Source: Chloroflexota bacterium
Lineage (GTDB): Bacteria; Chloroflexota; Anaerolineae; Anaerolineales; Villigracilaceae
Length of the DNA: 64,000 nucleotides
Assembly: GCA_024434165.1 (NCBI GenBank)
Contig: QMIW01000007.1
Location: 1 to 64,000, forward strand
Reading direction: 5' to 3'
The first letter of the stretch is position 1. Every line of letters starts with the position of its first letter. A model generated the notes under the pieces. It did not search any database and was not told where the DNA came from. It worked only from the letters and a program-made list of their open reading frames with translations. Both the position numbers and the translations under genes were made by a program. This document shows positions 1-64,000 of this stretch, one piece after another.

Positions 1-14
1 CTTCTGGGATGACT

Positions 15-50
15 TCCCCCTCTCCCGATGGGAGAGGGCAGGGTGAGGGC
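15..50. repeat. GC-rich palindromic intergenic repeat, copy 1
   Basis: CCCTCTCCC (18-26), a 3-base loop, then GGGAGAGGG (30-38) form a perfect 9-bp hairpin, followed by GCAGGGTGAGGG. Related copies lie at 45927-45970, 58381-58412 and 58606-58637, all outside genes, so this is a dispersed REP-like family. Confidence 0.65.
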
Positions 51-181
51 TTTGGGCGGGGAACCTGGAAAATCTATTGGAAGGCGGCAACTTGAGTTAT
101 TTATAAAGACAATTCAGGCGGGTGTCATTTTACCTGCTTACCGCCCTGGCGCTCCCGTATTCCCCTATGACCTTCATTTAC

Positions 182-281
182 TAACTGATGTTACGCGGCA
201 GGGCGGCCCCTTTCTTGCAGATTGGCTGCCTGTCTTGCCTAAACGGGCAGCCCCTGCGATGAAATCGCGTAAGGGGAGTTA
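182..281. repeat. 100-bp element with terminal inverted repeats (MITE-like), copy 1
   Basis: The left end TAACTGATGTTACGCG (182-197) is an imperfect inverted copy of the right end CGCGTAAGGGGAGTTA (266-281). The interior has its own hairpin, GGCTGCC (224-230) with GGCAGCC (246-252). A second element with the same left end lies at 45911-45999 but has a different interior. No coding capacity. Whether it moves, or is only a structured RNA or terminator, cannot be told from the sequence. Confidence 0.5.
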
Positions 282-545
282 CTTAAATGGATTACACATT
301 TTATACATAAGACCATATCACATCGCGCATGTTTTACGAGCCTGGAGCGTGCACCAGCCCGGATGGGGGCAAATGCCGCCGGTCCAGAAGTTGATGCGCC
401 TGTTCATCCAAGGGGAGCGGGGGAGTTTCGATCCGCTTATTCGCAAAATGTAACAAAAGTCACGGCTAGGTTCGATGATCGTGAGTATTATCCAATAATG
501 AGACAATATTTGTGAAAAAAGACACATTACGAAGAGGAGAAAACC

Positions 546-704
546 ATGTCCGAGAAAGATAAGCACGACACCGAGTCCCCCTCCAAATGGCAGGTTGTGT
601 TCGACAACATCTGGCTGTTGTTTCTGCTTTCCCTGCTCATCAGCGGAATCATTTACAACGCCTGGGGTTTGTACGACCTGTTGAACGTCCCGCCCGCCCC
701 ATAA
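546..704 (+). CDS. Small single-pass membrane protein, probable accessory oxidase subunit (52 aa)
   Basis: A 52-residue protein with a charged, hydrophilic start (MSEKDKHDTE) and one membrane helix at about residues 19-41. GAAGAGGAG lies 6-14 bases before the ATG, and the stop is only 23 bases before the start of oxidase subunit II, so it is surely co-transcribed with it. Short one-helix proteins at the head of ba3-type and related heme-copper operons (such as subunit IIa of Thermus ba3 oxidase) occupy the space where other oxidases have an extra helix. I infer that role from place and shape only; there is no recognisable sequence motif. Confidence 0.75.
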   Translation: MSEKDKHDTESPSKWQVVFDNIWLLFLLSLLISGIIYNAWGLYDLLNVPPAP

Positions 705-727
705 AAAACAGCAAAAGGAGAATGGAT

Positions 728-1258
728 ATGCTCGCACCCGAAAAAAACTGGTGGAAGCCCATGGGCCGGATGGAAAAGACCTGGCTCACCGTGGCGTTCG
801 TATGGTGTGTGTTCCTCACCGTCATGATGCCGCTTTGGTATTTCATGGGCAAACAAAACGTTCCCGCCGAAACCTATAAGACCACCCCGTCCAAATTCAA
901 CGAAACGGTAAATGCCTTCGTGGAGCAATACAAGGTCGGCGAAGACACGATCAATGGCGTGACCCTGCCTGTCGTGGAGGCGCCCCCCGGAAGCGACGTG
1001 TACCTGCGCGCCAGCACCTGGCAGTGGTACCCCATTTTGCAGTTCCGCAAGGGCGAGACCTACCGCCTGCACATTTCTTCGATGGATCTACAGCACGGTT
1101 TCTCGCTCCAGCCTGTGAACATCAACCTGCAAATCCTGCCCAATTACGATTATGTGGCAACCATCATCCCGACCTCGACAGGCGAGTTCACCATCGTCTG
1201 CAATGAATTCTGCTTGCTCGGTCATCACACCATGATCGGCAAAATTATCGTGAAATAG
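728..1258 (+). CDS. coxB: Heme-copper oxidase/reductase subunit II with CuA centre
   Basis: Membrane-anchored electron-entry subunit that takes electrons from a cytochrome c or cupredoxin and passes them to subunit I. It has 176 residues: one N-terminal membrane helix (about 18-40), then a cupredoxin domain. All CuA ligands are visible: His123, Cys158, Glu160, Cys162, His166 and Met169 (CNEFCLLGHHTM). The single helix and short length fit the ba3-like/B-type group. An ATG at 722 is only one base from the AGGAG at 716-720, so I prefer 728, seven bases away. It follows the 52-aa protein and precedes subunit I by 10 bases. The partner subunit I has an unusual active site, so the final acceptor may be NO. 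Confidence 0.9.
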   Translation: MLAPEKNWWKPMGRMEKTWLTVAFVWCVFLTVMMPLWYFMGKQNVPAETYKTTPSKFNETVNAFVEQYKVGEDTINGVTLPVVEAPPGSDVYLRASTWQWYPILQFRKGETYRLHISSMDLQHGFSLQPVNINLQILPNYDYVATIIPTSTGEFTIVCNEFCLLGHHTMIGKIIVK

Positions 1259-1268
1259 GAGGAACAAG

Positions 1269-2996
1269 ATGGCTGCACTCGCTCCCACAACCCCCTGGAT
1301 CAAAGGCGCAAAGGCGGATTACCGCGTCTGCGGCGTGACCACGCTCAAAGTGGACATGCAAACCGAACGCCTCATCATCGCCAACGCGGTGATGGCGGTT
1401 ATCTGCCTGGTGCTTGGCGGCATTGCGGCGCTGCTGATCGCGCTCACCCGCTGGCAGGCGATCCACCTGCTCGACGCCACCTGGTTCTACCGCCTGCTCA
1501 CCCTGCACGGCATTGACATGCTCGTGGCGTGGATCGTGTTCTTTGAAATGGCGGGCTTGCACTTCGGCTCCACCGCCCTGCTCAACGCGCGCCACGCCGC
1601 CCCCGGGCTGGCATGGACCGGCTTCGTCATGATGGCGGTCGGCGGTTTGATGGCAAACTTCGTCGTCCTGTTCGACCCGAAGAGCATCGTCACCTTCACC
1701 GCGTATGTGCCGCTCAAGGCTCATCCGCTGTTCTATCTTAGTTACATCCTCTTCGCCGTCGGCGCGCTGATCACCGTCATCACCTTCTTCATCAACCTCG
1801 TGGTTGCCAAACGCGAAAAACGCTTCGAAGGCTCCCTGCCGCTGGCTGTTTTCGGTTTGCTGACCGCCGCCATCCTGGCGGTCTACACCCTGCTCGAAGG
1901 CGCCGCCGCCATTGTGCCGGCTTTCTTCTGGTCGCTTGGCATCCTGCCCGATTACGACCCCGGCATCTACCGCAACTTCTTCTGGGGCTTTGGTCATCCC
2001 GCCCAGCAGGTCAATCTCGCGGCGATGGTTGCCATCTGGTATATGCTCGCGCAGATGACCGTCGGCATCCGCCCGCTCAACGAAAAGTTCTCGCGTCTCG
2101 CCTTCATCCTTTACCTGTTCTTCATCAACCTCGGTTCGGCACACCACCTGCTCGTTGACCCGGGACTCTCCTTCGCCTGGAAAGCCGTCAACACCTCCTA
2201 CGCCATGTACCTCGCCGTGCTTGGTTCGATGATGCACGCCTTCTCGATCCCCGCCGCCATGGAAGTTGCCCAGCGCGCCAGGGGACATACCAAAGGCTTG
2301 TTCGGCTGGCTGCGCAACGGGCCGTGGAATGAACCGGGCTTCGGTGCTCTGGTCGTGTCCATGATCCTCTTCGGCTGGATCGGCGGCGTCACCGGCGTCA
2401 CCATCGGCACTGAGCAGATCAACATGCTGGCGCACAACACCCTGCGCCTGCCGGGTCACTTCCACGCCACCGTCGTCGGTGGAACGACCACCGCCTTCAT
2501 GGGCTTCACCTACTACGTCATCCCGCTCATCTTCCGCAAGGAACTCAAACTCAAGAAGTGGGCGGTCTGGCAGCCCTATGTGTACGGCATCGGCTCGGCG
2601 CTCGTTTCGCTCGGCATGATCACCAGCGGCTTGCAGGGCGTCTCCCGCCGCAACTGGGATATCACCTTCGCGGGCGTCGTACCCGGCACGGTGGACCTCA
2701 CGCTTGCCATTTTCGGCATCGGCGCGCTCATCGCCGTTACCGGCGGCATCATGTACGTGACCATCGTGCTCGCCTCCATCCTTACCGGTCCGCGCAAGGA
2801 GCCGGAGGGCTTGCTGCTCGTCGGCGGCGCGCACAACCCACTGCTCGAATCCACCCAACTGACCGACGAACAGATGGAACATCCCAGAAACCAGCCCAAA
2901 GGGACGCTGGTGCTGGTCTTTGCCTTCCTCGTCTGGTTTGCCATGTATTACCTCGGCAACTGGTGGCTGCTCGGACGCACCTGGTTCATTCGCTAA
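1269..2996 (+). CDS. Heme-copper oxidoreductase subunit I without the cross-linked Tyr; possible NO reductase
   Basis: Catalytic membrane subunit of 575 residues with about 13 predicted helices. Metal ligands are in order: His80 (TLHGIDM) for the low-spin heme, His243 (GHP), His292-His293 for CuB, and His397/His399 (GHFHA) for the hemes. In O2-reducing A- and B-type enzymes the residue four after the GHP histidine is the redox tyrosine covalently bound to it (HPxxY); here it is Gln247 (HPAQQ). Heme-copper enzymes lacking that tyrosine are generally NO reductases, including the CuA-containing eNOR/sNOR-like groups. I therefore infer an NO reductase or atypical oxidase, with oxidase as the alternative. 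A GGAGGAAC ribosome site precedes the ATG. Confidence 0.85.
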   Translation: MAALAPTTPWIKGAKADYRVCGVTTLKVDMQTERLIIANAVMAVICLVLGGIAALLIALTRWQAIHLLDATWFYRLLTLHGIDMLVAWIVFFEMAGLHFGSTALLNARHAAPGLAWTGFVMMAVGGLMANFVVLFDPKSIVTFTAYVPLKAHPLFYLSYILFAVGALITVITFFINLVVAKREKRFEGSLPLAVFGLLTAAILAVYTLLEGAAAIVPAFFWSLGILPDYDPGIYRNFFWGFGHPAQQVNLAAMVAIWYMLAQMTVGIRPLNEKFSRLAFILYLFFINLGSAHHLLVDPGLSFAWKAVNTSYAMYLAVLGSMMHAFSIPAAMEVAQRARGHTKGLFGWLRNGPWNEPGFGALVVSMILFGWIGGVTGVTIGTEQINMLAHNTLRLPGHFHATVVGGTTTAFMGFTYYVIPLIFRKELKLKKWAVWQPYVYGIGSALVSLGMITSGLQGVSRRNWDITFAGVVPGTVDLTLAIFGIGALIAVTGGIMYVTIVLASILTGPRKEPEGLLLVGGAHNPLLESTQLTDEQMEHPRNQPKGTLVLVFAFLVWFAMYYLGNWWLLGRTWFIR

Positions 2997-3014
2997 AATT
3001 CTCTCCTCGAAAGT

Positions 3015-3044
3015 CCTGCCCGAGGTTTCGCCGTCTCGGGCGGG
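3015..3044 (+). terminator. Hairpin after the oxidase genes, possible attenuator
   Basis: CCTGCCCGAG (3015-3024) pairs with CTCGGGCGGG (3035-3044), nine of ten bases, with a 10-base loop. There is no strong T-run after it (only AAAACTTTA), so it is more likely a partial terminator or an mRNA-stabilising structure between subunit I and the downstream maturation genes. Confidence 0.4.
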
Positions 3045-3084
3045 ACGAAAACTTTATGCCTCCTCGTGTCTTTACTGGTAAAAC

Positions 3085-3750
3085 ATGACGACCTCCTTTC
3101 TCCTCGGTCTGTTCGGCAGTCTCGGTCATTGTGTGGGGATGTGCAGCGCCGTCATCATCCTTTTTGATCGCCAGCCCGTCTTCCAAAACAAACATGCGTG
3201 GATTCTCGCGCACGCCGGGCGCATCACCACGTACTCTTTGCTCGGTTTACTCTTTGGCGCGTTCGGTCAGACCCTCTGGTCGTTCGGAAACCTGCAAGCC
3301 ATTCTCTCCATTCTCTTTGCGCTGATCGCCTTCTATCTCGCCTCCGCTTTCATTGGATTGACCCCCTCGCCCGAACTTTTATTCTCTGGATTGACCCAAC
3401 GCTGGGGAAGAGCCATCCGCAATTTCAAAGCCGCCTCTTTCTGGACCTCATACCTGCTCGGTCTCCTGTGGGGACTCCTACCCTGCGGCTTGGTCCTGAC
3501 CGCGCTCATCACTGCGGTTGTTTCCAAATCCGCCTGGCTCGGCGCATTGAACATGTTCATTTTCGGCGCTGCCACCATCCCCAGCCTGTTCGCCGTCAAA
3601 TGGCTGGCGGCAAAATCCGCCTCCCGCCTCTGGTCGCGCGGACTCGCCTCCCTCGTCCTGATGTTCTTTGGCTTCCAATTCGCCATGCGCGGGTTTGCTT
3701 CGCTGGGCTGGGTGGAGCATTTCATGATCGGCTCGGTGATGTTCTGGTAG
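3085..3750 (+). CDS. SafE/TauE-like six-helix membrane protein, probable copper/oxidase maturation factor
   Basis: A 221-residue integral membrane protein with six predicted helices. It carries the family signature GSLGHCVGMC (11-20), with paired cysteines Cys16 and Cys20, and LLPCG in the second half, seen in the SafE/UreH-type branch related to CcdA. In many genomes this protein lies next to the CcoI copper ATPase in cbb3 oxidase assembly clusters; here it is 44 bases before such an ATPase and 88 after subunit I. Role: probably copper or thiol handling during oxidase assembly. This is inferred from context; exact function in the family is poorly defined. The name sulfite exporter is a database label and not likely its job here. 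Confidence 0.75.
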   Translation: MTTSFLLGLFGSLGHCVGMCSAVIILFDRQPVFQNKHAWILAHAGRITTYSLLGLLFGAFGQTLWSFGNLQAILSILFALIAFYLASAFIGLTPSPELLFSGLTQRWGRAIRNFKAASFWTSYLLGLLWGLLPCGLVLTALITAVVSKSAWLGALNMFIFGAATIPSLFAVKWLAAKSASRLWSRGLASLVLMFFGFQFAMRGFASLGWVEHFMIGSVMFW

Positions 3751-3794
3751 GTCAAAATAAACAAATACACACGAAAACAAGTAAAGCGCAAACC

Positions 3795-6287
3795 ATGCAA
3801 CTAGCCAACTACCAAACTGCAAAACTAACTTCCACCTGCTCCCTGTGCGGGTTGACCACACTCCATCCGCTCACAAACGACGCAGGCGATGTGTTTTGCT
3901 GTCCTTCGTGCAGGGAAGTGGCGGCGCTGCTGGCGGAGAGTCCGCTAGAGGAGGCGAAGCAGGTTGAGGTCAAGGGAGAGGCGAAAAACATCACCCTCAC
4001 CCTCGGCGGCATGTGGTGCTCCTCCTGCGCCTGGCTGGTCAATGAGCAGCTCAAACGGACGCGGGGCGTGGTGAACGCGGAAGTCAGTTTCATCCAGCAG
4101 CAAGCCAACATCACCTTCGACTCCTCGATTACCAATACCCAATCGCTAAAAAAGCGCGTGCGCTCGCTCGGCTATCAAGCCGCGCTGCCAAACGAAAAAC
4201 CGCACGATGAAGAAGAATCTTTCTTCACCCGCCTGCTCATCGGCGGCGTGATGGTTCTGCACGACATGATCGTGGGCGCGGGGATTTACGCCCGTGAGAT
4301 CTTCGGCTGGGCAACGCCCGAATCGCAGCCGCTGGTGGACTTCTTCCAGGTGATGATGATGGTCACCAGCATCCCGGTTTTGATCCTGCTCGGTCTGCCG
4401 ATTCTGCGGGCAGGCTTTGCCTCCCTCCTGCGCGGACAGCCCAACATCCACACACTGATCACCATTGGCACGTTCTCTGCGTTTGGTCTGTCCGTCTATC
4501 ACCTCATCGCCGGTTACGGAGGCTTGTACTTCGACACCGCCACCATGCTCATTTTTTTGGTCTCGGTGGGACGCTGGCTCGAAATGCAGGCTCACAAATC
4601 CAGCAACAAGGCTGTGATGAAACTGCTCGAACAGATTCCGGACTCGGCAGCGGTGGTGACAAGCGAAGGGGATAAGGATGTCAGCGTATCCGACCTCAAA
4701 CCGGGCATGCGCCTCCGGGTTCGACCCGGAGCCCGCTTCCCCGTAGACGGTTTGATCGCCGCCGGGGAAGGCGACGTGGACGAATCGCTCCTGACGGGGG
4801 AACCCAAACCCGTCCCGCGCCGCGCAGGGGACGCGGTCAAAGCGGGGACGATCAACCTCGACGGCAGCTTCGAGGTCATCGCTGCGGCGGTGGGCGAAAC
4901 CACAATGGCGGGTCAAATCGGCAGGCTTTTACACGAAGCCTTGTGGGCACGCTCTCCGCTCGAACGCCTTGTGGACAAACTCTCGGCGTGGATGACACCC
5001 GCCGCGCTTGCGCTGGCAGCGATTGCCTTTTTCATTTGGAATTATGTTTCCGGCGTCGAAACAGGCTTGCTGGTTGCGTTGTCCGTTCTGCTGATTGCCT
5101 GTCCCTGCGCGCTGGGGCTTGCCACGCCGCTTACCCTGTGGCTGTCTTTGGAGCGCGCCGCCGAATCGGGCGCAATTCTGCGAAGCACCGCCGCGCTCGA
5201 ACGACTGGCAAAGGTCGAAAGGATTTTCTTCGATAAAACCGGCACGCTGACGCAGTTGCCGATGAAAGTGCAGAAAATCCATGTGGAGTCAGGGAGCTTG
5301 CTCCCGACATCCGAAGGCTTGCTCCCGACATCCGAAGGCTTGCTCCCGTCATCAGCAAGATCACTGACTCCAGAAGTGTCGCCGGCAAACCGGCTGACTC
5401 CAACAGTGAAATTTCTTCAAATCATCGCCTCCATCGAAAACGAATCGGAACACCCATTGGCGAAGGCGGTTGTGGAGTATGCAAAAGCGCAGGGCATCGA
5501 ACTGCAAAAACCCGAGTCCTTCAAAGCCCTGCCCGCACTTGGTGTAATGGGCAAATTACCCACTTCTCCAATTACCAATTACCCAATTACCGATTCCCAA
5601 ATTGCAATTGGCTCTTTACGTCTTATGTCTGCCGAGGGGTTGGAACTATCCGAGGAAATCGAAAAACAGGCTAAGGCGTGGAAAGAGGCGGGCTTGATCG
5701 TCATCTATGCCGGATGGGATGGGCATGTCGTCGGGGCAGTGGGGCTAGGGGAGACAGTCCGCGCGGAGGCGAAAGAGGTTGTCGCTCGATTGCATTCGCG
5801 CGGACTGAAGCTCGGCGTGCTGACGGGCGATGAAGCCGGTGCGGGCGGGCGCTGGCAAAAGACGCTGGGCATTCCCGTGCAGGCGGCGCTCACGCCCGAT
5901 GAGAAAATGAAGCGGCTGGCGGAAAACGCCGCGATGGTCGGCGACGGGATCAACGATGGTCCCGCGCTTGCCGCTGCGACGGTTGGGCTGGCGATGAATC
6001 ATGGCGCCGATGTGGCGCGCACCGCCGCCGACATTGTGCTGATGCGCGATGATTTGAAAGTCATTCCCTGGCTCGTGGACCTTTCGCGCGAATCCATGAA
6101 GCGCGTGCGCCAAAACCTCGGCTGGGCGGTGGTCTACAACCTGCTCGGCGTGGCGCTGGCGATGGCTGGTTTGTTACAGCCGGTCTTCTCCGCGTTTGCA
6201 ATGGTGGCGAGCAGCGTCTTCGTCACGAGCAACGCAATGAAGATGAATAAGTTTCCGTTATTATACGGTGAGGATGAAAATCTTTGA
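3795..6287 (+). CDS. Copper-type P1B ATPase (CcoI/CopA-like)
   Basis: Heavy-metal pump of 830 residues. N-terminus: a small zinc-ribbon-like region with CSLC (15-18) and CCPSC (35-39), as in CcoI-type pumps, then an HMA domain with WCSSC (74-78). The membrane metal site is CPC (436-438). The actuator LTGEP motif, the phosphorylation motif DKTGT (480-484), SEHPLA in the nucleotide domain and GDGIND (716-721) are all present, so it should be active. CPC with an oxidase neighbour points to Cu(I) export for oxidase metalation. Longer upstream starts overlap the SafE-like gene and add no family sequence, so I chose 3795. Odd: the nucleotide-binding domain contains a 21-bp tandem repeat (5296-5358) and an AATTACC-rich tract (5554-5610). 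Confidence 0.9.
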   Translation: MQLANYQTAKLTSTCSLCGLTTLHPLTNDAGDVFCCPSCREVAALLAESPLEEAKQVEVKGEAKNITLTLGGMWCSSCAWLVNEQLKRTRGVVNAEVSFIQQQANITFDSSITNTQSLKKRVRSLGYQAALPNEKPHDEEESFFTRLLIGGVMVLHDMIVGAGIYAREIFGWATPESQPLVDFFQVMMMVTSIPVLILLGLPILRAGFASLLRGQPNIHTLITIGTFSAFGLSVYHLIAGYGGLYFDTATMLIFLVSVGRWLEMQAHKSSNKAVMKLLEQIPDSAAVVTSEGDKDVSVSDLKPGMRLRVRPGARFPVDGLIAAGEGDVDESLLTGEPKPVPRRAGDAVKAGTINLDGSFEVIAAAVGETTMAGQIGRLLHEALWARSPLERLVDKLSAWMTPAALALAAIAFFIWNYVSGVETGLLVALSVLLIACPCALGLATPLTLWLSLERAAESGAILRSTAALERLAKVERIFFDKTGTLTQLPMKVQKIHVESGSLLPTSEGLLPTSEGLLPSSARSLTPEVSPANRLTPTVKFLQIIASIENESEHPLAKAVVEYAKAQGIELQKPESFKALPALGVMGKLPTSPITNYPITDSQIAIGSLRLMSAEGLELSEEIEKQAKAWKEAGLIVIYAGWDGHVVGAVGLGETVRAEAKEVVARLHSRGLKLGVLTGDEAGAGGRWQKTLGIPVQAALTPDEKMKRLAENAAMVGDGINDGPALAAATVGLAMNHGADVARTAADIVLMRDDLKVIPWLVDLSRESMKRVRQNLGWAVVYNLLGVALAMAGLLQPVFSAFAMVASSVFVTSNAMKMNKFPLLYGEDENL
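5296..5358 (+). repeat. 21-bp tandem repeat inside the P-type ATPase gene
   Basis: Two exact copies (5296-5316 and 5317-5337) of a 21-base unit beginning GCTTGCTCCCGACATCC, and a third diverged copy to 5358. The unit is a multiple of three, so the frame is kept and it adds an LLPTSEG heptapeptide repeat between DKTGT and the SEHPLA motif of the ATPase. The bases just before it (GGGAGCTTGCTCCC) are nearly palindromic. Confidence 0.85.
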
Positions 6288-6456
6288 ACACAAAGGACAC
6301 GAAGTACATAAAGGTCTAAGAACATTCGCGCCATTCGTCAATTCGCTAAATTCGCATTTAGAATTTCAACCCCAACACGAACCACAACCTTTTGGAAGCA
6401 GTCCGGTCATATTTCCTTCGTGACCGTTGTGTCCTTCGTGTTTGAAAAAGGAAGCA
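6288..6456. other. Intergenic 169 bp with imperfect inverted repeat
   Basis: ACACAAAGGACACGAAG near 6287 is echoed in inverted form by TGTGTCCTTCGTGTTTG near 6430, flanking AT-rich sequence. Similar ACCACAGAG/CTCTGTGGT fragments lie in 56649-57038. No gene is seen. A promoter for the cytochrome b fusion could lie here but none is clear. Confidence 0.4.
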
Positions 6457-8517
6457 ATGACCCAAAACCCCTACGCACAACGCAAACTTTTACGCACGCT
6501 CGAAAAACTATGGGCGCGCATGGAAGGCGCAGTCAACCGCTTTACCAGATCGGATTTCAACCCGCTCTATCACCTCGGCACGCTGACCATCTTCATGCTC
6601 ATCGTCCTGCTTGCCACGGGTGTGTATCTCACCGTCTTCTACCGCCCGGGGCTGGATGTTGCCTACGCCACCGTCGAAAGAATCGACTCCAACTGGTTCG
6701 GCTCGCTCATGCGCAGCATCCACCGCTACGCCAGCGACGCGATGATCCTGCTCATCCTCCTGCACATCTTCAAGATGCTGTTCAGCGACAAGTTTTGGGG
6801 TCAGCGCTGGCTGGCGTGGACGAGCGGCTGGATCATGCTCGCGGGCGTGTGGCTGACCGGGACGATGGGCTACTGGCTCGTCTGGGATCAGCGCGCGCAG
6901 TGGATGACCGAATACATGATGCAGACCCTGGCGGGCACGTCGGGTCTCACCTATGTCGCGGCGGATATCGAATCGCGCACGTTTTCCAACTTCGTCATCA
7001 TTCTCTTTTTGCACGTCTTTTTGCCGATCATCGGTTTTCTCGGCATTTACCTGCACGGTTTGCGCCTTTCCCGCGCGCGCTGGTGGTCGCCGCGCTGGGT
7101 GAGCGTTCAGGCGCTCATCGGTTTGACGGTTCTATCGCTCATCAAGCCCGTTCAATCCTTTGCGCAGGCAGACCTTTCCACCCTCGTCCAATCCGTGCCG
7201 ATGGATGCGTATTATCTCGGCTTCCTTCCGGTGATTGACCAGTGGGGAAACCTGATTTTCTGGGGACTGGCAATTCTGCTTGGCGGAAGTTTGTTCCTGC
7301 TCCCCTGGCTCGCCTCGGGGCGGGACCTCGGGCCTGCCGCTGTTACCGACCCGGCTTGCACTGGCTGTAACATTTGCTACGCCGAATGTCCGTACGACGC
7401 CATCCGCATGGTGGACCGCGACGACGAGACGGGTTATCGCAAACTCGCCGTCATCAACGCCGCACAATGCACGGGATGCGGCATCTGCGTGGGGGCGTGT
7501 CCCACCGATGCGATTGCATTGAAGGGCGGCTACAGCGGGGAGCAGGTCTTCAATGCGGTGAAGGGCGCGCTGCACCGCGAGAAGAGCGAGGGGAACGCCG
7601 TTACCATCCTCTTCGCAAGCCAGCGTGATGAAGCGCTGGGGAGCCTGCCCGCCCGGTTAACCGTCAGCAAGGATGGTTCTCCAGTTGCAGTATCCGCCTG
7701 GGGTGAGGATGGGGCGGCGCGCGTGGTCACGGCGGTGATTCCTTCGGCGGGCGCGGTCAACATCGAGTGGATCAAGTCGCTTCATCAGGACGGCGCGCGC
7801 GATATCGTCATTCTTTCACAGCCGTACGACGACAGCCTCAACCGCGAAGATGCACATTGGATCTTGAATCGTTTGCACCTGCGCCCCGCGCTGGTGAAGC
7901 CCGGTCTGCACTGGCTCGAGGTCACGCCGGGCGATGCGAAGAGCGTGGAAGGGTTTTTGAACGACCTGCACAAGCCGGAACTGCAAAATGGAAAGCGCCC
8001 GCCTGCTCTGCCTCCTGTGAAGGAGAGAAACAAATTCATCCCGTCGCTGGTGAGCGGAGCGGCTGGAACCCTGCTGCTGTTGGGGCTGTTCGCGTTGGCG
8101 CTGCCGCTGGATATTTCGGCGGGTATGCGGGCGGCGGAGCAAAGCGCCCTGCGGGTGGCGGTGGATGCGAAAGGCAAGGTCGAAGCGGCGGCGATTCCCG
8201 AAGGCGTGACCCTGCCCGAAGGGGCGGACCCCGTGCAGATCTTCGGCGGCGTGCATTTCCCCGTCAGCGTGCGCGTGGTGATGGACGGCGAAACGATCCT
8301 GAATGAAACCTATAAGCCTTCGGGCATCAGCGGCAACGGGCGCATCTCGGCGCTGGAATTTTTGGAAATCGCGCCGGGCGTCCATCAGGTGGAAGTATGG
8401 ATCAAGGACGATGCGAACGATTATCGGCTGTCGTATTCGGGCGAGGTGAATTTTGAAAAGGGCAGGGCGTTGATCCTCGCGTACGACGAGAAGCAGGATG
8501 CGTTTGTGCTGCGGTAA
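6457..8517 (+). CDS. Cytochrome b fused to a 2[4Fe-4S] ferredoxin domain
   Basis: A 686-residue membrane redox protein. Residues 1-230 are a cytochrome b/b6-type four-helix bundle with two heme pairs spaced by 14: His89/His103 and His186/His200. After further membrane helices (about 255-285), residues 298-352 hold two complete ferredoxin motifs, Cys301/304/307/311 and Cys338/341/344/348. Residues 380-475 form an alpha/beta region vaguely like MvhD but without its cysteines; then one helix (about 525-545) and a C-terminal soluble domain. The C-terminal cytochrome b half with the PEWY quinone site is absent. Likely passes electrons between a ferredoxin-level donor and hemes or quinone. AAGGA lies four bases before the ATG; a TTG start at 6427 is less good. 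It follows the copper ATPase, so it may feed the oxidoreductase upstream. Confidence 0.85.
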   Translation: MTQNPYAQRKLLRTLEKLWARMEGAVNRFTRSDFNPLYHLGTLTIFMLIVLLATGVYLTVFYRPGLDVAYATVERIDSNWFGSLMRSIHRYASDAMILLILLHIFKMLFSDKFWGQRWLAWTSGWIMLAGVWLTGTMGYWLVWDQRAQWMTEYMMQTLAGTSGLTYVAADIESRTFSNFVIILFLHVFLPIIGFLGIYLHGLRLSRARWWSPRWVSVQALIGLTVLSLIKPVQSFAQADLSTLVQSVPMDAYYLGFLPVIDQWGNLIFWGLAILLGGSLFLLPWLASGRDLGPAAVTDPACTGCNICYAECPYDAIRMVDRDDETGYRKLAVINAAQCTGCGICVGACPTDAIALKGGYSGEQVFNAVKGALHREKSEGNAVTILFASQRDEALGSLPARLTVSKDGSPVAVSAWGEDGAARVVTAVIPSAGAVNIEWIKSLHQDGARDIVILSQPYDDSLNREDAHWILNRLHLRPALVKPGLHWLEVTPGDAKSVEGFLNDLHKPELQNGKRPPALPPVKERNKFIPSLVSGAAGTLLLLGLFALALPLDISAGMRAAEQSALRVAVDAKGKVEAAAIPEGVTLPEGADPVQIFGGVHFPVSVRVVMDGETILNETYKPSGISGNGRISALEFLEIAPGVHQVEVWIKDDANDYRLSYSGEVNFEKGRALILAYDEKQDAFVLR

Positions 8518-8519
8518 CA

Positions 8520-8578
8520 GACGATAGACCATGGACCATGGACGAACAGTCCCTCTTGATGGTCTATGGTCTATCGTC
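8520..8578. terminator. Long hairpin between convergent genes, bidirectional terminator
   Basis: A 19-base arm (8520-8538) pairs with 8560-8578 with one mismatch, with a 21-base loop. A T-run (TCTTTTTT, 8582-8588) follows on the + strand. It sits between the + strand cytochrome b fusion (ends 8517) and the - strand small membrane protein, whose last codons it overlaps, and probably stops both transcripts. Confidence 0.75.
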
Positions 8579-9082
8579 CATCGTCTTTTTTGGTTTTCGA
8601 TTGTACGCCGCTGCAAACCAGATCAAGATCACCAGCAACACTCCAAACGGAATCCACGCCAGCAATGCGCGCTGGACGAGCACATTGCGGAAGGGGGCTT
8701 CGGCGGCGGGATTGGCGGTATACCATTTTCCGTCATATTCAGACGAACCCTTCACCAATCCATCGTAAAAGACATAGCCGGTATACGGGTAATAATGGAG
8801 CTGGTCGAAGGGAACGTCTTTCGGCTTGTCGCCGGTATATTCCACGTACACGCGCACGATCTGGTAGCCCTGTCCGGGGTCGGCGGGAGCGGGGATTTCA
8901 CCCTGCGCGAAATCGGCAAAGGCGAAGAAATCCTGCGTAAGCGCGGGGTTGGTGACGTTGATCTCGCCCGTGATGCCGGGTCCCTTCACGGTGATGTAGG
9001 AAAAGCTGCCCTTGGCAAAGACAACCATCGTTGGGATGAGCAGAACCAAAGCAAGTGTGAAAGCAAACCGTTTTCTATTCAT
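8564..9082 (-). CDS. Unknown protein with signal peptide and C-terminal membrane helix
   Basis: A 172-residue protein I do not recognise. It has a signal sequence (about 1-24, ending near VVFAKG), an extracytoplasmic domain rich in aromatic residues and Gly/Pro (25-135), and one membrane helix (about 143-163) before a short basic tail. This is the layout of a membrane-anchored outer-face protein. The ATG at 9082 is preceded by GGAG at a good distance; a TTG two codons upstream is less likely. It converges on the redox gene block and is divergent from the beta-helix gene at 9247; any functional link is a guess. Confidence 0.75.
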   Translation of the reverse strand: MNRKRFAFTLALVLLIPTMVVFAKGSFSYITVKGPGITGEINVTNPALTQDFFAFADFAQGEIPAPADPGQGYQIVRVYVEYTGDKPKDVPFDQLHYYPYTGYVFYDGLVKGSSEYDGKWYTANPAAEAPFRNVLVQRALLAWIPFGVLLVILIWFAAAYNRKPKKTMDDRP

Positions 9083-9212
9083 GTTCAATCTCCGTTGTCA
9101 GTTCCCCGGATTGTAATGGAGAGTTCGGAGAAAGACTGTGACGGAAGTCCGCTTTGGGCGCCGCCCGGCAAACTGCCGTATTAATACACTGGTTATCCTC
9201 CCTCGAAACGGG

Positions 9213-9218
9213 TAGAAT
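9213..9218 (+). promoter_or_regulatory. Candidate -10 box of the first beta-helix gene
   Basis: GGTAGAAT has a TAGAAT hexamer 28 bases before the ATG at 9247. The same GGTAGAAT/GGTATAAT form precedes 47079 and 57039. No good -35 box is visible. Confidence 0.4.
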
Positions 9219-9246
9219 CTGCGGGCAGATTTATGGATGCCGCCTT

Positions 9247-10710
9247 ATGATGAAAAAATACAGGATTCCAGTTTTCTTTTTGCTGCTGGGGGTTATGAAT
9301 CTATTCTGCACCACCTCGGTCCCGCCAGCCGCCACGCCAACGCCCATGCCGACTCCAATCGAATTGCCAAACGGCGTCTATTACGTCAGCCCGGACGGAG
9401 ATGACGCCAACACTGGCACACAAAGCAAACCCTGGCGGACGATTCAGAAGGCGGCGGATAGCGTGGTGGGAGGAGGGACGGTCTTCGTAAAAGAAGGGAA
9501 TTATGCTGAACGGGTCGCCGTCATCCACTCGGGCACGGCGGACCTGCCGCTCCAGTTCGAGGCGGAGGGGAGGGTCGTCATCCAGGGATTTACAATCGCC
9601 GCCGATTACGTGTCCATTCGCGGGTTTGAAATCACCGATACGCCCGACCATGGGCGGGATGGCTGGGGAATCTGGGCGCGAAGCAGTTATTGCGTCCTGG
9701 AAAACAACTATGTGCATGATGCCACGCGGGGCGGCATCCTGTTGTTTGTCCTTCCGGGGGAGGAGACGCAGGTCCACGATTGTGTGGTGAAAAATAACCG
9801 GCTCTACCGAAATGCGTTCGCTGGAATCGAAGTTCGCGGGCGCAGCCACCTCATAGAGGGAAATGAGGTTTGGGGTACCATCCAGATTCACCCCAAATGG
9901 TCGAACCCGCCGAACTGGGCGGACGCTGACGGCATACGCTTCCACGGGTCGGGGCACATATTCCGAAGGAATTACATCCATGACATTCACTACGGCATCC
10001 CTGAAAACCCCAGACCCCATATTGACTGTTTCCAGACCTTCACCGACGGCAGTTTTCATGAAGCGGCAAGCAATGTCGTCTTTGAACAAAATCTCTGCGA
10101 GAACATGCAGGCGCAATCCCCGCTGGAAGCCGGCAAAGCCTTCATGATTCGAGATGCGGCAAATTTGATCATCCGCAATAACATTTTGCGGTCCTACCGG
10201 GTGCTGCAAGCCATTGACAGCGACAACCTGCAGATCATCAATAACACGTTTACCAACCGGCTCGACCTGTCCGTGAGAAACAGCCCGGCCATCATCACCT
10301 TGACCAACACGCCCAACAGCCTGATCAAGAACAACATCTTTTTCGACCCGCTGCTGCACGTCATTTATTTTGCAGACAACCTTTCCAGGACCGGCGTGGA
10401 TATTGGGAATAACAATGTCTTTCGCAGCGATGGACGGGCGGCGCCTGGGAAACCGTATCCGAACGATTTGTGGAATGTAGATCCCATGTTCCTGGATTCT
10501 GAACGGGGGGATTTTCACCTCAAACCCGGCTCGCCGCTCATTGACACGGGCGCTTCGCTTGCCATTGTTCCGACAGATTACGACGACGATCCCCGCCCTC
10601 AAGGGAGCGGCTACGACATCGGATCAGATGAATGGATGTCTGACAATTCATTCAACTCGGACAATTTCCTCGCCGTGTTCTTCTCTTTTCTGCCTTCCGC
10701 CCGGCAATAA
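9247..10710 (+). CDS. Secreted right-handed beta-helix protein, paralogue 1
   Basis: A 487-residue exported protein. It has a hydrophobic signal (about 4-19) ending at a cysteine (NLFCTTS), so it may be a lipoprotein although the lipobox is poor; then a short Thr/Pro linker and a parallel beta-helix of the kind found in polysaccharide lyases and epimerases. It begins with YYVSPDGDD...GTQSKPWRTIQ, the start typical of pectate-lyase-like secreted proteins, and shows repeated NN-I/V coils. A conserved block (WADADGIRFHGSG, then PHIDCFQTF) is shared with the next gene, about two thirds identical by eye. The position next to a polysaccharide cluster with an AlgD-type dehydrogenase suggests action on that polymer. 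The catalytic class (lyase, epimerase or hydrolase) cannot be told. Confidence 0.8.
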   Translation: MMKKYRIPVFFLLLGVMNLFCTTSVPPAATPTPMPTPIELPNGVYYVSPDGDDANTGTQSKPWRTIQKAADSVVGGGTVFVKEGNYAERVAVIHSGTADLPLQFEAEGRVVIQGFTIAADYVSIRGFEITDTPDHGRDGWGIWARSSYCVLENNYVHDATRGGILLFVLPGEETQVHDCVVKNNRLYRNAFAGIEVRGRSHLIEGNEVWGTIQIHPKWSNPPNWADADGIRFHGSGHIFRRNYIHDIHYGIPENPRPHIDCFQTFTDGSFHEAASNVVFEQNLCENMQAQSPLEAGKAFMIRDAANLIIRNNILRSYRVLQAIDSDNLQIINNTFTNRLDLSVRNSPAIITLTNTPNSLIKNNIFFDPLLHVIYFADNLSRTGVDIGNNNVFRSDGRAAPGKPYPNDLWNVDPMFLDSERGDFHLKPGSPLIDTGASLAIVPTDYDDDPRPQGSGYDIGSDEWMSDNSFNSDNFLAVFFSFLPSARQ

Positions 10711-10969
10711 GTGTGTTTTTTGGGGTTTGGGCAATTTTTTTGGATTCACCCTGGAGGGCCGGATTTTGAGTGGTTTTTTCCAAAAACCGGCAAAAATCGA
10801 AGAGATTTTCTGTGATCTTGGAGATTCCTTTCATTTTTGAAAACTTAAAAACGCTCCGACTCGCAAAAAATTATTTTCCTTATTACAGTTTTGATAAGGA
10901 GACCTTTGGAGGGGGTGACTCGCCCAAAATCTGGTTAAGATAGGGGTGCAATAGAAACAAGGAGCGTCA
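10711..10969. other. Intergenic 259 bp between the beta-helix paralogues
   Basis: Low GC compared with its neighbours and rich in T- and A-runs. No small gene or known riboswitch is apparent. TAAGAT (10936-10941), 29 bases before the next ATG, is a possible -10 box, so the two paralogues may have separate promoters. Confidence 0.4.
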
Positions 10970-12583
10970 ATGAAATATCAAAAAATGTACCAGCGTGCCG
11001 GTTTGGTTTTGACTGGCATGCTTCTGTTGTGGACGACGATTGCGCAAACGTCAACGGTGAAGGCGCTGTATGCGTACGCCGATCAACTGACAGAGACTTT
11101 AACGGCGGCGCCCACAGATACAGTCACCGAGACCGCCACGCCGGAACCCTCTGTAACGCCGACAATCGAAACCATCACCAGCACACCGGAGCCTTCCGCC
11201 ACCCCCACCTTATCTCCAACCCCTGTTGACACACAGGTAACAGATACGCCGGTCCCAACGGATGTGGATGCGGCGCAACGTTCCGCCGTTGAAGCGGCGG
11301 TGGACGCTCCCGGCGTCTTTTATGTATCTCCCAATGGGAATAATGCAGGGACGGGTACGCAGACCGACCCCTGGCGCACCATCCAATATGCGGCAAATGT
11401 GGTGGTGCCGGGCTCCACGGTGATTGTTCTGGAAGGCGTGTACCCCGAGCGCGTTATGATTAACCGGTCTGGAGTGTCGGGTGAGCGAATTGTATTCACG
11501 GCGCAGGGGGAGGTCGTCACCCAGGGCTTTACGATAAACGCGAGCTTCATCACCATTCGCGGATTTAGCGTTACAAACACTCCCAATGATTCCAGAAACG
11601 GATGGGGGATCTGGATCAGAGGAAAAAACTGCATCATAACGGACAACTATATTTATAATGCGACGCGGGGCGGTATTCTCCTGTATGTATCCCCAGGAAA
11701 AGAAAAAGCCACCCGTAATTGTACGGTAAGAGATAATCGCTTGTACCGGAACGGATTCGTGGGAATCGAGATTCGCGGTCGTAACCACCGGGTGGAGAAC
11801 AACGAAATCTGGGGTACCATTCAGCGCCATCCCAAGTGGACAAATCCCCCGAGCTGGGCGGATGCCGACGGTATCCGTTTCCACGGTTCAGGGCATAAAA
11901 TCCGCGGGAACTACATCCATGACATTGTGTACGGCATCCCCGAAAACCCCAACCCGCACATTGACTGTTTCCAGACCTTTTCCGACGGTTCCTATCACGA
12001 GGCGGCGAGGAATGTCGTCATCGAACGAAATCTGTGCGAGAACATGCAGGCACAGGCTCCCATGGAGGTTGGGAAGGCGTTCATGATCGAGAACGCCAAT
12101 GATTTGATCATACGGAATAATATCCTGCGGGCATACCGGGTCCTGCAAGCCATCAACAGCAACAACCTGCAGATCGTCAATAATACGTTTACGAACAAGC
12201 TCGGCATGTCCACTGCAAACAGCCCTGTCATGATCACGCTGAGGAACACCCCAAACAGTCTGATTCGAAACAACATATTCTACGACCCTTTGAATCAGGT
12301 AATCCACTTTGTGGATGGCGTCTCCCAGCAGGGCATCACGATTGGGCGCAATAATATCTATCGAAGCGATGGCAGGACCGTCCGGGGGACCAAATATCCA
12401 GGAGACCTGTGGAATGTGAATCCGCTGTTCGTAAACCCGGCGGCGGGCGACTTCCACCTGCAGGCAGGGTCGCCTCTCATCAATATGGGCGCACTGCTTT
12501 CGATTGTCACGACGGATTATGACGGGGTGGCCCGCCCGCAGGGAAGCAGTCACGATATTGGCGCGTACGAAAGAGCGCCGTGA
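10970..12583 (+). CDS. Secreted right-handed beta-helix protein, paralogue 2
   Basis: A 537-residue tandem duplicate of the gene at 9247. The signal peptide (about 1-37) is followed by a Thr/Pro-rich spacer (about 42-100), as in many cell-surface proteins of Gram-positive-like envelopes, and then the same beta-helix from FYVSPNGNN onward. The blocks WADADGIRFHGSG, YGIPENP and HIDCFQTFSDGS are kept, so both copies are probably active on similar polymers. AAGGAGCG is six bases before the ATG. Its last 34 bases overlap the end of the convergent deacetylase gene (12550-13776), so no terminator can lie between them. Anchoring differs between the copies: a possible lipid anchor in the first, a long spacer here. 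Confidence 0.85.
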   Translation: MKYQKMYQRAGLVLTGMLLLWTTIAQTSTVKALYAYADQLTETLTAAPTDTVTETATPEPSVTPTIETITSTPEPSATPTLSPTPVDTQVTDTPVPTDVDAAQRSAVEAAVDAPGVFYVSPNGNNAGTGTQTDPWRTIQYAANVVVPGSTVIVLEGVYPERVMINRSGVSGERIVFTAQGEVVTQGFTINASFITIRGFSVTNTPNDSRNGWGIWIRGKNCIITDNYIYNATRGGILLYVSPGKEKATRNCTVRDNRLYRNGFVGIEIRGRNHRVENNEIWGTIQRHPKWTNPPSWADADGIRFHGSGHKIRGNYIHDIVYGIPENPNPHIDCFQTFSDGSYHEAARNVVIERNLCENMQAQAPMEVGKAFMIENANDLIIRNNILRAYRVLQAINSNNLQIVNNTFTNKLGMSTANSPVMITLRNTPNSLIRNNIFYDPLNQVIHFVDGVSQQGITIGRNNIYRSDGRTVRGTKYPGDLWNVNPLFVNPAAGDFHLQAGSPLINMGALLSIVTTDYDGVARPQGSSHDIGAYERAP

Positions 12584-13776
12584 CCCGCTTCGACGGATAC
12601 CTGTCCGTCCTTCAAAACGGCAACAGCCATACCCTCTCCCTCCATTTCACCGCGCGGACGCGAGTCCGCGCGGTTTTTCCACCACGCGGCGACATCACGC
12701 GGCAGGGCGTGCCAGTACTGGCTGCTGCGCGCCTTCATCGTTGAGAGGAAGTCCCTGTATAGTTCAAGGCTGGCTGGGTCGTGCAAATAATCAGGATGGG
12801 AATTTACCAGCGCCATGCCGTGATATTTTTCGATGAAATCCACCTTTTCCAGCCACAAGCGCGGAGTGGTTTCGCCCAGCACGGATATCAACGTGTAATC
12901 CTGCGCCAGCGTGTAGGGCAGTTCCACGAAGCGCCCGATGAAAAAGGGATGAACGCTCATCGTGCCGCCCGGCATGGGTTCGAAGGGGTCGCTGTCGAAA
13001 AAGGACAGGTCGTATTCGATTTCGAGCGCCTGCATCCAATGCGGGTGGCGGTGGGTGAGCGGCGAACGAAAACCAACCGCGCCGTACTTTTTGAGGTAAT
13101 GGTTGATTCGCGCGGCGCGGCGCATGAATTCCGTATGGGAACTGAAGAGTTTGCCGTCGTGCTTCAAGCCGTGGACGCCGACCTCAAAGCCGCGTTCACG
13201 CAGTTCGCCGATCAGTGACCTGTCCACGCGATACCGTTCCGGGACGAAATTGAACGAGGAACGAAAACCGAGGCTCTCTTCCAAACCCGCCACTTCGCGG
13301 ACGAATTGCTGTCCCTTCGCTTCTTCGATGTCGTGGGTGAGGACAAAGGCGCAGCGCCTGCCCTGGGGCCAGAACGGCTCGAACCGGACCGAGGACCTGC
13401 CGGTCAATTCCAGGACGTTTTTCAACACTTCAAACTGAAAGCGTGGATAACGCTCCTCGATGGGCCAGCCCAGCTCAAAGTCCCGTTGGTGGCGCGATTG
13501 AAGAAGTTGACGAAGCGCGCGGCTGAGCATCCGCGGGATGAACGGCTTCAGCGCATAGTAGAGCCGTCGAATTTTGCTGAGTTCCCAATGACCGTTCCCA
13601 AATTGACCTTCGCCCAGCACGAGTTCGAGAAGTTCGCCCTCATCCTTTGGGGTTGAATTCAGCCGCAGAACGGGCAGCGCCCTGCGAACGGCATCCTCCC
13701 AAACCGAATCGTCCACAGGATCACGGAGCCGCCAGAAATTCTTCGAGGTGTTTACAGCCCAAAGATTGATGGTCAT
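12550..13776 (-). CDS. Polysaccharide deacetylase-like protein (NodB fold)
   Basis: A 408-residue protein, last gene of the polysaccharide locus. The N-terminal 130 residues are helical and unassigned; the NodB-type domain begins at about residue 145 with LTHDIEE, fitting the catalytic Asp and metal Asp of motif 1, and has HGLKHDG with a His pair for metal binding, then a GFRSP motif that matches motif 3. Expected to remove N-acetyl (or O-acetyl) groups from a sugar. No signal peptide is seen, so it may act on a lipid-linked intermediate at the inner face. Its ATG overlaps the stop of the ATP-grasp gene as ATGA, which implies coupled translation. Confidence 0.8.
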   Translation of the reverse strand: MTINLWAVNTSKNFWRLRDPVDDSVWEDAVRRALPVLRLNSTPKDEGELLELVLGEGQFGNGHWELSKIRRLYYALKPFIPRMLSRALRQLLQSRHQRDFELGWPIEERYPRFQFEVLKNVLELTGRSSVRFEPFWPQGRRCAFVLTHDIEEAKGQQFVREVAGLEESLGFRSSFNFVPERYRVDRSLIGELRERGFEVGVHGLKHDGKLFSSHTEFMRRAARINHYLKKYGAVGFRSPLTHRHPHWMQALEIEYDLSFFDSDPFEPMPGGTMSVHPFFIGRFVELPYTLAQDYTLISVLGETTPRLWLEKVDFIEKYHGMALVNSHPDYLHDPASLELYRDFLSTMKARSSQYWHALPRDVAAWWKNRADSRPRGEMEGEGMAVAVLKDGQVSVEAGHGALSYAPIS

Positions 13777-14993
13777 AATTTATTCGGGAGAAGCCTGGCA
13801 AACAGGATGCGAATCAAACGAAACGTGAAAAAGATGCCGGGCAGGGGGTCTGAACGCGAATAGACCGCCCACATCTTTTCGCCGCGCAGGGAAGCCAGCC
13901 ATCCGCGCCAGGTCAGCACGCGCTTGCGTACATAGGCAATGGCGGCGCGCAGGTCCCGCTGCCAATCCAGCCAGATGACTCCTGTGCGATAGGTAAGGCA
14001 TGGCTCGACGGGAATGTTCAGCGTATCGCAATAGGCGATGTATCCCAGGTCCACGCCGCAGCGCGCGCCCAGCCCGTCCCACATGCCGAAGCGGGTGTTG
14101 ACTTCGATGAGTTTGTAGGTTTCATCGCGCGGGTCCTTTTTGAACTCGATGCCGCCCAGCCCCTGATACCCCGCCCCCTGAAACACGCGCAGCCCCATCT
14201 CGATCAATTCGGGGTCGTAATAACTGTGGACGAAACTTGCCGAACCGAAACCGATCGGGATGACACGGTCCTTGCGCCCGGCAAAAGCCGCCAGCGGCTG
14301 CGACTGGCGATTCATATAAAACGACACATAATACAGGCGGCTGTCTTCGCCGGGAATGACCTCCTGGATGATCAATTCGGGATTGATCGAAGCCAGTTGG
14401 CGGTAGGCGTTCTTCAACTCTTCGGCATTGTTGCACAGGACGACCTTCGCGCGTCCATCCAGAACCCCGTGCCTGAGCTGTTTTTCAATGAGCGGGTCAT
14501 GCCACTGTGGGCTTTCCCCGGGTTTGATGATGGCTGGATACGATATTCGAGCCGCGACCTCCTCCACTTCATTGGCGGAGGTTGGAAAAAAGGTGGCGGG
14601 CGCGGGGATGTTTAGCCTGCGCGCCGTTTCGATCAAGCCGACCTTGGTGCAAAGCGCCTCGACCGTTTCCTTATCCGGCATGACGAATTCGTAATAGTTT
14701 TGCAGCATCTCCCGGTTGCGGGAAATGGCGAGCACGTGCTCGTCACTCAGGGGAATCAGCACCGGTTTGCATCCCAGTTGTTTCGAGAACCGGACGAGAA
14801 ACTCCAGGTATTCGCGGCTGTTCTTTTGCGGGTCCGGCGACAGGACGAACTGACAGGTGTTCGAGTATTTGCCGACCGCATGTTTGTCGTGATCCAGCCC
14901 GTAGACCGGGATGCCGCGTTTGTGCAGGGAACGCGCAATATCCAGTCCCATGTGCTCGTCGAGCGGGGTAAGTACAATTGGAATAGGGGACAT
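13773..14993 (-). CDS. ATP-grasp ligase
   Basis: A 406-residue cytoplasmic enzyme of the ATP-grasp superfamily: N-terminal Rossmann-like part (LTPLDEHMGLDIARSL, then GLDHDK), central ATP-binding lobe (YPAIIKPGESPQWHDP, about 170-185; IIQEVIPGED), and the Mg-binding end GGIEFKKDPRD...LIEVNTRFGMWDG. Such enzymes form amide bonds between a carboxylate and an amine via acyl phosphate. In a surface polysaccharide locus it could attach an amino acid to a uronic acid or to an amino sugar. I chose 14993 rather than an upstream in-frame start at 15215 because a GGAAT ribosome site precedes it and the extra residues overlap the methyltransferase and match nothing. Confidence 0.85.
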   Translation of the reverse strand: MSPIPIVLTPLDEHMGLDIARSLHKRGIPVYGLDHDKHAVGKYSNTCQFVLSPDPQKNSREYLEFLVRFSKQLGCKPVLIPLSDEHVLAISRNREMLQNYYEFVMPDKETVEALCTKVGLIETARRLNIPAPATFFPTSANEVEEVAARISYPAIIKPGESPQWHDPLIEKQLRHGVLDGRAKVVLCNNAEELKNAYRQLASINPELIIQEVIPGEDSRLYYVSFYMNRQSQPLAAFAGRKDRVIPIGFGSASFVHSYYDPELIEMGLRVFQGAGYQGLGGIEFKKDPRDETYKLIEVNTRFGMWDGLGARCGVDLGYIAYCDTLNIPVEPCLTYRTGVIWLDWQRDLRAAIAYVRKRVLTWRGWLASLRGEKMWAVYSRSDPLPGIFFTFRLIRILFARLLPNKL

Positions 14994-15015
14994 TGGAGAT
15001 TCCTTTCGATACCGG

Positions 15016-15957
15016 CTAAAGCGATTCCATACGCATGTCAATGATCCCATCCTCAATCGGATAGGTCTTTCGGCACCCGGAACATTCGTAATATTCCGGT
15101 TTTGCAAGCAGGTCCAACCCACAGCGCGGACAAACGAACATGGCTTCATCGCCGGCGGGGGGCGCAGGCGGGCTGTTCTCTTTGACGCGCGTATCGAGAA
15201 ATATCCATGGGGCAAGGAGGAACCTGCCCAGGAACGGGGCGAGTGAAATGCCGGGCGGGATGATATCCGCCAGGAAGCCCGAATGTTCCACGATCTTGTT
15301 GAAGACCCCCGCCCCGCGGCGGGATACGATCTCGAAGCCCGCAGCGTTCAACAAATCTTCGACATGAGCCGGGTGGTGGTGATAATAATTCGCCTCCACC
15401 ATCAGCATCCTTGTGTCGAATGGATTGTGCCGGGTTCCGCCCAGGAGGTATTTCATGACGCGATAGGCGTTCCTCTTGTTGCTGTAGTTGAAAAGGAAAC
15501 GCCCGCCCGGCTTCAGAATCCTGCGCACGTCTTGGATGCAGCCGCGCGAATCCACCAGGTGCTGGAAGACGCGCACCAGCAGGACCTCATCGAAGACGCC
15601 CGCTCGAAACGGGAGGTAGTTTACGTCCCCCCAGACGTAACAGGCTTTCCCATCCGTCGCCTGCTGCGCCGCCTTGAGCAGGGAACGAGAGCCGTCGAAC
15701 ATGACCACGTTTTCAAAGCGGTCCATGTAACTGCCGGCAAAGCGCCCGTATCCGCAGCCCAGGTCGAGCAGGCGGTCTCCATGAGGCGGCAGAAGTTCGC
15801 AGACGATGGCTTGCTCGAGCGCGTTGAAGTTAGCCGTATCCTTGCCGGTCCAGTAATCCTGGTAGGTTATCCCTTCGTAAAGGTCGTAGGAACTTGGCGC
15901 TGTGGTGGATGGCAATCCGCGCGGCATGGGTGAGGCCTTCTCAAACACGCTGGTCAT
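15016..15957 (-). CDS. SAM methyltransferase with C-terminal zinc ribbon, paralogue 1
   Basis: A 313-residue class I methyltransferase. The SAM loop LLDLGCGYGR is at 63-72, followed by FDGS (acidic end of strand 2) and a typical LKPGG turn. The last 40 residues form a Trm112-like zinc ribbon, CPRC and CSGC (Cys276/279/292/295), ending YPIEDGIIDMR. A close paralogue with the same architecture lies at 17206, with a radical SAM gene between. Its start overlaps the radical SAM stop (ATGA). Substrate unknown; a sugar or a lipid-linked saccharide is likely from context. Confidence 0.85.
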   Translation of the reverse strand: MTSVFEKASPMPRGLPSTTAPSSYDLYEGITYQDYWTGKDTANFNALEQAIVCELLPPHGDRLLDLGCGYGRFAGSYMDRFENVVMFDGSRSLLKAAQQATDGKACYVWGDVNYLPFRAGVFDEVLLVRVFQHLVDSRGCIQDVRRILKPGGRFLFNYSNKRNAYRVMKYLLGGTRHNPFDTRMLMVEANYYHHHPAHVEDLLNAAGFEIVSRRGAGVFNKIVEHSGFLADIIPPGISLAPFLGRFLLAPWIFLDTRVKENSPPAPPAGDEAMFVCPRCGLDLLAKPEYYECSGCRKTYPIEDGIIDMRMESL

Positions 15958-17201
15958 ACGATCACGGAATAATCCACATGCAGTTCGTCGAGTTCTTTTT
16001 GCATCCGGTCAATTCGTTTCAGCGCGGCTTCCTGCGAAACCTTGCCGGGGAATTTGGCAGCCTCCGCGCTTGGAATGTCGTTGTACAAAAAGATGTGAAC
16101 CCGGTCGAAGCCGCTGTGACCGAGGAAGTTTATCGTTTCGTCCACGTCCTCTTCGGTCTCACCGGGATACCCGACGATGATATCCGTCGTGAGCAGCAGG
16201 TTCTTCATCCGGTGATCCTTCAAGGCGTGGATTGACTCTTTCAGTTTGGGAACGTCGCTGTAGCGGTGCATGGCGTGAAGGATGCGGCTGCTGCCCGACT
16301 GGATGGGGTAATGGATTTCTTCGATTTTTCCCTTCTGAAGGACGTTCAGGAAATCCTCCTGATACTTGATCAGCCAGACCGGGGAAAGATTCCAAATATG
16401 GACCCGAAACCGCCCCGGCAGGTCGCACAAAGCGTTCAGCAAGTCGGGGAACTTCAAGCCGATATCCACCCCGTATGCGCCCACATCATCTGCAATAATT
16501 TCAAAATCACGATATCCCTTTTCCAACCCTGCTTTGAATTCATCCACGCAAACTTCCAGCGGCTTGCTGTGAAACCGTCCAACGGCTGTCCGAATGCCGC
16601 AATAGGAGCAGTTCTGGTTGCATCCCCACGATACCCGGATGGGGTAGGGGGTGAACTGCTGCGGCTTGTTCCTTTCCAGGGTCTTGCGGATGGCTGTCGG
16701 AATCTCCTTTTTCAGGATATAGCCGACGGATGCCCGCCGGAGAGACCGAATCTTCGAAGCGAGAATCTTCCAGAATTTGAACCCGAAAAGCCCCTCATAG
16801 GAGGGAAAGTAGCGATTGGCATCGCCGATCTCGGTGAATTTGAACTTCTCGTCTGAAAACAGGCTGTCGAAATCGTTCAACCGGGAGGTTGCGAGGGTTC
16901 TGCCGGTGTGGATGGACGCCACCGCCTGCCCATTGATCGCCGGGAGACACCCGTATACGATCAACTCCCCGTCGAATTTCTTCAGGGCATGGATTCTCCT
17001 CAACGAGTTATTTTCCCGGTCCACCGAGACGGCGCATGTGACCAGGATGAGGAAATCTGCGCTGGCTGGGTTCGAGACCACCTCGTGATGGTTCATGCGA
17101 AAGAAGGCGGCGATCCTTTCGGCATCGAGAGACCTTCGGTTGCACACCCCCAGTACGGTTTCAACATATACTTTCCTGGGTCCTTGCGAATGGTTGGTCA
17201 T
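15954..17201 (-). CDS. MiaB-like radical SAM protein without TRAM domain
   Basis: A 415-residue radical SAM enzyme of methylthiotransferase type. The N-terminal domain keeps three cysteines for a second cluster (Cys20, Cys56 in VTCAVSV, Cys85 in YGCLP). The radical SAM core has CNQNCSYC (Cys194/198/201). It lacks the C-terminal TRAM tRNA-binding domain present in true MiaB (a normal miaB lies at 57039) and instead has an insertion at about 100-185. This points to a non-tRNA substrate. It overlaps the next methyltransferase by ATGA and is four bases after another, so the three enzymes probably act together on the same saccharide or lipid. The GCNQNCSYCGI...DVGAYG region resembles other MTTase-like proteins of uncertain function. 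Confidence 0.85.
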   Translation of the reverse strand: MTNHSQGPRKVYVETVLGVCNRRSLDAERIAAFFRMNHHEVVSNPASADFLILVTCAVSVDRENNSLRRIHALKKFDGELIVYGCLPAINGQAVASIHTGRTLATSRLNDFDSLFSDEKFKFTEIGDANRYFPSYEGLFGFKFWKILASKIRSLRRASVGYILKKEIPTAIRKTLERNKPQQFTPYPIRVSWGCNQNCSYCGIRTAVGRFHSKPLEVCVDEFKAGLEKGYRDFEIIADDVGAYGVDIGLKFPDLLNALCDLPGRFRVHIWNLSPVWLIKYQEDFLNVLQKGKIEEIHYPIQSGSSRILHAMHRYSDVPKLKESIHALKDHRMKNLLLTTDIIVGYPGETEEDVDETINFLGHSGFDRVHIFLYNDIPSAEAAKFPGKVSQEAALKRIDRMQKELDELHVDYSVIV

Positions 17202-17205
17202 GTCA

Positions 17206-18117
17206 TCAGGTCCTCTGCGTTCTCATATCTACAATGCCGTCTCTCACCGGATACTCCTGCGGGCAGGCGGCGCACGCCAGTACCGAACCGCGCCTTTTCA
17301 CCGCGCCTCCGCAAACCGGACAAGCCAGCAGCTCTTCGGGATGCCCAGCGGCGGCTTGCGGCGGGGCGTCCGGCAATTGCGCCTTGCAAAATATCCATGG
17401 CGCCAGGGCTGTCCTGCCGAGCCAGGGAGCCAGGCTCATGCCGGCTGGAGAGAAACGACTCAACGGACCGAGGATGGGCGCCAATTTATCGAAGACGCCC
17501 GCTCCACGGTGGATCAATTTTTGGAACCCCAGACCAGCCAGCAGTCCAGAGACCGAGGCGGGATGGTGATGGAAGAAGTTTGCCTCCACGGTCAGCGGTT
17601 CAGGGCTGAAGGGGTTGTGTTTTGTCCGCCCCAGCCGGTATTTCAACATTTGCAGCAGGTTGCGTTTGTTGCTGTAGTTGAAGACCAATGCGCCGTCTCT
17701 GCACAGGATGCCGGCGATGGATTTCATCACCTGGTCGGGGCGGTTCAGATGATGAAAGACCCGCACCATGACGACGGCATCGAACGCGGCGGGGCGGAAG
17801 GGGAGGCGGTTGATATCGCCCAGCACATAGAGCGCTCTTTCGCGGTGCGACGATTGAGCCTGCCGCAAAAGCGATTCGGAGCCATCGAACAGGACGATGT
17901 GTTCGAAGCGGTCTGCGTAGCAGGGGAAGAGCCGCCCATACCCGCAGCCCAGGTCAATGACGGCGCTGCCGCGCGGCGGCAGTAATTCGCGCAGGATGGC
18001 GCGTTCGAGTTCGTCCAGTTTTCGGCGCGAAAGGCTTTGCCAATAGAGCCGGTAATCCACATCCTCGTAAATATCGAAGGCGTTGGGTACGTCAACGGGC
18101 GGCAGGGAATTATCCAC
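17206..18117 (-). CDS. SAM methyltransferase with C-terminal zinc ribbon, paralogue 2
   Basis: A 303-residue paralogue of the gene at 15016 with the same order: a DIYEDVDYRLYW start, SAM loop VIDLGCGYGR, FDGSESLL, the VFNYSNKRN block, and a C-terminal zinc ribbon (CPVC, then CAAC). The start codon is GTG at 18117, with AAAGGAG five bases before it. The four zinc cysteines are kept in both copies, so the ribbon matters. It precedes the radical SAM gene by four bases. Likely target: a saccharide or lipid intermediate; alternatives are protein or quinone methylation. Confidence 0.85.
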   Translation of the reverse strand: MDNSLPPVDVPNAFDIYEDVDYRLYWQSLSRRKLDELERAILRELLPPRGSAVIDLGCGYGRLFPCYADRFEHIVLFDGSESLLRQAQSSHRERALYVLGDINRLPFRPAAFDAVVMVRVFHHLNRPDQVMKSIAGILCRDGALVFNYSNKRNLLQMLKYRLGRTKHNPFSPEPLTVEANFFHHHPASVSGLLAGLGFQKLIHRGAGVFDKLAPILGPLSRFSPAGMSLAPWLGRTALAPWIFCKAQLPDAPPQAAAGHPEELLACPVCGGAVKRRGSVLACAACPQEYPVRDGIVDMRTQRT

Positions 18118-18127
18118 AGGGGCTCCT

Positions 18128-18916
18128 TTAGAGCAGGACCTTTTTGAATCGAGGCGGGCGCATGACGGAGGTTTTCTGGAGACACAGGATGGGCTCCGGC
18201 GCGCGGTGCAGCGGAAGGAGTTGGGCTTTGAGCCGCATCAGATTTCGGAATGCAAAGGCTTTCCATTTCGATTCCTGGTGCAACTTTTGATAGCGCTCCG
18301 AGCCTTCCGGCAGGGCGAGGTATACGGCTTCGAGCGCGAAACCATGCGCTTCGAGCATGACGCCCAGGGTCTTGAACGTGAAATAGCGCACGTGAGCATA
18401 GAATTCATAGCGCGAAGCCGGCGAACTGGGATGGTGATAGGCGCGCCCGTGAATCACCGGTTCGATGAGATATTCCGGCGCGGCGTAGTTCGGCGTGGAA
18501 ATATAGAGATAGCCGCCTTCGCACAGGATACGGTTAATTTCGGACAAAAATTCATCCACGAACAATACGTGTTCGATCGTCACCAGCGAGATGACTGCGT
18601 CGAAGGAGGACGATGCGAAAGGGAAGCCGGTATCCGGGCTGTCAATGTCGAAGTCGAGCGTTGGCGCGCCCAGTTTGCTGAGATGCTTCAGGCACGATGG
18701 GCTGAGGTCGTGGCTGATGATCTTTGCCGGGTACTGTTCCAGCACGCGCTGGGTGACATAGCCGACCCCCGCCGCCAGATCGAGAATCTTTTTATGATTC
18801 CGGTTCTCGAAGATGGCGGGGAAAACGCGGTGGCGCTCCTTGAACGGAGGGAAGGCAAGCGAAGCCTGCTCGTCGGCAACCCGGGATTCCTCTATGGTTA
18901 TGGCGTCTTTTCTCAT
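18128..18916 (-). CDS. SAM-dependent methyltransferase
   Basis: A 262-residue class I methyltransferase (methyltransferase-11 type): ILDLAAGVGYVT is the SAM loop (about 44-55), with an acidic strand-2 end in SHDLSPS, and DAVISLVTIEHV for strand 4. The C-terminal third (APEYLIEPVIHGRAYHH onward) matches the sort of methyltransferase often seen in O-antigen loci. It is 10 bases from both neighbours, within the - strand operon. Probable O- or C-methylation of a sugar; no more can be said. Confidence 0.8.
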   Translation of the reverse strand: MRKDAITIEESRVADEQASLAFPPFKERHRVFPAIFENRNHKKILDLAAGVGYVTQRVLEQYPAKIISHDLSPSCLKHLSKLGAPTLDFDIDSPDTGFPFASSSFDAVISLVTIEHVLFVDEFLSEINRILCEGGYLYISTPNYAAPEYLIEPVIHGRAYHHPSSPASRYEFYAHVRYFTFKTLGVMLEAHGFALEAVYLALPEGSERYQKLHQESKWKAFAFRNLMRLKAQLLPLHRAPEPILCLQKTSVMRPPRFKKVLL

Positions 18917-18926
18917 GGATTTTCTC

Positions 18927-19946
18927 CTACGATTTATAAAGTATGCTGCGCAAAACGGAATAACCGAATTTGCTCACGGCAAAAAGCGCCGGCTTTGCGA
19001 CCCAAACGTTTCTTCCAAAACCGACCAGTTCGCCGCCGAACTTGGCTTTGAAATCGCGGACTCCGTATTTCTCGTCCGGCTTGCCCGCCCCGCCGAAGTC
19101 GTAAACCCGGTATCCGTTCTTGCAGCCCCATTCCAGCACGTTCCACATCAAAAGTTCGTTCGGCACGCTGGACATGAAGCGCCTGTCCACACCGCCGTAC
19201 CAGCCGTAGACCGTATCTTTGTAAAGCAGTTCCACCGAAACGGCGGCGGGTTCATCCTCCACATACGCCAGCGCAAAGCGCACCATGTTCGCGGGGGCGA
19301 GCCGGTCGAACGCCGAATGGAACAATGAAACATCCGGCAGCGGGACGTTTGCCCTTCCGTACGTTTTCTCCAGAAGGCGGTAACAGTCCGTCACTTTGTC
19401 CCGTTCGTGGATTTCCTCGATTCGGACCTTGTTTCGCTTGATGCCTTTGCGGATGTGCTGGCGGGTGCGCGAACCGATTCGATTAAAAACCGCCTCAACC
19501 GGACCCTGGAGGTTGATCAGGTAATTCAAGTGTTCTTCGTACCTGAAGCCTGCCCCCGTCAGGACGGGGAGCAGCCCATTCGGTTCGGACACGTTTCGCA
19601 CTTCGGTAAACAAGGATGTCGCTCCTGCGCTGCGTTTGTAGTGCTTCAGCAGTTCGGCTAATGCCTGCGAGCCAGCCTGTCCCTCGCGGCAGAGCGCGCC
19701 GCCGAAAACGACCGTGCGGGTGGTCAGGCGTTTCAACAGCCCATCGGACAGCGAAATATGCACGGGTATCCACAGGGCGGCGATGCCTTCCTCGTCTGCT
19801 GCCGCCCAGAATTGCGGTGAGAAACCCCTGGTTTCCCTCCAAACCTCGAACATCTCAGGCGTGTGAAAGATGTTGCCCTGCGGGTGGGATTTCACAAAAT
19901 CCCGCCATTGCTCGTGAGGGATGGAGTTCAGTATGTCCACAGTCAT
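18927..19946 (-). CDS. FemAB-like acyl/aminoacyl transferase (GNAT fold), copy 1
   Basis: A 339-residue protein of the FemAB/BioF2-like double-GNAT family. It shows the N-terminal GNAT half (NIFHTPEMFEVW), the central SRTRQHIRKGIKRNKV block typical of the family, and the second GNAT half ending VYDFGGAGKPDEKYGVRDFKAKFGG. FemA-type enzymes add amino acids from aminoacyl-tRNA; relatives in polysaccharide loci may transfer acyl or aminoacyl groups to sugars. A second member lies at 32237 in the same locus, with low similarity. The substrate is unknown. Confidence 0.85.
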   Translation of the reverse strand: MTVDILNSIPHEQWRDFVKSHPQGNIFHTPEMFEVWRETRGFSPQFWAAADEEGIAALWIPVHISLSDGLLKRLTTRTVVFGGALCREGQAGSQALAELLKHYKRSAGATSLFTEVRNVSEPNGLLPVLTGAGFRYEEHLNYLINLQGPVEAVFNRIGSRTRQHIRKGIKRNKVRIEEIHERDKVTDCYRLLEKTYGRANVPLPDVSLFHSAFDRLAPANMVRFALAYVEDEPAAVSVELLYKDTVYGWYGGVDRRFMSSVPNELLMWNVLEWGCKNGYRVYDFGGAGKPDEKYGVRDFKAKFGGELVGFGRNVWVAKPALFAVSKFGYSVLRSILYKS

Positions 19947-19961
19947 GTTTTTCTCTCTCGC

Positions 19962-21182
19962 TTATCTTCGACCGTTCGTTCCCAGACGGTTCACCAGGTT
20001 TACATAATCTTCACTGACGCGCTGCCAGTTGTACTTTTCGTTGAACTTGACGATGTTGCGCGCCAGGGCGGAAAGCCTGGCGCGGTCCCGGTAAAGGGAC
20101 AGAATGCAGCCGGCAAGGTCGTCCACGTTATCGGGCGCGAAGAACTGGACGGTTTCGTCGTCGAAATAAGCCGCAATGGCGGGCGTCCGCGCGGCGATGG
20201 CAGGGACGCCCAGCGCGGCATATTCCATCAGTTTGGTGGGGAGGATTCCCCCGGTAAATACGCCGTTGCGGTAAGGCACCACGGCAAGGTCGGCGGAGGT
20301 AAGCAGTGTGGGCAGTTCGCTTGTTGACAAACCTGTCGTGCTGAATTGGACGAGATTCGAGATGCCCAGTTCTTCCGCCAGGTTCAGCAGGTCGTTCGAG
20401 TATTCGCCCCAGCCGTGCAGCAGAAAACGAACATCCGGCGCCTCGCCTTTTATTTTGTGCATCGCCCGCAGGACGAGGTCCAAGCCGTGCCGCTGACCGA
20501 TCACGCCGTGATAGATCATCAGGAACCGGTTTTGCTTCGCCGTACGCGCGCCCGCGCCCCGGCGGAAAATATTGTCATCCGCCACGTTCATCACCACCGA
20601 GATCTTTTCGGCGGGCTGACCGCGTTGAATCAACGCCTGCCGCCACAACTCCGTGACGGTAATGATGTGGCTGGCAAACCGGCAGGAAAGCCATTCCTGC
20701 AAGCGGATGAGCCGGACGAGGAAGTTGTTCATTGGGCGCTGGTAGCGCTCGGCGTAAAACTCCGGCATCAGGTCGTGGATGTCGAGAATCACCTTGGCGC
20801 CCATCAGTTTGGGAATCAACGCGACAAAGACCAGAAAATCCGGCAGGTTATGAACCTGGACGATATGATAGCGGTTCTTGAAGTGCAGGCGCGTAAGGCG
20901 GAGGAAGGCGCGGATGAAGAACGCCAGGTATTCGAAGAGTTGGGCGAACAAACCCTGCCCCCTCTGCCGCTGGACGGGCAGCCGGTGGACTTGTACGCCA
21001 TTAATGCGCTCGGATTCCGGGTCGCTTGGCTTCTTGAGACAGATCACGTCCACTTCGATACCGTGCTTTACCAGCGCCAGGGCTTCGCGCTCCACGCGCG
21101 TCTCCCCAAGGGGATAGTAGGCGTGGACGACCATGCAGTGGCGTGCGGGGGTTTTCGCGATTTGCGAGTGATTATTGTTCAT
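19962..21182 (-). CDS. Glycosyltransferase family 4
   Basis: A 406-residue GT-B glycosyltransferase. It has the N-terminal acceptor domain (HAYYPLGETRVEREA, with VHNLPDFL) and C-terminal nucleotide-sugar domain (ISVVMNVADDN, LMIYHGVIGQRHGLD, then the EX7E-type region KLMEYAALGVPAIAARTPAI). It adds a sugar to the lipid-linked repeat unit on the cytoplasmic face. It follows the AlgD-type dehydrogenase by 12 bases, so GDP-mannose or GDP-mannuronate is a fair guess for the donor, but not proven. Confidence 0.85.
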   Translation of the reverse strand: MNNNHSQIAKTPARHCMVVHAYYPLGETRVEREALALVKHGIEVDVICLKKPSDPESERINGVQVHRLPVQRQRGQGLFAQLFEYLAFFIRAFLRLTRLHFKNRYHIVQVHNLPDFLVFVALIPKLMGAKVILDIHDLMPEFYAERYQRPMNNFLVRLIRLQEWLSCRFASHIITVTELWRQALIQRGQPAEKISVVMNVADDNIFRRGAGARTAKQNRFLMIYHGVIGQRHGLDLVLRAMHKIKGEAPDVRFLLHGWGEYSNDLLNLAEELGISNLVQFSTTGLSTSELPTLLTSADLAVVPYRNGVFTGGILPTKLMEYAALGVPAIAARTPAIAAYFDDETVQFFAPDNVDDLAGCILSLYRDRARLSALARNIVKFNEKYNWQRVSEDYVNLVNRLGTNGRR

Positions 21183-21194
21183 GCGTGATTCCTG

Positions 21195-22517
21195 TTACCA
21201 GCAGATGCCGTCGTATTGGGCGGCGAGTTCCATTCCATTTTGGGAGATGCAGACCAGGTCAACCACGATCTGGTCGGGGCGCGTCTTTTGGATGGCGGTT
21301 TGAAATTCGGGCGAGCCGTTGCCGATGACGATGACCTCGCTGTTCGCCACCACTTCCTCGACCGAATCGCACATCAGGGCGGCGACATGCGGAATCACCC
21401 GTTCGATGTAATCCCGGTTCGACCCGTGCAGGCGGGCGAGCGAAACATTCCGGTCGTAGATCATGACATCGTAGCCCTTGCCGATCAGCGTTTCAATCAG
21501 TATCACCAGCGGACTCTCGCGCAGGTCGTCGGTGCCGGCTTTGAAACTGAAACCGAGGATGCCCACTTTGTTCCGCCCGGTCTTCTGGATCAACTCGAAC
21601 CCGCGCCTGATCTGCCCGTCGTTGCTCGGCAGGATGGCTTCCAGCACCGGCAAATTCAAATCCAGGCGGTGACCGTGATAGAGAAGCGCGCGCAAATCCT
21701 TTGGCAGGCAGGAGCCGCCGAAGGCAAAGCCGGGCTTGAGGTAGTAGGAGGAGAGGTTCAATTTGGTATCCATGCAGAAGATATCCATCACCTCGCGGCT
21801 GTCAATGCCCTGCGCCTTGCAGATGTTCCCGATCTCGTTTGCGAAGGTCACTTTCAGGGCATGGAAGGCGTTGTTCGCATATTTGATCATCTCCGCGCTC
21901 TTGATGGGGACGGTGAACAACGGCGCGTTCAACGGCTGGTACAAACCGGAAGCCGCTTCGACGGTTTGAGGGTCGTAGGCTCCGATCACCGTAAAAGGCG
22001 GCTGAAAAAAGTCGCGGACGGAGGTTCCCTCGCGCAGGAATTCAGGATTGAAACAGATGCCGAAATCCCTGCCGGCGGTCTTGCCGGAGGTGCGTTCCAA
22101 TTCGGGAATCACAACCGTCTCGGTGGTGCCGGGCAGGACCGTACTGCGCAGGATGACGATGTGAAAGGCGTCCTTCTTCGCCAGCGCCGCGCCGATCTCT
22201 GTCACCACCCGCCGGACGTAGGTCAGATCGAGGCTTCCGTTGTGGTTGCTGGGCGTGCCCACGCAGATCATGGACACATCCGAGTTCATGATGGCGTCGT
22301 CCACATCGGTGGTGGCTCGCAGGCGTCCGATTTTCACCATCTCGCCGACCATTTCGTCAATATCCTCTTCGACCACGGTGCTGTGACCGCTGTTGATGAT
22401 TTCGACCTTCTGCGGGTTGACATCCACACCCACCACGCGGTGTCCCTGCCTGGCAAAGCAGGCGGCGGAAACCGTGCCGATGTACCCCAGACCAAATATG
22501 CTGATGCTTGTATTCAT
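21195..22517 (-). CDS. algD: GDP-mannose 6-dehydrogenase (AlgD type)
   Basis: A 440-residue NAD-dependent 4-electron dehydrogenase that makes a sugar-nucleotide uronic acid. The NAD loop is at 9-14 (GLGYIG); the catalytic cysteine is Cys270 in FGGSCLPKD; the C-terminal domain has LGFSFKAGTDDLRESPL and DRNVSLARLHGSN. The whole sequence, down to the terminal DGICW, follows the Pseudomonas AlgD pattern more closely than UDP-glucose dehydrogenases, so GDP-mannose to GDP-mannuronate is the best call. Polymers of mannuronate would make sense of the nearby beta-helix proteins, since alginate epimerases share that fold. No Alg8/Alg44 synthase is present, so mannuronate is probably one residue of a Wzy-type repeat unit. 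Confidence 0.85.
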   Translation of the reverse strand: MNTSISIFGLGYIGTVSAACFARQGHRVVGVDVNPQKVEIINSGHSTVVEEDIDEMVGEMVKIGRLRATTDVDDAIMNSDVSMICVGTPSNHNGSLDLTYVRRVVTEIGAALAKKDAFHIVILRSTVLPGTTETVVIPELERTSGKTAGRDFGICFNPEFLREGTSVRDFFQPPFTVIGAYDPQTVEAASGLYQPLNAPLFTVPIKSAEMIKYANNAFHALKVTFANEIGNICKAQGIDSREVMDIFCMDTKLNLSSYYLKPGFAFGGSCLPKDLRALLYHGHRLDLNLPVLEAILPSNDGQIRRGFELIQKTGRNKVGILGFSFKAGTDDLRESPLVILIETLIGKGYDVMIYDRNVSLARLHGSNRDYIERVIPHVAALMCDSVEEVVANSEVIVIGNGSPEFQTAIQKTRPDQIVVDLVCISQNGMELAAQYDGICW

Positions 22518-22614
22518 GTGTTCCTCCAGTTTGATGTTCGGTGTCTGCGCATCGAATCGGCAAAAATAATTGCTTTCATAAATTGCTTCCGTCGGCGCAA
22601 GGGATGGACTTGCG

Positions 22615-23559
22615 CTACGTCTTGTATTTCAGCCACGAAGAGAGGTTCCAGCTCAACGACCCATGCTCGCGCTGAAAATGCAGGTAATCGAGCGCGGTGC
22701 GGTTGTGGATGGGCTTGCGCTCCCTCAACAACTCGGGCAGTTCGCGGACGATGTGCCAGACCGCCTTGAAAACCCAGCCCGTGCGCCCGCGCCGCAGTCC
22801 CTTCGCCAGTTCGGCGGCGACCTTCAGCGGCAGCATCCAGACCAGCAGCCACCACGGGTAGCGGACGATGTAAATGCGCAGGGTGTTGCGGAAATCGTGG
22901 TATTTGCGCTCCGTGCTGGCGATCCGCTTTTGGGGCGAGACGCGATGCAGGACCACCGCCGAAGGGCAGTATAGAATCCGATAGCCTGCATCCAGCATCC
23001 GCAACGCCAGTTCCTCGCCCTCGCGCCCGAAGAACAAACGCTCCCAGAAGAGACCCGCCTTGAGGAGCGCATCCCTGCGGAAGGCGCAGCCCGTTTCGGA
23101 GAAGTTGTGGGTGAAGAACTCCTGGTCGCCTTTCGTCTTTTGCTTTTCGCTGTACGCCCAACCGGCGGCGGGGTCGAAATCGCGTGTGTAGGCGTTGACG
23201 ACCTTCGAGTTCACCACGCCGATGGTCTCATCCTGCTCGAAAGCGCGGACGATGGCGTTCAGCGTGCCGCGCTCGGGGCTGGCATCGCTATCGAGGCAGA
23301 GGATGTACCTGCCGCGCGCCTGCCGCAAGCCGACGTTGCGTCCGCCTGAGGCGCCGTGATTCTCTGAGAGGCAGACCAGCTTCACGTCCGGGAAGGAGGC
23401 GTGGATTTCCTCGGGGGTTCCATCCATCGAAGCGTTATCCACCACGATGATCTCGAAGTCGGGGTAGCCCTGCTCGTACACCGAGCGGATGGTTTCCAGC
23501 ACATCCCGCTTTCGATTCCAGGTGGCGATCACAACGCTGAGGACGGGGTCGGGGGACAT
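22615..23559 (-). CDS. Glycosyltransferase family 2
   Basis: A 314-residue GT-A glycosyltransferase: VVIATWNRKRDV and VDNASMDGT at the start, the donor/metal motif DSDASPE, and a C-terminal amphipathic/hydrophobic region (WWLLVWMLPLKV) for membrane association, as in rhamnosyl-type GT2 enzymes. The ATG at 23559 shares its A with the TAA stop of the upstream epimerase gene (TAATG). A longer in-frame start at 23613 adds no family sequence. A 97-bp gap separates it from the dehydrogenase downstream. Confidence 0.85.
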   Translation of the reverse strand: MSPDPVLSVVIATWNRKRDVLETIRSVYEQGYPDFEIIVVDNASMDGTPEEIHASFPDVKLVCLSENHGASGGRNVGLRQARGRYILCLDSDASPERGTLNAIVRAFEQDETIGVVNSKVVNAYTRDFDPAAGWAYSEKQKTKGDQEFFTHNFSETGCAFRRDALLKAGLFWERLFFGREGEELALRMLDAGYRILYCPSAVVLHRVSPQKRIASTERKYHDFRNTLRIYIVRYPWWLLVWMLPLKVAAELAKGLRRGRTGWVFKAVWHIVRELPELLRERKPIHNRTALDYLHFQREHGSLSWNLSSWLKYKT

Positions 23560-24638
23560 TAGCGCGCGCCCTTTGTGTATTGAAAATTTCTCATGCCGAT
23601 CTGCTCCAGCCATTGCACGCTCATGCGCAAGCCGTCATCCAGGCTCACGCCGGGCTGGAATTGGAGCAGGTGATGGGCTTTTGAGGAGACGTACACCGCC
23701 TTGCGTCCGTACAGTTTGAGGTCGTGGACGCGCGGCATGGTCTTCATGCGCGTTTCCACGAATTTCATGGCGCGCCGCGCCTGTCTTTGTTTGGCGGCGA
23801 CCAGTTTGATCAGCCGCTCGAAGCGGCTGCGCGCAAACTTGATCGAATCGCGCAGCGGTTCCATCAGTTTGGTCTTGAAGCCGATGCCCTGCGATTCGTA
23901 CACCTTGAGCGGCGGCAGGCCGAGCGCGTCGTTGAAACGTTCGAAGTATTCGTTCCAGGTCGGGCGTTCGGGTCCGTTGAGGATGAAGACCTGCCCGGCG
24001 GCGTTGTCGTTTTTTGCGGCGAGCAGAATTCCGTCCACGAGGTCGGAGGCGTAGATGAGATTGCAGATGCCGTCTGCCGCGCCTTTGAAAATGCCCCAGT
24101 TGCCTGCCAGCAGTTTGTATGCCAGATTGACCGTGAAGGTTTTGCTGAACGGACCGTACACGATGGGCGGGCGCAGGATGACCAGCGGCAAACCCTTCTC
24201 GTGATATTCCCAGCAGACTTCCTCGGCGAGGATTTTGTTATCGGCGTAGGAGTCGTGCATGCTCTGGCAGGGAAAGGATTCGTCAATGCTGCCGGACTGT
24301 TCGCCGAACACTTCGGTGGTGGAGACGTGCACGAAGCGCTCCACCCCGTGCTTCCGCGCCGCCTCCAGCACGTTGCGCGTGCTTTGGGCGATGGATTCAT
24401 CCGCGCCTTTGGCGCAGTGGATGACGCGCGTCACGCCCTGCATGGCGGCGTCGAGTTCGGCGGGATCCATGATGTTGCACGGCACGATCTCCATGCGGAA
24501 GCGCGCCGGGCGCGCCGCGCCGGACCAACTGCGAACACCGGCGCGCACCGGCTCGCCTTGCAGGTAAAGCGTTTCCGCCACCCAGCCGCCGATGAACCCG
24601 CCGGCGCCCGTTACGAGGGTGATGTTTTTAGAGGACAT
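23559..24638 (-). CDS. NAD-dependent sugar epimerase/dehydratase (extended SDR)
   Basis: A 359-residue extended short-chain dehydrogenase: TGAGGFIGGWVAETL at the N-terminus, a catalytic YxxxK in SYADNK, and FVHVSTTEVFGEQ for the serine/threonine. These act on nucleotide sugars (4-epimerase, 4,6-dehydratase or 4-reductase); I cannot choose which. Start 24638 overlaps the upstream oxidoreductase end by 11 bases; an ATG further up adds unrelated residues. The C-terminal arginine/lysine-rich stretch (about 265-305) is unusual for the family and may aid membrane association. Confidence 0.8.
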   Translation of the reverse strand: MSSKNITLVTGAGGFIGGWVAETLYLQGEPVRAGVRSWSGAARPARFRMEIVPCNIMDPAELDAAMQGVTRVIHCAKGADESIAQSTRNVLEAARKHGVERFVHVSTTEVFGEQSGSIDESFPCQSMHDSYADNKILAEEVCWEYHEKGLPLVILRPPIVYGPFSKTFTVNLAYKLLAGNWGIFKGAADGICNLIYASDLVDGILLAAKNDNAAGQVFILNGPERPTWNEYFERFNDALGLPPLKVYESQGIGFKTKLMEPLRDSIKFARSRFERLIKLVAAKQRQARRAMKFVETRMKTMPRVHDLKLYGRKAVYVSSKAHHLLQFQPGVSLDDGLRMSVQWLEQIGMRNFQYTKGAR

Positions 24639-25647
24639 TCCGCACCTCCGCCATGCGATACCAGGGCATATCCAACAACTGCGCCTTTTCATACGCCTCG
24701 TCGGTGAACTCGATGGACTCCAGCACGTCTCCGCCCTGCACCAGCGGCTTTGCGCCTTTTTCGATCACGGCGATGAAGTTGGAGACGACCTCCCGCGCCA
24801 CATCCAGTTTGGTGTGAATCGGCGAGTTGACGAAGACCTCGCGCCTCCGCCCGCCCTCGGTGATGATCAGTTTCTGGTAGTCGTAGATTTCGCCTTCGAG
24901 AGTCCCGCGTTCGCATTCGATGGAGAAGCGGCAGGGCACATCGGCAAACCAGCTCATGAGCAATTTGCCCTTGCAGGCGTCCTTTTCGAATTCGACGTGC
25001 GCCACCGCTTCACTGCCGCCGAACGAATCGTTGTACGAGGCGGTCACATCGGGCTTGCCGCCCAGCCACCAGCAGATGTGGTCCACGGCGTGCGCGCCGC
25101 GGTCGCGTAAAACCCCGCGCGTGGAAGGGTCGGACTTGAAATAGAAACCGCTCACGGTGGGCCAGTTGAAGAGCTCGCCGATGACGTATTCCATTTTCAA
25201 CGGGGAGCCGTATCTCTTTTCGTTCAACAATTGTTTCACCTGCGCGAAGTGCGGGATGACTCGTTGCAGGTAATTGACCGCCAGCGCGGTCTCCTTTTGG
25301 TACGCCATCTCGATCAGGATGCGCGCATGGGCGGCATCTTCCGCGAGCGGCTTTTCGCACAGGATGGGAATCCTGCGCGAAAGGAACTCCACTCCGATGG
25401 AGGCATGCAAGCCGGTGGGAAGCGCGATGATGACCCCGTCCGCTTCATTCTGGACCTCGCGGTAGTCTCGCGCGCTGCGCCGGACCTGATACTTCGCTGT
25501 GAATTTATCGAGGCGGGTCTGGTCTTGATCCACGAGGATCAGGTTTTCCATCATCGGGGGGAGGGATGCCAGGGCGGGCAGGTAATATTCCTCTGCGATT
25601 GCGCCGCAGCCGATCACCGCAATTCGGGGCGTCTTTGAATTCGTCAT
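24628..25647 (-). CDS. Gfo/Idh/MocA-family oxidoreductase
   Basis: A 339-residue NAD(P)-dependent sugar oxidoreductase. N-terminal Rossmann fold with VIGCGAIAEEYYLPAL, the family motif CEKPLAED (Lys as proton relay), and RDRGAHAVDHICWWLGG, where the conserved Asp/His catalytic residues lie. Such proteins oxidise or reduce a hydroxyl of a sugar or sugar nucleotide. It is operonic with the epimerase behind it (11-base overlap). It is unlike the WbpB-like protein at 42405 in its C-terminal domain, so it probably serves another sugar. Confidence 0.85.
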   Translation of the reverse strand: MTNSKTPRIAVIGCGAIAEEYYLPALASLPPMMENLILVDQDQTRLDKFTAKYQVRRSARDYREVQNEADGVIIALPTGLHASIGVEFLSRRIPILCEKPLAEDAAHARILIEMAYQKETALAVNYLQRVIPHFAQVKQLLNEKRYGSPLKMEYVIGELFNWPTVSGFYFKSDPSTRGVLRDRGAHAVDHICWWLGGKPDVTASYNDSFGGSEAVAHVEFEKDACKGKLLMSWFADVPCRFSIECERGTLEGEIYDYQKLIITEGGRRREVFVNSPIHTKLDVAREVVSNFIAVIEKGAKPLVQGGDVLESIEFTDEAYEKAQLLDMPWYRMAEVRNVL

Positions 25648-25660
25648 GTATTGCTCCTTT

Positions 25661-26812
25661 TCAAAGCCCTGCGCGGGCTTTCAGATAGACTTCTTTGGTT
25701 TCGAGCGCAACCCGTTCCTGTTCGCGCCGCACCCATGCCCTGGCGTTTTCTTCCATGCGGCGGCGCAGGGCTTCATCCTGCAAGACGCGCACAATCGCCT
25801 GCGCCAGACGCTCCGGGTCGGCGGGGGGCACGAGGAAACCGGTCTCGCCTTCCCGCACATATTCGGGCAGCGCGCCGACGTTCGTCGCCACCACGGGCTT
25901 TCCGAAAACGTAGGCGGTGGTCAACATGCCGCTGGTCGAGGCGGAAAGATACGGCAGAGCCACGAGGCTTGCCTTTTGGAAATACTCCGCCAGTTTGGCT
26001 GAGGTCAGAAACCCTTCGCGGATCTCGAACTTGCTTTCGTCTTCGATCAGTTCCCGGCAGCGCGGCAGGTCTTCGCCGTGTGCGGCGATCAGAAAGCGCG
26101 CATTCGGAATTTTCTCGTTCACATACGGCTGGGCGCGGATGAGAAACTCCAGTCCTTTGCGGGGCTGGGCTTTGCCGGGGAAGAGCACGGTGTAAGGTTC
26201 TTCGTCGCATTGCCCCTCCGCCCATTTCGCCGCGGCAATGCGCGGAATGAGCGGCACATAAGCGGCTTTGTGCGCCGGGACGGAATACAACCGCCGGACG
26301 ACATCCACCTGGTCTGCGCCGTTGACGATGACCACGTCCGAGCCGAGTGTGAGCAGTTTGGCAATCGTCCACAGGACGAGGGCGGGCAGTTTCTCGCCGA
26401 GGTTGGGCTGGGGAATGATCATCGTGGAAACGACGGGCGTTCTGCGCACCAAACAGGCGAGAACGGCGATCCACAATTCGCCGGGTCCCATCAGGATGTG
26501 CGCCGCGTCCAGCGAGTCGGCTTCGATCATGCGGCGCAGGCGGTTCGCGGCAAGGAGGGAGCGCGGGTCGCGCATGCGCGGAAATTGGAAGAGCCGCACG
26601 GTCACGCTTTCGGGGAGGAGCCGCTTGCTGTAAAGGGAAGCAGCCAGCGCGTCTGACGAGGAGGCGTTCGGCGGGATGCCGAGATAGTAGGCAAGGTTCG
26701 TCTGCGAGAGGTACAGAGTCACCGAGACGTCCACATCCGCCAATGCGTTGGCAAGGTCGAGACCGTAATCCAGGTCGTCTGAAACGATCAGACCGATGCG
26801 CAGGGGACTCAT
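25661..26812 (-). CDS. Glycosyltransferase family 4
   Basis: A 383-residue GT-B enzyme. The donor-binding half has TVLFPGKAQPRKGLEFLI and the TSGMLTTAYVFGKPVVATNVGALPE region with the conserved glutamate pattern, then EGETGFLVPPADPERLA, a classical family-4 ending. The ATG at 26812 overlaps the upstream gene's stop as ATGA; the longer reading back to 26914 lies within that gene. Part of the glycosyltransferase set that builds the repeat unit. Confidence 0.85.
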   Translation of the reverse strand: MSPLRIGLIVSDDLDYGLDLANALADVDVSVTLYLSQTNLAYYLGIPPNASSSDALAASLYSKRLLPESVTVRLFQFPRMRDPRSLLAANRLRRMIEADSLDAAHILMGPGELWIAVLACLVRRTPVVSTMIIPQPNLGEKLPALVLWTIAKLLTLGSDVVIVNGADQVDVVRRLYSVPAHKAAYVPLIPRIAAAKWAEGQCDEEPYTVLFPGKAQPRKGLEFLIRAQPYVNEKIPNARFLIAAHGEDLPRCRELIEDESKFEIREGFLTSAKLAEYFQKASLVALPYLSASTSGMLTTAYVFGKPVVATNVGALPEYVREGETGFLVPPADPERLAQAIVRVLQDEALRRRMEENARAWVRREQERVALETKEVYLKARAGL

Positions 26813-28011
26813 GTTCGCGTTTCTCCGATGGTGCGGGTGACAACCTGATAGGCGTCTTCGAGAAGCAGGTTCCAGTCGAAAGCCGCCGAGTAATTCAGTG
26901 CCGCTTCGGAACACAGCCGGTACAGGGTTGCATCCTTGAAGAGGGCTTCTGCGGCTTTGGCGAATTCATCGGCGGAGTTGCCGATGAGCAAGCCGGCTTT
27001 GGATTCCTGCATGATGATTTCGGTCTGCCCGAGGCGGCTGGCAATGACGGGCAGTCCCGCCGCCATGTATTCGATGATTTTCAGCGGGGTGGCGTAATGG
27101 CGGAACGTGCTGCCGGGCAGTGCGGTGGTGATGCCGATATCCGCCTGGGCAAGGATGGATGGAAGCGCCTCATAGGCGAATGTGCCGAGGAATTTCACAC
27201 GCTCCTCCTGCCCGAGTTCGCGGCTGAGTTGGCGCAGGGCGGGTTCCGCCGGTCCATAGCCTGCGATTAGCAGACGGACATCGGGAATGCTTTTCGCAAG
27301 GGCAGGCAGTGCGCGAATGGCAAGTTCGACATTCCACAACGGCGAGAGACTGCCCATGTACAGGAGCGTGGGCGGATGAGGTTGTTTCTCTCTTGCCTGC
27401 GAGAACAACGAAAGGTCCAAGCCGTTGGGGATGACCTCCACGTGTTTTGCGCCCTGCTTCCTGCGCAGGTCTGCCAGCAAACCGTTGACGGTGATGACCG
27501 CGTCCGATGCGCGGGCGCAAAGCCGTTCGCGCCGCTCGACCATGTTCCGGTTGAAGGAGCGGGTCTCCAAGCCGGGGTGGTAATCCCAGTCGTCGTAGAT
27601 GAGTTTCTTCACCCGCCCGGAGCGTTTGAGGAGCGCTGCTGTCCATGCGTTGCCGGGGTAGCCGAAGACGGCAGCGTCGTAGGGCGCTTCGATGCACTGA
27701 CAGAGGTTCAAATAACGCCACAGATCTTTGATGGGCATTTCGACGGCGCTGGGCGCAAAGACATCCCGGATGGTGATGCGGCGCGAGTGTCCGTTGCCCT
27801 GGATTTCGATCCTATCCCGCGCCAGGTTGCGCGCGCCGACGCGCATTTTTTGCATCAGCGGGGCGGGCGCGCCGCCGTACATCTTCCGGTAACCGACCAC
27901 GTCCATCCCGGCGAACCGTCCTTCGAAGTAGTTCGCCATGTGACGGGTGCGGTGGTTCAACCCCGAAAGCAGGTGCCAGCCGCCGATGAAGAGGATACGT
28001 CCAGAGTGCAT
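26809..28011 (-). CDS. Glycosyltransferase family 4
   Basis: A 400-residue GT-B enzyme. The N-terminus (LFIGGWHLLSGLNHRTRHMA) is of the acceptor-domain type; VEVIPNGLDLSLF, LLYMGSLSPLWNVELAIRAL and YATPLKIIEYMAAGLPVIAS are hallmarks of family 4. Coupled to the gene below by ATGA and 15 bases from the phosphodiesterase-like gene above. Donor and linkage unknown. Confidence 0.85.
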   Translation of the reverse strand: MHSGRILFIGGWHLLSGLNHRTRHMANYFEGRFAGMDVVGYRKMYGGAPAPLMQKMRVGARNLARDRIEIQGNGHSRRITIRDVFAPSAVEMPIKDLWRYLNLCQCIEAPYDAAVFGYPGNAWTAALLKRSGRVKKLIYDDWDYHPGLETRSFNRNMVERRERLCARASDAVITVNGLLADLRRKQGAKHVEVIPNGLDLSLFSQAREKQPHPPTLLYMGSLSPLWNVELAIRALPALAKSIPDVRLLIAGYGPAEPALRQLSRELGQEERVKFLGTFAYEALPSILAQADIGITTALPGSTFRHYATPLKIIEYMAAGLPVIASRLGQTEIIMQESKAGLLIGNSADEFAKAAEALFKDATLYRLCSEAALNYSAAFDWNLLLEDAYQVVTRTIGETRT

Positions 28012-28026
28012 TCCGTTATGATTCCT

Positions 28027-29691
28027 TTAGAAATAGCCGAGCGCGCGCAGGTGGTTTTCGAGCAGTTCCTTCTCCTCGGGCGTCATCTCGACGGATTTGG
28101 ATTGCGAGAGCGTGATCTGGTCTGTGATTTCCAGCGGGTTGGAGGCAAGATAGGTTTCGTCCACCAGGTCGGTCAGCACGCTTCCATCCGCATAATCGGG
28201 GATGGGGAGTTTGTTCAGGTACAGGACCGTCGGCGTGATGTCTGTGATGCGCGCTTCCATTCTGACCGGGTTGCTGCGGATATTCGGTCCGCAGGCGATG
28301 AAGATGCCCTCGGGGCGGTGTCCGCCGGAGCGGTCTGTTCCGTACAAGTTGGATTCGGCAACCAAATGGTTTGGGAAGCCTTCCTGCAGGGAATAGCCGT
28401 CCTCGGTGATGACGATCACATCGGCTGCATTTTCCGTCCATGAGCCGTGATAGAGTTCATCCCTGCTGTAGGCGGCTTTCACAACGGGTTTCCCGCTGAC
28501 GGGGTCGAGGATCTTCGCCAGACCGGCAATCACCTCGCGGACAAGCGGCTCGTATTCCTCCGGTTCGACGATCCCGAAGGTTTGGCGTCCCTTGAGGTTG
28601 ACTTGCAGGGACTGGGAGGAGACGCCGCCAAAGAACACCCGCGTTGCCGACCAGTCCACGTTCTGATTCAGTTTCGAGGCTTTCTCGTTTTCCTCCGCCT
28701 TGCTTTTGACCCTGCCGATCAGCCAGTTGGTCAGTTTGTTCCTTTTGAGAATGGCTTTCAACGTTCCGTTGCCCGCAAATGTGTTCCAGAGGGAACGCCC
28801 GGTTTTTTCGAACTGCTTTTGGGCGGCGGAAGGCGGTGCGCTTTTCAGGCGCAGGTATCCATTCTGGATGAGCCAGTTTTCGATGAAGACGTCCTGCTCC
28901 ATTCTTGTGAAGCCATGGTCGGAGACGATGAAAACGTCGGTTTCGCCGCGCGCTTGAAGCACCTCGCCGAGGCACGCATCCACGTAGCGGTAGTAGGCGG
29001 GGATTGCCTCTCTCAATTCCCTGGCGGCGCGCGGGTCGTGGCGCGAGTGCGTTTTATCCCAGTGTTTCCAGAAAAAGTGCTGCATCTTGTCCGTGCCGTC
29101 GAAGACCGCCATGAGGAAATCCGGGCGGTGTTCTTTTTGAAGGCGAAGAATCCAATCTGTTTGCGTGCGGGTCTTCGTCCGAATCTCTTCCAGGAATTCC
29201 TTTGGGCTGCCTCCGCGCACGAGGGTTTGCCCGATCAGCCAGTGATCCGCCGGGCTGCCGATCTCGCGGCTGATTTCCGGCGGGTAGGTGAAAACTTCCG
29301 CGCTCCAGGGGGTGACAAGCCCGCAGATGACGAAGCCGTTCACAGGCTCGGCGGGGTAGTGGATGGGAAGATTCACCACGCCGGTGGACATGCCGAACCG
29401 GTTCAGAATCTGCCAGAGCGGCAGCGCGGCGATGCGCGACATCGCATCCACCGGGACCTTTTTGTATGCCTGGTCAATGTAGGTGAAATCGAAGATGTTG
29501 TGTTTTCCGGGGTTGACTCCCGTAATCATGGACGCCCAGGCAGGCGGCGAGTTTGGGGGCGTTGTGGAATGCAGGGTTCCATGGCAGCCCTTCTCGATCA
29601 AGCCGCCCAATACCGGCAGTTCGCCCCGCTCCAGCAGGGAATCGATGATTTGCCAGTCGGCTCCGTCCAATCCAAGGATCGTTGTTGTCAT
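28027..29691 (-). CDS. Alkaline-phosphatase superfamily phosphodiesterase-like protein
   Basis: A 554-residue protein of the type I phosphodiesterase/nucleotide pyrophosphatase group. It starts with LGLDGADW (metal Asp), has the nucleophile region PPNSPPAWASMITG, FDGTDKMQHF, and VSDHGF for the second metal site. No signal peptide is seen, so it may be cytoplasmic. Such proteins recur in bacterial surface-polysaccharide loci with no known substrate; hydrolysis of a sugar-nucleotide or a phospho-sugar, or transfer of a phospho group, are options. AGGAGAACC precedes the ATG at 29691. It directly follows the flippase gene (10 bases). Confidence 0.85.
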   Translation of the reverse strand: MTTTILGLDGADWQIIDSLLERGELPVLGGLIEKGCHGTLHSTTPPNSPPAWASMITGVNPGKHNIFDFTYIDQAYKKVPVDAMSRIAALPLWQILNRFGMSTGVVNLPIHYPAEPVNGFVICGLVTPWSAEVFTYPPEISREIGSPADHWLIGQTLVRGGSPKEFLEEIRTKTRTQTDWILRLQKEHRPDFLMAVFDGTDKMQHFFWKHWDKTHSRHDPRAARELREAIPAYYRYVDACLGEVLQARGETDVFIVSDHGFTRMEQDVFIENWLIQNGYLRLKSAPPSAAQKQFEKTGRSLWNTFAGNGTLKAILKRNKLTNWLIGRVKSKAEENEKASKLNQNVDWSATRVFFGGVSSQSLQVNLKGRQTFGIVEPEEYEPLVREVIAGLAKILDPVSGKPVVKAAYSRDELYHGSWTENAADVIVITEDGYSLQEGFPNHLVAESNLYGTDRSGGHRPEGIFIACGPNIRSNPVRMEARITDITPTVLYLNKLPIPDYADGSVLTDLVDETYLASNPLEITDQITLSQSKSVEMTPEEKELLENHLRALGYF

Positions 29692-29701
29692 GATGGTTCT
29701 C

Positions 29702-31180
29702 CTAAAGTTCGCCGCGGATGACAGCGTCATCCTTGTTTTTGATCTTTTTGCGTTCGAATAATTTCGCAATCCGTCCAATTTCCGAACGGGTGATGACGCC
29801 CAGCGCGACGAGACAAATCCCGTACGACAGCGGGGCAATCAGTAAGATGACGATAATAAGCGACACATGCTTGTTAAGCGCCAGGAAGGACACCCCGGAC
29901 ATGACCAGCGCGGCGATGAGGGTCTTGAACGCCGCGCCATACGGGAGGGGCAGGTCCAGCCGCCGATGGCTGATCCACGTCAGAGGGAAAAAGAACAAGG
30001 CTCCCGGAACGATGCGCGCCAGAGCCGTGCCGGTCAACCCGAAGCGGGGGGTGAGGAACAGGGAAAGCCCGACCGCCAAGATCAGCCCGGCGACGGCAAA
30101 CCTGGTCGCAATTCCCTGCCCGCCCGTCGCGTTGAGAAGCGAGCCGTTGGCAAACCCGAATATCCAGAGCAGCAGGATGGATAAAATCCGAAGGGCGGTG
30201 GATGCCGGTTCGAAGCCCGCGCCGTAGATCAGTTCGACCACCTTGTCCGCAGTGACCCATATCCCGAAGCACATGGCAAACCCCAGCACGAGCAGAAACT
30301 TGAACGCAAGGGCATAGGTGGTTTTCAGGTCGTCGCGCGAGGTGGCGTTAAACCGGGCGAATACCGGGAACACGGATTGGAGAAAGATGGTCGGGACCAG
30401 GAGCAGATAATTGATGAGCAGGTTTGCCGAGCCGTACCAACCGACTTCCTGGGTCGAGCGAAACAGGGATAGGATGAAGGTATCCACATTTTGCAGAAAG
30501 ACGGAGATCATCAACAGTGCCGCAAACGGCAGGGTTGTTTTCAGCAGGCGGCGGCTGAGGCTCAGGTCAATCTGCAGTTTGGGCGCAAGCGCAAACTTCC
30601 GCCGGACGATGACCAGGCTGACGATCAACTTAAGCAGGCTCACCAGAACGGATATGCCGACGATCAGATACAGATCGGCTTTGAATGCGATTGCCGTCAG
30701 GCTGAGCACCATGTTCAACAAGTCCCTGCCGGTTTGGAGACCGGCGGAGAATTCCATTTTCTCGTGGGCGTTGAAGATCGCAAAGCAAATGGCGCTCAGT
30801 TCGTCGAACAGGTAGGAGAAACTGTAAATGAAAATAATGGCGGTCGTTTCGGGCGGATAGCCCACCACGGTTACGGTCGTAAAAATCACCACCGCAAAGA
30901 CAAGGATCAAGCCGCCGCGAATCAGGAACAGATTGGGAAGGTAAAGCCCCGCGCGGCTTTTATCCACCGACACATCCCGGACTGTAACGTCGTTCAACCC
31001 AAAGTTGATCAACAGGCTTGCCATGGGCACCACGGCGGCGGCTGTGGCGATCATGCCCATTCCCGCCGCCCCAACGTGGCGCGAAAGCGCGGTGATGTAA
31101 AGGATGCCGAGCAAAATGGTCAGCGCGCGGCCGAGAAGCGTGACGGTTGTATTTTTGAGGATCGTTCGTCCGGTTTTCAT
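29702..31180 (-). CDS. Wzx-like oligosaccharide flippase
   Basis: A 492-residue integral membrane protein of the MOP/polysaccharide transport superfamily, with about 14 predicted helices. It begins MKTGRTILKNTTVTLLGRAL, the usual start of the family, and has FNLNDVTVRDVS-like text after helix 2 and a HEKMEF loop. It would flip the lipid-linked repeat unit to the outer face for the Wzy-type polymerase at 39345. The start at 31180 is preceded by AGGA; the longer frame to 31291 has no support. It is the only flippase in the locus. Confidence 0.9.
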   Translation of the reverse strand: MKTGRTILKNTTVTLLGRALTILLGILYITALSRHVGAAGMGMIATAAAVVPMASLLINFGLNDVTVRDVSVDKSRAGLYLPNLFLIRGGLILVFAVVIFTTVTVVGYPPETTAIIFIYSFSYLFDELSAICFAIFNAHEKMEFSAGLQTGRDLLNMVLSLTAIAFKADLYLIVGISVLVSLLKLIVSLVIVRRKFALAPKLQIDLSLSRRLLKTTLPFAALLMISVFLQNVDTFILSLFRSTQEVGWYGSANLLINYLLLVPTIFLQSVFPVFARFNATSRDDLKTTYALAFKFLLVLGFAMCFGIWVTADKVVELIYGAGFEPASTALRILSILLLWIFGFANGSLLNATGGQGIATRFAVAGLILAVGLSLFLTPRFGLTGTALARIVPGALFFFPLTWISHRRLDLPLPYGAAFKTLIAALVMSGVSFLALNKHVSLIIVILLIAPLSYGICLVALGVITRSEIGRIAKLFERKKIKNKDDAVIRGEL

Positions 31181-31291
31181 TCGATTATTTTTTTCCTGAA
31201 ATGATGCGTCAACAAGCGATGGCGGGCGCCGATGAACAGGGCGCTTTCTTTGTTCATGTAAGATCCCGGTCGTCTGATGCGCCGGCAGCAA

Positions 31292-32209
31292 TCAATGTAG
31301 GGGATATTGGAACCGTTTCAATACGTCTGAGAATTTGGAATTGAGACGCTCGACCGTTTCCGGTTTCAATTTTTCCTTGTGGTCGCCGGGCTTTCCCTTG
31401 CGGATGTGCTGCTGGATGTTCTCCCGCTTTGGCTGGATGCGCGCCGCTTCCCGGAGAACATCCTGACGGAGTTGGTCCGAAATTTCCAGCCCGCAGTATT
31501 CCAACAGCCGATCGAGCCACGTTTGAAATTCGTGGGTCATCGTTTCATATTTGGCTACATGGACGTGCGGGTAATCATCAAGGAGTAAATCCATATAGCG
31601 GCTGTATGTGGCATGGACCCGGTCGCATTCGCCGGCGACATATTCGTCCACGGTGATCTGTCGAGCCTGCTGCCGCATCTTCATAAATTCCTGGTATTTG
31701 TTTCCGCGCAGGGAAGGCTCGGAATGGCTGTACGCGATGGAAAAGTATTCGGAAACGAGAACGTCCCGCGGGTCCCTGACCATCAAGACCACCCGGTACT
31801 TCTCCAGGTTTGCAATGCCTTCGATCATCCCGCCGAACACGCTGTACAAGTAGCCGGTGGGTTGGAAGATGTGCTGGTATTGCTGCATTTCGGCGGCGGA
31901 GAGGGTATCCAGGTATGGAAAGTCGGTATGGAAGGCGTATTCCGCCAGCCCCACGCTGATCATGCCTGTCCCGGCGATGCAGCGCCTTAACAGGTCTCTC
32001 ACGTATTGAGTCGCCGCTTTGTTGACCGAGAAATGGATGATGCTGGGATGTCCGCTGCCGTTCCTTGCGTTGCCTTTGATCAACTCCATCTCCGTGCTGA
32101 AGTGCTGGCGCAGGTATCTACCCTGCAAATAATCGCCGGTGATCGGAAGTTCCCAAAGGAGGGACTTTAACTGTTTTCTGGCTTTGACCAGCGGGTTTTC
32201 ATTCGTCAT
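31292..32209 (-). CDS. Sulfotransferase-like protein 1
   Basis: A 305-residue protein of the PAPS-dependent sulfotransferase superfamily. SIIHFSVNKAATQYVRDLL occupies the 5'-phosphosulfate loop, MVRDPRDVLVSEYFS gives the 3'-phosphate binding Arg and Ser, and IRKGKPGDHKEKL near the C-terminus is the classical RKGxxGDW-type motif (Trp replaced by His). It would transfer sulfate to a hydroxyl of the polysaccharide or of a lipid. No PAPS-making genes are in the window, so supply must come from elsewhere. The 111-bp gap before the flippase is the longest in this part of the operon. Confidence 0.85.
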   Translation of the reverse strand: MTNENPLVKARKQLKSLLWELPITGDYLQGRYLRQHFSTEMELIKGNARNGSGHPSIIHFSVNKAATQYVRDLLRRCIAGTGMISVGLAEYAFHTDFPYLDTLSAAEMQQYQHIFQPTGYLYSVFGGMIEGIANLEKYRVVLMVRDPRDVLVSEYFSIAYSHSEPSLRGNKYQEFMKMRQQARQITVDEYVAGECDRVHATYSRYMDLLLDDYPHVHVAKYETMTHEFQTWLDRLLEYCGLEISDQLRQDVLREAARIQPKRENIQQHIRKGKPGDHKEKLKPETVERLNSKFSDVLKRFQYPLH

Positions 32210-32236
32210 GCCGATTTGCTCCGTTGCGAACGACTT

Positions 32237-33277
32237 TCAGCCGCCCCGGACAAGCGCCGAGCGGATTTTCCTGACAGCCCGCGCGGGGTCTGTGAACAAC
32301 ACCCGCAGCGGATGGAACAGCCGGTATCCATCCGTCGCTTTTTTCAGCAGGTAACACTTCACAATGTCGCAGCCGAAGGTTGCCTTCCATTTGGCGATTC
32401 CGGGCAGGCGGTCCGGTTCGATGCGTAAAAGGTCGAAATTCTTGTAACCGTCTTTGCAGGCTCGCTCGGCGATCTCCCAGGTGAGGATGTCGTTGGGGGA
32501 TAAGCTGGCGAATTCCCTGCGCCAGCCGATATCCCAGCCGTAAGCGGTATCCCTGTGATACAGAATGACAGTCCCGGAGACCACGTTTTGCTCGAACTTT
32601 GCAAGGAAAAACCTGGCTTTTCCCAGAGGTCCCAGTTCCGTGAGGACGGCTTGTAGAAAATCCAAAGGCACGGGGGTTACGCCCGCCGGGAGCAGGGTTT
32701 CAGCAACGAGGTTGTGATAAGCCGGCAGGTCCTCTTTCTGCGCTTCCTCTATCGTGACGCCCAGTTTCTGCGCCCTGCGGATTTTGTAGCGTTTGTCTTT
32801 ATGAAGCCTGGCAAACCTTTCTTCTTCCGAGCCATCGAGCCTGATAATGGGCGTGAGCATTTCTTCCACGGAGTAGCCGATCTGCTCGAACGGCGCTCTC
32901 TGCACCAGCGGCGGCGTCCATAATTGGAAGTACGCGAAGGGGACGATGCGCGCCGCCTCCTGCAGCAGCAGCAGGAGCGTGTCGGGGTCATCCTCCAACG
33001 AAACGGGTCCGCCGTATGCGCTTTGAAGGTGAATCGCCGGGGAGTTGTATGTGCCGTTCCGCAGTTTATGGAAGGTGTAAACGCCGGTGACGGTGCCGTT
33101 CACGCTGGCGAGCAGGGTAATGTGCGGCAGGCGAAACCTGCGAATCAGGAGGGAGTTCCATTCGACCGTGTGGAAGACGCTCGAATTTTTCGAATTGTTG
33201 ACGACGTGATTAATAGCCTCATAATCACGGCTGTTCAAATTCGTGATGTCAACCCTTCGAAACTCGGTCTTTGCCAT
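32237..33277 (-). CDS. FemAB-like acyl/aminoacyl transferase (GNAT fold), copy 2
   Basis: A 346-residue double-GNAT protein. Signs: SSVFHTVEWNSLL in the first half, the basic HKDKRYKIRRAQKLGV block, and YGWDIGWRREFASLSPNDILTWEIAERACKDGYKNFDLL near the end, matching the PEP-CTERM/FemAB-associated family. As with the gene at 18927, it likely modifies a sugar in the polysaccharide with an acyl or amino acid group. Located between two sulfotransferase-like genes and a GT2. Confidence 0.85.
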   Translation of the reverse strand: MAKTEFRRVDITNLNSRDYEAINHVVNNSKNSSVFHTVEWNSLLIRRFRLPHITLLASVNGTVTGVYTFHKLRNGTYNSPAIHLQSAYGGPVSLEDDPDTLLLLLQEAARIVPFAYFQLWTPPLVQRAPFEQIGYSVEEMLTPIIRLDGSEEERFARLHKDKRYKIRRAQKLGVTIEEAQKEDLPAYHNLVAETLLPAGVTPVPLDFLQAVLTELGPLGKARFFLAKFEQNVVSGTVILYHRDTAYGWDIGWRREFASLSPNDILTWEIAERACKDGYKNFDLLRIEPDRLPGIAKWKATFGCDIVKCYLLKKATDGYRLFHPLRVLFTDPARAVRKIRSALVRGG

Positions 33278-33293
33278 TTTGATGTGCTTTCCG

Positions 33294-34244
33294 TCAGGTG
33301 GAGAGACTCAGGATCAGCCCGGGCACCGCTTTCATGGGCCGGTGGTGAATCAGCCACATGACCCCCGCGCCAATGCCAAGCAGGCGAGCCAGCCGGGGTT
33401 TGAAGGTGCGGTAATTCAAGCGCAGGGCGGCGCCCATGAGTCGGTAGAAAGCCTGCGCGCCGCTCGAAACAACATAGCGGATGATTCGCCCCACGCTGCC
33501 GTGCTTTGCCATCACAATGATGCGGCTGCGTTCCAGGAAGTAGTTGTTGATGGCGCTGTCTGTTCCACCGGTGGTGGCGCTTACGCGATGCCATATTTTG
33601 GCGTGGGGGGTGTAGTAGATCTTCCAGCCGGCTTTCTTCGCCCGCAGCTGCCAATCGAGTTCCTCGCATTGCAGGTAGAACTGCGGGTCGTACCCGCCGA
33701 TTTCGTCGTACAGCTTGCGGCTCACGAGCGTGTACACATCGTCAATGAAGACCCGTTCGGCGATCTGGTCGTATTGACCGGTATCCTTTTCCAGCAAACC
33801 GATGTGACGTCCCGTCCAGATCACGGGGTGTTCGTTGCGCCCCGTCGTTTGGAACGTATCCGGGTGGTCGTGGAAATACACCTTTCCCGTCACAAACCCG
33901 GCGCGGTCGAGGGATTCGGCTGCATCCACCAGGGCGGTGAGCGCGTGACTGTCAATCTTGGTATCGTTGTTCATCACGAGGAAGTAGTCCGCGCCGAGGC
34001 TGGCGGCGTATTCGAGCCCTGCAGCGAACCCGCCTGCGTATCCGCGGTTGGGTTTGAGCGCAAGGACATGCACCTGCGGAAAATTCGTATGCACATAGTC
34101 TTCGGTGCCGTCGGACGAACCATTGTCAATGACAACGACTTCATAGTTCAGGTAGTCCATGTTCAGCACGGTGGGCAGGCAATCCTTCAGCCATTTGGTG
34201 CCGTTGTAACTCAGGATGAGGACGTATACCTTCGGGATGTTCAT
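33294..34244 (-). CDS. Glycosyltransferase family 2 (rhamnosyltransferase-like)
   Basis: A 316-residue GT-A enzyme: VLILSYNGTKWLKDCL, VVVIDNGSSDGTEDYV, then GADYFLVMNNDTKID for the DxD-like metal site, and CEELDWQLRAKKAGWK, the ED-type catalytic region. The pattern is that of WbbL-like rhamnosyl transferases, but the donor could equally be the predicted CDP-deoxyaminosugar. It is coupled by ATGA to the sulfotransferase-like gene upstream. Confidence 0.85.
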   Translation of the reverse strand: MNIPKVYVLILSYNGTKWLKDCLPTVLNMDYLNYEVVVIDNGSSDGTEDYVHTNFPQVHVLALKPNRGYAGGFAAGLEYAASLGADYFLVMNNDTKIDSHALTALVDAAESLDRAGFVTGKVYFHDHPDTFQTTGRNEHPVIWTGRHIGLLEKDTGQYDQIAERVFIDDVYTLVSRKLYDEIGGYDPQFYLQCEELDWQLRAKKAGWKIYYTPHAKIWHRVSATTGGTDSAINNYFLERSRIIVMAKHGSVGRIIRYVVSSGAQAFYRLMGAALRLNYRTFKPRLARLLGIGAGVMWLIHHRPMKAVPGLILSLST

Positions 34245-34834
34245 GCTTGCGACGCCTCCGGGTTGACGCGCTGGCGGTACAGGTTCGGGTCCACGATCGC
34301 GCCCATTTTTTCAGAATCCAGCCCGAGGTCCAGAAAGAGGCGGATGTTTTCGATGTGGGGGGCGGGGCTGCGCAGCAGGTCGTTGTAATTGACGTCCAGG
34401 CGTTTTACGCGCGGCTGGGTCTTGAACCAGGCATCCACCTGGTGGAGGTGTTTTTGAAAGAGGACGATCAACTCTTCGGCGCTGACCTGCCGGCTGCTGC
34501 CGCGGTGTTCGAGCATGGTGTGCTGCGAGGCGGTGACTTCCCGCACCGCTCTTTGCATGAAGATGATGCGATAGTCGAATTGAGGCGGAAGGTGGGGCAG
34601 GAAGACCGCCACGATTTTGACGACCTTTCCCTGCGCATCGGCAAGCCAGGCGGTATCGCCCTGCGGAAGTTGTTTGACGCGCTCGAACTCGTAATACCCG
34701 TTTGGGTTGTCCACATCGGCGGCGCGGAGGTGGTCGGTCAGCGGGGACATGCCGCCCGCTTCGAGCATCTTCATCATCATGGATGTGCCTGAGCGCGGCA
34801 GACCCGATACAACGGTAATGTACGACGGCTTCAT
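34241..34834 (-). CDS. Sulfotransferase-family protein 2 (short)
   Basis: A 197-residue protein with the sulfotransferase P-loop SGLPRSGTSMMMKMLEAGG (9-27) and a central IIFMQRAVREVTASQ that aligns with the 3'-phosphate Arg/Ser site. It is shorter than the 250-300 residues usual for the family and lacks the RKGxxGDW end. It may be a truncated-type member, often annotated sulfotransferase family or P-loop protein, seen beside polysaccharide genes. Activity is uncertain. Confidence 0.75.
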   Translation of the reverse strand: MKPSYITVVSGLPRSGTSMMMKMLEAGGMSPLTDHLRAADVDNPNGYYEFERVKQLPQGDTAWLADAQGKVVKIVAVFLPHLPPQFDYRIIFMQRAVREVTASQHTMLEHRGSSRQVSAEELIVLFQKHLHQVDAWFKTQPRVKRLDVNYNDLLRSPAPHIENIRLFLDLGLDSEKMGAIVDPNLYRQRVNPEASQA

Positions 34835-34837
34835 GGG

Positions 34838-35998
34838 TTAAACCTGTTTTGAATCGAATTCCTGCAGCGCTTCGATCACATAATCCACTTCTTCGCCGGT
34901 CAGGTCGGGGAAGAGCGGCAGGGTGACGAAGGTTTGCCAGAGTTGTTTGGCGGCGGGAATCGGGTCGTCGAACTGCGAGAACAACGGGTGCAGGGGGAGC
35001 GGCAGGAAGTGCACGCCCGTGGCGATGCCGAGTTTCTTCAGGTGGATGATGAGTTTGTCGCGCTGATCGCAGCGCACGCCGAACAGCCAGTAGGCGGCAT
35101 TTTCCAGTTCATAGGGCAGGAGCGGCTTGATCGTTTTGCAATCCTTGATGCCGTCGAGGTAGCGGCGGATGATCCCGGCGCGGCGGGCGTTCATGCGGTC
35201 GAGTTTCTTCATCTGGGCAAGCCCAATCGCCGCCATCACGTCGTTCATGTTGTATTTGTAGCCGAGCACCGAAATCTCGTAATACCAGTGGCGCGCTTCG
35301 AGCATTTCCTGGCTGGTGTAACCCGCCGAACGTTTCCAGGTATCCTTGTCAATGCCGATCCAGCGGTGGGCGTGCAGGGGTTCGATGAGTTCGGTCTGGT
35401 CGGAGCAGATCATGCCGCCGTCGCCGGTGGTCATGCTTTTCTTTTCCTCGAAACTGAAACAGCCGATGTCGCCCCACATGCCGAGGCGTTTGCCCTTGTA
35501 AAAGCCGCCCGCACAATGGGCGCAGTCTTCGATCACCGCCAGGCGGTGCGCCTTCGCGATCTCCATCAGTTTTTCCATCGGGACGGGGTGACCGCCCAAA
35601 TGCACGGGAATGACCGCCACGCAGTCTGGCGTGATCTTGCGTTCCATGTCGTTCAAATCCATCGAGAGCGAGACTGGGTCCACATCCACGAACACGGGGA
35701 CGAGATCGTTGTAAAGCACCGCTGTGGCTGTGGAAGCGAACGTGATGGCAGGCACCAGCACTTTGGAACCGCGCGGGAAGTGATAGGCGGTGAGCGCGAG
35801 GTGCAGGGCGGCGGTGGCGGAGTTGACCCCCACCGACATCTTCGCGCCGATGTATTCGCTCCACTCCTTTTCGAATTGGGAAACCAGCGGTCCCAACCCC
35901 AGCCAGGCGCGTTCGAACACGCCGCGCAGGTTTTCGAGTTCCTCCTCTCCAACGCTGGGTTTGAACAAACGGACTTGCATGCGGGGTTTATCGGACAT
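34838..35998 (-). CDS. DegT/DnrJ/EryC1-family sugar aminotransferase 1
   Basis: A 386-residue PLP-dependent aminotransferase of nucleotide sugars. It has GVNSATAALHLAL, PAITFASTATAVLY, VIEDCAHCAGGFYKG and the PLP lysine region FSFEEKKSMTTGDGGM. The lysine is present, so it is an aminotransferase and not an RfbH-like dehydrase, which has His there. Next to RfbC-, RfbG- and RfbF-like genes, its substrate is probably the CDP-4-keto-6-deoxyhexose they make, giving an amino sugar that the formyltransferase at 38434 could cap. Start 35998 has AGGAG before it and overlaps the epimerase end by 11 bases. Confidence 0.85.
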   Translation of the reverse strand: MSDKPRMQVRLFKPSVGEEELENLRGVFERAWLGLGPLVSQFEKEWSEYIGAKMSVGVNSATAALHLALTAYHFPRGSKVLVPAITFASTATAVLYNDLVPVFVDVDPVSLSMDLNDMERKITPDCVAVIPVHLGGHPVPMEKLMEIAKAHRLAVIEDCAHCAGGFYKGKRLGMWGDIGCFSFEEKKSMTTGDGGMICSDQTELIEPLHAHRWIGIDKDTWKRSAGYTSQEMLEARHWYYEISVLGYKYNMNDVMAAIGLAQMKKLDRMNARRAGIIRRYLDGIKDCKTIKPLLPYELENAAYWLFGVRCDQRDKLIIHLKKLGIATGVHFLPLPLHPLFSQFDDPIPAAKQLWQTFVTLPLFPDLTGEEVDYVIEALQEFDSKQV

Positions 35999-36584
35999 GA
36001 GCCATCTCCTGTTGCGAAATAACGACACAATTGCTTAAAGTGAAGGGCGATATAAATTCGGCAAGGCGCGGCAGCGCCTGGTCTTTCGCGGATACCACCG
36101 GGGTTTTGGCGGGCCAGTCAATCTTCAGCGTTTCGTCGTCCCAGCGGATGCCGCCCTCGGCTTCGGGCGCGTAGCAGGCATCCACGTGGTAATGAACGAT
36201 TGCGTTTTCGGTAAGCGAGCAGAAGCCGTGCGCGAATCCCTTTGGAATGTAGACATAGTTGAACGCCTCTGCAGATAGTTCCACCGCATCCCACTGACCG
36301 AAAGTTGGGCTGTCGCTTCGGAGGTCGGCGAACACATCCAGCACCGCTCCCGACAACGCCCGCACGAGTTTGGTCTCGGCGTGGGGCGGCTTCTGAAAGT
36401 GAAGCCCGCGCAGGGTCCCTTTGCGAAGCGACATGGATTGATTCTCCTGAAGCCAGTTCGCGGTCAATCCATTGCGGAGGAAAATCTCGCGGTCGAACGT
36501 CCGCATGAAGTAGCCGCGTTCATCGCGGCGCGGCGCGAGGCGAATCTCGTAACATCCCTGCAAACGAAGCGGTCTGATATCCAT
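35988..36584 (-). CDS. RfbC-like nucleotide-sugar 3,5-epimerase
   Basis: A 198-residue cupin epimerase of the RmlC family: RDERGYFMRTFDREIF, SLRKGTLRGLHFQ with the catalytic His, YVYIPKGFAHGFCSL. RmlC acts on dTDP-4-keto-6-deoxyglucose; here no RmlA/B/D is present and the neighbours are CDP-glucose enzymes, so it probably epimerises CDP-4-keto-6-deoxyglucose, as in the ascarylose route. Its start shares the TAATG overlap with the dehydratase stop. Confidence 0.85.
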   Translation of the reverse strand: MDIRPLRLQGCYEIRLAPRRDERGYFMRTFDREIFLRNGLTANWLQENQSMSLRKGTLRGLHFQKPPHAETKLVRALSGAVLDVFADLRSDSPTFGQWDAVELSAEAFNYVYIPKGFAHGFCSLTENAIVHYHVDACYAPEAEGGIRWDDETLKIDWPAKTPVVSAKDQALPRLAEFISPFTLSNCVVISQQEMAHVR

Positions 36585-37651
36585 TAAAGCGGCTCCGGCA
36601 TGATTTCATCGAGTTTGAAGAAGCGCGTGTACCAATCCACGCTCTTTTGAATCCCGCGCTCCAAATCCACCAACGGTTCCCAGCCCAGGACCATCCTTGC
36701 AAAGTCGAATGTGACGTGCTGTTCCGGGATTTCGCTGCGGGCGTGGTCTTGAATGACAGGCGCGAGGTCGGGTCTTTCTGTGACCGCCAAAATCTTGTGA
36801 ACCACGTCCAGAACCGTGTGCGGCTGCATCGCTCCGAAATTGACGGCGGCGCCCGCGGCGAGTTTTCCCTGCAGGGCGGCGGAGAGCGTTTTCAAATAGG
36901 CGCGGATCATGTCGCCCGCGTAGATGTAGTCGCGCTTGAGCAAGCCGTTACTGCGAATGAGCGGCGGCTTGCCGAACAACGCCGAGCGGATCGTGCCGGG
37001 AATCAGGCGGTCCCAATGCAGGTCGCCTTCGCCGTAGACGTTCCCGCTTCGCACGATGACGATGGGCATCTGGAACGCCCTGGCATAGGTTTGAGCGAGC
37101 AGGTCGCCGCATAGTTTCGAGGCGTCGTAGGGATGGTCGAAGCCGACGAGCGGCGAGGATTCGTTGTACGCATCCGGCTGGCTGCCGTAGACCTTGTCCG
37201 TGGAAATCCACACGATGGCTTTGATGCGCTTGCCGACGTTGCGGCAGGCTTCGAGGAAGTTGTACGCGCCGCGCACGTTGCTTTCCATCGTGTCAATGAC
37301 CGAGTCCATGGCGGTATCCACGAGCGGCTGGGCGGCGAGGTGAAAAACGATCTCCGGGTTGACGCGCCCGACGATGCGCAGGCAGTCATGCAGGTCTGCC
37401 AGGTTGCCGTGATAGATGGATGAATTTGCCGGAAGCGTCTGGCGTTCGTAATCCAGCACGAACAACGAGGGGCTCACCCCCAGCGCATCCAGGGTGCGGA
37501 CGAGGTGGCTGCCGATGAAACCCGTCCCGCCGGTGACGAGCACAGACTGCTGATTCAATTCCGAGAGAGGGGGGTCTTGAAGGAATTCGCTCAGGTCTTC
37601 CAGGGGGTATTCGGGAAATGAAGCGGGTTGCGAAGTAAGCCGGTTTGACAT
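36584..37651 (-). CDS. rfbG: CDP-glucose 4,6-dehydratase-like (RfbG)
   Basis: A 355-residue extended SDR. An N-terminal extension (1-35) precedes TGGTGFIGSHLVRTL; STDKVYG supplies the Thr, YDASK the Tyr and Lys. The stretch VRSGNVYGEGDLHWDRLIPGTIRSA is typical of CDP-glucose 4,6-dehydratases. It converts CDP-glucose to CDP-4-keto-6-deoxyglucose. Directly follows the cytidylyltransferase (12 bases) that makes its substrate. GDP-mannose dehydratase is a less likely alternative. Confidence 0.85.
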   Translation of the reverse strand: MSNRLTSQPASFPEYPLEDLSEFLQDPPLSELNQQSVLVTGGTGFIGSHLVRTLDALGVSPSLFVLDYERQTLPANSSIYHGNLADLHDCLRIVGRVNPEIVFHLAAQPLVDTAMDSVIDTMESNVRGAYNFLEACRNVGKRIKAIVWISTDKVYGSQPDAYNESSPLVGFDHPYDASKLCGDLLAQTYARAFQMPIVIVRSGNVYGEGDLHWDRLIPGTIRSALFGKPPLIRSNGLLKRDYIYAGDMIRAYLKTLSAALQGKLAAGAAVNFGAMQPHTVLDVVHKILAVTERPDLAPVIQDHARSEIPEQHVTFDFARMVLGWEPLVDLERGIQKSVDWYTRFFKLDEIMPEPL

Positions 37652-37663
37652 TTTCTCCTCATT

Positions 37664-38437
37664 TCACGAAGACCAGACTTTCCAGGGCGCTTCCCCGGAT
37701 TGCCACATGCCCTGCAGGTAGCGCACGTCGCGCAAGGTGTCCATGCACTGCCAGAAACCCTGGTGCCGGAACGCCGCGAGTTGGTTTTCAGCCACCAGCA
37801 TCTCCACCGATTCGCGTTCAAAATCGGTGGCGTCGCCGCTGATGTAGCTCAACACCTGCGGCTCCAGCACAAAGAACCCGCCGTTGATCCAGCCTTCGCC
37901 GATCTGCGGCTTCTCCTTGAATTCCACCACGTGATTGTTGGCGAGCACCATCCCGCCGAAGCGCGCAGGCGGGCGCACCGCCGTGACCGTGGCGAGTTTC
38001 CCCTGTTCTTCGTGGAAGCGCACCAGTCCGCTGATGTCCACGTTGGAAACGCCGTCGCCGTAGGTCATCATGAAGCGTTCGTTTCCGATCAACGAGGCGA
38101 GACGTTTGATGCGTCCGCCCGTTTCCGTTTTGGGACCCGTATCCACGAGGTGGATGGTCCAGTCCTCGCTTTCGCCGTCGTGCACTTCCACGCTGCCGTC
38201 CTTCAGGCAGACGGTCAGGTTCCTTTGCAGCTGGCGGTAGTTGATAAAGTAATTCTTGATGAATTCGCCCTTGTATCCAAGCGCGAGAATGAATTCCTTG
38301 AACCCATGCGCGGCATAGATCTTCATGATGTGCCAGAGGATGGGACGCCCGCCGATCTCCACCATGGGCTTGGGACGGACTTCCGTCTCCTCTGAAAGGC
38401 GTGTGCCGAACCCGCCAGCCAGGATGACCACTTTCAT
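37664..38437 (-). CDS. rfbF: Glucose-1-phosphate cytidylyltransferase (RfbF)
   Basis: A 257-residue nucleotidyltransferase that makes CDP-glucose from CTP and glucose-1-phosphate, the entry to CDP-3,6-dideoxy and related sugars. It starts MKVVILAGGFGTRLSEETEV, followed by RPKPMVEIGGRPILWHI and ALGYKGEFIKNYF; MTYGDGVSNVDI provides the metal Asp. These are clear RfbF hallmarks. GGGAGG precedes the ATG, which overlaps the formyltransferase stop (ATGA). The longer reading to 38482 has no ribosome site. Confidence 0.92.
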   Translation of the reverse strand: MKVVILAGGFGTRLSEETEVRPKPMVEIGGRPILWHIMKIYAAHGFKEFILALGYKGEFIKNYFINYRQLQRNLTVCLKDGSVEVHDGESEDWTIHLVDTGPKTETGGRIKRLASLIGNERFMMTYGDGVSNVDISGLVRFHEEQGKLATVTAVRPPARFGGMVLANNHVVEFKEKPQIGEGWINGGFFVLEPQVLSYISGDATDFERESVEMLVAENQLAAFRHQGFWQCMDTLRDVRYLQGMWQSGEAPWKVWSS

Positions 38438-39348
38438 GACGTACCTCCCGCAAACACTAATTTTAGAACTGCATCCTTGCATGAAACTTTTGCCCAGCCG
38501 TCCCTGCGGTCGAGCAGCCTGCCGGGGAAGGGTTGGGGCGTTCTTTCCATCGCTTCGCTTTTGATGATTTTTACGGGGCGACCCTCGATCACCGCCGAGG
38601 CTCCACCATAGGAGATGGATGCGCGCACCAGGCGCTGAATCGAATCAGCGCAGTCCTCCCAGCGGATGGTGCGGTATTCTTTGGATGCCGGGGGGAAGTA
38701 ACTTGCGCCCGCCTCATCCTGCGACACGGAGACCGCCCGCCCGCTTTCGATTTGATCCAACACTTCGACGAGGAGTTCCACGCCCGCCGCGGTCAGTTTC
38801 CGAGCCAGGGAGATCGAATCCTCCCCTTCGCCGATGGGCAGTACGCGCTGTCCGAGCAGGGAGCCGGTATCCACGCCTTCGTCCATCCAGTGGACGGTGA
38901 TGCCGGTCTCTTTTTCGTTGTTGACGAGCGCCCAAAAGATGGGGTCTGCGCCGCGATATTTGGGCAGGAGGGACGGGTGGACGTTGATCACGCCGCGCGG
39001 CGCGAGCGAAAGGGTTTGAGGTTTGAGAATTCTGCTGAAAGAGGCAACCACAAACAGGTCCGGTTTGAGGCGGGCAACGAACTCGGAGAATGAAGCCGTA
39101 TTGAGAGGCTGATTCCAAACGGGCAGACCGGCGCGGCGGGCGATCCCGGACGTTGTGCCGGCTGGCGGCATCCAACCCTGCCAGGTTTGTTGAGCCATTC
39201 GGAGCCAGGCGCGCGGTCCCCGTCCCGCGATCTTTTTTTGCGGCGGGACGACCACCCCTGCCGCCGGATGTTTTCCATTTGCAAGCAGACCTTTCAGGAA
39301 GGGAGCGCCGTTGTCCTGGGTTCCGAAAAAGAGGATGCGCAAACTCAT
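38434..39348 (-). CDS. Formyltransferase of the Fmt fold, probable sugar N-formyltransferase
   Basis: A 304-residue formyl-tetrahydrofolate-dependent transferase. The catalytic triad of the fold is visible: Asn122 and His124 in INVHPSLLPKYRG and Asp160 in DEGVDTG. The C-terminal part (about 210-300) matches the small Fmt-type C-domain. Among house-keeping genes it would be methionyl-tRNA formyltransferase, but here it sits between a Wzy-like gene and an rfbF gene, so N-formylation of an amino sugar, as by ArnA, VioF or WlaRD types, is the better call. Its substrate is probably the product of an aminotransferase of this locus. Confidence 0.8.
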   Translation of the reverse strand: MSLRILFFGTQDNGAPFLKGLLANGKHPAAGVVVPPQKKIAGRGPRAWLRMAQQTWQGWMPPAGTTSGIARRAGLPVWNQPLNTASFSEFVARLKPDLFVVASFSRILKPQTLSLAPRGVINVHPSLLPKYRGADPIFWALVNNEKETGITVHWMDEGVDTGSLLGQRVLPIGEGEDSISLARKLTAAGVELLVEVLDQIESGRAVSVSQDEAGASYFPPASKEYRTIRWEDCADSIQRLVRASISYGGASAVIEGRPVKIIKSEAMERTPQPFPGRLLDRRDGWAKVSCKDAVLKLVFAGGTS

Positions 39349-40805
39349 TGGGTATCCTCTTTCATGGCGAGGATTGATTCGCCGATGCCGATGGTCACGG
39401 CAAAGAAAGCCAGGTTGAAACCCTCGATGAAGATCGGAGCGACGGTGTTACTGAACGTCATCGCAAAGATGATGAGGGGAGCGCCCAGGGCGATGGCGCG
39501 GAGAAACGGGTCTTGCACGCTTCTCCATTTCAGGAAGCCGTGCAGGATGAAGCCAAAGATAATAACGACGAATGGTATGAAGCCGAGCAGCCCTGTTTTC
39601 AGCCATACCCAAAGATAGCCATTGTGGATGTACGTTTGAAGCGTGTCGCCGATGAAAAAGACCGGGCGGTAGGGGTTGAAAAGACCGATGCCGACCAGCG
39701 GATGCCTTTCGATGTGCTGCCACGCATAGTTCGTCTCTTCGACCCGCCACAAAAGGGTTTCCTCGGGCGATAAGGGATTTGTTTCGACAAGGTTGAACAA
39801 TCGCCCCATCAACGCCCGGGGATATGCCAGCAGGGCGGAGTTCGGGTTCAGCACCTTGAGTACGCCGAAGAGCGAACTGGCGGCAAGGATGACCGCCAGG
39901 AGCAGCAATGCCAGCCTGTGGCGTTCCTTCCCCTTCAGGAGAATCCCAAGGACCGCCAGCGCAATCAGCGTGGAAAAGACGATGTTCCTGCCGAGCGAGA
40001 TGGTGATGCTCAACCCAAGCACGAACACAGCCGCCCAGATCGCCAGCGTTCGGAGGCTCGATCTGTGGTTTGCCAGGTAACATACCAGCATCATCATGGT
40101 GATGAAGACGGCATAGAAGCCGGGGTGATAAGCCCTGCTCAGCCTGTCTGCCCGGAAATACAGAGACGGGATGAACGGTATGGTGAACCCCGTCGTCACT
40201 TGCAGCAGCAGGAGGGTGGAAACCAGCAGCCCGATGATGAAGATTCCGATCACCAGGCGTTTGATCTGTTGAGGGGTTCTCAATAATTGCGTTATGGCGA
40301 AAAAAATCGAGTAGGAGAGCATGATGCGCGCTTCGTAGGTCGTGTAACTGAATTCGATGCCGTATTGTGAAACAGCCGTATACATCCCGAAAAAGACCGC
40401 GATGCAGTACAGAATCACGGGTAAATCCAGGGGCGTCCTGCGAAAGTGAAAACCGCGTTCGGCAAAAATGCGAAATCCGGTCAGACCGAGAAGGGAGAGG
40501 AGAATCAGATCGGATATTTGAAAGTTCCCGATGCCGAGATTTATAAAGCGGTTGAGATAGCGGGGCAGCAAGCCGGAGGAGAAAACCAAAATCGCCAGGA
40601 TCGGAAGTTCGGGCGCTTTGACCAGAATTACGGCATAGACCAGAACCGCCATAATTCCGACAGTCAATGCCGGACCCAATACAGCCAGCGAAAGCCCGAT
40701 CAACACTCCAACGGCGATGCCCAACGCCAAATCCAGGCGCGGCAACAGATTCATCCATCCCTTGTATATCCAGTTGCCGCGCAAGGATTCGGTGACACGC
40801 ATCAT
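39345..40805 (-). CDS. O-antigen polymerase/ligase-like membrane protein (Wzy)
   Basis: A 486-residue membrane protein with about 12 predicted helices. The periplasmic loop with HPLVGIGLFNPYRP and the following YIHNGYLWVWLKTGLLG is the Wzy_C/WaaL signature (the HN motif). It would link repeat units outside the membrane after flipping. Its stop overlaps the formyltransferase start as ATGA. Polymerase is preferred over ligase because no lipid A-type acceptor genes are seen. Confidence 0.85.
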   Translation of the reverse strand: MMRVTESLRGNWIYKGWMNLLPRLDLALGIAVGVLIGLSLAVLGPALTVGIMAVLVYAVILVKAPELPILAILVFSSGLLPRYLNRFINLGIGNFQISDLILLSLLGLTGFRIFAERGFHFRRTPLDLPVILYCIAVFFGMYTAVSQYGIEFSYTTYEARIMLSYSIFFAITQLLRTPQQIKRLVIGIFIIGLLVSTLLLLQVTTGFTIPFIPSLYFRADRLSRAYHPGFYAVFITMMMLVCYLANHRSSLRTLAIWAAVFVLGLSITISLGRNIVFSTLIALAVLGILLKGKERHRLALLLLAVILAASSLFGVLKVLNPNSALLAYPRALMGRLFNLVETNPLSPEETLLWRVEETNYAWQHIERHPLVGIGLFNPYRPVFFIGDTLQTYIHNGYLWVWLKTGLLGFIPFVVIIFGFILHGFLKWRSVQDPFLRAIALGAPLIIFAMTFSNTVAPIFIEGFNLAFFAVTIGIGESILAMKEDTQ

Positions 40806-40836
40806 GGTTTGCTCGATTCAGCAGAGGTTTCCGTCA

Positions 40837-41946
40837 TTAAGGAACGGGGACCGGCGCTTTCGCAACTTCAGCAGCGACGATCTCCACCTGTTCCGCGGTC
40901 ATTTCCGGGAACATGGGCAGGGAAAGAATCTCGTTGCAGAGTTTTTCCGCAATGGGGAATTGCCCGCGCCGGTCTTGTTTATTGGAGAAGAACGGCTGGA
41001 GGTGAACAGGCAATGGGTAATGGATGGCTGTGCCGATGCCGCGTTCCTTCAGATGAGCCTGCAAAACATCCCTGTGCTGCGAGCGAATTACATACAGGTG
41101 ATAGACATGCTGGTAACCGGGCAGTTCCACGGGCGTCGTTACGCTGGACCCGGCAAGGAGTTTGTTGTACAACTCCGCCAGGCGGCGGCGCGAAGTGATC
41201 CATTCGTCGAGATATTTCAATTTGACGCGCAGGATTGCGGCTTGCAGGCTGTCGAGGCGGTGGTTGAACGGTTCGAGCTCGTGTACGTTCTTGGTGCGCT
41301 GTCCGCAATTGCGCAGCGCCCGCATGGTCTCGGCGGCCTTGGCGTCGTTGGTGGTGATGATGCCGCCGTCTCCGCAGCCTCCCAGGTTCTTGGTCGGGTA
41401 AAAACTGAATGCCGCGGCGTTCCCGAAACTTCCAACGCGGTAGCCCTTGTAGTTTGCCCCGTGCGCCTGGCAGGCGTCTTCCACAACCACAAGGTTGTAT
41501 TTTTCCGCAATGCCGAGAATCATGTGCATATCGGCGGGCAAGCCGTATAAGTGAACAGGGAGGATGGCTTTTGTGCGGGGGGTGATGGCATCCTCGATCT
41601 TTTCCACGTCAATGTTCCAGGTCTCAGGGTCTGCGTCCACAAAAACCGGAGCTGCGCCGGCTAAGACGATCGCCGCCGCGCTGGCGGTAAAGGTATGGGT
41701 GGGCACAATGACTTCGTCTCCCGGACCGATGCCGAACGCGCGCAGGCTCAACTCCAGGGCGGAAAGTCCGTTATCCACGCCGACGGCGTATTTGGCGCCG
41801 CAGTAGGCGGCGAATTCCTCTTCCAGTTTTGTGACATCCTGACCAAGGATGAAATCCCCCCGGTCTAAAACGCCCTGAATGGCGGCGTTGATCTCGTTGC
41901 GCAGAAGTTTATGTTGGGTCGTAAGTTCGACAAATGGGATGTTCAT
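40837..41946 (-). CDS. DegT/DnrJ/EryC1-family sugar aminotransferase 2 (WbpE-like)
   Basis: A 369-residue PLP aminotransferase: GVDNGLSALELSLRAFGIGPGDEV-type N-terminal (seen as separate short motifs), VVEDACQAHGANYKG, and FYPTKNLGGCGDGGII with the PLP lysine. This form, with TKNLGGCGDGG, is typical of WbpE/WlbC/FdtB-type 3-aminotransferases. Together with the acetyltransferase 12 bases upstream and the Gfo/Idh oxidoreductase before that, it fits the B-E-D set that converts UDP-GlcNAc-uronate to the 2,3-diacetamido sugar. Confidence 0.85.
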   Translation of the reverse strand: MNIPFVELTTQHKLLRNEINAAIQGVLDRGDFILGQDVTKLEEEFAAYCGAKYAVGVDNGLSALELSLRAFGIGPGDEVIVPTHTFTASAAAIVLAGAAPVFVDADPETWNIDVEKIEDAITPRTKAILPVHLYGLPADMHMILGIAEKYNLVVVEDACQAHGANYKGYRVGSFGNAAAFSFYPTKNLGGCGDGGIITTNDAKAAETMRALRNCGQRTKNVHELEPFNHRLDSLQAAILRVKLKYLDEWITSRRRLAELYNKLLAGSSVTTPVELPGYQHVYHLYVIRSQHRDVLQAHLKERGIGTAIHYPLPVHLQPFFSNKQDRRGQFPIAEKLCNEILSLPMFPEMTAEQVEIVAAEVAKAPVPVP

Positions 41947-41958
41947 GGGTCCTCGCTT

Positions 41959-42444
41959 TCAAGATTCCTTCACAGTAATGGGGCGGGCGGGGTTTCCAGC
42001 CACCACCGCACCCGCCGGCACATCGTGCGTTACGACGCTTCCCGCGCCCACGAGCGCTCCTTCGCCAATCGTCACGCCGCACAAAATGGTGGCGTTGCTG
42101 CCAATCGAAGCGCGCTTCTTGATGACCGTCGGGATGCACGCCCAATCCGCTTCGGATTGGGGCGCTCCCCCGGCAGTGGTCGCGCGCGGGTACTTGTCGT
42201 TGATGAACATGACGCCATGCCCGATGAAGACCTCGTCTTCGATCGTGACGCCCTCGCAGATGAAGGAATGACTTGAGATCTTGACCCGCTTTCCGATCTT
42301 TGCGCCCTTTTGAATCTCGACGAAAGTCCCGATTCGGCTTTCATCGTCCACTTCACAGCCGTAGAGGTTTACGAAGGCGTAGACTTTCACGTCCCTGCCG
42401 AGTTTTACATCTGGTGCAATGCGGGAGTATTCCGGGGTTCCCAT
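41959..42444 (-). CDS. Left-handed beta-helix N-acetyltransferase (WbpD-like)
   Basis: A 161-residue hexapeptide-repeat acetyltransferase. Imperfect [LIV]GxxxV repeats run from IAPDVKLG to LVGAGSVVTHDVPAGAVVAGNPAR, the standard ending. Compared with WbpD it has the same order, including the FINDKYPR insertion. It would acetylate the 3-amino group from the aminotransferase. The gene overlaps the oxidoreductase by 40 bases. Confidence 0.85.
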   Translation of the reverse strand: MGTPEYSRIAPDVKLGRDVKVYAFVNLYGCEVDDESRIGTFVEIQKGAKIGKRVKISSHSFICEGVTIEDEVFIGHGVMFINDKYPRATTAGGAPQSEADWACIPTVIKKRASIGSNATILCGVTIGEGALVGAGSVVTHDVPAGAVVAGNPARPITVKES

Positions 42445-43454
42445 AAAATTCTCTCCTGTTGTGATCCGTTTCTCATGGAGGACTCGATGGCTTCAAGGAC
42501 TTTGACGACTTTCAAGCCTTCCCGCCCGCTGCTCCACGGCTGGGTCTGGGTGATGATGGAGTCAAGGAAGTGCTGGCATTCCTGGCGCAGGGGTTCGACG
42601 AAGCGAATGTTGGGTATCACGATGTCGCCGCTGCGGTAGTTACACTGAAATTCGCCGAATCCGTTGGTGTATTCGGGGGCGTCAACCCCCTTGTCGTAGA
42701 TCTTCAGTTTCTGTTCGTTTTCCAGGTCGTTGTAGACGATCATCTTCTTGCTGCCGACGACCGTAACCCGCCGAACCTTGCAGGGATCGAGCCAGGAGAC
42801 GTGAATATGCGCCGGGATTCCGTTCGGGAACATCAGGTTCACGTACGCGACATCGAAGATTTCCTCGAAGACGCACGGCATGCCGCGGGCGCTGACCGTT
42901 TCGGGAATTTGTCCCAGCAGATAGAGCAGAATCGAAATATCATGCGGCGCCAGGTCCCAAAGCACGTTGGAATCCCGCTGGAACAAGCCCAGGTTCAGCC
43001 TGGCTGTGTCAATGTAGTAGATTTCGCCCAATTCCCCGCTGTCTATATACTCCTTGAGCGCCCGGACTGCCGAATTGTATTCAAAGGTATGCCCGACCAT
43101 CAGGATCACCCCCCGCGCCTCCGCAAGATCAATCAATTCCTGCGCGTGCTGGCTGTTCAGGGTGATGGGTTTCTCCACCAGCACATTCAGACCATGCTCC
43201 AGACAATCCCTGGCGATCTGATAATGCAGTGCGGGCGGCGTGGAAACCACGACCGCATCCAGCCCCATGTTGAACAATTGCGTGTAATCGTCCGTCAGGG
43301 TTACAGCGGGATACAATGAACGGGCGCGCTGTAACCGTTCCTGCTTCAGGTCTGAAATGGCAACCAGATCTGCGGCTGGCAGGTCGAAGAAATTGCGCGC
43401 CAGGTTGGGTCCCCAGTAGCCGAAACCGATGACGCCCACCCTAAGTCTGTTCAT
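42405..43454 (-). CDS. Gfo/Idh/MocA-family oxidoreductase (WbpB-like)
   Basis: A 349-residue NAD-dependent oxidoreductase: VGVIGFGYWGPNLARNF is the Rossmann loop; VEKPITLN supplies the Lys; WDLAPHDISILLYLLG holds the conserved Asp/His. In the Wbp pathway this enzyme oxidises C3 of UDP-GlcNAc-uronate before transamination. AGGAGGC precedes the ATG at 43454. The upstream dehydrogenase that would make the uronate (WbpA) is not in the window; only an AlgD-type enzyme is. Confidence 0.85.
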   Translation of the reverse strand: MNRLRVGVIGFGYWGPNLARNFFDLPAADLVAISDLKQERLQRARSLYPAVTLTDDYTQLFNMGLDAVVVSTPPALHYQIARDCLEHGLNVLVEKPITLNSQHAQELIDLAEARGVILMVGHTFEYNSAVRALKEYIDSGELGEIYYIDTARLNLGLFQRDSNVLWDLAPHDISILLYLLGQIPETVSARGMPCVFEEIFDVAYVNLMFPNGIPAHIHVSWLDPCKVRRVTVVGSKKMIVYNDLENEQKLKIYDKGVDAPEYTNGFGEFQCNYRSGDIVIPNIRFVEPLRQECQHFLDSIITQTQPWSSGREGLKVVKVLEAIESSMRNGSQQERILWEPRNTPALHQM

Positions 43455-43474
43455 GTTGAATGCCTCCTTTTTAT

Positions 43475-44224
43475 TTAGCCTGCGCCCCTGCTTGTGAGAA
43501 TTGCGAAGGGGGTCTGCAATGCAATTTTTATATCCAGCCATAAAGACTGGTTGTCCACGTAATCAACGTCGAATTTCACCTGTTCATCGAAGTCGGCGAT
43601 ACAGCGCGCCTTGACCTGCTGCAAGCCGGATATCCCCGGTTGGGCTTCGAGGCGGCGAAGATGCCAGGACTTGTACATCTCCACTTCGTAGGGAATGGCC
43701 GGGCGGGGACCGATCATGCTCATGTTGCCGATGATGACATTCCACAGTTGCGGCAGTTCGTCGAGGCTGAACTTCCGCAGGAATTTGCCCGGGCGGATGA
43801 TGCGGGGGTCGTTCACCAGCTTTCGGACCGTGGACTCATTTCCCTGAATTCTGGACATCGTCTTCTGGTCGTTCTGAATCAACGCCTGCACGTAGTGCTG
43901 GTGAAGGGACGTATCCACATTGACCTTCATGGTCCTGAACTTGTAGCAGTGGAAGTTCTCCTGCTGCCAGTAGTGGATATTGCCGCGCCGGATGCGTTTT
44001 GCCCCCACACGTTCCTGTTTGAAAAATATTGGACCGGGGGAGTAGATGTAGATCGCGGCGGCAATGACCAGCATGATGGGCGACAGGAGAAGCAAAAGGG
44101 AGCCTGCCAGGATGAGATCCATGACCCGCTTTGAGAAATAGTACATGTCTCTCCCTGTGATGGCTGGGCGCAAAATGCCCGAATCGAATTCGTGCACCGA
44201 CTTGAGATTAATCTCGTTTTGCAT
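43475..44224 (-). CDS. Priming sugar-phosphate transferase (WcaJ/WbaP-type)
   Basis: A 249-residue polyprenyl-phosphate sugar-1-phosphate transferase. One membrane segment (about 37-60) is followed by the catalytic domain with [54 protein letters not shown] and PGISGLQQV. It lacks the N-terminal four helices and CoA-binding-like domain of long PHPT enzymes, but has a 30-residue insert after KFRTM. It starts assembly by moving a sugar-1-phosphate to the lipid carrier. Second gene of the operon. Confidence 0.9.
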
Positions 44225-44248
44225 GGTAATCCACCTTTCTGAACAAAA

Positions 44249-45742
44249 TCAGGATAATGAATAAATGCCCTGGCTTTCCGCTTCATTGACAACCAAGCCA
44301 ATGAACTTGTCCTTGAACCGCGAGAGGAATTCCTCGGCGGATCGAATCGAATCCCGCCGGACGTGCGAGCGCCTTACGATCAGGATGATTTCATCGGCGC
44401 TGGGAGCAAGGTTTATGATGTCCGCCGCCGGAAGGGCGGGCACATCCACGATCACATAATCGAACTGCTTGCGGAGGGTGTTGAAAAGGGGTCCAACCCG
44501 GGCGGAGGCAAAAATCAATGAAGAAGAAGCAGGCGCGGGTCCGGAGGGAAGAAGCGAGGGCTGTCCCTCTCCTCTTTTTTGAATCACCTTCATTGCATCC
44601 ATGTCGCCGGTGAGCGCGTCGGTCAGCCCTTTGTCGTTTGGGAGGTTGTAAATCTGATGCAATTTGGGGTCGCGCAGGTTGCAGTCCACCAAAAGGACGT
44701 TTCTGCCGAGTTCAGCCAGTGCGTCTGCCAAATTGGCGGCTGTTGTGGTGGTGCCCTGTCCGGTCTCTGCGCCGACCAGCAAAAGCGCTTTGTGATATTG
44801 ATTGCTGCTCATCATTTGAAGCTTTGCGGCGAGGTGGCGCACCGAGTCGGCGAGCGGGGAGGTCCCATTTTTGGAAATAAACAAATGAGCGCTGTTGGTT
44901 TTTGGGAACTTTGCCAGAGAGGCGGCGTTGACCGCGCTCTCGATTTCTTTGGTTGCGTACATGCGGGTATCCAGCCGTTCGATGGCGAACGCCAGCAATA
45001 TGCCTGCCACCAATCCCGCTCCGACGGCGATGTAGTAGGCGATTGACCCGGTCTGCCCGATTGGGGATTGGGAAGGCTCAGCGCGCTGGACAAGCGTGAT
45101 CATGCCGGCTTCGAGCCCTTCGCGGTACACGGCTTGTTCGTATTGGCGGAGCAGGGTTTCGTAGGTCCTCTGCTTTTCCACCAACAACTGACTGGCGATC
45201 AGGATCTCATCGGAAGGCGGAGGCGTTTGCAGGAGCAGTCTTTCGTAGTCCCGCCGCATTTCCTCCAGGTCTGCCTGCGCTTCTTCCACTTGGACCTTTA
45301 GAACATCCTTGGCATTTACGGCGCTGCCGGAATAAAGCGACCTTCCCTGTTCGACCAGGATGTCTGCCAGGGTATTTGCCGCGAGGGCCGCCAATTCCGG
45401 ATCGCTATCGGAGGCTGTAATAAGGATGAGTTCGGTTCCTGTTATGACTTCCACTTTGATCGAAGGAAGGCGGGGCGATTGCAGGCGGTTTGCAAGCTCT
45501 TCCATGACCAGGTTGCCAGTGGCAATCTTTACAAAAGTATTTTTCAGTTCGTCGTTATAGGTATAGAGCGTGGGCGCCTGGCTGGCGGCAGCGTAAATGG
45601 CCACTCGCAAAACGGCGTTCGATTCATAGACGGGAATTGTGGATCTGTTGCCAACAGCCGCCATAATCAACGCAGCGGCAATTGTGGCTGCGATTCCCCA
45701 CTTGCGCCGCCACAGGACCGAGAGGTAGGACTTCCATTCCAT
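44249..45742 (-). CDS. Wzz/BY-kinase-like chain-length protein with altered Walker A
   Basis: First gene of the polysaccharide operon, 497 residues. N-terminal Wzz-type membrane helix (about 15-31), periplasmic coiled-coil region (about 140-215), second helix (about 235-255), then a MinD/BY-kinase ATPase domain. The Walker A position reads GAETGQGTTTT (324-334), so the invariant lysine (GKS/T) is replaced by Thr331. Walker A' (LLVDCNLRDP, 350-359) and Walker B (YVIVDVPAL) are kept. The C-terminus has no tyrosine cluster; it ends GIYSLS. It thus looks like a polymerisation co-regulator whose kinase activity is weak or lost. Confidence 0.85.
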   Translation of the reverse strand: MEWKSYLSVLWRRKWGIAATIAAALIMAAVGNRSTIPVYESNAVLRVAIYAAASQAPTLYTYNDELKNTFVKIATGNLVMEELANRLQSPRLPSIKVEVITGTELILITASDSDPELAALAANTLADILVEQGRSLYSGSAVNAKDVLKVQVEEAQADLEEMRRDYERLLLQTPPPSDEILIASQLLVEKQRTYETLLRQYEQAVYREGLEAGMITLVQRAEPSQSPIGQTGSIAYYIAVGAGLVAGILLAFAIERLDTRMYATKEIESAVNAASLAKFPKTNSAHLFISKNGTSPLADSVRHLAAKLQMMSSNQYHKALLLVGAETGQGTTTTAANLADALAELGRNVLLVDCNLRDPKLHQIYNLPNDKGLTDALTGDMDAMKVIQKRGEGQPSLLPSGPAPASSSLIFASARVGPLFNTLRKQFDYVIVDVPALPAADIINLAPSADEIILIVRRSHVRRDSIRSAEEFLSRFKDKFIGLVVNEAESQGIYSLS

Positions 45743-45793
45743 GAAATACTCCTAGTGGGTGCGTCGAATACCAGCGGTGACCACCAAGACTAC

Positions 45794-45799
45794 ATTATC
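45794..45799 (-). promoter_or_regulatory. Candidate -10 box of the polysaccharide operon
   Basis: GATAAT on the - strand, 52 bases before the start codon at 45742, in the only AT-rich stretch upstream of the 33-kb operon. No good -35 box at 16-18 bases, so regulation by an activator such as the adjacent response regulator is possible. Confidence 0.3.
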
Positions 45800-45910
45800 A
45801 AAATAAATTTTTTTATTTCTTTGAAAACTATTTGAATTTGTTTAACCGCCCTGGATATATTCACGTTGTCAACGCTGCGTGCTATAGTATGAAAGAGTCC
45901 CTTCCTTTGT

Positions 45911-45999
45911 TAACTGATATTACGCGCCCTCACCCGTCTCCTATCCCACTGGGAGAGGGGACGGGGTGGGAGAAAGAACCACGTAAGATGAGTGAGTAA
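45911..45999. repeat. MITE-like element with terminal inverted repeats, copy 2
   Basis: The left end TAACTGATATTACGCG (45911-45926) matches the left end of the 182-281 element in 15 of 16 bases. The right end ACGTAAGATGAGTGAGTAA (45981-45999) is an imperfect inverted copy. The interior is a GC-rich hairpin of the dispersed repeat family, unlike copy 1. Confidence 0.5.
45927..45970. repeat. GC-rich palindromic intergenic repeat, copy 2
   Basis: CCCTCACCCGTCTCC and GGGAGAGGGGACGGGGTGGG are imperfect inverted copies around a short loop; the same CCCTCACCC / GGGAGAGGG words as in the repeat at 15-50. Confidence 0.6.
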
Positions 46000-46091
46000 T
46001 TACCCCGCCTTGCGGAGGAATTGCCAAACCGCCAAAAGATGTTCCCGGCTATTCTTCTTTTGGCGTTCTTCGATTCTGGAAGAGATGGGAT

Positions 46092-46796
46092 TTAGGATTC
46101 TTTTCGCGGTTCGAACCAATATCCGCGCCCCCAGAGGGTGTGAATATACTGGTGCCCGTGTTTTCCATCTTCCAGTTTTTTGCGAAGATAGAAAACATAT
46201 AGCGATGGGTTGGATACGCCGATGGAGGCTGGTTCCCCCCAGACTTCACGCACCAATTCCCTTTTGGAAATGATCTTCCCCTGTTCTCGCACCAAATACG
46301 CCAACAGGCTGTATTCCCGGGGGGAGAGATCGAGAATTTTATTGTTTAACTTTACGACCTGGGCGTTAAGGTCAATTTCGAGGAAGGCATCCTTGTAGGA
46401 AAGGATGTGCGCGGTGGGATTCGCGGTTCGATGGGTGGAGCGGCGGAGCAGGGCTCGTACGCGCGCTTCGAATTCGTTTTTGTTGAACGGCTTTTTCACA
46501 AAATCGTCCACCCCCACCGTAAACCCCCGGAGCATATCATTCTCGGTTGTGCGCGCCGTCAGCATCAGGACAGGCACGCTGGACATCTCTCTCAGCCGCG
46601 CGCATACGTCGAACCCGTTCAAGTCCGGCATCATAATGTCCAGGATGACCAGATCGGGGTGGATCTCATAGCACTTTCGCAAGCCTTCCAAGCCGGTGTA
46701 CGATTGGTAGACTGTCAGATCCATGGGGCGCAAAATGGACTCCACCAACCTGCCCAGGTCGGCATCGTCGTCGATCAGCAATATCTTTTTTCCCAT
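46092..46796 (-). CDS. PhoB/OmpR-family response regulator
   Basis: A 234-residue two-component regulator. Receiver domain: acidic pair Asp9-Asp10, phosphorylation site Asp53 (LVILDIMMPD), Thr in MLTARTTEN, Lys in VKKPF. C-terminal winged helix (about 135-232): LSPREYSLLAYLVREQGKIISKRELVREVWG, and YIHTLWGRGYWF. No kinase gene is adjacent; the partial kinase at 63063 is the only one in the window. As the neighbour upstream of the polysaccharide operon and on the same strand, it is a candidate regulator of it. Its promoter appears at 46834-46862. Confidence 0.92.
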   Translation of the reverse strand: MGKKILLIDDDADLGRLVESILRPMDLTVYQSYTGLEGLRKCYEIHPDLVILDIMMPDLNGFDVCARLREMSSVPVLMLTARTTENDMLRGFTVGVDDFVKKPFNKNEFEARVRALLRRSTHRTANPTAHILSYKDAFLEIDLNAQVVKLNNKILDLSPREYSLLAYLVREQGKIISKRELVREVWGEPASIGVSNPSLYVFYLRKKLEDGKHGHQYIHTLWGRGYWFEPRKES

Positions 46797-46833
46797 GGCG
46801 TGCCTCCGCGCAGCGTGAGATCGAGCATGACAA

Positions 46834-46862
46834 ATCGTAACACAATCCAGTAAATCTTACAA
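46834..46862 (-). promoter_or_regulatory. Candidate sigma-70-type promoter of the response regulator
   Basis: On the - strand, TTGTAA (46857-46862) is followed after exactly 17 bases by TACGAT (46834-46839), 38 bases before the start codon. Both hexamers match the consensus in four of six positions. Confidence 0.4.
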
Positions 46863-47009
46863 TTACGCAAGGTTAATATCAACCTTCAGGGTGTTCCATC
46901 GCGTGAAATTCCATCCCGGTGAACCGCCCACCTGTCATCTGCACATCCCAGCCTGCGGCCTCTCGCCAACATCCCCCGGAAAACAACTGCGATTTGGAGC
47001 CAGTTGGGT

Positions 47010-47015
47010 TAGAAT
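47010..47015 (+). promoter_or_regulatory. Candidate -10 box of the binding-protein gene
   Basis: GGTTAGAATA contains TAGAAT, 63 bases before the ATG at 47079, in the same G-G-T-A/T context as the boxes at 9213 and 56989. No clear -35. Confidence 0.35.
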
Positions 47016-47078
47016 ATCCCCCATTGAATTGGAAATTCCAGCGTCATTTCCGATTCCATATTCAGAGAAGAGGAGCGT

Positions 47079-48347
47079 ATGGCAATTTATCGTCTTCCCA
47101 ATTTAATGAGGGCGTTGCTGGTTATCGGTTTGTTTGCCACCCTCCTGGGAGCCTGCGCACCGCAGGAACGTCAGGAGATAAACTTTGTCTTCATGCGTAC
47201 CAGTGATCAAACCGAGCCGTACTGGCAGGAGGTGATCCGGGCGTTCGAGGCGGAAAACCCAAACATAAAAGTCAATCTGTTCATTTTCACCTGGGATGAG
47301 GGACGCCAAAAAATTCAGGAAATGATTGATCAGGGAAATCCCCCCACCCTGGCGCGCGTCGCCACCCGCTGGATTCCCGAATATGTGGCGGCGGGTCTGC
47401 TCGAACCGGTGGACCACTACATGACCCCGGACTTCCGGGCACAGTTCATTCCTCTGCTGATCAACGAAGGGTCGCAATACGAGGGGCGGACGTTCGGGCT
47501 TCCAATCACGGTCTCGTCCCGTGCCTTTTACTACAATAAGGACCTGTTCGAACAAGCCGGCATCGCCTCTCCCCCGACCAATTGGGATGAACTGTACGAG
47601 GCGGCGCAAGCCATCCACAAACTGGGACCCGATACTTACGGCTTTGGCGTCCAAGGGAAGGACCTTGAAACTTCGACCTATTTCTACTACTTTCTGTGGG
47701 GTAACGGGGGCGAGATTCTGACAGAGGATGGCACGCGCCCGGCATTCAACGGCGCGGCAGGACAGGAAGCGATTGAATTCATAACCCGGATGATCAACGA
47801 AGGACTCACCCAGCCCAACCCCACTCTAAGCAGCCGCGCCGACCTGGAAACGGCGTTCGTGGAAGGCAGGCTCGGCATGGTTATTACTGGACCATGGCTG
47901 GCGCGGCGGCTGGCAAACGAGGCTCCCGCTTTGGAATATGGACTGTCCACGATTCCCTATCAGACCACTCCCACCACCCTCGCCGCTCAGGATACCCTGA
48001 TTCTGTTCAAGCAGGCTCAAAACAAGGACGCCGCCTGGAAGTTCATCGAATTCCTGTACGCCGACGAATATCGTTTGAAATATGCCCTTACAGAGGGAGT
48101 CCTGCCGGAGAAGGTTTCCGTGGCGGAAAACGGGCAGTTCAAGGAAAACCAGGCGTTTGCCTTCTTTATGGAAAAACTTCCCACCGGTCGCTTCGAGCCG
48201 TTGAACGTCAGGAGCGGCGACATCGCCTCGGTCATGGCGGAGGCGCTTCAGGCAGCGTATCGCGGCGAGATGACGCCGGAGGCTGCGCTCAATGAAGCCG
48301 CCATCCAGGTACAGCGCATTCTGTCCTATTCTGCGACATCCTGGTAG
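47079..48347 (+). CDS. Extracellular solute-binding lipoprotein (family 1, sugar type)
   Basis: A 422-residue ABC-transporter binding protein. Lipoprotein signal with lipobox LLGAC (Cys about 26). The family-1 pattern follows: YWQEVIRAFEAENPNIKVNLF, TVSSRAFYYNKDLFEQAGI with PPTNWDELYEAAQAI, and GRLGMVITGPW. It would bind a sugar or oligosaccharide at the outer membrane face. No permease or ATPase genes adjoin, so it is an orphan; a methyltransferase follows after three bases. AGGAGCG ribosome site. Confidence 0.9.
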   Translation: MAIYRLPNLMRALLVIGLFATLLGACAPQERQEINFVFMRTSDQTEPYWQEVIRAFEAENPNIKVNLFIFTWDEGRQKIQEMIDQGNPPTLARVATRWIPEYVAAGLLEPVDHYMTPDFRAQFIPLLINEGSQYEGRTFGLPITVSSRAFYYNKDLFEQAGIASPPTNWDELYEAAQAIHKLGPDTYGFGVQGKDLETSTYFYYFLWGNGGEILTEDGTRPAFNGAAGQEAIEFITRMINEGLTQPNPTLSSRADLETAFVEGRLGMVITGPWLARRLANEAPALEYGLSTIPYQTTPTTLAAQDTLILFKQAQNKDAAWKFIEFLYADEYRLKYALTEGVLPEKVSVAENGQFKENQAFAFFMEKLPTGRFEPLNVRSGDIASVMAEALQAAYRGEMTPEAALNEAAIQVQRILSYSATSW

Positions 48348-48350
48348 ATC

Positions 48351-49145
48351 ATGGAACAAACCACGAATATCAGCCTGGAAAAATGGCGGCAGGTCTCGAA
48401 GGAACACTTCTCGAAAATCACCCCTTATTACGATCAGGGGCGCGCCTTTGAACAGGGACAGCCCTGGGTGGAGGAGATTCAACGCCATACGCCGGTGGGC
48501 GATTCGGATTGGGTGCTGGATGTCGGCACCGGCACTGGTTTGTTCGCCGCTCATTTTGCGCGTCAAATGGCTGGACACGTAATCGGCATTGACCCTGCCC
48601 GGGCAATGCTGAGGCAGGCTCTGCACAAGGAAAGGACGGACAAACTCAACTGGATGCAGGGAACGGCGGAATCCCTGCCGTTTGCCGATGGAACGCTGAG
48701 GGTTGTCTTCCTCTCGCAGGTCTGGCACCATCTGTCGGCGCAGGAAAGAGCCGGGCGCGAGTTCTTCCGCTGTCTTAAACCCGGCGGCGCTCTCTATATC
48801 AAAACCTACTCCCATGCCCAATTGAAGGCGCGTTGGGATCTGCTGGAGGTCTTCCCGGAATTGATGCCGTTTATGCTGAGCATCTATCCCGATGTCCCCG
48901 AGATGACCGCCATGCTGGAGGGGATCGGGTTTGCGCCGGTCACAGCGAAGACCACGTTGAAGGAAGGTTATATGCGTCCTTCTCACATGCTCACGCTGAT
49001 GCGCGAAAAGGCGTGGTCCATGTTTTCATTTTTAAGCGCGGAGGGGGCGGCGGAAGGGGAGGCTCGTCTTAAAGCGCTGGTGGCTTCAGGCGACCAGCCT
49101 GTTTTTTATCCCGAAGTTCACCTGCTTGTGATTGCGCGGCGATGA
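48351..49145 (+). CDS. SAM-dependent methyltransferase
   Basis: A 264-residue class I methyltransferase of the UbiE/methyltransferase-11 kind: VLDVGTGTGLFAAHFA (55-70), GIDPARAML, GTAESLPFADGTL, LKPGGALYIKTY. Begins three bases after the binding-protein stop, so it is co-transcribed. The substrate is not evident; small-molecule methylation is usual for the group. Confidence 0.85.
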   Translation: MEQTTNISLEKWRQVSKEHFSKITPYYDQGRAFEQGQPWVEEIQRHTPVGDSDWVLDVGTGTGLFAAHFARQMAGHVIGIDPARAMLRQALHKERTDKLNWMQGTAESLPFADGTLRVVFLSQVWHHLSAQERAGREFFRCLKPGGALYIKTYSHAQLKARWDLLEVFPELMPFMLSIYPDVPEMTAMLEGIGFAPVTAKTTLKEGYMRPSHMLTLMREKAWSMFSFLSAEGAAEGEARLKALVASGDQPVFYPEVHLLVIARR

Positions 49146-49165
49146 ACTTATTAGGAGAATGAGTT

Positions 49166-50770
49166 ATGTTGCGTTGGTTGAGATCCGGTTTGTTGCTGCG
49201 AATTACGGTGGCGCTGCTCTTCGTTTCGGTTGTTCCCATCTATATCATTCAACTGTTTTCGCAGCGGAGTTATGAAGCGACCCGCGCCGAAGTGGTCAGT
49301 CAGAGCCAGGAGGCGCTCGATGAAAAAGCCATTCAGGGACTCCAGGCGCGCGCCATTATGCTGGCAAACGGCGTAGCCGATTTTCTGGAGGAACGCGAAC
49401 AGGACCTGCGGTTCCTTGCCGCCCAGCCGCCGGATGCTCAAACCTACCTGGGATTTGCCAAAAACAAAAACGGCGCCTTGTGGACGGTGACGAGCGACGG
49501 AGTCGAAGCGAATTTCACCCTGCCCATCTACCGCGAGATCGTCTTTCTGGATTTGAACGGGCGTGAACAGATCAAGGTAAGCAACGAATGCGAGGAATAT
49601 CCGTTCAAATGCGAGATGGTCGAAGCCAGCCGCCTCCTTGACGTCAGCCTGCCCATCAACACGCTCTATCGCAGCGAGACCTATTTTGCAGACAGCGCAG
49701 CATTGAAGCTGGGGGAAATTTACGTCGGCAAGCCCGTCGGCTTTCACCTTTCTTCAGAAATTGCCTATGCCAGCGCGCAGTTCCGTTCCGGGGAACGCTA
49801 TCGCGGCGTTTTGCGCTTTGCCGCGCCTGTTTACGAGAGCGGGCGCAAGGCGGGCACGCTCGTCATGGCGGTGGAAATGCTGCACCTGCTCGAATTCACC
49901 GCGCATGTCGCGCCATCCAACCCGGAGCCGCAGGCGGAAATTGACGCGCGCGAGGCGGATTTCTCCTACATGGTCAGCCCTGAAGGCTGGGCGATCAGCC
50001 AGCCGCGTCACTTCAACATCTACGGCGTGGATGAGAATGGGCAGCCGGTGAAAGCCATCAGCGAGGAAGACCAGGACAAGCCCGATAACCTCGACCGCCC
50101 CGGCAACCTGAGCCTGATGGGGTTCATTGACCCCGCCTTTCCGCGGCTGGTCGAACTCAACCAGCAGGGTGAGAACGGCTGGCTCAGGGCAGCGCCCTGG
50201 GGCGGGAGCCCGCGCGTGCTGGTTTACGCCACCATCCCCTACGACGGCGGACAGTACAATACTCCTGCCGGATTCGGACTGGTGGTGCTGAGCACGGATG
50301 GAGACCGCTTCCACATTGACGCGGAAGTGTTGAGCAACCAGTTCGACAGCCGCATTGACGAACTGGTCAGATTCACCATGCAATTGATTACGGGGACGAT
50401 GGCGGTGGCGTTCTTCCTGGCGGTTCTGCTGGCGCGCACCATCGTATCTCCCATCCTGCGTCTCACCGACGAAGCCAAAACCATCGAAGCCGGTCACTGG
50501 GAAAAGGTGAACACCGCCGAGCTGGAGAAATCCGGCGGCAGCGCGGAAGTCGGTCAACTTGCGCGCGTGTTCGCTTCCATGGCAAAGCAGATCTATGCTC
50601 GTGAAACCACGCTGCGGAAACAGGTCGAAAGTTTGAAGATCGTCATTGACGAAGCCAAACGCAAAAAGGCGGTGGAAGAGATCACCGACAATGAATTCTT
50701 CCAGGAACTCTCCAAACGCGCTTCGGAAATCCGAAAACGCCAGAGACCGTTCTCCGATTCCGAGAAATAA
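49166..50770 (+). CDS. Cache-type receptor with HAMP domain and no output domain
   Basis: A 534-residue membrane receptor. First helix at about 9-29; a large extracytoplasmic region (30-400) with dCache-like features such as FLDLNGREQIKVSN and LRFAAPVYESGRKAGTLVMAVE; second helix about 404-424; HAMP (about 425-480); then a short coiled coil ending in VEEITDNEFFQELSKRASEIRKRQR. No kinase, cyclase, GGDEF or methyl-accepting domain follows. The same tail (E-I-T-x-x-x-F-F) is known to me from receptors that lie beside transporter-HEAT-cNMP proteins, as here (18 bases to the next gene), so the two probably work together. Confidence 0.85.
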   Translation: MLRWLRSGLLLRITVALLFVSVVPIYIIQLFSQRSYEATRAEVVSQSQEALDEKAIQGLQARAIMLANGVADFLEEREQDLRFLAAQPPDAQTYLGFAKNKNGALWTVTSDGVEANFTLPIYREIVFLDLNGREQIKVSNECEEYPFKCEMVEASRLLDVSLPINTLYRSETYFADSAALKLGEIYVGKPVGFHLSSEIAYASAQFRSGERYRGVLRFAAPVYESGRKAGTLVMAVEMLHLLEFTAHVAPSNPEPQAEIDAREADFSYMVSPEGWAISQPRHFNIYGVDENGQPVKAISEEDQDKPDNLDRPGNLSLMGFIDPAFPRLVELNQQGENGWLRAAPWGGSPRVLVYATIPYDGGQYNTPAGFGLVVLSTDGDRFHIDAEVLSNQFDSRIDELVRFTMQLITGTMAVAFFLAVLLARTIVSPILRLTDEAKTIEAGHWEKVNTAELEKSGGSAEVGQLARVFASMAKQIYARETTLRKQVESLKIVIDEAKRKKAVEEITDNEFFQELSKRASEIRKRQRPFSDSEK

Positions 50771-50788
50771 ACGCAAACCGTTTCAGTC

Positions 50789-53700
50789 ATGCTGCACGCT
50801 TTAGCCAAACTGTTTTCGATTGCGCCCGGAGAGGGGCGAAAGACCGCCCTGCTGTATTCCCTCCACCTGGTCTTTTACCTCGGCTTGATGTGGGGCGATG
50901 CCGCGCGCGAGACTCTTTTCCTTTCGGCATGGTCGGCGGACGACCTCGCTTTGGTGTTCGTGGCGTATGCCGTGCTGGGCTTTATCATCGGGCTGGCGTA
51001 TGCGTTCGTCGCCGACCGCATCAGCAACGGTCTTCTGTTGAAGATCATCATGGGTGTGATGATCGTGTGGCTGGTCTCGGTGCGCATCCTGCTGGAGACG
51101 AACGGCGGACCGCGCGGCGCGGTCTATCCCTACTTCTACCTGGCGTACAGCGCGTTTCGTGACCTTGCCACGATGCACATCCTGACCTACATCAACGACT
51201 TCTACGATACGCGCGCCGCCAAACGCGCCCTGCCGCTCATGCTTTCGGCGGGCATCGCCGGGGGGACGCTGGCGGGTTTCACCACGTCCCTGCTCAACCG
51301 TTTGTTCGGGCTGGAGAACACGCCGTTGATCTGGGCGGTCTGCCTGGCTGGGTGCTTCATTTTGGTCATGGGAATCGAACGCCGTCTGCGCGGCGACCTG
51401 GAACAGATCGAGCGCCGCCGCCAGCAGGCATACTCCAGAAAGAAGACCGAAAAAGGCGGCCTGCAAAACCTGCGCGAAGGCTTCGAATTCGTCCGCAGGT
51501 CCGGTTTGATGCGCGCGCTCGCCATCGCCACCTTTGCCATGGTGGTGCTGATGAACCTCCTCATTTTTCAATCGAGCCGCGTGTTTGCCGGCGAATACGC
51601 CAACGACCCGGACGGCTTGTTTGCATTTTACGGTTTGCTGGGCGGCGTCTCCAACATGGGCGGGCTGCTCATTCAGTCCCTGCTGCTCAGCCGCCTGGTC
51701 AACTGGCTGGGCGTGGGAACCATGAATCTCCTGTTCCCGTTTCTGACGCTGGGTTCGGTGGCGGCGATCAACGCCGCGCCGGGCATGGCATCGGGAATTT
51801 TCGCCCGGCTGGATACGAACATGCTCAAGCAGACCTTCCGCAACCCGCTGGATGCGATGCTTTACAACAGCATCCCGGTCAATAACAAGGCGCGCGCGCG
51901 CGGATTCGTAAACGGGGTCATCGTCCCGGCAGGGACGTTATCCGCCGGTTTGATCATCCTGGCGGTCAAAATGCAAGCCTTTTCCATGCCCATGATCGTC
52001 GGCATCGGGCTGGGCACAGCCATCCTGTACGTGCTGGTGATGTTCACCGTGCGGCGCGAATACGCAAAAGCGCTCACCAGCCTGCTCGGAGGCGATGAAC
52101 TCGCCCTGTTCCAGCAGGATGCCTCCGAAGCGGTGCCGACCGACCCCGCAACGGTAAAATGGCTTCGTCAAAAACTGGAGAGCCTGCCCGCCGAGCCCGG
52201 CGCAGACCGGCAAGCCCTGTTCATTAGCCAGATGCTGTACGACATGGATGCCGATGCCGCCCTGCCGTTGATGCTGGATCTGGCGAAGCGACGAGGCGCG
52301 GTCTTCCGCAAGGGCACCATCGAATTTCTGGCTCAGGCAGGCGTTGCCCGCGTGGATTTCATCCGCCTGTGCCAGCGCGGTTTGGAAGACCCCGAACCAA
52401 TGGTGCGGGAATCCGCCGCCGCTGCATTGCTCAATTATCTCAACCGCGATTCGGTCGGTCGCAGCGCCGTCATCCCCGAAGATTCCATCCTGAACAGTTT
52501 GTTCCACCGCCTCGACGACCTCCCGCTCGACGAGCAGGCGCGGCTCGTCGTCCTGTTGATGCGAGGCGGGTCGCCCGGTCAAAAATCAAAAGCGCGCGAC
52601 CTGCTGGATGGCTGGCTTGCCGCCGCAGACCTGGATCGTCCCGCCGGCAGCGAGAACAGCGCTCCCGTGCTGGAAGCCGCGCTGGTCGTGCTGGCAGAAG
52701 CCGAACGGCAGGGATTGATCGCCAGACTGCACCCCGCAAATTCTTTGGAACTCCAACAGCTCAGCAACACCCAGCCCAACCGCTTTAAAGACCTGACCGG
52801 CAGGCTGGTCAGCCACTCCGATCCGTTTATCCGCCATCAGGCGATTCCGGCGCTGGTGCGCGAGAGCCGGCTCGCACATTGGGATGAAAAACACTGGTCG
52901 GTGCAGTTCCTGATGCGCCTCCTCGACGACCCCGAAGAGAGCATCCGCCTGGCAGTGATCGAAGAACTGGCGGACGATGCCGGGGACATGCCGCTCAAGC
53001 CTGTTTTGTGGAAGGCGTTGAACGACCCCGCTCTGGAAATTCGCCGGGCGGCGTGCGCCTTGAATATTCATTTCGACCGGGGGACGCTTCGCGCCTTGTG
53101 GGATTGCCTCGACGACGAAGAAATCAACCGCGCGGAAAGCGCCATTTACCTGCTTCGGCGCGCCGGTCAGAGAGGGGTGAGCGCGGCATTGGGGCGCATG
53201 GCAGATTCTCTGATTCGAGACGCCTACTGGCTCACCTTGCAGGCGCTGGCGTTGAAACAATCCGGCGCGCGTCCCGGCACACTGCTTATGGCACATGCCC
53301 TGCGGGAGGATTCGCTCCGCATTGTGGACTGCCTTCTCTGGTTGTTGAGCGCCTCTACCAGCGAGGAGGAAATTCAGGCAGTGAAACGCGCTCTCCTGTC
53401 CGGCGATGCGGCGGAACGGGCGAATGCGGCGGAAGCGCTGGAGGCGAATCTCTCGCCTGCGGAGGCGCGCCAACTCCAGCATTTGCTGGATGGCTCGCCC
53501 GATGAAACGATCATCGCCGTTGCAGCACAGGAACTGGGCTTGAGCCAGCCCGCACCCGCCCAGGCGTTGCGGGCAGCGTGGCCGCAGTTGGACTCCGAAA
53601 ATGCCGCTGCGGCAATTCCCCGGCGTGCGCAAAAATTCTACAACGACGGCTGGCTGACCGCCGCCGCGATTCACCTCCTTACCGAAGCCCATCGCCTTGG

Positions 53701-54358
53701 GCGGGTCGAAGCCGAAATGTCCATTCCAACCGAAACCATCCGCGCGGCTTTGGACGCCACCCTGCAAAGCGATTCCCGCGCCAACGTACACGAAACCGCG
53801 GAACGCGCATGGAGCGAACTGAACTCAAGCGCAAAGGATTCTCCCATGTCTGCCGAACAACCCCTTACCCTGATCGAAAAAGTCATCTTCCTCAAGGAAG
53901 TGCCCTTCTTCAGCGAACTGCCCTTCCGCGAAATCTCCATCCTGGCAGGCATCAGCGAGGAGATCAGTTACCCGGCTGAACATAAAATCTTCTCGCAGGG
54001 CGATACCACCAAAACGCTGTACCTCATCGTCAAAGGGCGCGTGTCCGTCCAGCAGCAGCAGGGGCGCGCCGGTTCCATTGTGCGGCTGGCAACGCTGGGA
54101 GCCAGGAACTACTTTGCCGAAACCTCGCTGTTCGACGGCGCTCCGCATCAGGCGGATATTGTGACCATCGAACCCGTGGACATTTTGCTGATTCGCCAGT
54201 CCACATTGTTCGCCCTCGTACGCCGCAGACCGGACCTGGGATTGTCTCTGCTAAAATCGCTGAGCCAGCGCCTGAGGGAGACCTACGCCCAGATCGCCCA
54301 GAGCGAGCGCGCCAAACCCCAGAAACTGGTCAGCCTGTTCGATAAATTGGAGGGTTAA
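50789..54358 (+). CDS. MFS/nucleotide-transporter-like domain fused to HEAT repeats and a cyclic-nucleotide-type domain
   Basis: A 1189-residue fusion. Residues 1-435 are a 12-helix transporter domain similar to the ATP:ADP antiporter/Npt branch of the major facilitators (DAARETLFLSAWS after helix 1). Residues about 470-985 are helical HEAT/Armadillo-like repeats (for example FLMRLLDDPEESIRLAVIEELADD). Residues 1030-1160 are a Crp-type cyclic-nucleotide domain (SQGDTTKTLYLIVKGRVSV; FAETSLFDGAPHQADIV). The phosphate-cassette arginine is not present (PHQA where PRxA is usual), so it may bind another ligand or none. Probably a regulated transporter or a membrane signalling scaffold working with the Cache receptor before it. 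Confidence 0.85.
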   Translation: MLHALAKLFSIAPGEGRKTALLYSLHLVFYLGLMWGDAARETLFLSAWSADDLALVFVAYAVLGFIIGLAYAFVADRISNGLLLKIIMGVMIVWLVSVRILLETNGGPRGAVYPYFYLAYSAFRDLATMHILTYINDFYDTRAAKRALPLMLSAGIAGGTLAGFTTSLLNRLFGLENTPLIWAVCLAGCFILVMGIERRLRGDLEQIERRRQQAYSRKKTEKGGLQNLREGFEFVRRSGLMRALAIATFAMVVLMNLLIFQSSRVFAGEYANDPDGLFAFYGLLGGVSNMGGLLIQSLLLSRLVNWLGVGTMNLLFPFLTLGSVAAINAAPGMASGIFARLDTNMLKQTFRNPLDAMLYNSIPVNNKARARGFVNGVIVPAGTLSAGLIILAVKMQAFSMPMIVGIGLGTAILYVLVMFTVRREYAKALTSLLGGDELALFQQDASEAVPTDPATVKWLRQKLESLPAEPGADRQALFISQMLYDMDADAALPLMLDLAKRRGAVFRKGTIEFLAQAGVARVDFIRLCQRGLEDPEPMVRESAAAALLNYLNRDSVGRSAVIPEDSILNSLFHRLDDLPLDEQARLVVLLMRGGSPGQKSKARDLLDGWLAAADLDRPAGSENSAPVLEAALVVLAEAERQGLIARLHPANSLELQQLSNTQPNRFKDLTGRLVSHSDPFIRHQAIPALVRESRLAHWDEKHWSVQFLMRLLDDPEESIRLAVIEELADDAGDMPLKPVLWKALNDPALEIRRAACALNIHFDRGTLRALWDCLDDEEINRAESAIYLLRRAGQRGVSAALGRMADSLIRDAYWLTLQALALKQSGARPGTLLMAHALREDSLRIVDCLLWLLSASTSEEEIQAVKRALLSGDAAERANAAEALEANLSPAEARQLQHLLDGSPDETIIAVAAQELGLSQPAPAQALRAAWPQLDSENAAAAIPRRAQKFYNDGWLTAAAIHLLTEAHRLGRVEAEMSIPTETIRAALDATLQSDSRANVHETAERAWSELNSSAKDSPMSAEQPLTLIEKVIFLKEVPFFSELPFREISILAGISEEISYPAEHKIFSQGDTTKTLYLIVKGRVSVQQQQGRAGSIVRLATLGARNYFAETSLFDGAPHQADIVTIEPVDILLIRQSTLFALVRRRPDLGLSLLKSLSQRLRETYAQIAQSERAKPQKLVSLFDKLEG

Positions 54359-54557
54359 GAATTGATGTTGTGCGAGCAAAACGCAAGATATTGCAGATTA
54401 ACAAATTAATCCAACATGCGAAAGCCGCTGTTTCAGTACCGCGACAACTTGTCCTCGCAGAGGATTCATGCTGCGCTGCACTCGTGTCGAACGCAGGCAT
54501 TTTCCCTCCGGCAAGTTGTGGTACATTTCATTTCAACATCCCATCCAGGAGCCGCTC

Positions 54558-56006
54558 ATGGAACAAAAAGCAGGCGCGCAGATCGGCAAGCGGGCATTCA
54601 TCCAATCGCTGGCGATTTTGTTCGTGTTGATGATGATTGCGGGAATCCTCACCCAGGTCGTTCCCGCCGGGCGCTATACCCGCCTCGAAGTGGACGGGCG
54701 CGAGACGATTGACCCCGCTTCCTTCCAATTCACCGAACGCCCGGATTATCCCGTCTGGCGCTGGTTCGCCGCTCCCATCGAAGTGCTCGGCAGCGAAAGC
54801 GGATTGACCGTCATCGTCATCATCGTGGTGCTGTTCTTCGCGGGCGGCGCGTTCGCCGTGATGGACAAGACCGGCACGCTGCGCGCCTTCATTGGCCGCA
54901 TCGTGCGCCGCTATCGAGACCGCAAATACACCCTGTTGTGGATGGTCTCGCTTGCGTTCATGTTCCTCGGCGCAACGCTCGGTACGTTCGAAGAGGTCGT
55001 CCTGCTCGTGCCGGTGATGATCGCGCTTTCCTATTCCCTCGGCTGGGATGCGCTCGTGGGCTTGGGCATGTCCATCCTCGCCACCAACATGGGATTTTCC
55101 GCCGCCATTTCCAACCCATATACGCTCGGCGTGGCGCAGCAGCTGGCGGGGCTGCCGCTCTTCTCCGGCGCGTGGCTGCGGGTCGTCATCTTTGCGGTCG
55201 TCTATCTCATCTTTGCGGCGTTTCTCTCCGCGTATGCCCGCAGGATTGACAAAGACCCCAAAGCCTCGCTTGTGCACGGCGAAGACGGCGCCGAGCGTGA
55301 AAAATACAAACGCATGGATGCTTCTTTCATCGAAGAAGACCCGAAGCAAAACCGCGCCATGAATTTCTTCGGCGTCTTCCTGGCGTTCATTTTGCTCGTC
55401 ATGCTTGCCGGTCCGTTTGTGCCTGTCCTCTCCGATTATGCCCTGCCCATCGTCGGCGTTCTTTTCCTCATCGGCGGGCTGGGGGCGGGATTCCTCTCCG
55501 GCGCGGGCGCGAAGACCGTCTGGCGCGGACTGGTCGAAGGTCTGGGCGGACTCGCTCCCTCCGTCCCGCTCATCCTCATGGCAGCCAGCATCCGCTACAT
55601 CATTGACAGCGGCGGCGTGACCGACACCATCCTCCATGCCGCGGCGGAACCGTTCCAGCAGCTTGGGGCATTCCCCGCCGCGATCGTCGTCTACGCGCTC
55701 GCGCTTGGCATCGAATTCTTCATCGCTTCGGGGTCCGCCAAAGCCTTCCTGATGATGCCGATTGTGCTGCCCCTCGCCGACCTGATCGGCGTCACGCGCC
55801 AGACCGCCGTGCTTGCCTACATCTTCGGCGATGGTTTCTCCAACCTTGCCTACCCCACCAACCCGGTTTTGCTCATCAGCCTCGGTTTGACGGTCGTCAG
55901 TTATCCCAAATGGATTCGCTGGACCGCCAAACTTTGGCTGTGGGTTGTCCTTGCCACCATCGCCTTTTTGGGCGTGGCTGTGGCGATCAACTTTGGACCG
56001 TTCTAG
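54558..56006 (+). CDS. YfcC-family ion/carboxylate transporter
   Basis: A 482-residue, about 12-helix transporter of the YfcC/DcuC-like ion transporter superfamily. It starts with a cytoplasmic leader, then helix 1, and the typical VVPAGRYTR loop; FFAGGAFAVMDKTGTL, GTFEEVVLLVPVM and GSAKAFLMMPIVLPLADLIG are family blocks, the last with the re-entrant substrate loop. Relatives move short-chain carboxylates, arginine/ornithine or peptides; the substrate cannot be predicted. AGGAG lies six bases before the ATG at 54558; an earlier start at 54468 is not supported. Confidence 0.85.
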   Translation: MEQKAGAQIGKRAFIQSLAILFVLMMIAGILTQVVPAGRYTRLEVDGRETIDPASFQFTERPDYPVWRWFAAPIEVLGSESGLTVIVIIVVLFFAGGAFAVMDKTGTLRAFIGRIVRRYRDRKYTLLWMVSLAFMFLGATLGTFEEVVLLVPVMIALSYSLGWDALVGLGMSILATNMGFSAAISNPYTLGVAQQLAGLPLFSGAWLRVVIFAVVYLIFAAFLSAYARRIDKDPKASLVHGEDGAEREKYKRMDASFIEEDPKQNRAMNFFGVFLAFILLVMLAGPFVPVLSDYALPIVGVLFLIGGLGAGFLSGAGAKTVWRGLVEGLGGLAPSVPLILMAASIRYIIDSGGVTDTILHAAAEPFQQLGAFPAAIVVYALALGIEFFIASGSAKAFLMMPIVLPLADLIGVTRQTAVLAYIFGDGFSNLAYPTNPVLLISLGLTVVSYPKWIRWTAKLWLWVVLATIAFLGVAVAINFGPF

Positions 56007-56021
56007 GAAAAGGAAGCCAAT

Positions 56022-56648
56022 ATGTTCCAGGCAGACCTGTTCAAATCATCGAATCAATTCTCCACCCTTGAGGAAGCCTTGAATGCAATTCGCGGCTTGA
56101 AGGATGACCCGCTCGCGAACGCCGGGACGAACATCGTCATCAGCCGCGGCAACCCGCAAGCGAAACTGCTCATCATCGGCGAAGCGCCGGGACCCGAGGA
56201 AAACATCAAAGGCAAGCCGTTCGTCGGGCGCGCCGGTCAATTGCTCGATAAGATTTTGCAAGCCGCGGACTTCGACCCCGAAAAGGACGTGTACATCACC
56301 AACTCGGTCTTCCGCCTCCCGCCCGGTGACGACGGCAAAGCCTTCCGTAAACCGACCGACGCCGAGATCGAGTTTTACCGTCCGTACGTTTTCGAGATCG
56401 TGCGCCTGATTGACCCGCGCATCATCCTGCTGACCGGCAACGTCGCCTGCCAGTCCGTCCTCCGCAAGACCGGCATCACCTCCCTGCGCGGGCAGTGGAC
56501 GCAAAGCGGCGACCGCTGGATCATGCCCATCTATCACCCCTCCTATCTCCTGCGAAATCCATCGCGCGAACCCGGCTCGCCCAAAGCCCAGATGTGGGAC
56601 GACATCCGCGAGGTGCGGCGGAAGTATGATGAACTGATCGGGGGATAA
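56022..56648 (+). CDS. Family-4-like uracil-DNA glycosylase lacking Fe-S cysteines
   Basis: A 208-residue DNA repair glycosylase-like protein. Motif A GEAPGPEENIKGKPFVGRAG and motif B YHPSYLLRN are clear, with YITNSVFRLPPG between. Family-4 enzymes hold a [4Fe-4S] cluster by four cysteines (CxxC near the N-terminus, one at the VxKCRPP position and one further on). Here the N-terminal pair is absent, the third position is Arg (VFRLPPG) and the only Cys is in VACQSVL. So it is a cluster-less variant, and could have a changed activity. It follows the transporter by 15 bases. Confidence 0.85.
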   Translation: MFQADLFKSSNQFSTLEEALNAIRGLKDDPLANAGTNIVISRGNPQAKLLIIGEAPGPEENIKGKPFVGRAGQLLDKILQAADFDPEKDVYITNSVFRLPPGDDGKAFRKPTDAEIEFYRPYVFEIVRLIDPRIILLTGNVACQSVLRKTGITSLRGQWTQSGDRWIMPIYHPSYLLRNPSREPGSPKAQMWDDIREVRRKYDELIGG

Positions 56649-57038
56649 AACGATTTTTACCGCGAAGGGCGCGAAGATTGCAAAGAAAATTTAAACCACA
56701 GAGAGTTATGAGATTTTCTTCAATGATCTCGATGTCCTCTGTGGTGAAGAAAACTTTTCACATACGCCTTTAGAGAGCGTTTTCTAAATCAAAATTCACC
56801 ACAGACACCGCACTTGCGTTCGGTGCAAGTGTAAACGCGGATGAACGTTGATTTTTGACAGAAACGCTAATTTAAGGGCTTTAAATCCAATTTATCTGTG
56901 TTCATCTGTGGTTATAAACGAATTTCAAAACACTTTCTTAGGCATTCCCATGCGCGAAAAATCCAATACTGAATCCAGATGAACTTGGTATAATTTGCGC
57001 CTGCTTCACTCACCGTGAAGGCATTCTTAGGAGCACGC
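56649..57038. other. Intergenic 390 bp with AT-rich repeat fragments
   Basis: No gene seen. It contains several inverted word pairs (ACCACAGAG with CTCTGTGGT around 56694-56745; CACCACAGACACCG and CATCTGTGGTTA) and a GCACTTGCGTTCGGTGCAAGTG hairpin near 56811. Such ACCACAGA-type text is common in intergenic repeats of environmental genomes. A promoter for miaB lies at its end. Confidence 0.5.
56989..56994 (+). promoter_or_regulatory. -10 box of miaB
   Basis: A perfect TATAAT within TTGGTATAATTTG, 45 bases before the ATG. The expected start would leave a leader of about 38 bases with a TAGGAG ribosome site. Confidence 0.55.
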
Positions 57039-58376
57039 ATGAAATATCACATCTGGACCGAGGGCTGTCAAATGAACGTTGCCGACTCGCAGCGGGTCGG
57101 CTCGTCGCTGGAACACCTCGGATACACCCTGACCAACAAACCCGAAGAAGCGGACGTGATCGTCTTGAACACCTGCGTCGTGCGCCAGTCCGCCGAGGAC
57201 AAGGCGTTCGGACGCCTGAGTTCGTTCAAACCGCTCAAAGAGAAAAACCCCAACCTCGTCATCAATTTGATGGGCTGTCTCGTCGGCGTGCGCGGCGCGG
57301 AGAAACTGAAGGCAAGACTCCCCTACGTGGACGTGTTCTCGCCGCCCTCCGACCCCTCGCCGTTGATCTCGCATCTCACCCAGGGCGAAGTGCGCCTGCA
57401 GGAAGACGCCGAAACCACGCGCCGCTTCCTGATGATGGACGAAGAACTCAAACTGCCGGCCGCCGAGCAGGGCAGACTGGTCAGCGTGCATGTGCCGGTT
57501 GTGTACGGTTGTTCACACGCCTGCACGTTTTGCATCATCCCCTACAAGCGCGGCGTGGAGCGTTCGCGCCCCGTCGGCGACATCGTCAGCGAAATCCGCT
57601 CGCTGGCGAGGCAGGGCGTAAAGGAAGTGACCCTGCTCGGTCAAATCGTGGACCGCTACGGCAAGGACATCCCTGACGGACCCAAACTGGCGGATCTGCT
57701 TCGCATCATCCACGACGTGGAAGGCATCGAGCGCATCCGCTTCCTGACCTCGCACCCGAACTACTTCGACGACGATTTGATTCAGGCGATTGCCGAACTT
57801 CCGCGCGTCATGCCGCACATCGAACTGCCGATCCAGGCGGGCGACGACACCGTCCTCGAAAACATGAAGCGCGGGTACACCCAGCAGCAATACCGCGACC
57901 TGATCGCAAAGATCCGCGACCGAATCCCCGGCTGTTCCATCGCAACGGACATCATCGTCGGCTTCCCCGGTGAGACCGAAGCGCAGTTCATGGAAACCTA
58001 CCGCGTCTTGGCGGACCTCAGGCTGGATGTTGCCCATTTAGCCCGTTACTCCGTCCGCGAGGGGACCGTCGCCTCCCGCCGCATGGCGGACGACGTGCCC
58101 GAAGAAGAGAAGATGCGCCGCTTCCGCATGTTGGAAGAATTGCAGGAACAGGTCGTTGCGGAAATCAACAAAAAATATTTGGGTGAAACGGTCGAAGTGC
58201 TGTTCGAGGATAAGGTCAAAAACCGCTGGCGCGGGCGCACCCCCACAAATAAACTGGTCTTCGTCGAGACGGAAGAAGACCTGCGCGGCAAACTGCTGCC
58301 CATCACCATCACATGGGCGGGTCCCTGGTCCATGCTGGGGGCGCTGCAAAAACAACCGGAATTGATAACGTTGTAA
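57039..58376 (+). CDS. miaB: tRNA-2-methylthio-N6-dimethylallyladenosine synthase
   Basis: A 445-residue methylthiotransferase that adds a methylthio group to i6A37 of tRNA. N-terminal cluster cysteines Cys10, Cys46, Cys80 (EGCQMNVADS, NTCVVRQSAED, MGCLVG); radical SAM cysteines 158, 162, 165 (YGCSHACTFCIIP); TRAM domain from about 375 (GETVEVLFEDKVKNRWRGRT). EGCQMN and CTFCIIPYKRGVERSR are MiaB rather than RimO/MtaB signatures. The usual Q-N-V-Y loop is QIVDRYG here. ATG 57039 has TAGGAG before it; the extra eight residues of a longer start are unlikely. Confidence 0.92.
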   Translation: MKYHIWTEGCQMNVADSQRVGSSLEHLGYTLTNKPEEADVIVLNTCVVRQSAEDKAFGRLSSFKPLKEKNPNLVINLMGCLVGVRGAEKLKARLPYVDVFSPPSDPSPLISHLTQGEVRLQEDAETTRRFLMMDEELKLPAAEQGRLVSVHVPVVYGCSHACTFCIIPYKRGVERSRPVGDIVSEIRSLARQGVKEVTLLGQIVDRYGKDIPDGPKLADLLRIIHDVEGIERIRFLTSHPNYFDDDLIQAIAELPRVMPHIELPIQAGDDTVLENMKRGYTQQQYRDLIAKIRDRIPGCSIATDIIVGFPGETEAQFMETYRVLADLRLDVAHLARYSVREGTVASRRMADDVPEEEKMRRFRMLEELQEQVVAEINKKYLGETVEVLFEDKVKNRWRGRTPTNKLVFVETEEDLRGKLLPITITWAGPWSMLGALQKQPELITL

Positions 58377-58380
58377 ATCC

Positions 58381-58412
58381 TCATCCTCTGCCCTTCCCCC
58401 GCTGGGGAAGGG
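58381..58412. repeat. GC-rich palindromic intergenic repeat, copy 3
   Basis: CCCTTCCCC (58391-58399) and GGGGAAGGG (58404-58412) form a perfect 9-bp hairpin with a 4-base loop, preceded by TCATCCTCTG. It lies five bases after the miaB stop and might also act as a terminator, though no T-run follows. Confidence 0.6.
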
Positions 58413-58605
58413 AGTCCCCTCGTGTGTGCGCAAAACATGTCAGGTAATTTGCTCCCTGCGCCGTACCACTTCGTGGCACTTTCCCTGGCGCAGGCTTCCC
58501 TTCGCAAAACGCTGCCGGGGATTTATGCCCAGAATGGGAACTGCATCTTCGCGCAGCGAACGGCGGCGGCTTGAGCCATAGCCACTGATAACCTTTGCAT
58601 GCACA

Positions 58606-58637
58606 CCTCTCCCTGCGGGACTAGGGTGAGGGCGGGG
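58606..58637. repeat. GC-rich palindromic intergenic repeat, copy 4 (degenerate)
   Basis: CCTCTCCCTGCGGGACTAGGGTGAGGG keeps the CCTCTCCC and GGGTGAGGG words of the family with a disrupted stem. Its end touches the TATAAT box of the AEC transporter. Confidence 0.5.
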
Positions 58638-58639
58638 GT

Positions 58640-58645
58640 TATAAT
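58640..58645 (+). promoter_or_regulatory. -10 box of the AEC transporter, probable leaderless start
   Basis: A perfect TATAAT ends nine bases before the ATG at 58655, and no ribosome site is present (TTTCATCATC). Transcription would start at or within a few bases of the ATG. Confidence 0.5.
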
Positions 58646-58654
58646 TTCATCATC

Positions 58655-59572
58655 ATGTCCATCGCCGAACTGCTCGCCACCTTTGCCAACAATCTCCTGC
58701 CCATTCTGCTCATCGCCGCGGCAGGGTACATCCTCGGAAAAGTCCTCACCGTTGACTCGCGCACCATCGGGCGCGTGGTCTTTTATGTGTTCAGCCCGCT
58801 CCTGGTTTTCAACCTGATGGTCACCAGCCAGTTGAACTTGCAGCAGGCGCTCACCACTGTGGAATACACCGCCGCCGTGATCGTCGTGTTGGGGTTGATC
58901 GCTTTCACCCTCGGCAAAATCTTCCGGCTCGAACGCCCGCAGCTGCTGGCGGTCATCCTCACCGTCGCGTTTGGGAATACGGGCAATTACGGCTTGCCGC
59001 TGGTCAAGTTTGCGTTCGGGGATGAAGCGCTGGCGGCGGCGTCCATCTTCTACGTCACCACGACCATCCTGTTCAACACGGTGGGCGTGGTCATCGCCTC
59101 GCTTGGACATTTGGATTTGAAATCCGCTATACTGGGAGTGTTCCGCCTGCCCATTTTGTATGCCGTCGTCCTTGCCCTGCTCCTCAAGGGTTTCAATGTT
59201 TCCATTCCCCTGCCGCTGGCGCGCACCATCGAGATCGCCGCGAACGGAGCCATCCCCGCCATGATCATTTTGCTCGGGCTGGAACTGACCAGGATCGAAT
59301 GGTCGCACAATTTCCGCGCGCTGGGAGTGGGTGTGTTCGCCAAACTCCTGCTCGGTCCGCTGGTGGGACTGTTGATTGCAAGCCTGTTCGGCTTGCAGGG
59401 ACACGCGCGGCAGGGGAGCGTCATCGAAGCGGCGATGCCCGCCGCAGTGGCGACGACGGTGGTGGCAACCGAATACAAACTTCAACCGCCCCTGGTGACC
59501 GCAATCGTATTTCTCGGCACGGCGCTCAGTCCGCTGACTCTTACGCCGCTGTTGGTATACCTGGCGAGGTGA
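58655..59572 (+). CDS. AEC-family (auxin efflux carrier-like) transporter
   Basis: A 305-residue membrane protein with about 10 helices in two similar halves. Family signs: the N-terminal AAAGYILGKVLTVDSRTIGRVVFYVFSPLLVF block, FGNTGNYGLPLVKFAFGDEAL, and MPAAVATTVVATEY in the C-terminal half, where the substrate region lies. Bacterial members move malate, malonate or similar organic acids or amino-acid derivatives; substrate not predictable here. Followed by the metallopeptidase gene after three bases. Confidence 0.85.
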   Translation: MSIAELLATFANNLLPILLIAAAGYILGKVLTVDSRTIGRVVFYVFSPLLVFNLMVTSQLNLQQALTTVEYTAAVIVVLGLIAFTLGKIFRLERPQLLAVILTVAFGNTGNYGLPLVKFAFGDEALAAASIFYVTTTILFNTVGVVIASLGHLDLKSAILGVFRLPILYAVVLALLLKGFNVSIPLPLARTIEIAANGAIPAMIILLGLELTRIEWSHNFRALGVGVFAKLLLGPLVGLLIASLFGLQGHARQGSVIEAAMPAAVATTVVATEYKLQPPLVTAIVFLGTALSPLTLTPLLVYLAR

Positions 59573-59575
59573 ATC

Positions 59576-60802
59576 ATGATGTCCAATACGCGTAAAACAT
59601 TGCTGAAGATGATGTCCGCCGCGCTCGTCGCGGCTGTCCTCTTCCAGAAAACCGAACCAGTTCTGGGTCAGGAAGGAATCGTGGTGGAGTCGCCCCAGGC
59701 GGTGGCGGACTTTGGAACGTCCATCACATTCACGGCGAAGATCAAAGCGCCGCTTCCCATCCAACAGGTATCGCTGCTGTTCCGCGGCGTGAATGAGACG
59801 ACCACGCGCGTGGAACCTTTGCCCGTTTCGGAAGACGGGCTGGTGAATTTCATCTACGATGCGTCGGCGAACGCCTTTCCGCCCTTCAGTTGGATCGTGT
59901 TCTGGTTCCAGGCGACCCTCAGCGACGGCAAGACCTACACCAGCGACGCCATCAAGTTTCAATACCGCGACGACCGTTTTCCTTGGCGGCAGATCAGCCA
60001 GGCGAATGTGACCATCAACTGGTACGCGGGCGATGACGCCTTTGCCGCCGCCGCCATGGACGCGGCGGGCGCGGGCTTGCTTGAGATGAAGGATTTCATC
60101 CCCATCTCGCTCAGCGAACCCATCGAGATTTACATCTATTCGAACGTCAACGATTTGCAGGATACGCTGCTGCTCGGCGGACGCAATTGGGCGGGCGGGC
60201 ATGCACACGCAGACCTCGGCGTGGTGCTGGTTGCGATACCGCCCGGCGTGAGTCAGTTCAGCGAGATGGAAACCAAAATTCCGCACGAACTGGCGCATGT
60301 GATGCTGTACCGTGCGCTGGGCGACCTGTACGACAAGCAGCCCGCCTGGTTGATCGAGGGCATCGCTTCGATGGTGGAACTGTACCCGAACCCGGATTAT
60401 GCGCACGCGCTGGAGATTGCCAGCGAAAACGATACGCTGATTCCCTTCACGGAACTCTCCGCCTCCTTCCCCGCCGATTCAGGATCAGCGTTTCTGGCGT
60501 ATGCCCAGTCCAAATCGTTCGTCACCTACATCCGCGATTCGTACGGCACATCCGGCCTGGAGCGGTTGATTAAGGCATACGGCGAGGGCTTCAGTCCCGA
60601 ACTTGGTGCCACGCAGGCGCTTGGTATTTCGCTCAGCCAGGCAGACCAGCGCTGGCGCGAAACCGTGCTCGGACAGAACGTGGGCGGCGTCGCATTCCGA
60701 AACCTCCTGCCGTTTTTGCTGCTGCTGGCGCTTGTCCTGCTTGTGCCGCTGTGGGGTGCGATTGACCTGTTGAGGCAAAGGAGCAGGCGGTCCAATGGAT
60801 AA
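59576..60802 (+). CDS. Membrane-anchored gluzincin metallopeptidase
   Basis: A 408-residue protein: signal peptide (about 1-32), an extracytoplasmic N-domain of beta-sandwich type (33-145), a peptidase domain with zinc motif HELAH (237-241) and the downstream ligand Glu261 in PAWLIEGIA, and one C-terminal membrane helix (about 375-396) with a basic tail. This is the MA/gluzincin arrangement (peptidase_MA-like), with its active site outside the cell. Target proteins unknown. The stop overlaps the acylphosphatase start by eight bases. Confidence 0.85.
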   Translation: MMSNTRKTLLKMMSAALVAAVLFQKTEPVLGQEGIVVESPQAVADFGTSITFTAKIKAPLPIQQVSLLFRGVNETTTRVEPLPVSEDGLVNFIYDASANAFPPFSWIVFWFQATLSDGKTYTSDAIKFQYRDDRFPWRQISQANVTINWYAGDDAFAAAAMDAAGAGLLEMKDFIPISLSEPIEIYIYSNVNDLQDTLLLGGRNWAGGHAHADLGVVLVAIPPGVSQFSEMETKIPHELAHVMLYRALGDLYDKQPAWLIEGIASMVELYPNPDYAHALEIASENDTLIPFTELSASFPADSGSAFLAYAQSKSFVTYIRDSYGTSGLERLIKAYGEGFSPELGATQALGISLSQADQRWRETVLGQNVGGVAFRNLLPFLLLLALVLLVPLWGAIDLLRQRSRRSNG

Positions 60803-61094
60803 CAACCCCGGTGAAATCGTCCGTGTGCATGTCTGGGTCAAGGGGCGTGTGCAGGGGGTTGGCTTCCGCGCGCACGTGGAATATTACGCCGGTCAGATCG
60901 GGGTGAGCGGCTGGGTGCGCAACGTTGGCTCCGACACGGTGGAAGCAGCCGCCGAAGGGACGCGCGCGCAGATCGAACGCTTCATCGAGATGATGAAAAC
61001 GGGTCCGCGCATGTCGCGGGTGGATGAGACGCGAATCGAGTACGAAGAGGTAACGGGGGAGTTTTCAGGTTTTGGCGTGAAGAGAAGTTTGTGA
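60795..61094 (+). CDS. acyP: Acylphosphatase
   Basis: A 99-residue enzyme that hydrolyses acyl phosphates. The phosphate loop KGRVQGVGFR has the catalytic Arg25, and VSGWVRN supplies the catalytic Asn43; the ending SGFGVKRSL is near standard. Length and both catalytic residues fit exactly. It overlaps the metallopeptidase by eight bases, so it is translated as part of the same message. Confidence 0.95.
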   Translation: MDNNPGEIVRVHVWVKGRVQGVGFRAHVEYYAGQIGVSGWVRNVGSDTVEAAAEGTRAQIERFIEMMKTGPRMSRVDETRIEYEEVTGEFSGFGVKRSL

Positions 61095-61133
61095 ATGAAG
61101 GCTGAAACATGAATTGCGTTTCCCCCTTGCCGT

Positions 61134-61841
61134 TTATGTAAACCCCAGCCCTCGTTCCTTCAACGACACCCATTTTCCCTGACCGATCACCAGATGGTCC
61201 AGCACTTCGATATCCAGCAATTTGCCCGCCTGCACTATCGCGCGCGTTACGGCGGCATCGTCGGGGCTGGGGGTTGGGTCGCCGCTGGGGTGATTGTGCG
61301 TGACGATGATCGCCGATGCGTTGGCGCGAATCGCCTCTTTGAACAATTCCCCCACCCGCACCTGCGAAGAATTGACCGAGCCTTTGTAAACTTCGACGAT
61401 TGCCTGCACGCGGTTGCGCCGGTCCAGGAGAATCACACGCAAGTGCTCCTGCTCCAAAGCGGACATGTCGTACTGCACGAGCGCCGCGGCATCCGCCGGG
61501 CTGTTGACGGCAAGTTTCTCCTCCGGCGATTCAATCGTCAGCCTTCTGCCCAATTCGATTGCCGCCTTGATCTGCGCGGCTTTGGCTTCGCCCATTCCAT
61601 GCTGTTTCATCAATTCCTTGAACGGCGCGCGGTGCAGCCCGCGCAAGCCGCCGAATTTCTGCAGCAGGCGCTGACCCACCTGGACTGCATTCTCGCCCTG
61701 CACGCCCACACGCAGGAGGATCGCCAGCAATTCGGCATTCGTCAACGCCTGTGGACCCAGCGAAGCCAGCCGCTCGCGCGGGCGGTCTGATTCATGCAAA
61801 TCCGAGATTCGGTAGACGGGTTTGAGGTTGGGTTCGGTCAA
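61134..61841 (-). CDS. radC: RadC/JAB-domain DNA-repair-associated protein
   Basis: A 235-residue RadC-family protein. N-terminal UPF0758 region (RPRERLASLGPQALTNAELLAILLRVG), a helix-hairpin-helix-like section (HGMGEAKAAQIKAAIELGRR), and a JAMM metalloprotease-like domain with HNHPSGDPTPSPDD. No ATG exists in a suitable position; TTG at 61841 with GGGAG eight bases upstream is the best start. RadC's role is still unclear (recombination or stress). Confidence 0.9.
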   Translation of the reverse strand: MTEPNLKPVYRISDLHESDRPRERLASLGPQALTNAELLAILLRVGVQGENAVQVGQRLLQKFGGLRGLHRAPFKELMKQHGMGEAKAAQIKAAIELGRRLTIESPEEKLAVNSPADAAALVQYDMSALEQEHLRVILLDRRNRVQAIVEVYKGSVNSSQVRVGELFKEAIRANASAIIVTHNHPSGDPTPSPDDAAVTRAIVQAGKLLDIEVLDHLVIGQGKWVSLKERGLGFT

Positions 61842-61986
61842 GGTGCATCTCCCTGGGGATGGATTGGCATATTTTACAACCGTTTTCCATGACCGTGAAC
61901 CAGGCACTGAATAAAAGCGGGAGCGTTTATGCAGGAGAACCAATGAAAAAAGAGACCGGGTTCGGTCTCTTTGATGGGAAGCGCGG
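61842..61986. other. Intergenic 145 bp before radC
   Basis: Holds the terminator of the operon to the right (61946-61972), and presumably the - strand radC promoter; no clear hexamers were seen. Confidence 0.4.
61946..61972 (-). terminator. Rho-independent terminator after the Thr/Pro-rich protein gene
   Basis: AAAGAGACCG (61949-61958) and CGGTCTCTTT (61963-61972) form a perfect 10-bp stem with a 4-base loop; read on the - strand it ends in a T-run (TTTTTT, 61946-61951). It lies 15 bases after the stop at 61987. Confidence 0.85.
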
Positions 61987-63066
61987 TCACAATCCTGTAA
62001 GCGTGACGGCGTCAATTTGGGCGGGGTCCGCTCCGGGCGGGGAAATGATGATGATGTAATAATAGATATCCGGCGGCGGCATGCTGGGCGCATTGTCCAC
62101 GTCAATCAAAATGCCGGTTTCATAGGGACCAATCAGAATCCCCGGCGGAATTTGCCGGTTGTCACACTCGTCAGAACAATTAGTAACCGGCAGGAGCGGG
62201 TAGTCCACGTTCGTATTGGTATCACGGTTGTTGTCGCCCCAATTGAGGACCTGGTAATAGTAATTGAAACCATCCGAAAGGTCCGAATCGGGAATCACGC
62301 CGATGATGATCTGATCCAGGTAAACCGTACTATCTATGGGATTGAAATATTCATAGAAGATGATTTCGGCGTCGCCGAAATTGGCGTCTGGAATGGTGGT
62401 GTCTATGATGCCGATATCCAATATGGTGTAACTGCCCGGCGGTAAATCGGCGGGGGTGTCATCCGGCGTTCCCCCAATCTCACCCGGCGGGGGCACTTCA
62501 GGATAAGGGGGCGGTGTGGAGGGATACCCCGTCGGTGTGGCGGTGGGGGTGTTGGTTGGAACGTTTGTTTGGGTGGGCGGATTGGTTGAAGTTGAAGTGG
62601 GCGGGGGGACGGGAGTGGCGGTGTTTTCTTCGGGCACTTCCTCAGTAGGTGTGCGCGAAGGAATGCTGATGATGGGCGTGGGGGTGGGAGGAACGGCGTT
62701 GGTCGCTGTGCCGGTTGCCGGCGCGGGCGGCGTGGTGGGAATGGAAGTAGGCACCGACGAGGTCGGGGTGGGCGTTGCCGGGTTGATAATGATAAACGGC
62801 GGGAAGGAAATCTCACCGCCGGGGGTGAGGTAACTTTCCGCCCATGCCATGGGCGTCAGAATCTGCGGCAGGATCGGTTGAAAGAAGGAGATCGGTTTTG
62901 GGGAGGTCGTATTTGGGTCCAGGTTGGAGCGCATGTTCCCAAACAGGCTCCAATTTGGCGCGACGCGAATGGCAATCTGCGCCACAATGATGAGCAGCAG
63001 AATACCAATCGGAATGATAAATATGATCAAACCCCAGTCACGGCGTTCTTTTTTCGATGAATTCAT
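61987..63066 (-). CDS. Membrane-anchored Thr/Pro-rich protein with C-terminal beta domain
   Basis: A 359-residue protein I cannot assign. A cytoplasmic basic start (SSKKERRDW), one membrane helix (about 12-34), a 100-residue Pro/Thr/Ser-rich stalk (about 92-190, many TPT and PPT units), and a C-terminal domain of acidic and aromatic beta-type sequence (about 215-359) with two cysteines close together (NCSDEC). Type II topology: stalk and domain outside. It overlaps the histidine kinase stop by ATGA, so the two are co-expressed; it may be a surface sensor or adhesin part of that system. Confidence 0.75.
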   Translation of the reverse strand: MNSSKKERRDWGLIIFIIPIGILLLIIVAQIAIRVAPNWSLFGNMRSNLDPNTTSPKPISFFQPILPQILTPMAWAESYLTPGGEISFPPFIIINPATPTPTSSVPTSIPTTPPAPATGTATNAVPPTPTPIISIPSRTPTEEVPEENTATPVPPPTSTSTNPPTQTNVPTNTPTATPTGYPSTPPPYPEVPPPGEIGGTPDDTPADLPPGSYTILDIGIIDTTIPDANFGDAEIIFYEYFNPIDSTVYLDQIIIGVIPDSDLSDGFNYYYQVLNWGDNNRDTNTNVDYPLLPVTNCSDECDNRQIPPGILIGPYETGILIDVDNAPSMPPPDIYYYIIIISPPGADPAQIDAVTLTGL

Positions 63067-64000
63067 GCCTCCCCCTCACCCGGGTGCTGTACCGGCAATG
63101 AAACGATGAATTTGCTTCCCGGGAAATTTTCTTCGTCATGACCCGGACTCTCCACCCAGATCCTGCCGCCATGCGCCTGGACGATCCCCCGCGCAATGGC
63201 AAGTCCCAGCCCGGGTCCGCCGCCCTTGAATTTTGTCTTCCCCGATGAATGCAGCAGGACCTCGCCGGTTTGGTGGAATTTTTCGAAGATCGCATCCTTC
63301 ATTGACGGGTCAACGCCGATGCCCGTATCGCAGACGGCAACCTCCACCTGCGGGGGCTCGTTTCCGTTCAAAAACCTGCCGCTGACCGTAATGTGACCGC
63401 CGTCCGGCGTGTATTTGATGGCGTTCATAATCAGGTGATAGAAGACCTTTTGCATCTGGTCGGCGTCCACCGAAACCGGCGGGAGTTGTTTCAATCCCTC
63501 CGTTTCAAATTTTATCTTTCGTTCCCTGAACGCCTGCTTGAATTCCTTTTGGACCTTCTGGATGATTTGCTCGATCTCCAGCGTAACCTTCTTGAGGATC
63601 AGGGAGTCGCTGTCAATGCGGGAGACATCCAGCATGCTGTCCACCACGTCCGACATGCGTTCGGCGCCTTCGATGATTCCATGCGCCAGGCTGTACAGTT
63701 CCGGGCTGCTCCTGGTGTCCTGTTCCAGGAGTTGGGAATACCCCATGATCAAGGTCAACGGCGTTCTCAATTCGTGCGCTGAAATCTGAATGAAATTGGT
63801 CTTTGTTTTATCTATCTGTTTCAGCGTTTGGTTCATCTGCTCCAATGTCTGGTTCATTTGCTCCAGCTGCAATGTACGCTCCTGGAGGCGGGCGGTCATC
63901 TCGTCGAACGTATGGGCAAGCGTACCGATCTCATCCTTCGCGCGGATGCCGGTCCTGCGATTAAGGTCGCCGCCCGCAATCGCCTGCGACGTGCGCACCA
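63063..64000 (-). CDS. Sensor histidine kinase, 5' part outside the window
   Basis: The visible 312 C-terminal residues are a HAMP domain end (SQAIAGGDLNRRTGIRAKDEIGTLAHTFDEM), a coiled coil with a short repeated unit (LEQMNQT twice, then LKQIDKT), the dimerisation/His box ISAHELRTPLTLIMGYSQ, and an HATPase domain with N box NAIKYTPDG, G1 DTGIGV and G2 GPGLGLAIARG. All catalytic motifs are intact. The frame is open to the window edge, so sensing and membrane parts lie beyond. No response regulator is beside it in the window. Confidence 0.92.
   Translation of the reverse strand, partial: VRTSQAIAGGDLNRRTGIRAKDEIGTLAHTFDEMTARLQERTLQLEQMNQTLEQMNQTLKQIDKTKTNFIQISAHELRTPLTLIMGYSQLLEQDTRSSPELYSLAHGIIEGAERMSDVVDSMLDVSRIDSDSLILKKVTLEIEQIIQKVQKEFKQAFRERKIKFETEGLKQLPPVSVDADQMQKVFYHLIMNAIKYTPDGGHITVSGRFLNGNEPPQVEVAVCDTGIGVDPSMKDAIFEKFHQTGEVLLHSSGKTKFKGGGPGLGLAIARGIVQAHGGRIWVESPGHDEENFPGSKFIVSLPVQHPGEGEA

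Follow-up and report, generated by a model that had tools for sequence, protein, structure and literature searches.

The gene at positions 1269 to 2996 of the window, the 64,000-nucleotide stretch of contig QMIW01000007.1 (Chloroflexota assembly GCA_024434165.1) that was analysed here, was predicted with high confidence to encode the catalytic subunit of a nitric oxide reductase of the eNOR type, which would act with a CuA-bearing subunit II and probably with a 52-residue protein. The enzyme class has already been described and the gene is a further eNOR; it adds a well-supported enzyme of the Chloroflexota type to the known class. The eNOR family was reportedly treated by Hemp and Gennis in 2008 and by Murali et al. 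in 2024, and PMC8756737 is the account of Schwartz et al. 2022. Membership was assigned from the published residue rule, the subunit make-up and a tree in which no other NOR class was represented. The characterised eNOR comes from Rhodothermus marinus, and no Rhodothermus record was among the 80 loci listed from the named-genome collection. The features are listed in Table 1.

Table 1. Features of the window and related genes of the host genome.
Feature	Position	Strand	Basis
Small single-helix protein, 52 aa, not named in the initial annotation	546-704	+	ORF read; similar ORFs at other loci
Subunit II, CuA cupredoxin	728-1258 (start 722 or 728)	+	CuA ligands, E16, PDB match
Predicted eNOR subunit I, 575 aa	1269-2996	+	Translation, Pfam, alignment, tree, AlphaFold2 model
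Gln247 codon, aligned with the cross-linked Tyr of ba3	2007-2009	+	Translation, ba3 alignment
DsbD_2 membrane protein, cytochrome/copper maturation type	3085-3750	+	PF13386, 134 bits
Copper-type P1B ATPase with HMA domain	3795-6287	+	TIGR01511, 469 bits (cut-off 397)
eNOR-linked b6-like diheme cytochrome b; also carries two [4Fe-4S] motifs and other domains	6457-8517	+	
174-aa convergent protein, near relatives only	8564-9088	-	Blast match at 14 of 85 eNOR loci, window included
Host NirS with extra N-terminal CxxCH region	L167 3001-5034, contig C101		
Host NirK with cupredoxin and CxxCH	L168 2533-4314, contig C148		

Active-site residues of the catalytic subunit

The reading frame of subunit I comprised 575 codons without an internal stop. 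Its product matched the Pfam COX1 family at 209 bits, which clearly identified it as a heme-copper subunit I; the oxidase equivalogs of NCBIfam matched it only far under their cut-offs, and the 19 PDB sequences that matched it at an E value of 0.001 were variants of the ba3 oxidase together with 7deg. All six histidines that the initial annotation had named as heme and CuB ligands (His80, His243, His292, His293, His397 and His399) were present in the translation. The replacement of the HPxxY tyrosine by Gln247, which had also been claimed, was confirmed both by alignment, in which the glutamine, within GHPAQQVN, paired with the tyrosine of HPIVY in the Thermus ba3 oxidase (GHPIVYFW), and by the glutamine found throughout the family. 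We take the paired tyrosine to be Y237 in the native numbering of ba3. A 545-residue open frame on the minus strand (1245-2882) overlapped the gene.

Glutamine at the alignment site of this tyrosine is the residue by which eNOR subunit I is defined and set apart from the other NORs in PMC8756737, where Table A4 gives Gln for eNOR, Asn for sNOR and Glu for cNOR and qNOR. The window protein shared with sNOR, cNOR and qNOR the loss of the cross-linked tyrosine but carried neither Asn nor Glu in its place; the HPxxY tyrosine, the hallmark of the B-type O2 reductases, was likewise absent, and the heme and CuB histidines were kept, as in eNOR. Of the earlier proposal of an eNOR- or sNOR-like enzyme or a new variant, the eNOR part stood, supported by the glutamine, the CuA subunit II, the relation to the B family, the clade of Gln-bearing sequences and the denitrification genes of the host; the sNOR part, for which Asn would be expected, did not, and nothing was found for a new variant.

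Subunit II and a small upstream reading frame

Neighbouring genes were compared by blast at 85 eNOR loci, window included, using open frames of at least 60 residues. The CuA subunit II that had been reported next to the gene was confirmed: its CuA ligands H123, C158, C162, H166 and M169 (numbered from the start at 728) were each present in 82 of 82 aligned rows, and it matched ba3 subunit II (PDB 1ehk_B) with an E value of 4e-12. Three of the 85 loci were without a subunit II match, and their contigs start inside or just ahead of subunit I. Residue E16, ahead of the first helix, was found in all 82 rows and presumably occupies the place of the K-channel glutamate (E15) of ba3. The composition of two subunits, with a CuA-type cupredoxin as subunit II, was that of eNOR.

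PMC8756737 reports eNOR from Anaerolineales and other Chloroflexi, with subunit II encoded upstream and with misannotation as an oxidase, and PMC11388526 describes eNOR as biochemically characterised and related to the B family. The window enzyme resembled the published ones in the glutamine at the tyrosine site, in the cupredoxin subunit II just upstream and in the relation to the B family. Its relatives also resembled them in their labels, and the expectation that such a gene would be misannotated as a cytochrome oxidase was borne out by the plasmid relatives, which are labelled 'cbb3-type' or 'b(o/a)3-type cytochrome-c oxidase subunit 1'. Because eNOR genes stand under cytochrome oxidase names, the capacity to convert NO to N2O looks smaller than it is.

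The small reading frame, of 52 codons, encoded one hydrophobic helix, and its product had no Pfam match over cut-off. In a list of frames from 21 loci, pre-filtered for hydrophobic stretches, similar ones were identified by eye directly ahead of subunit II at every locus but L118 (20 of 21). They occurred in Chloroflexota, Pseudomonadota, Gemmatimonadota, Kiritimatiellota, Thermomicrobium and Thermus. A blast search with the copy from Defluviimonas gave matches at 53 of the 85 loci, itself included; the window was not matched, its 52-residue copy being under the 60-residue frame limit of that comparison. The protein is probably a small subunit of the enzyme.

Conservation of the glutamine

Across 396 genomes from the class of the host, subunit I was matched at 52-100% identity at 39 places, the window among them, which belonged to 37 genomes. 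Two shorter fragments in these genomes stand outside this count, and the next matches among those listed were at 36% identity or less. Gln stood at position 247 in all 34 of the 39 upper-group places at which the motif was read, window included, and Tyr in all eight read from the lower group, which was B-type, as were the nearest Tyr-bearing relatives of subunit I. Among 60 plasmid records, 12 matched at 46-50%, one short Thermus fragment at 37% and the others at 33% or less; the five upper-group rows that were read all had Gln.

The class rows, the plasmid rows and 80 loci from the named-genome collection were combined into a family set of 119 rows. Q246, Q247 and N249 were each present in 119 of 119 rows, a count that includes loci collected with one search pattern containing Q246 and some duplicates of genomes from the class search; all 23 comparison rows had Tyr at position 247. 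Gln at 247 is a trait of the family and not a chance substitution. The further family-specific polar residues Y282, N308, Y311 and H323 were also found in every row, and Y282 and Y311 were missing from nearly all comparison rows. The heme and CuB histidines were kept across the family, except for gaps in one to three rows and a lysine at 399 in three Thermus rows.

The nearest relatives in the named-genome collection were Anaerolineales and Chloroflexi MAGs, at 91% identity, which makes the host probably a member of the Anaerolineales. A protein from an Ardenticatenaceae MAG, of a different strain from the Ardenticatena maritima in which eNOR and NirK share one operon (PMC4653789), was 69% identical to subunit I.

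The three rows with lysine at 399 came from plasmids of Thermus thermophilus (L051, L052 and L053) and had GHFK for the GHFH of the other 116 rows. The histidine of GHFH is presumably the low-spin heme ligand. A low-spin heme with His/Lys ligation, or an open one, would be unusual; a literature term search on lysine as a low-spin heme ligand found no paper.

Phylogeny and structure model

The tree was built from 50 of 142 aligned rows, comprising 27 with Gln and 23 with Tyr; the latter included B-type relatives, some named and some not, as well as the caa3-type subunit I of the host, which served as outgroup. The 27 Gln rows formed one clade with support of 99/99, recovered in 100% of 200 bootstrap trees. 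The tree comparison proposed in the initial annotation placed the Gln rows together and apart from the 23 Tyr rows, in a tree that held no sNOR, gNOR, nNOR or bNOR reference. This composition of the tree leaves some room for a different B-related kind of NOR (bNOR, gNOR or nNOR) or for an unnamed sister class. We consider such an assignment extremely unlikely, since in PMC8756737 Gln is the residue that sets eNOR apart, Asn and Glu mark the sNOR and cNOR/qNOR enzymes, and eNOR is reported from Anaerolineales and other Chloroflexi.

Two branches of the tree were very long, those of the caa3-type outgroup and of L165, from a plasmid of Azospirillum brasilense. The placement of L165 as sister of the Gln rows was distrusted on account of its very long branch and the Tyr in its 247 column. 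It is a very divergent COX1-like protein, in which HNLHY, GYFH and YH replace the usual ligand motifs.

The AlphaFold2 model of subunit I had a pLDDT of 82.8 and a pTM of 0.86. It superposed on the Thermus thermophilus ba3 structure 1ehk with a Z score of 34.5 (rmsd 2.4, 472 residues aligned, 24% identity) and on the R. sphaeroides structure 3omi with a Z score of 35.3 (rmsd 2.4, 465 aligned, 14% identity). The 50 fold matches shown were subunits I of A-type, B-type and bo3-type oxidases with Z scores of 33-35, and no NOR chain was among them. Since these values were tied between the oxidase types, the fold gives no choice of class.

In its fold, heme and CuB ligands and CuA subunit the enzyme resembled the B-type ba3 oxidase. 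It differed in the GHPAQQVN motif, in the identity of 36% or less of the lower group among the matches listed in the class search, in the invariant Y282, N308 and Y311 of its family, and in a histidine (H323) at what we take to be the place of ba3 T312.

The likeness to the B family and the CuA subunit would also suit a B-type oxidase that reduces O2 without the cross-linked tyrosine at this site and uses Y282 (helix VII), Y311 (helix VIII) or no tyrosine instead, and the invariance of these two residues across the Gln family is in keeping with such an enzyme. We judge this very unlikely. The Gln clade was separate from the 23 Tyr rows, and the window protein had Ile at the position of the C-type tyrosine, in helix VII six residues ahead of HH. 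Published eNOR activity, reported secondhand in PMC11388526, also argues against an O2 reductase.

Denitrification genes in the host genome

The host genome was 98% complete with 3% contamination. NarG (1559 bits), NirK (324 bits) and NirS (425 bits) were all found over cut-off, on contigs other than that of the window, which starts at a contig end. No NosZ match in the genome exceeded the cut-off, the best reaching 54.8 bits against the required 625. The NirS carried two CxxCH motifs ahead of the d1 domain as judged by eye, one of which was matched by Pfam, and the NirK carried a cupredoxin and a CxxCH ahead of its NirK part. This resembles the Chloroflexi repertoire of C1-C2-NirS and cupredoxin-C1-NirK described in PMC8756737. 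Judged by its genes, the host may be a partial denitrifier in which the pathway ends at nitrous oxide.

A COX1 search of the host genome found, besides the window gene, one caa3-type subunit I, which carried HPAVY, and two short partial matches; by name alone the host might therefore be scored as having no NO reductase. That the host already has a caa3-type subunit with the tyrosine weighs against an O2-reducing role of the window enzyme, as does the association of eNOR with nitrite reductases across the class. A NirS scoring more than 400 bits, or a NirK over its cut-off, was found in 25 of the 37 eNOR genomes and in 45 of the 359 others of the class sample (odds ratio 14.5, Fisher p 1e-12, kinship ignored), and 10 of the 37 had neither NirS (E value 1e-60) nor NirK over cut-off. 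In several members of the class, for example G052 and G033, the eNOR gene lay a few kb from NirS or NirK on the same contig, and on a Thermus plasmid some 4 kb separated it from an annotated nitrite reductase gene and some 26 kb from nar genes.

On host contig C19 (L036 2600-3415), two adjacent ORFs of 138 and 132 residues each weakly matched part of COX1. About 0.7 kb beyond them was an ORF that by eye looked like a Crp/Fnr-type regulator.

Proposed reaction and proton path

We infer that the substrate is NO. In the working that we propose, a soluble donor (cytochrome c or a cupredoxin) would reduce CuA of subunit II, and electrons would pass from CuA to the low-spin heme (H80 and H399) and on to the high-spin heme (H397) and CuB (H243, H292 and H293), where two NO would be coupled (2 NO + 2 H+ + 2 e- -> N2O + H2O). 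Gln247 would stand in for the tyrosine that serves the oxidases as redox and proton donor in O2 splitting; coupling of NO would have no need of a donor of that kind. Protons would probably come from the cytoplasm through a modified K channel. Candidate channel residues, set by comparison with ba3, were Y258, S320 and H323 (119 of 119 rows) and subunit II E16, with His at the place of T312. Y258, S320 and E16 presumably correspond to Y248, S309 and E15 of ba3, and together with H323 they may line a K-type channel.

The enzyme could also be an eNOR that removes NO without conserving energy and without a respiratory role. This is possible at rather low probability. It would be in keeping with the absence of a NosZ over cut-off in the host, and a proton channel or pump in eNOR is described as a proposal in the literature available to us. 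Conservation of E16, Y258, S320 and H323 at places that would fit a K-type channel, and the presence of NarG, NirK and NirS in the host genome, argue instead for a respiratory eNOR.

Genes downstream of the catalytic subunit

The DsbD_2 gene had a blast match at 36 of the 85 eNOR loci and the P1B ATPase gene at 35, window included in both counts; a few of the ATPase matches were weak or distant. The pairing of a DsbD_2 protein with a copper P-type ATPase recalls the maturation genes of cbb3 oxidases, and the ATPase probably supplies CuB.

The cytochrome b part of the gene that follows superposed on the fold of bc1 cytochrome b with a Z score of 21.5 (rmsd 3.0, 251 residues aligned). Blast matches to this cytochrome b/Fe-S gene were present at 69 of the 85 loci, in several phyla and with the window included; in the 61 long open frames in which the motifs were checked, four His and eight Cys were each kept in 60 or 61 rows. 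Among the best 82 matches in the class genomes, 28 were strong (at least 350 bits) and 54 weaker. Of the strong matches, 22 were no more than 10 kb away from a Gln-type subunit I, and the remaining six were on other contigs of genomes with such a gene; nine of the 37 eNOR genomes had no strong match among these 82. The weaker matches lay within 10 kb of a place of the lower group (36% identity or less) in 46 cases, near a Gln-type gene in one (G301) and near neither in seven, the lower-group places being B-type by identity, with Tyr read in eight places of that group.

The gene was accordingly rejected as a mark of eNOR alone. Because the weaker paralogues lie near B-type places, the cytochrome b/Fe-S protein looks like a partner of the whole enzyme group and not like a mark of NO reduction; the same paralogues are a point in favour of an O2-reducing B-type enzyme in the window, which we nevertheless disfavour on the evidence above.

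For the preferred eNOR assignment, the conserved partner genes offer a lead on the supply of electrons or copper. We tentatively suggest that eNOR and its B-type cousins have a dedicated partner in the b6-like diheme cytochrome b with two [4Fe-4S] clusters, which, with a single-helix small subunit, might link them to the quinone (or ferredoxin) pool in a bc-like, energy-conserving NO module, or which might instead reduce copper for assembly of the CuB site, the role that the copper reductase CcoG has in cbb3. No account of a cytochrome b partner was found in the available text of the eNOR literature (PMC8756737, PMC11388526, PMC9270275, PMC10734462 and PMC4013037), which is no proof of novelty.

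The convergent 174-residue protein had no Pfam match; by eye, it had hydrophobic stretches at its N- and C-terminus. Beyond it, positions 9154-10710 and 10970-12583 encoded similar proteins in tandem, the first of which matched right-handed beta-helix families and the second of which was alike by eye.
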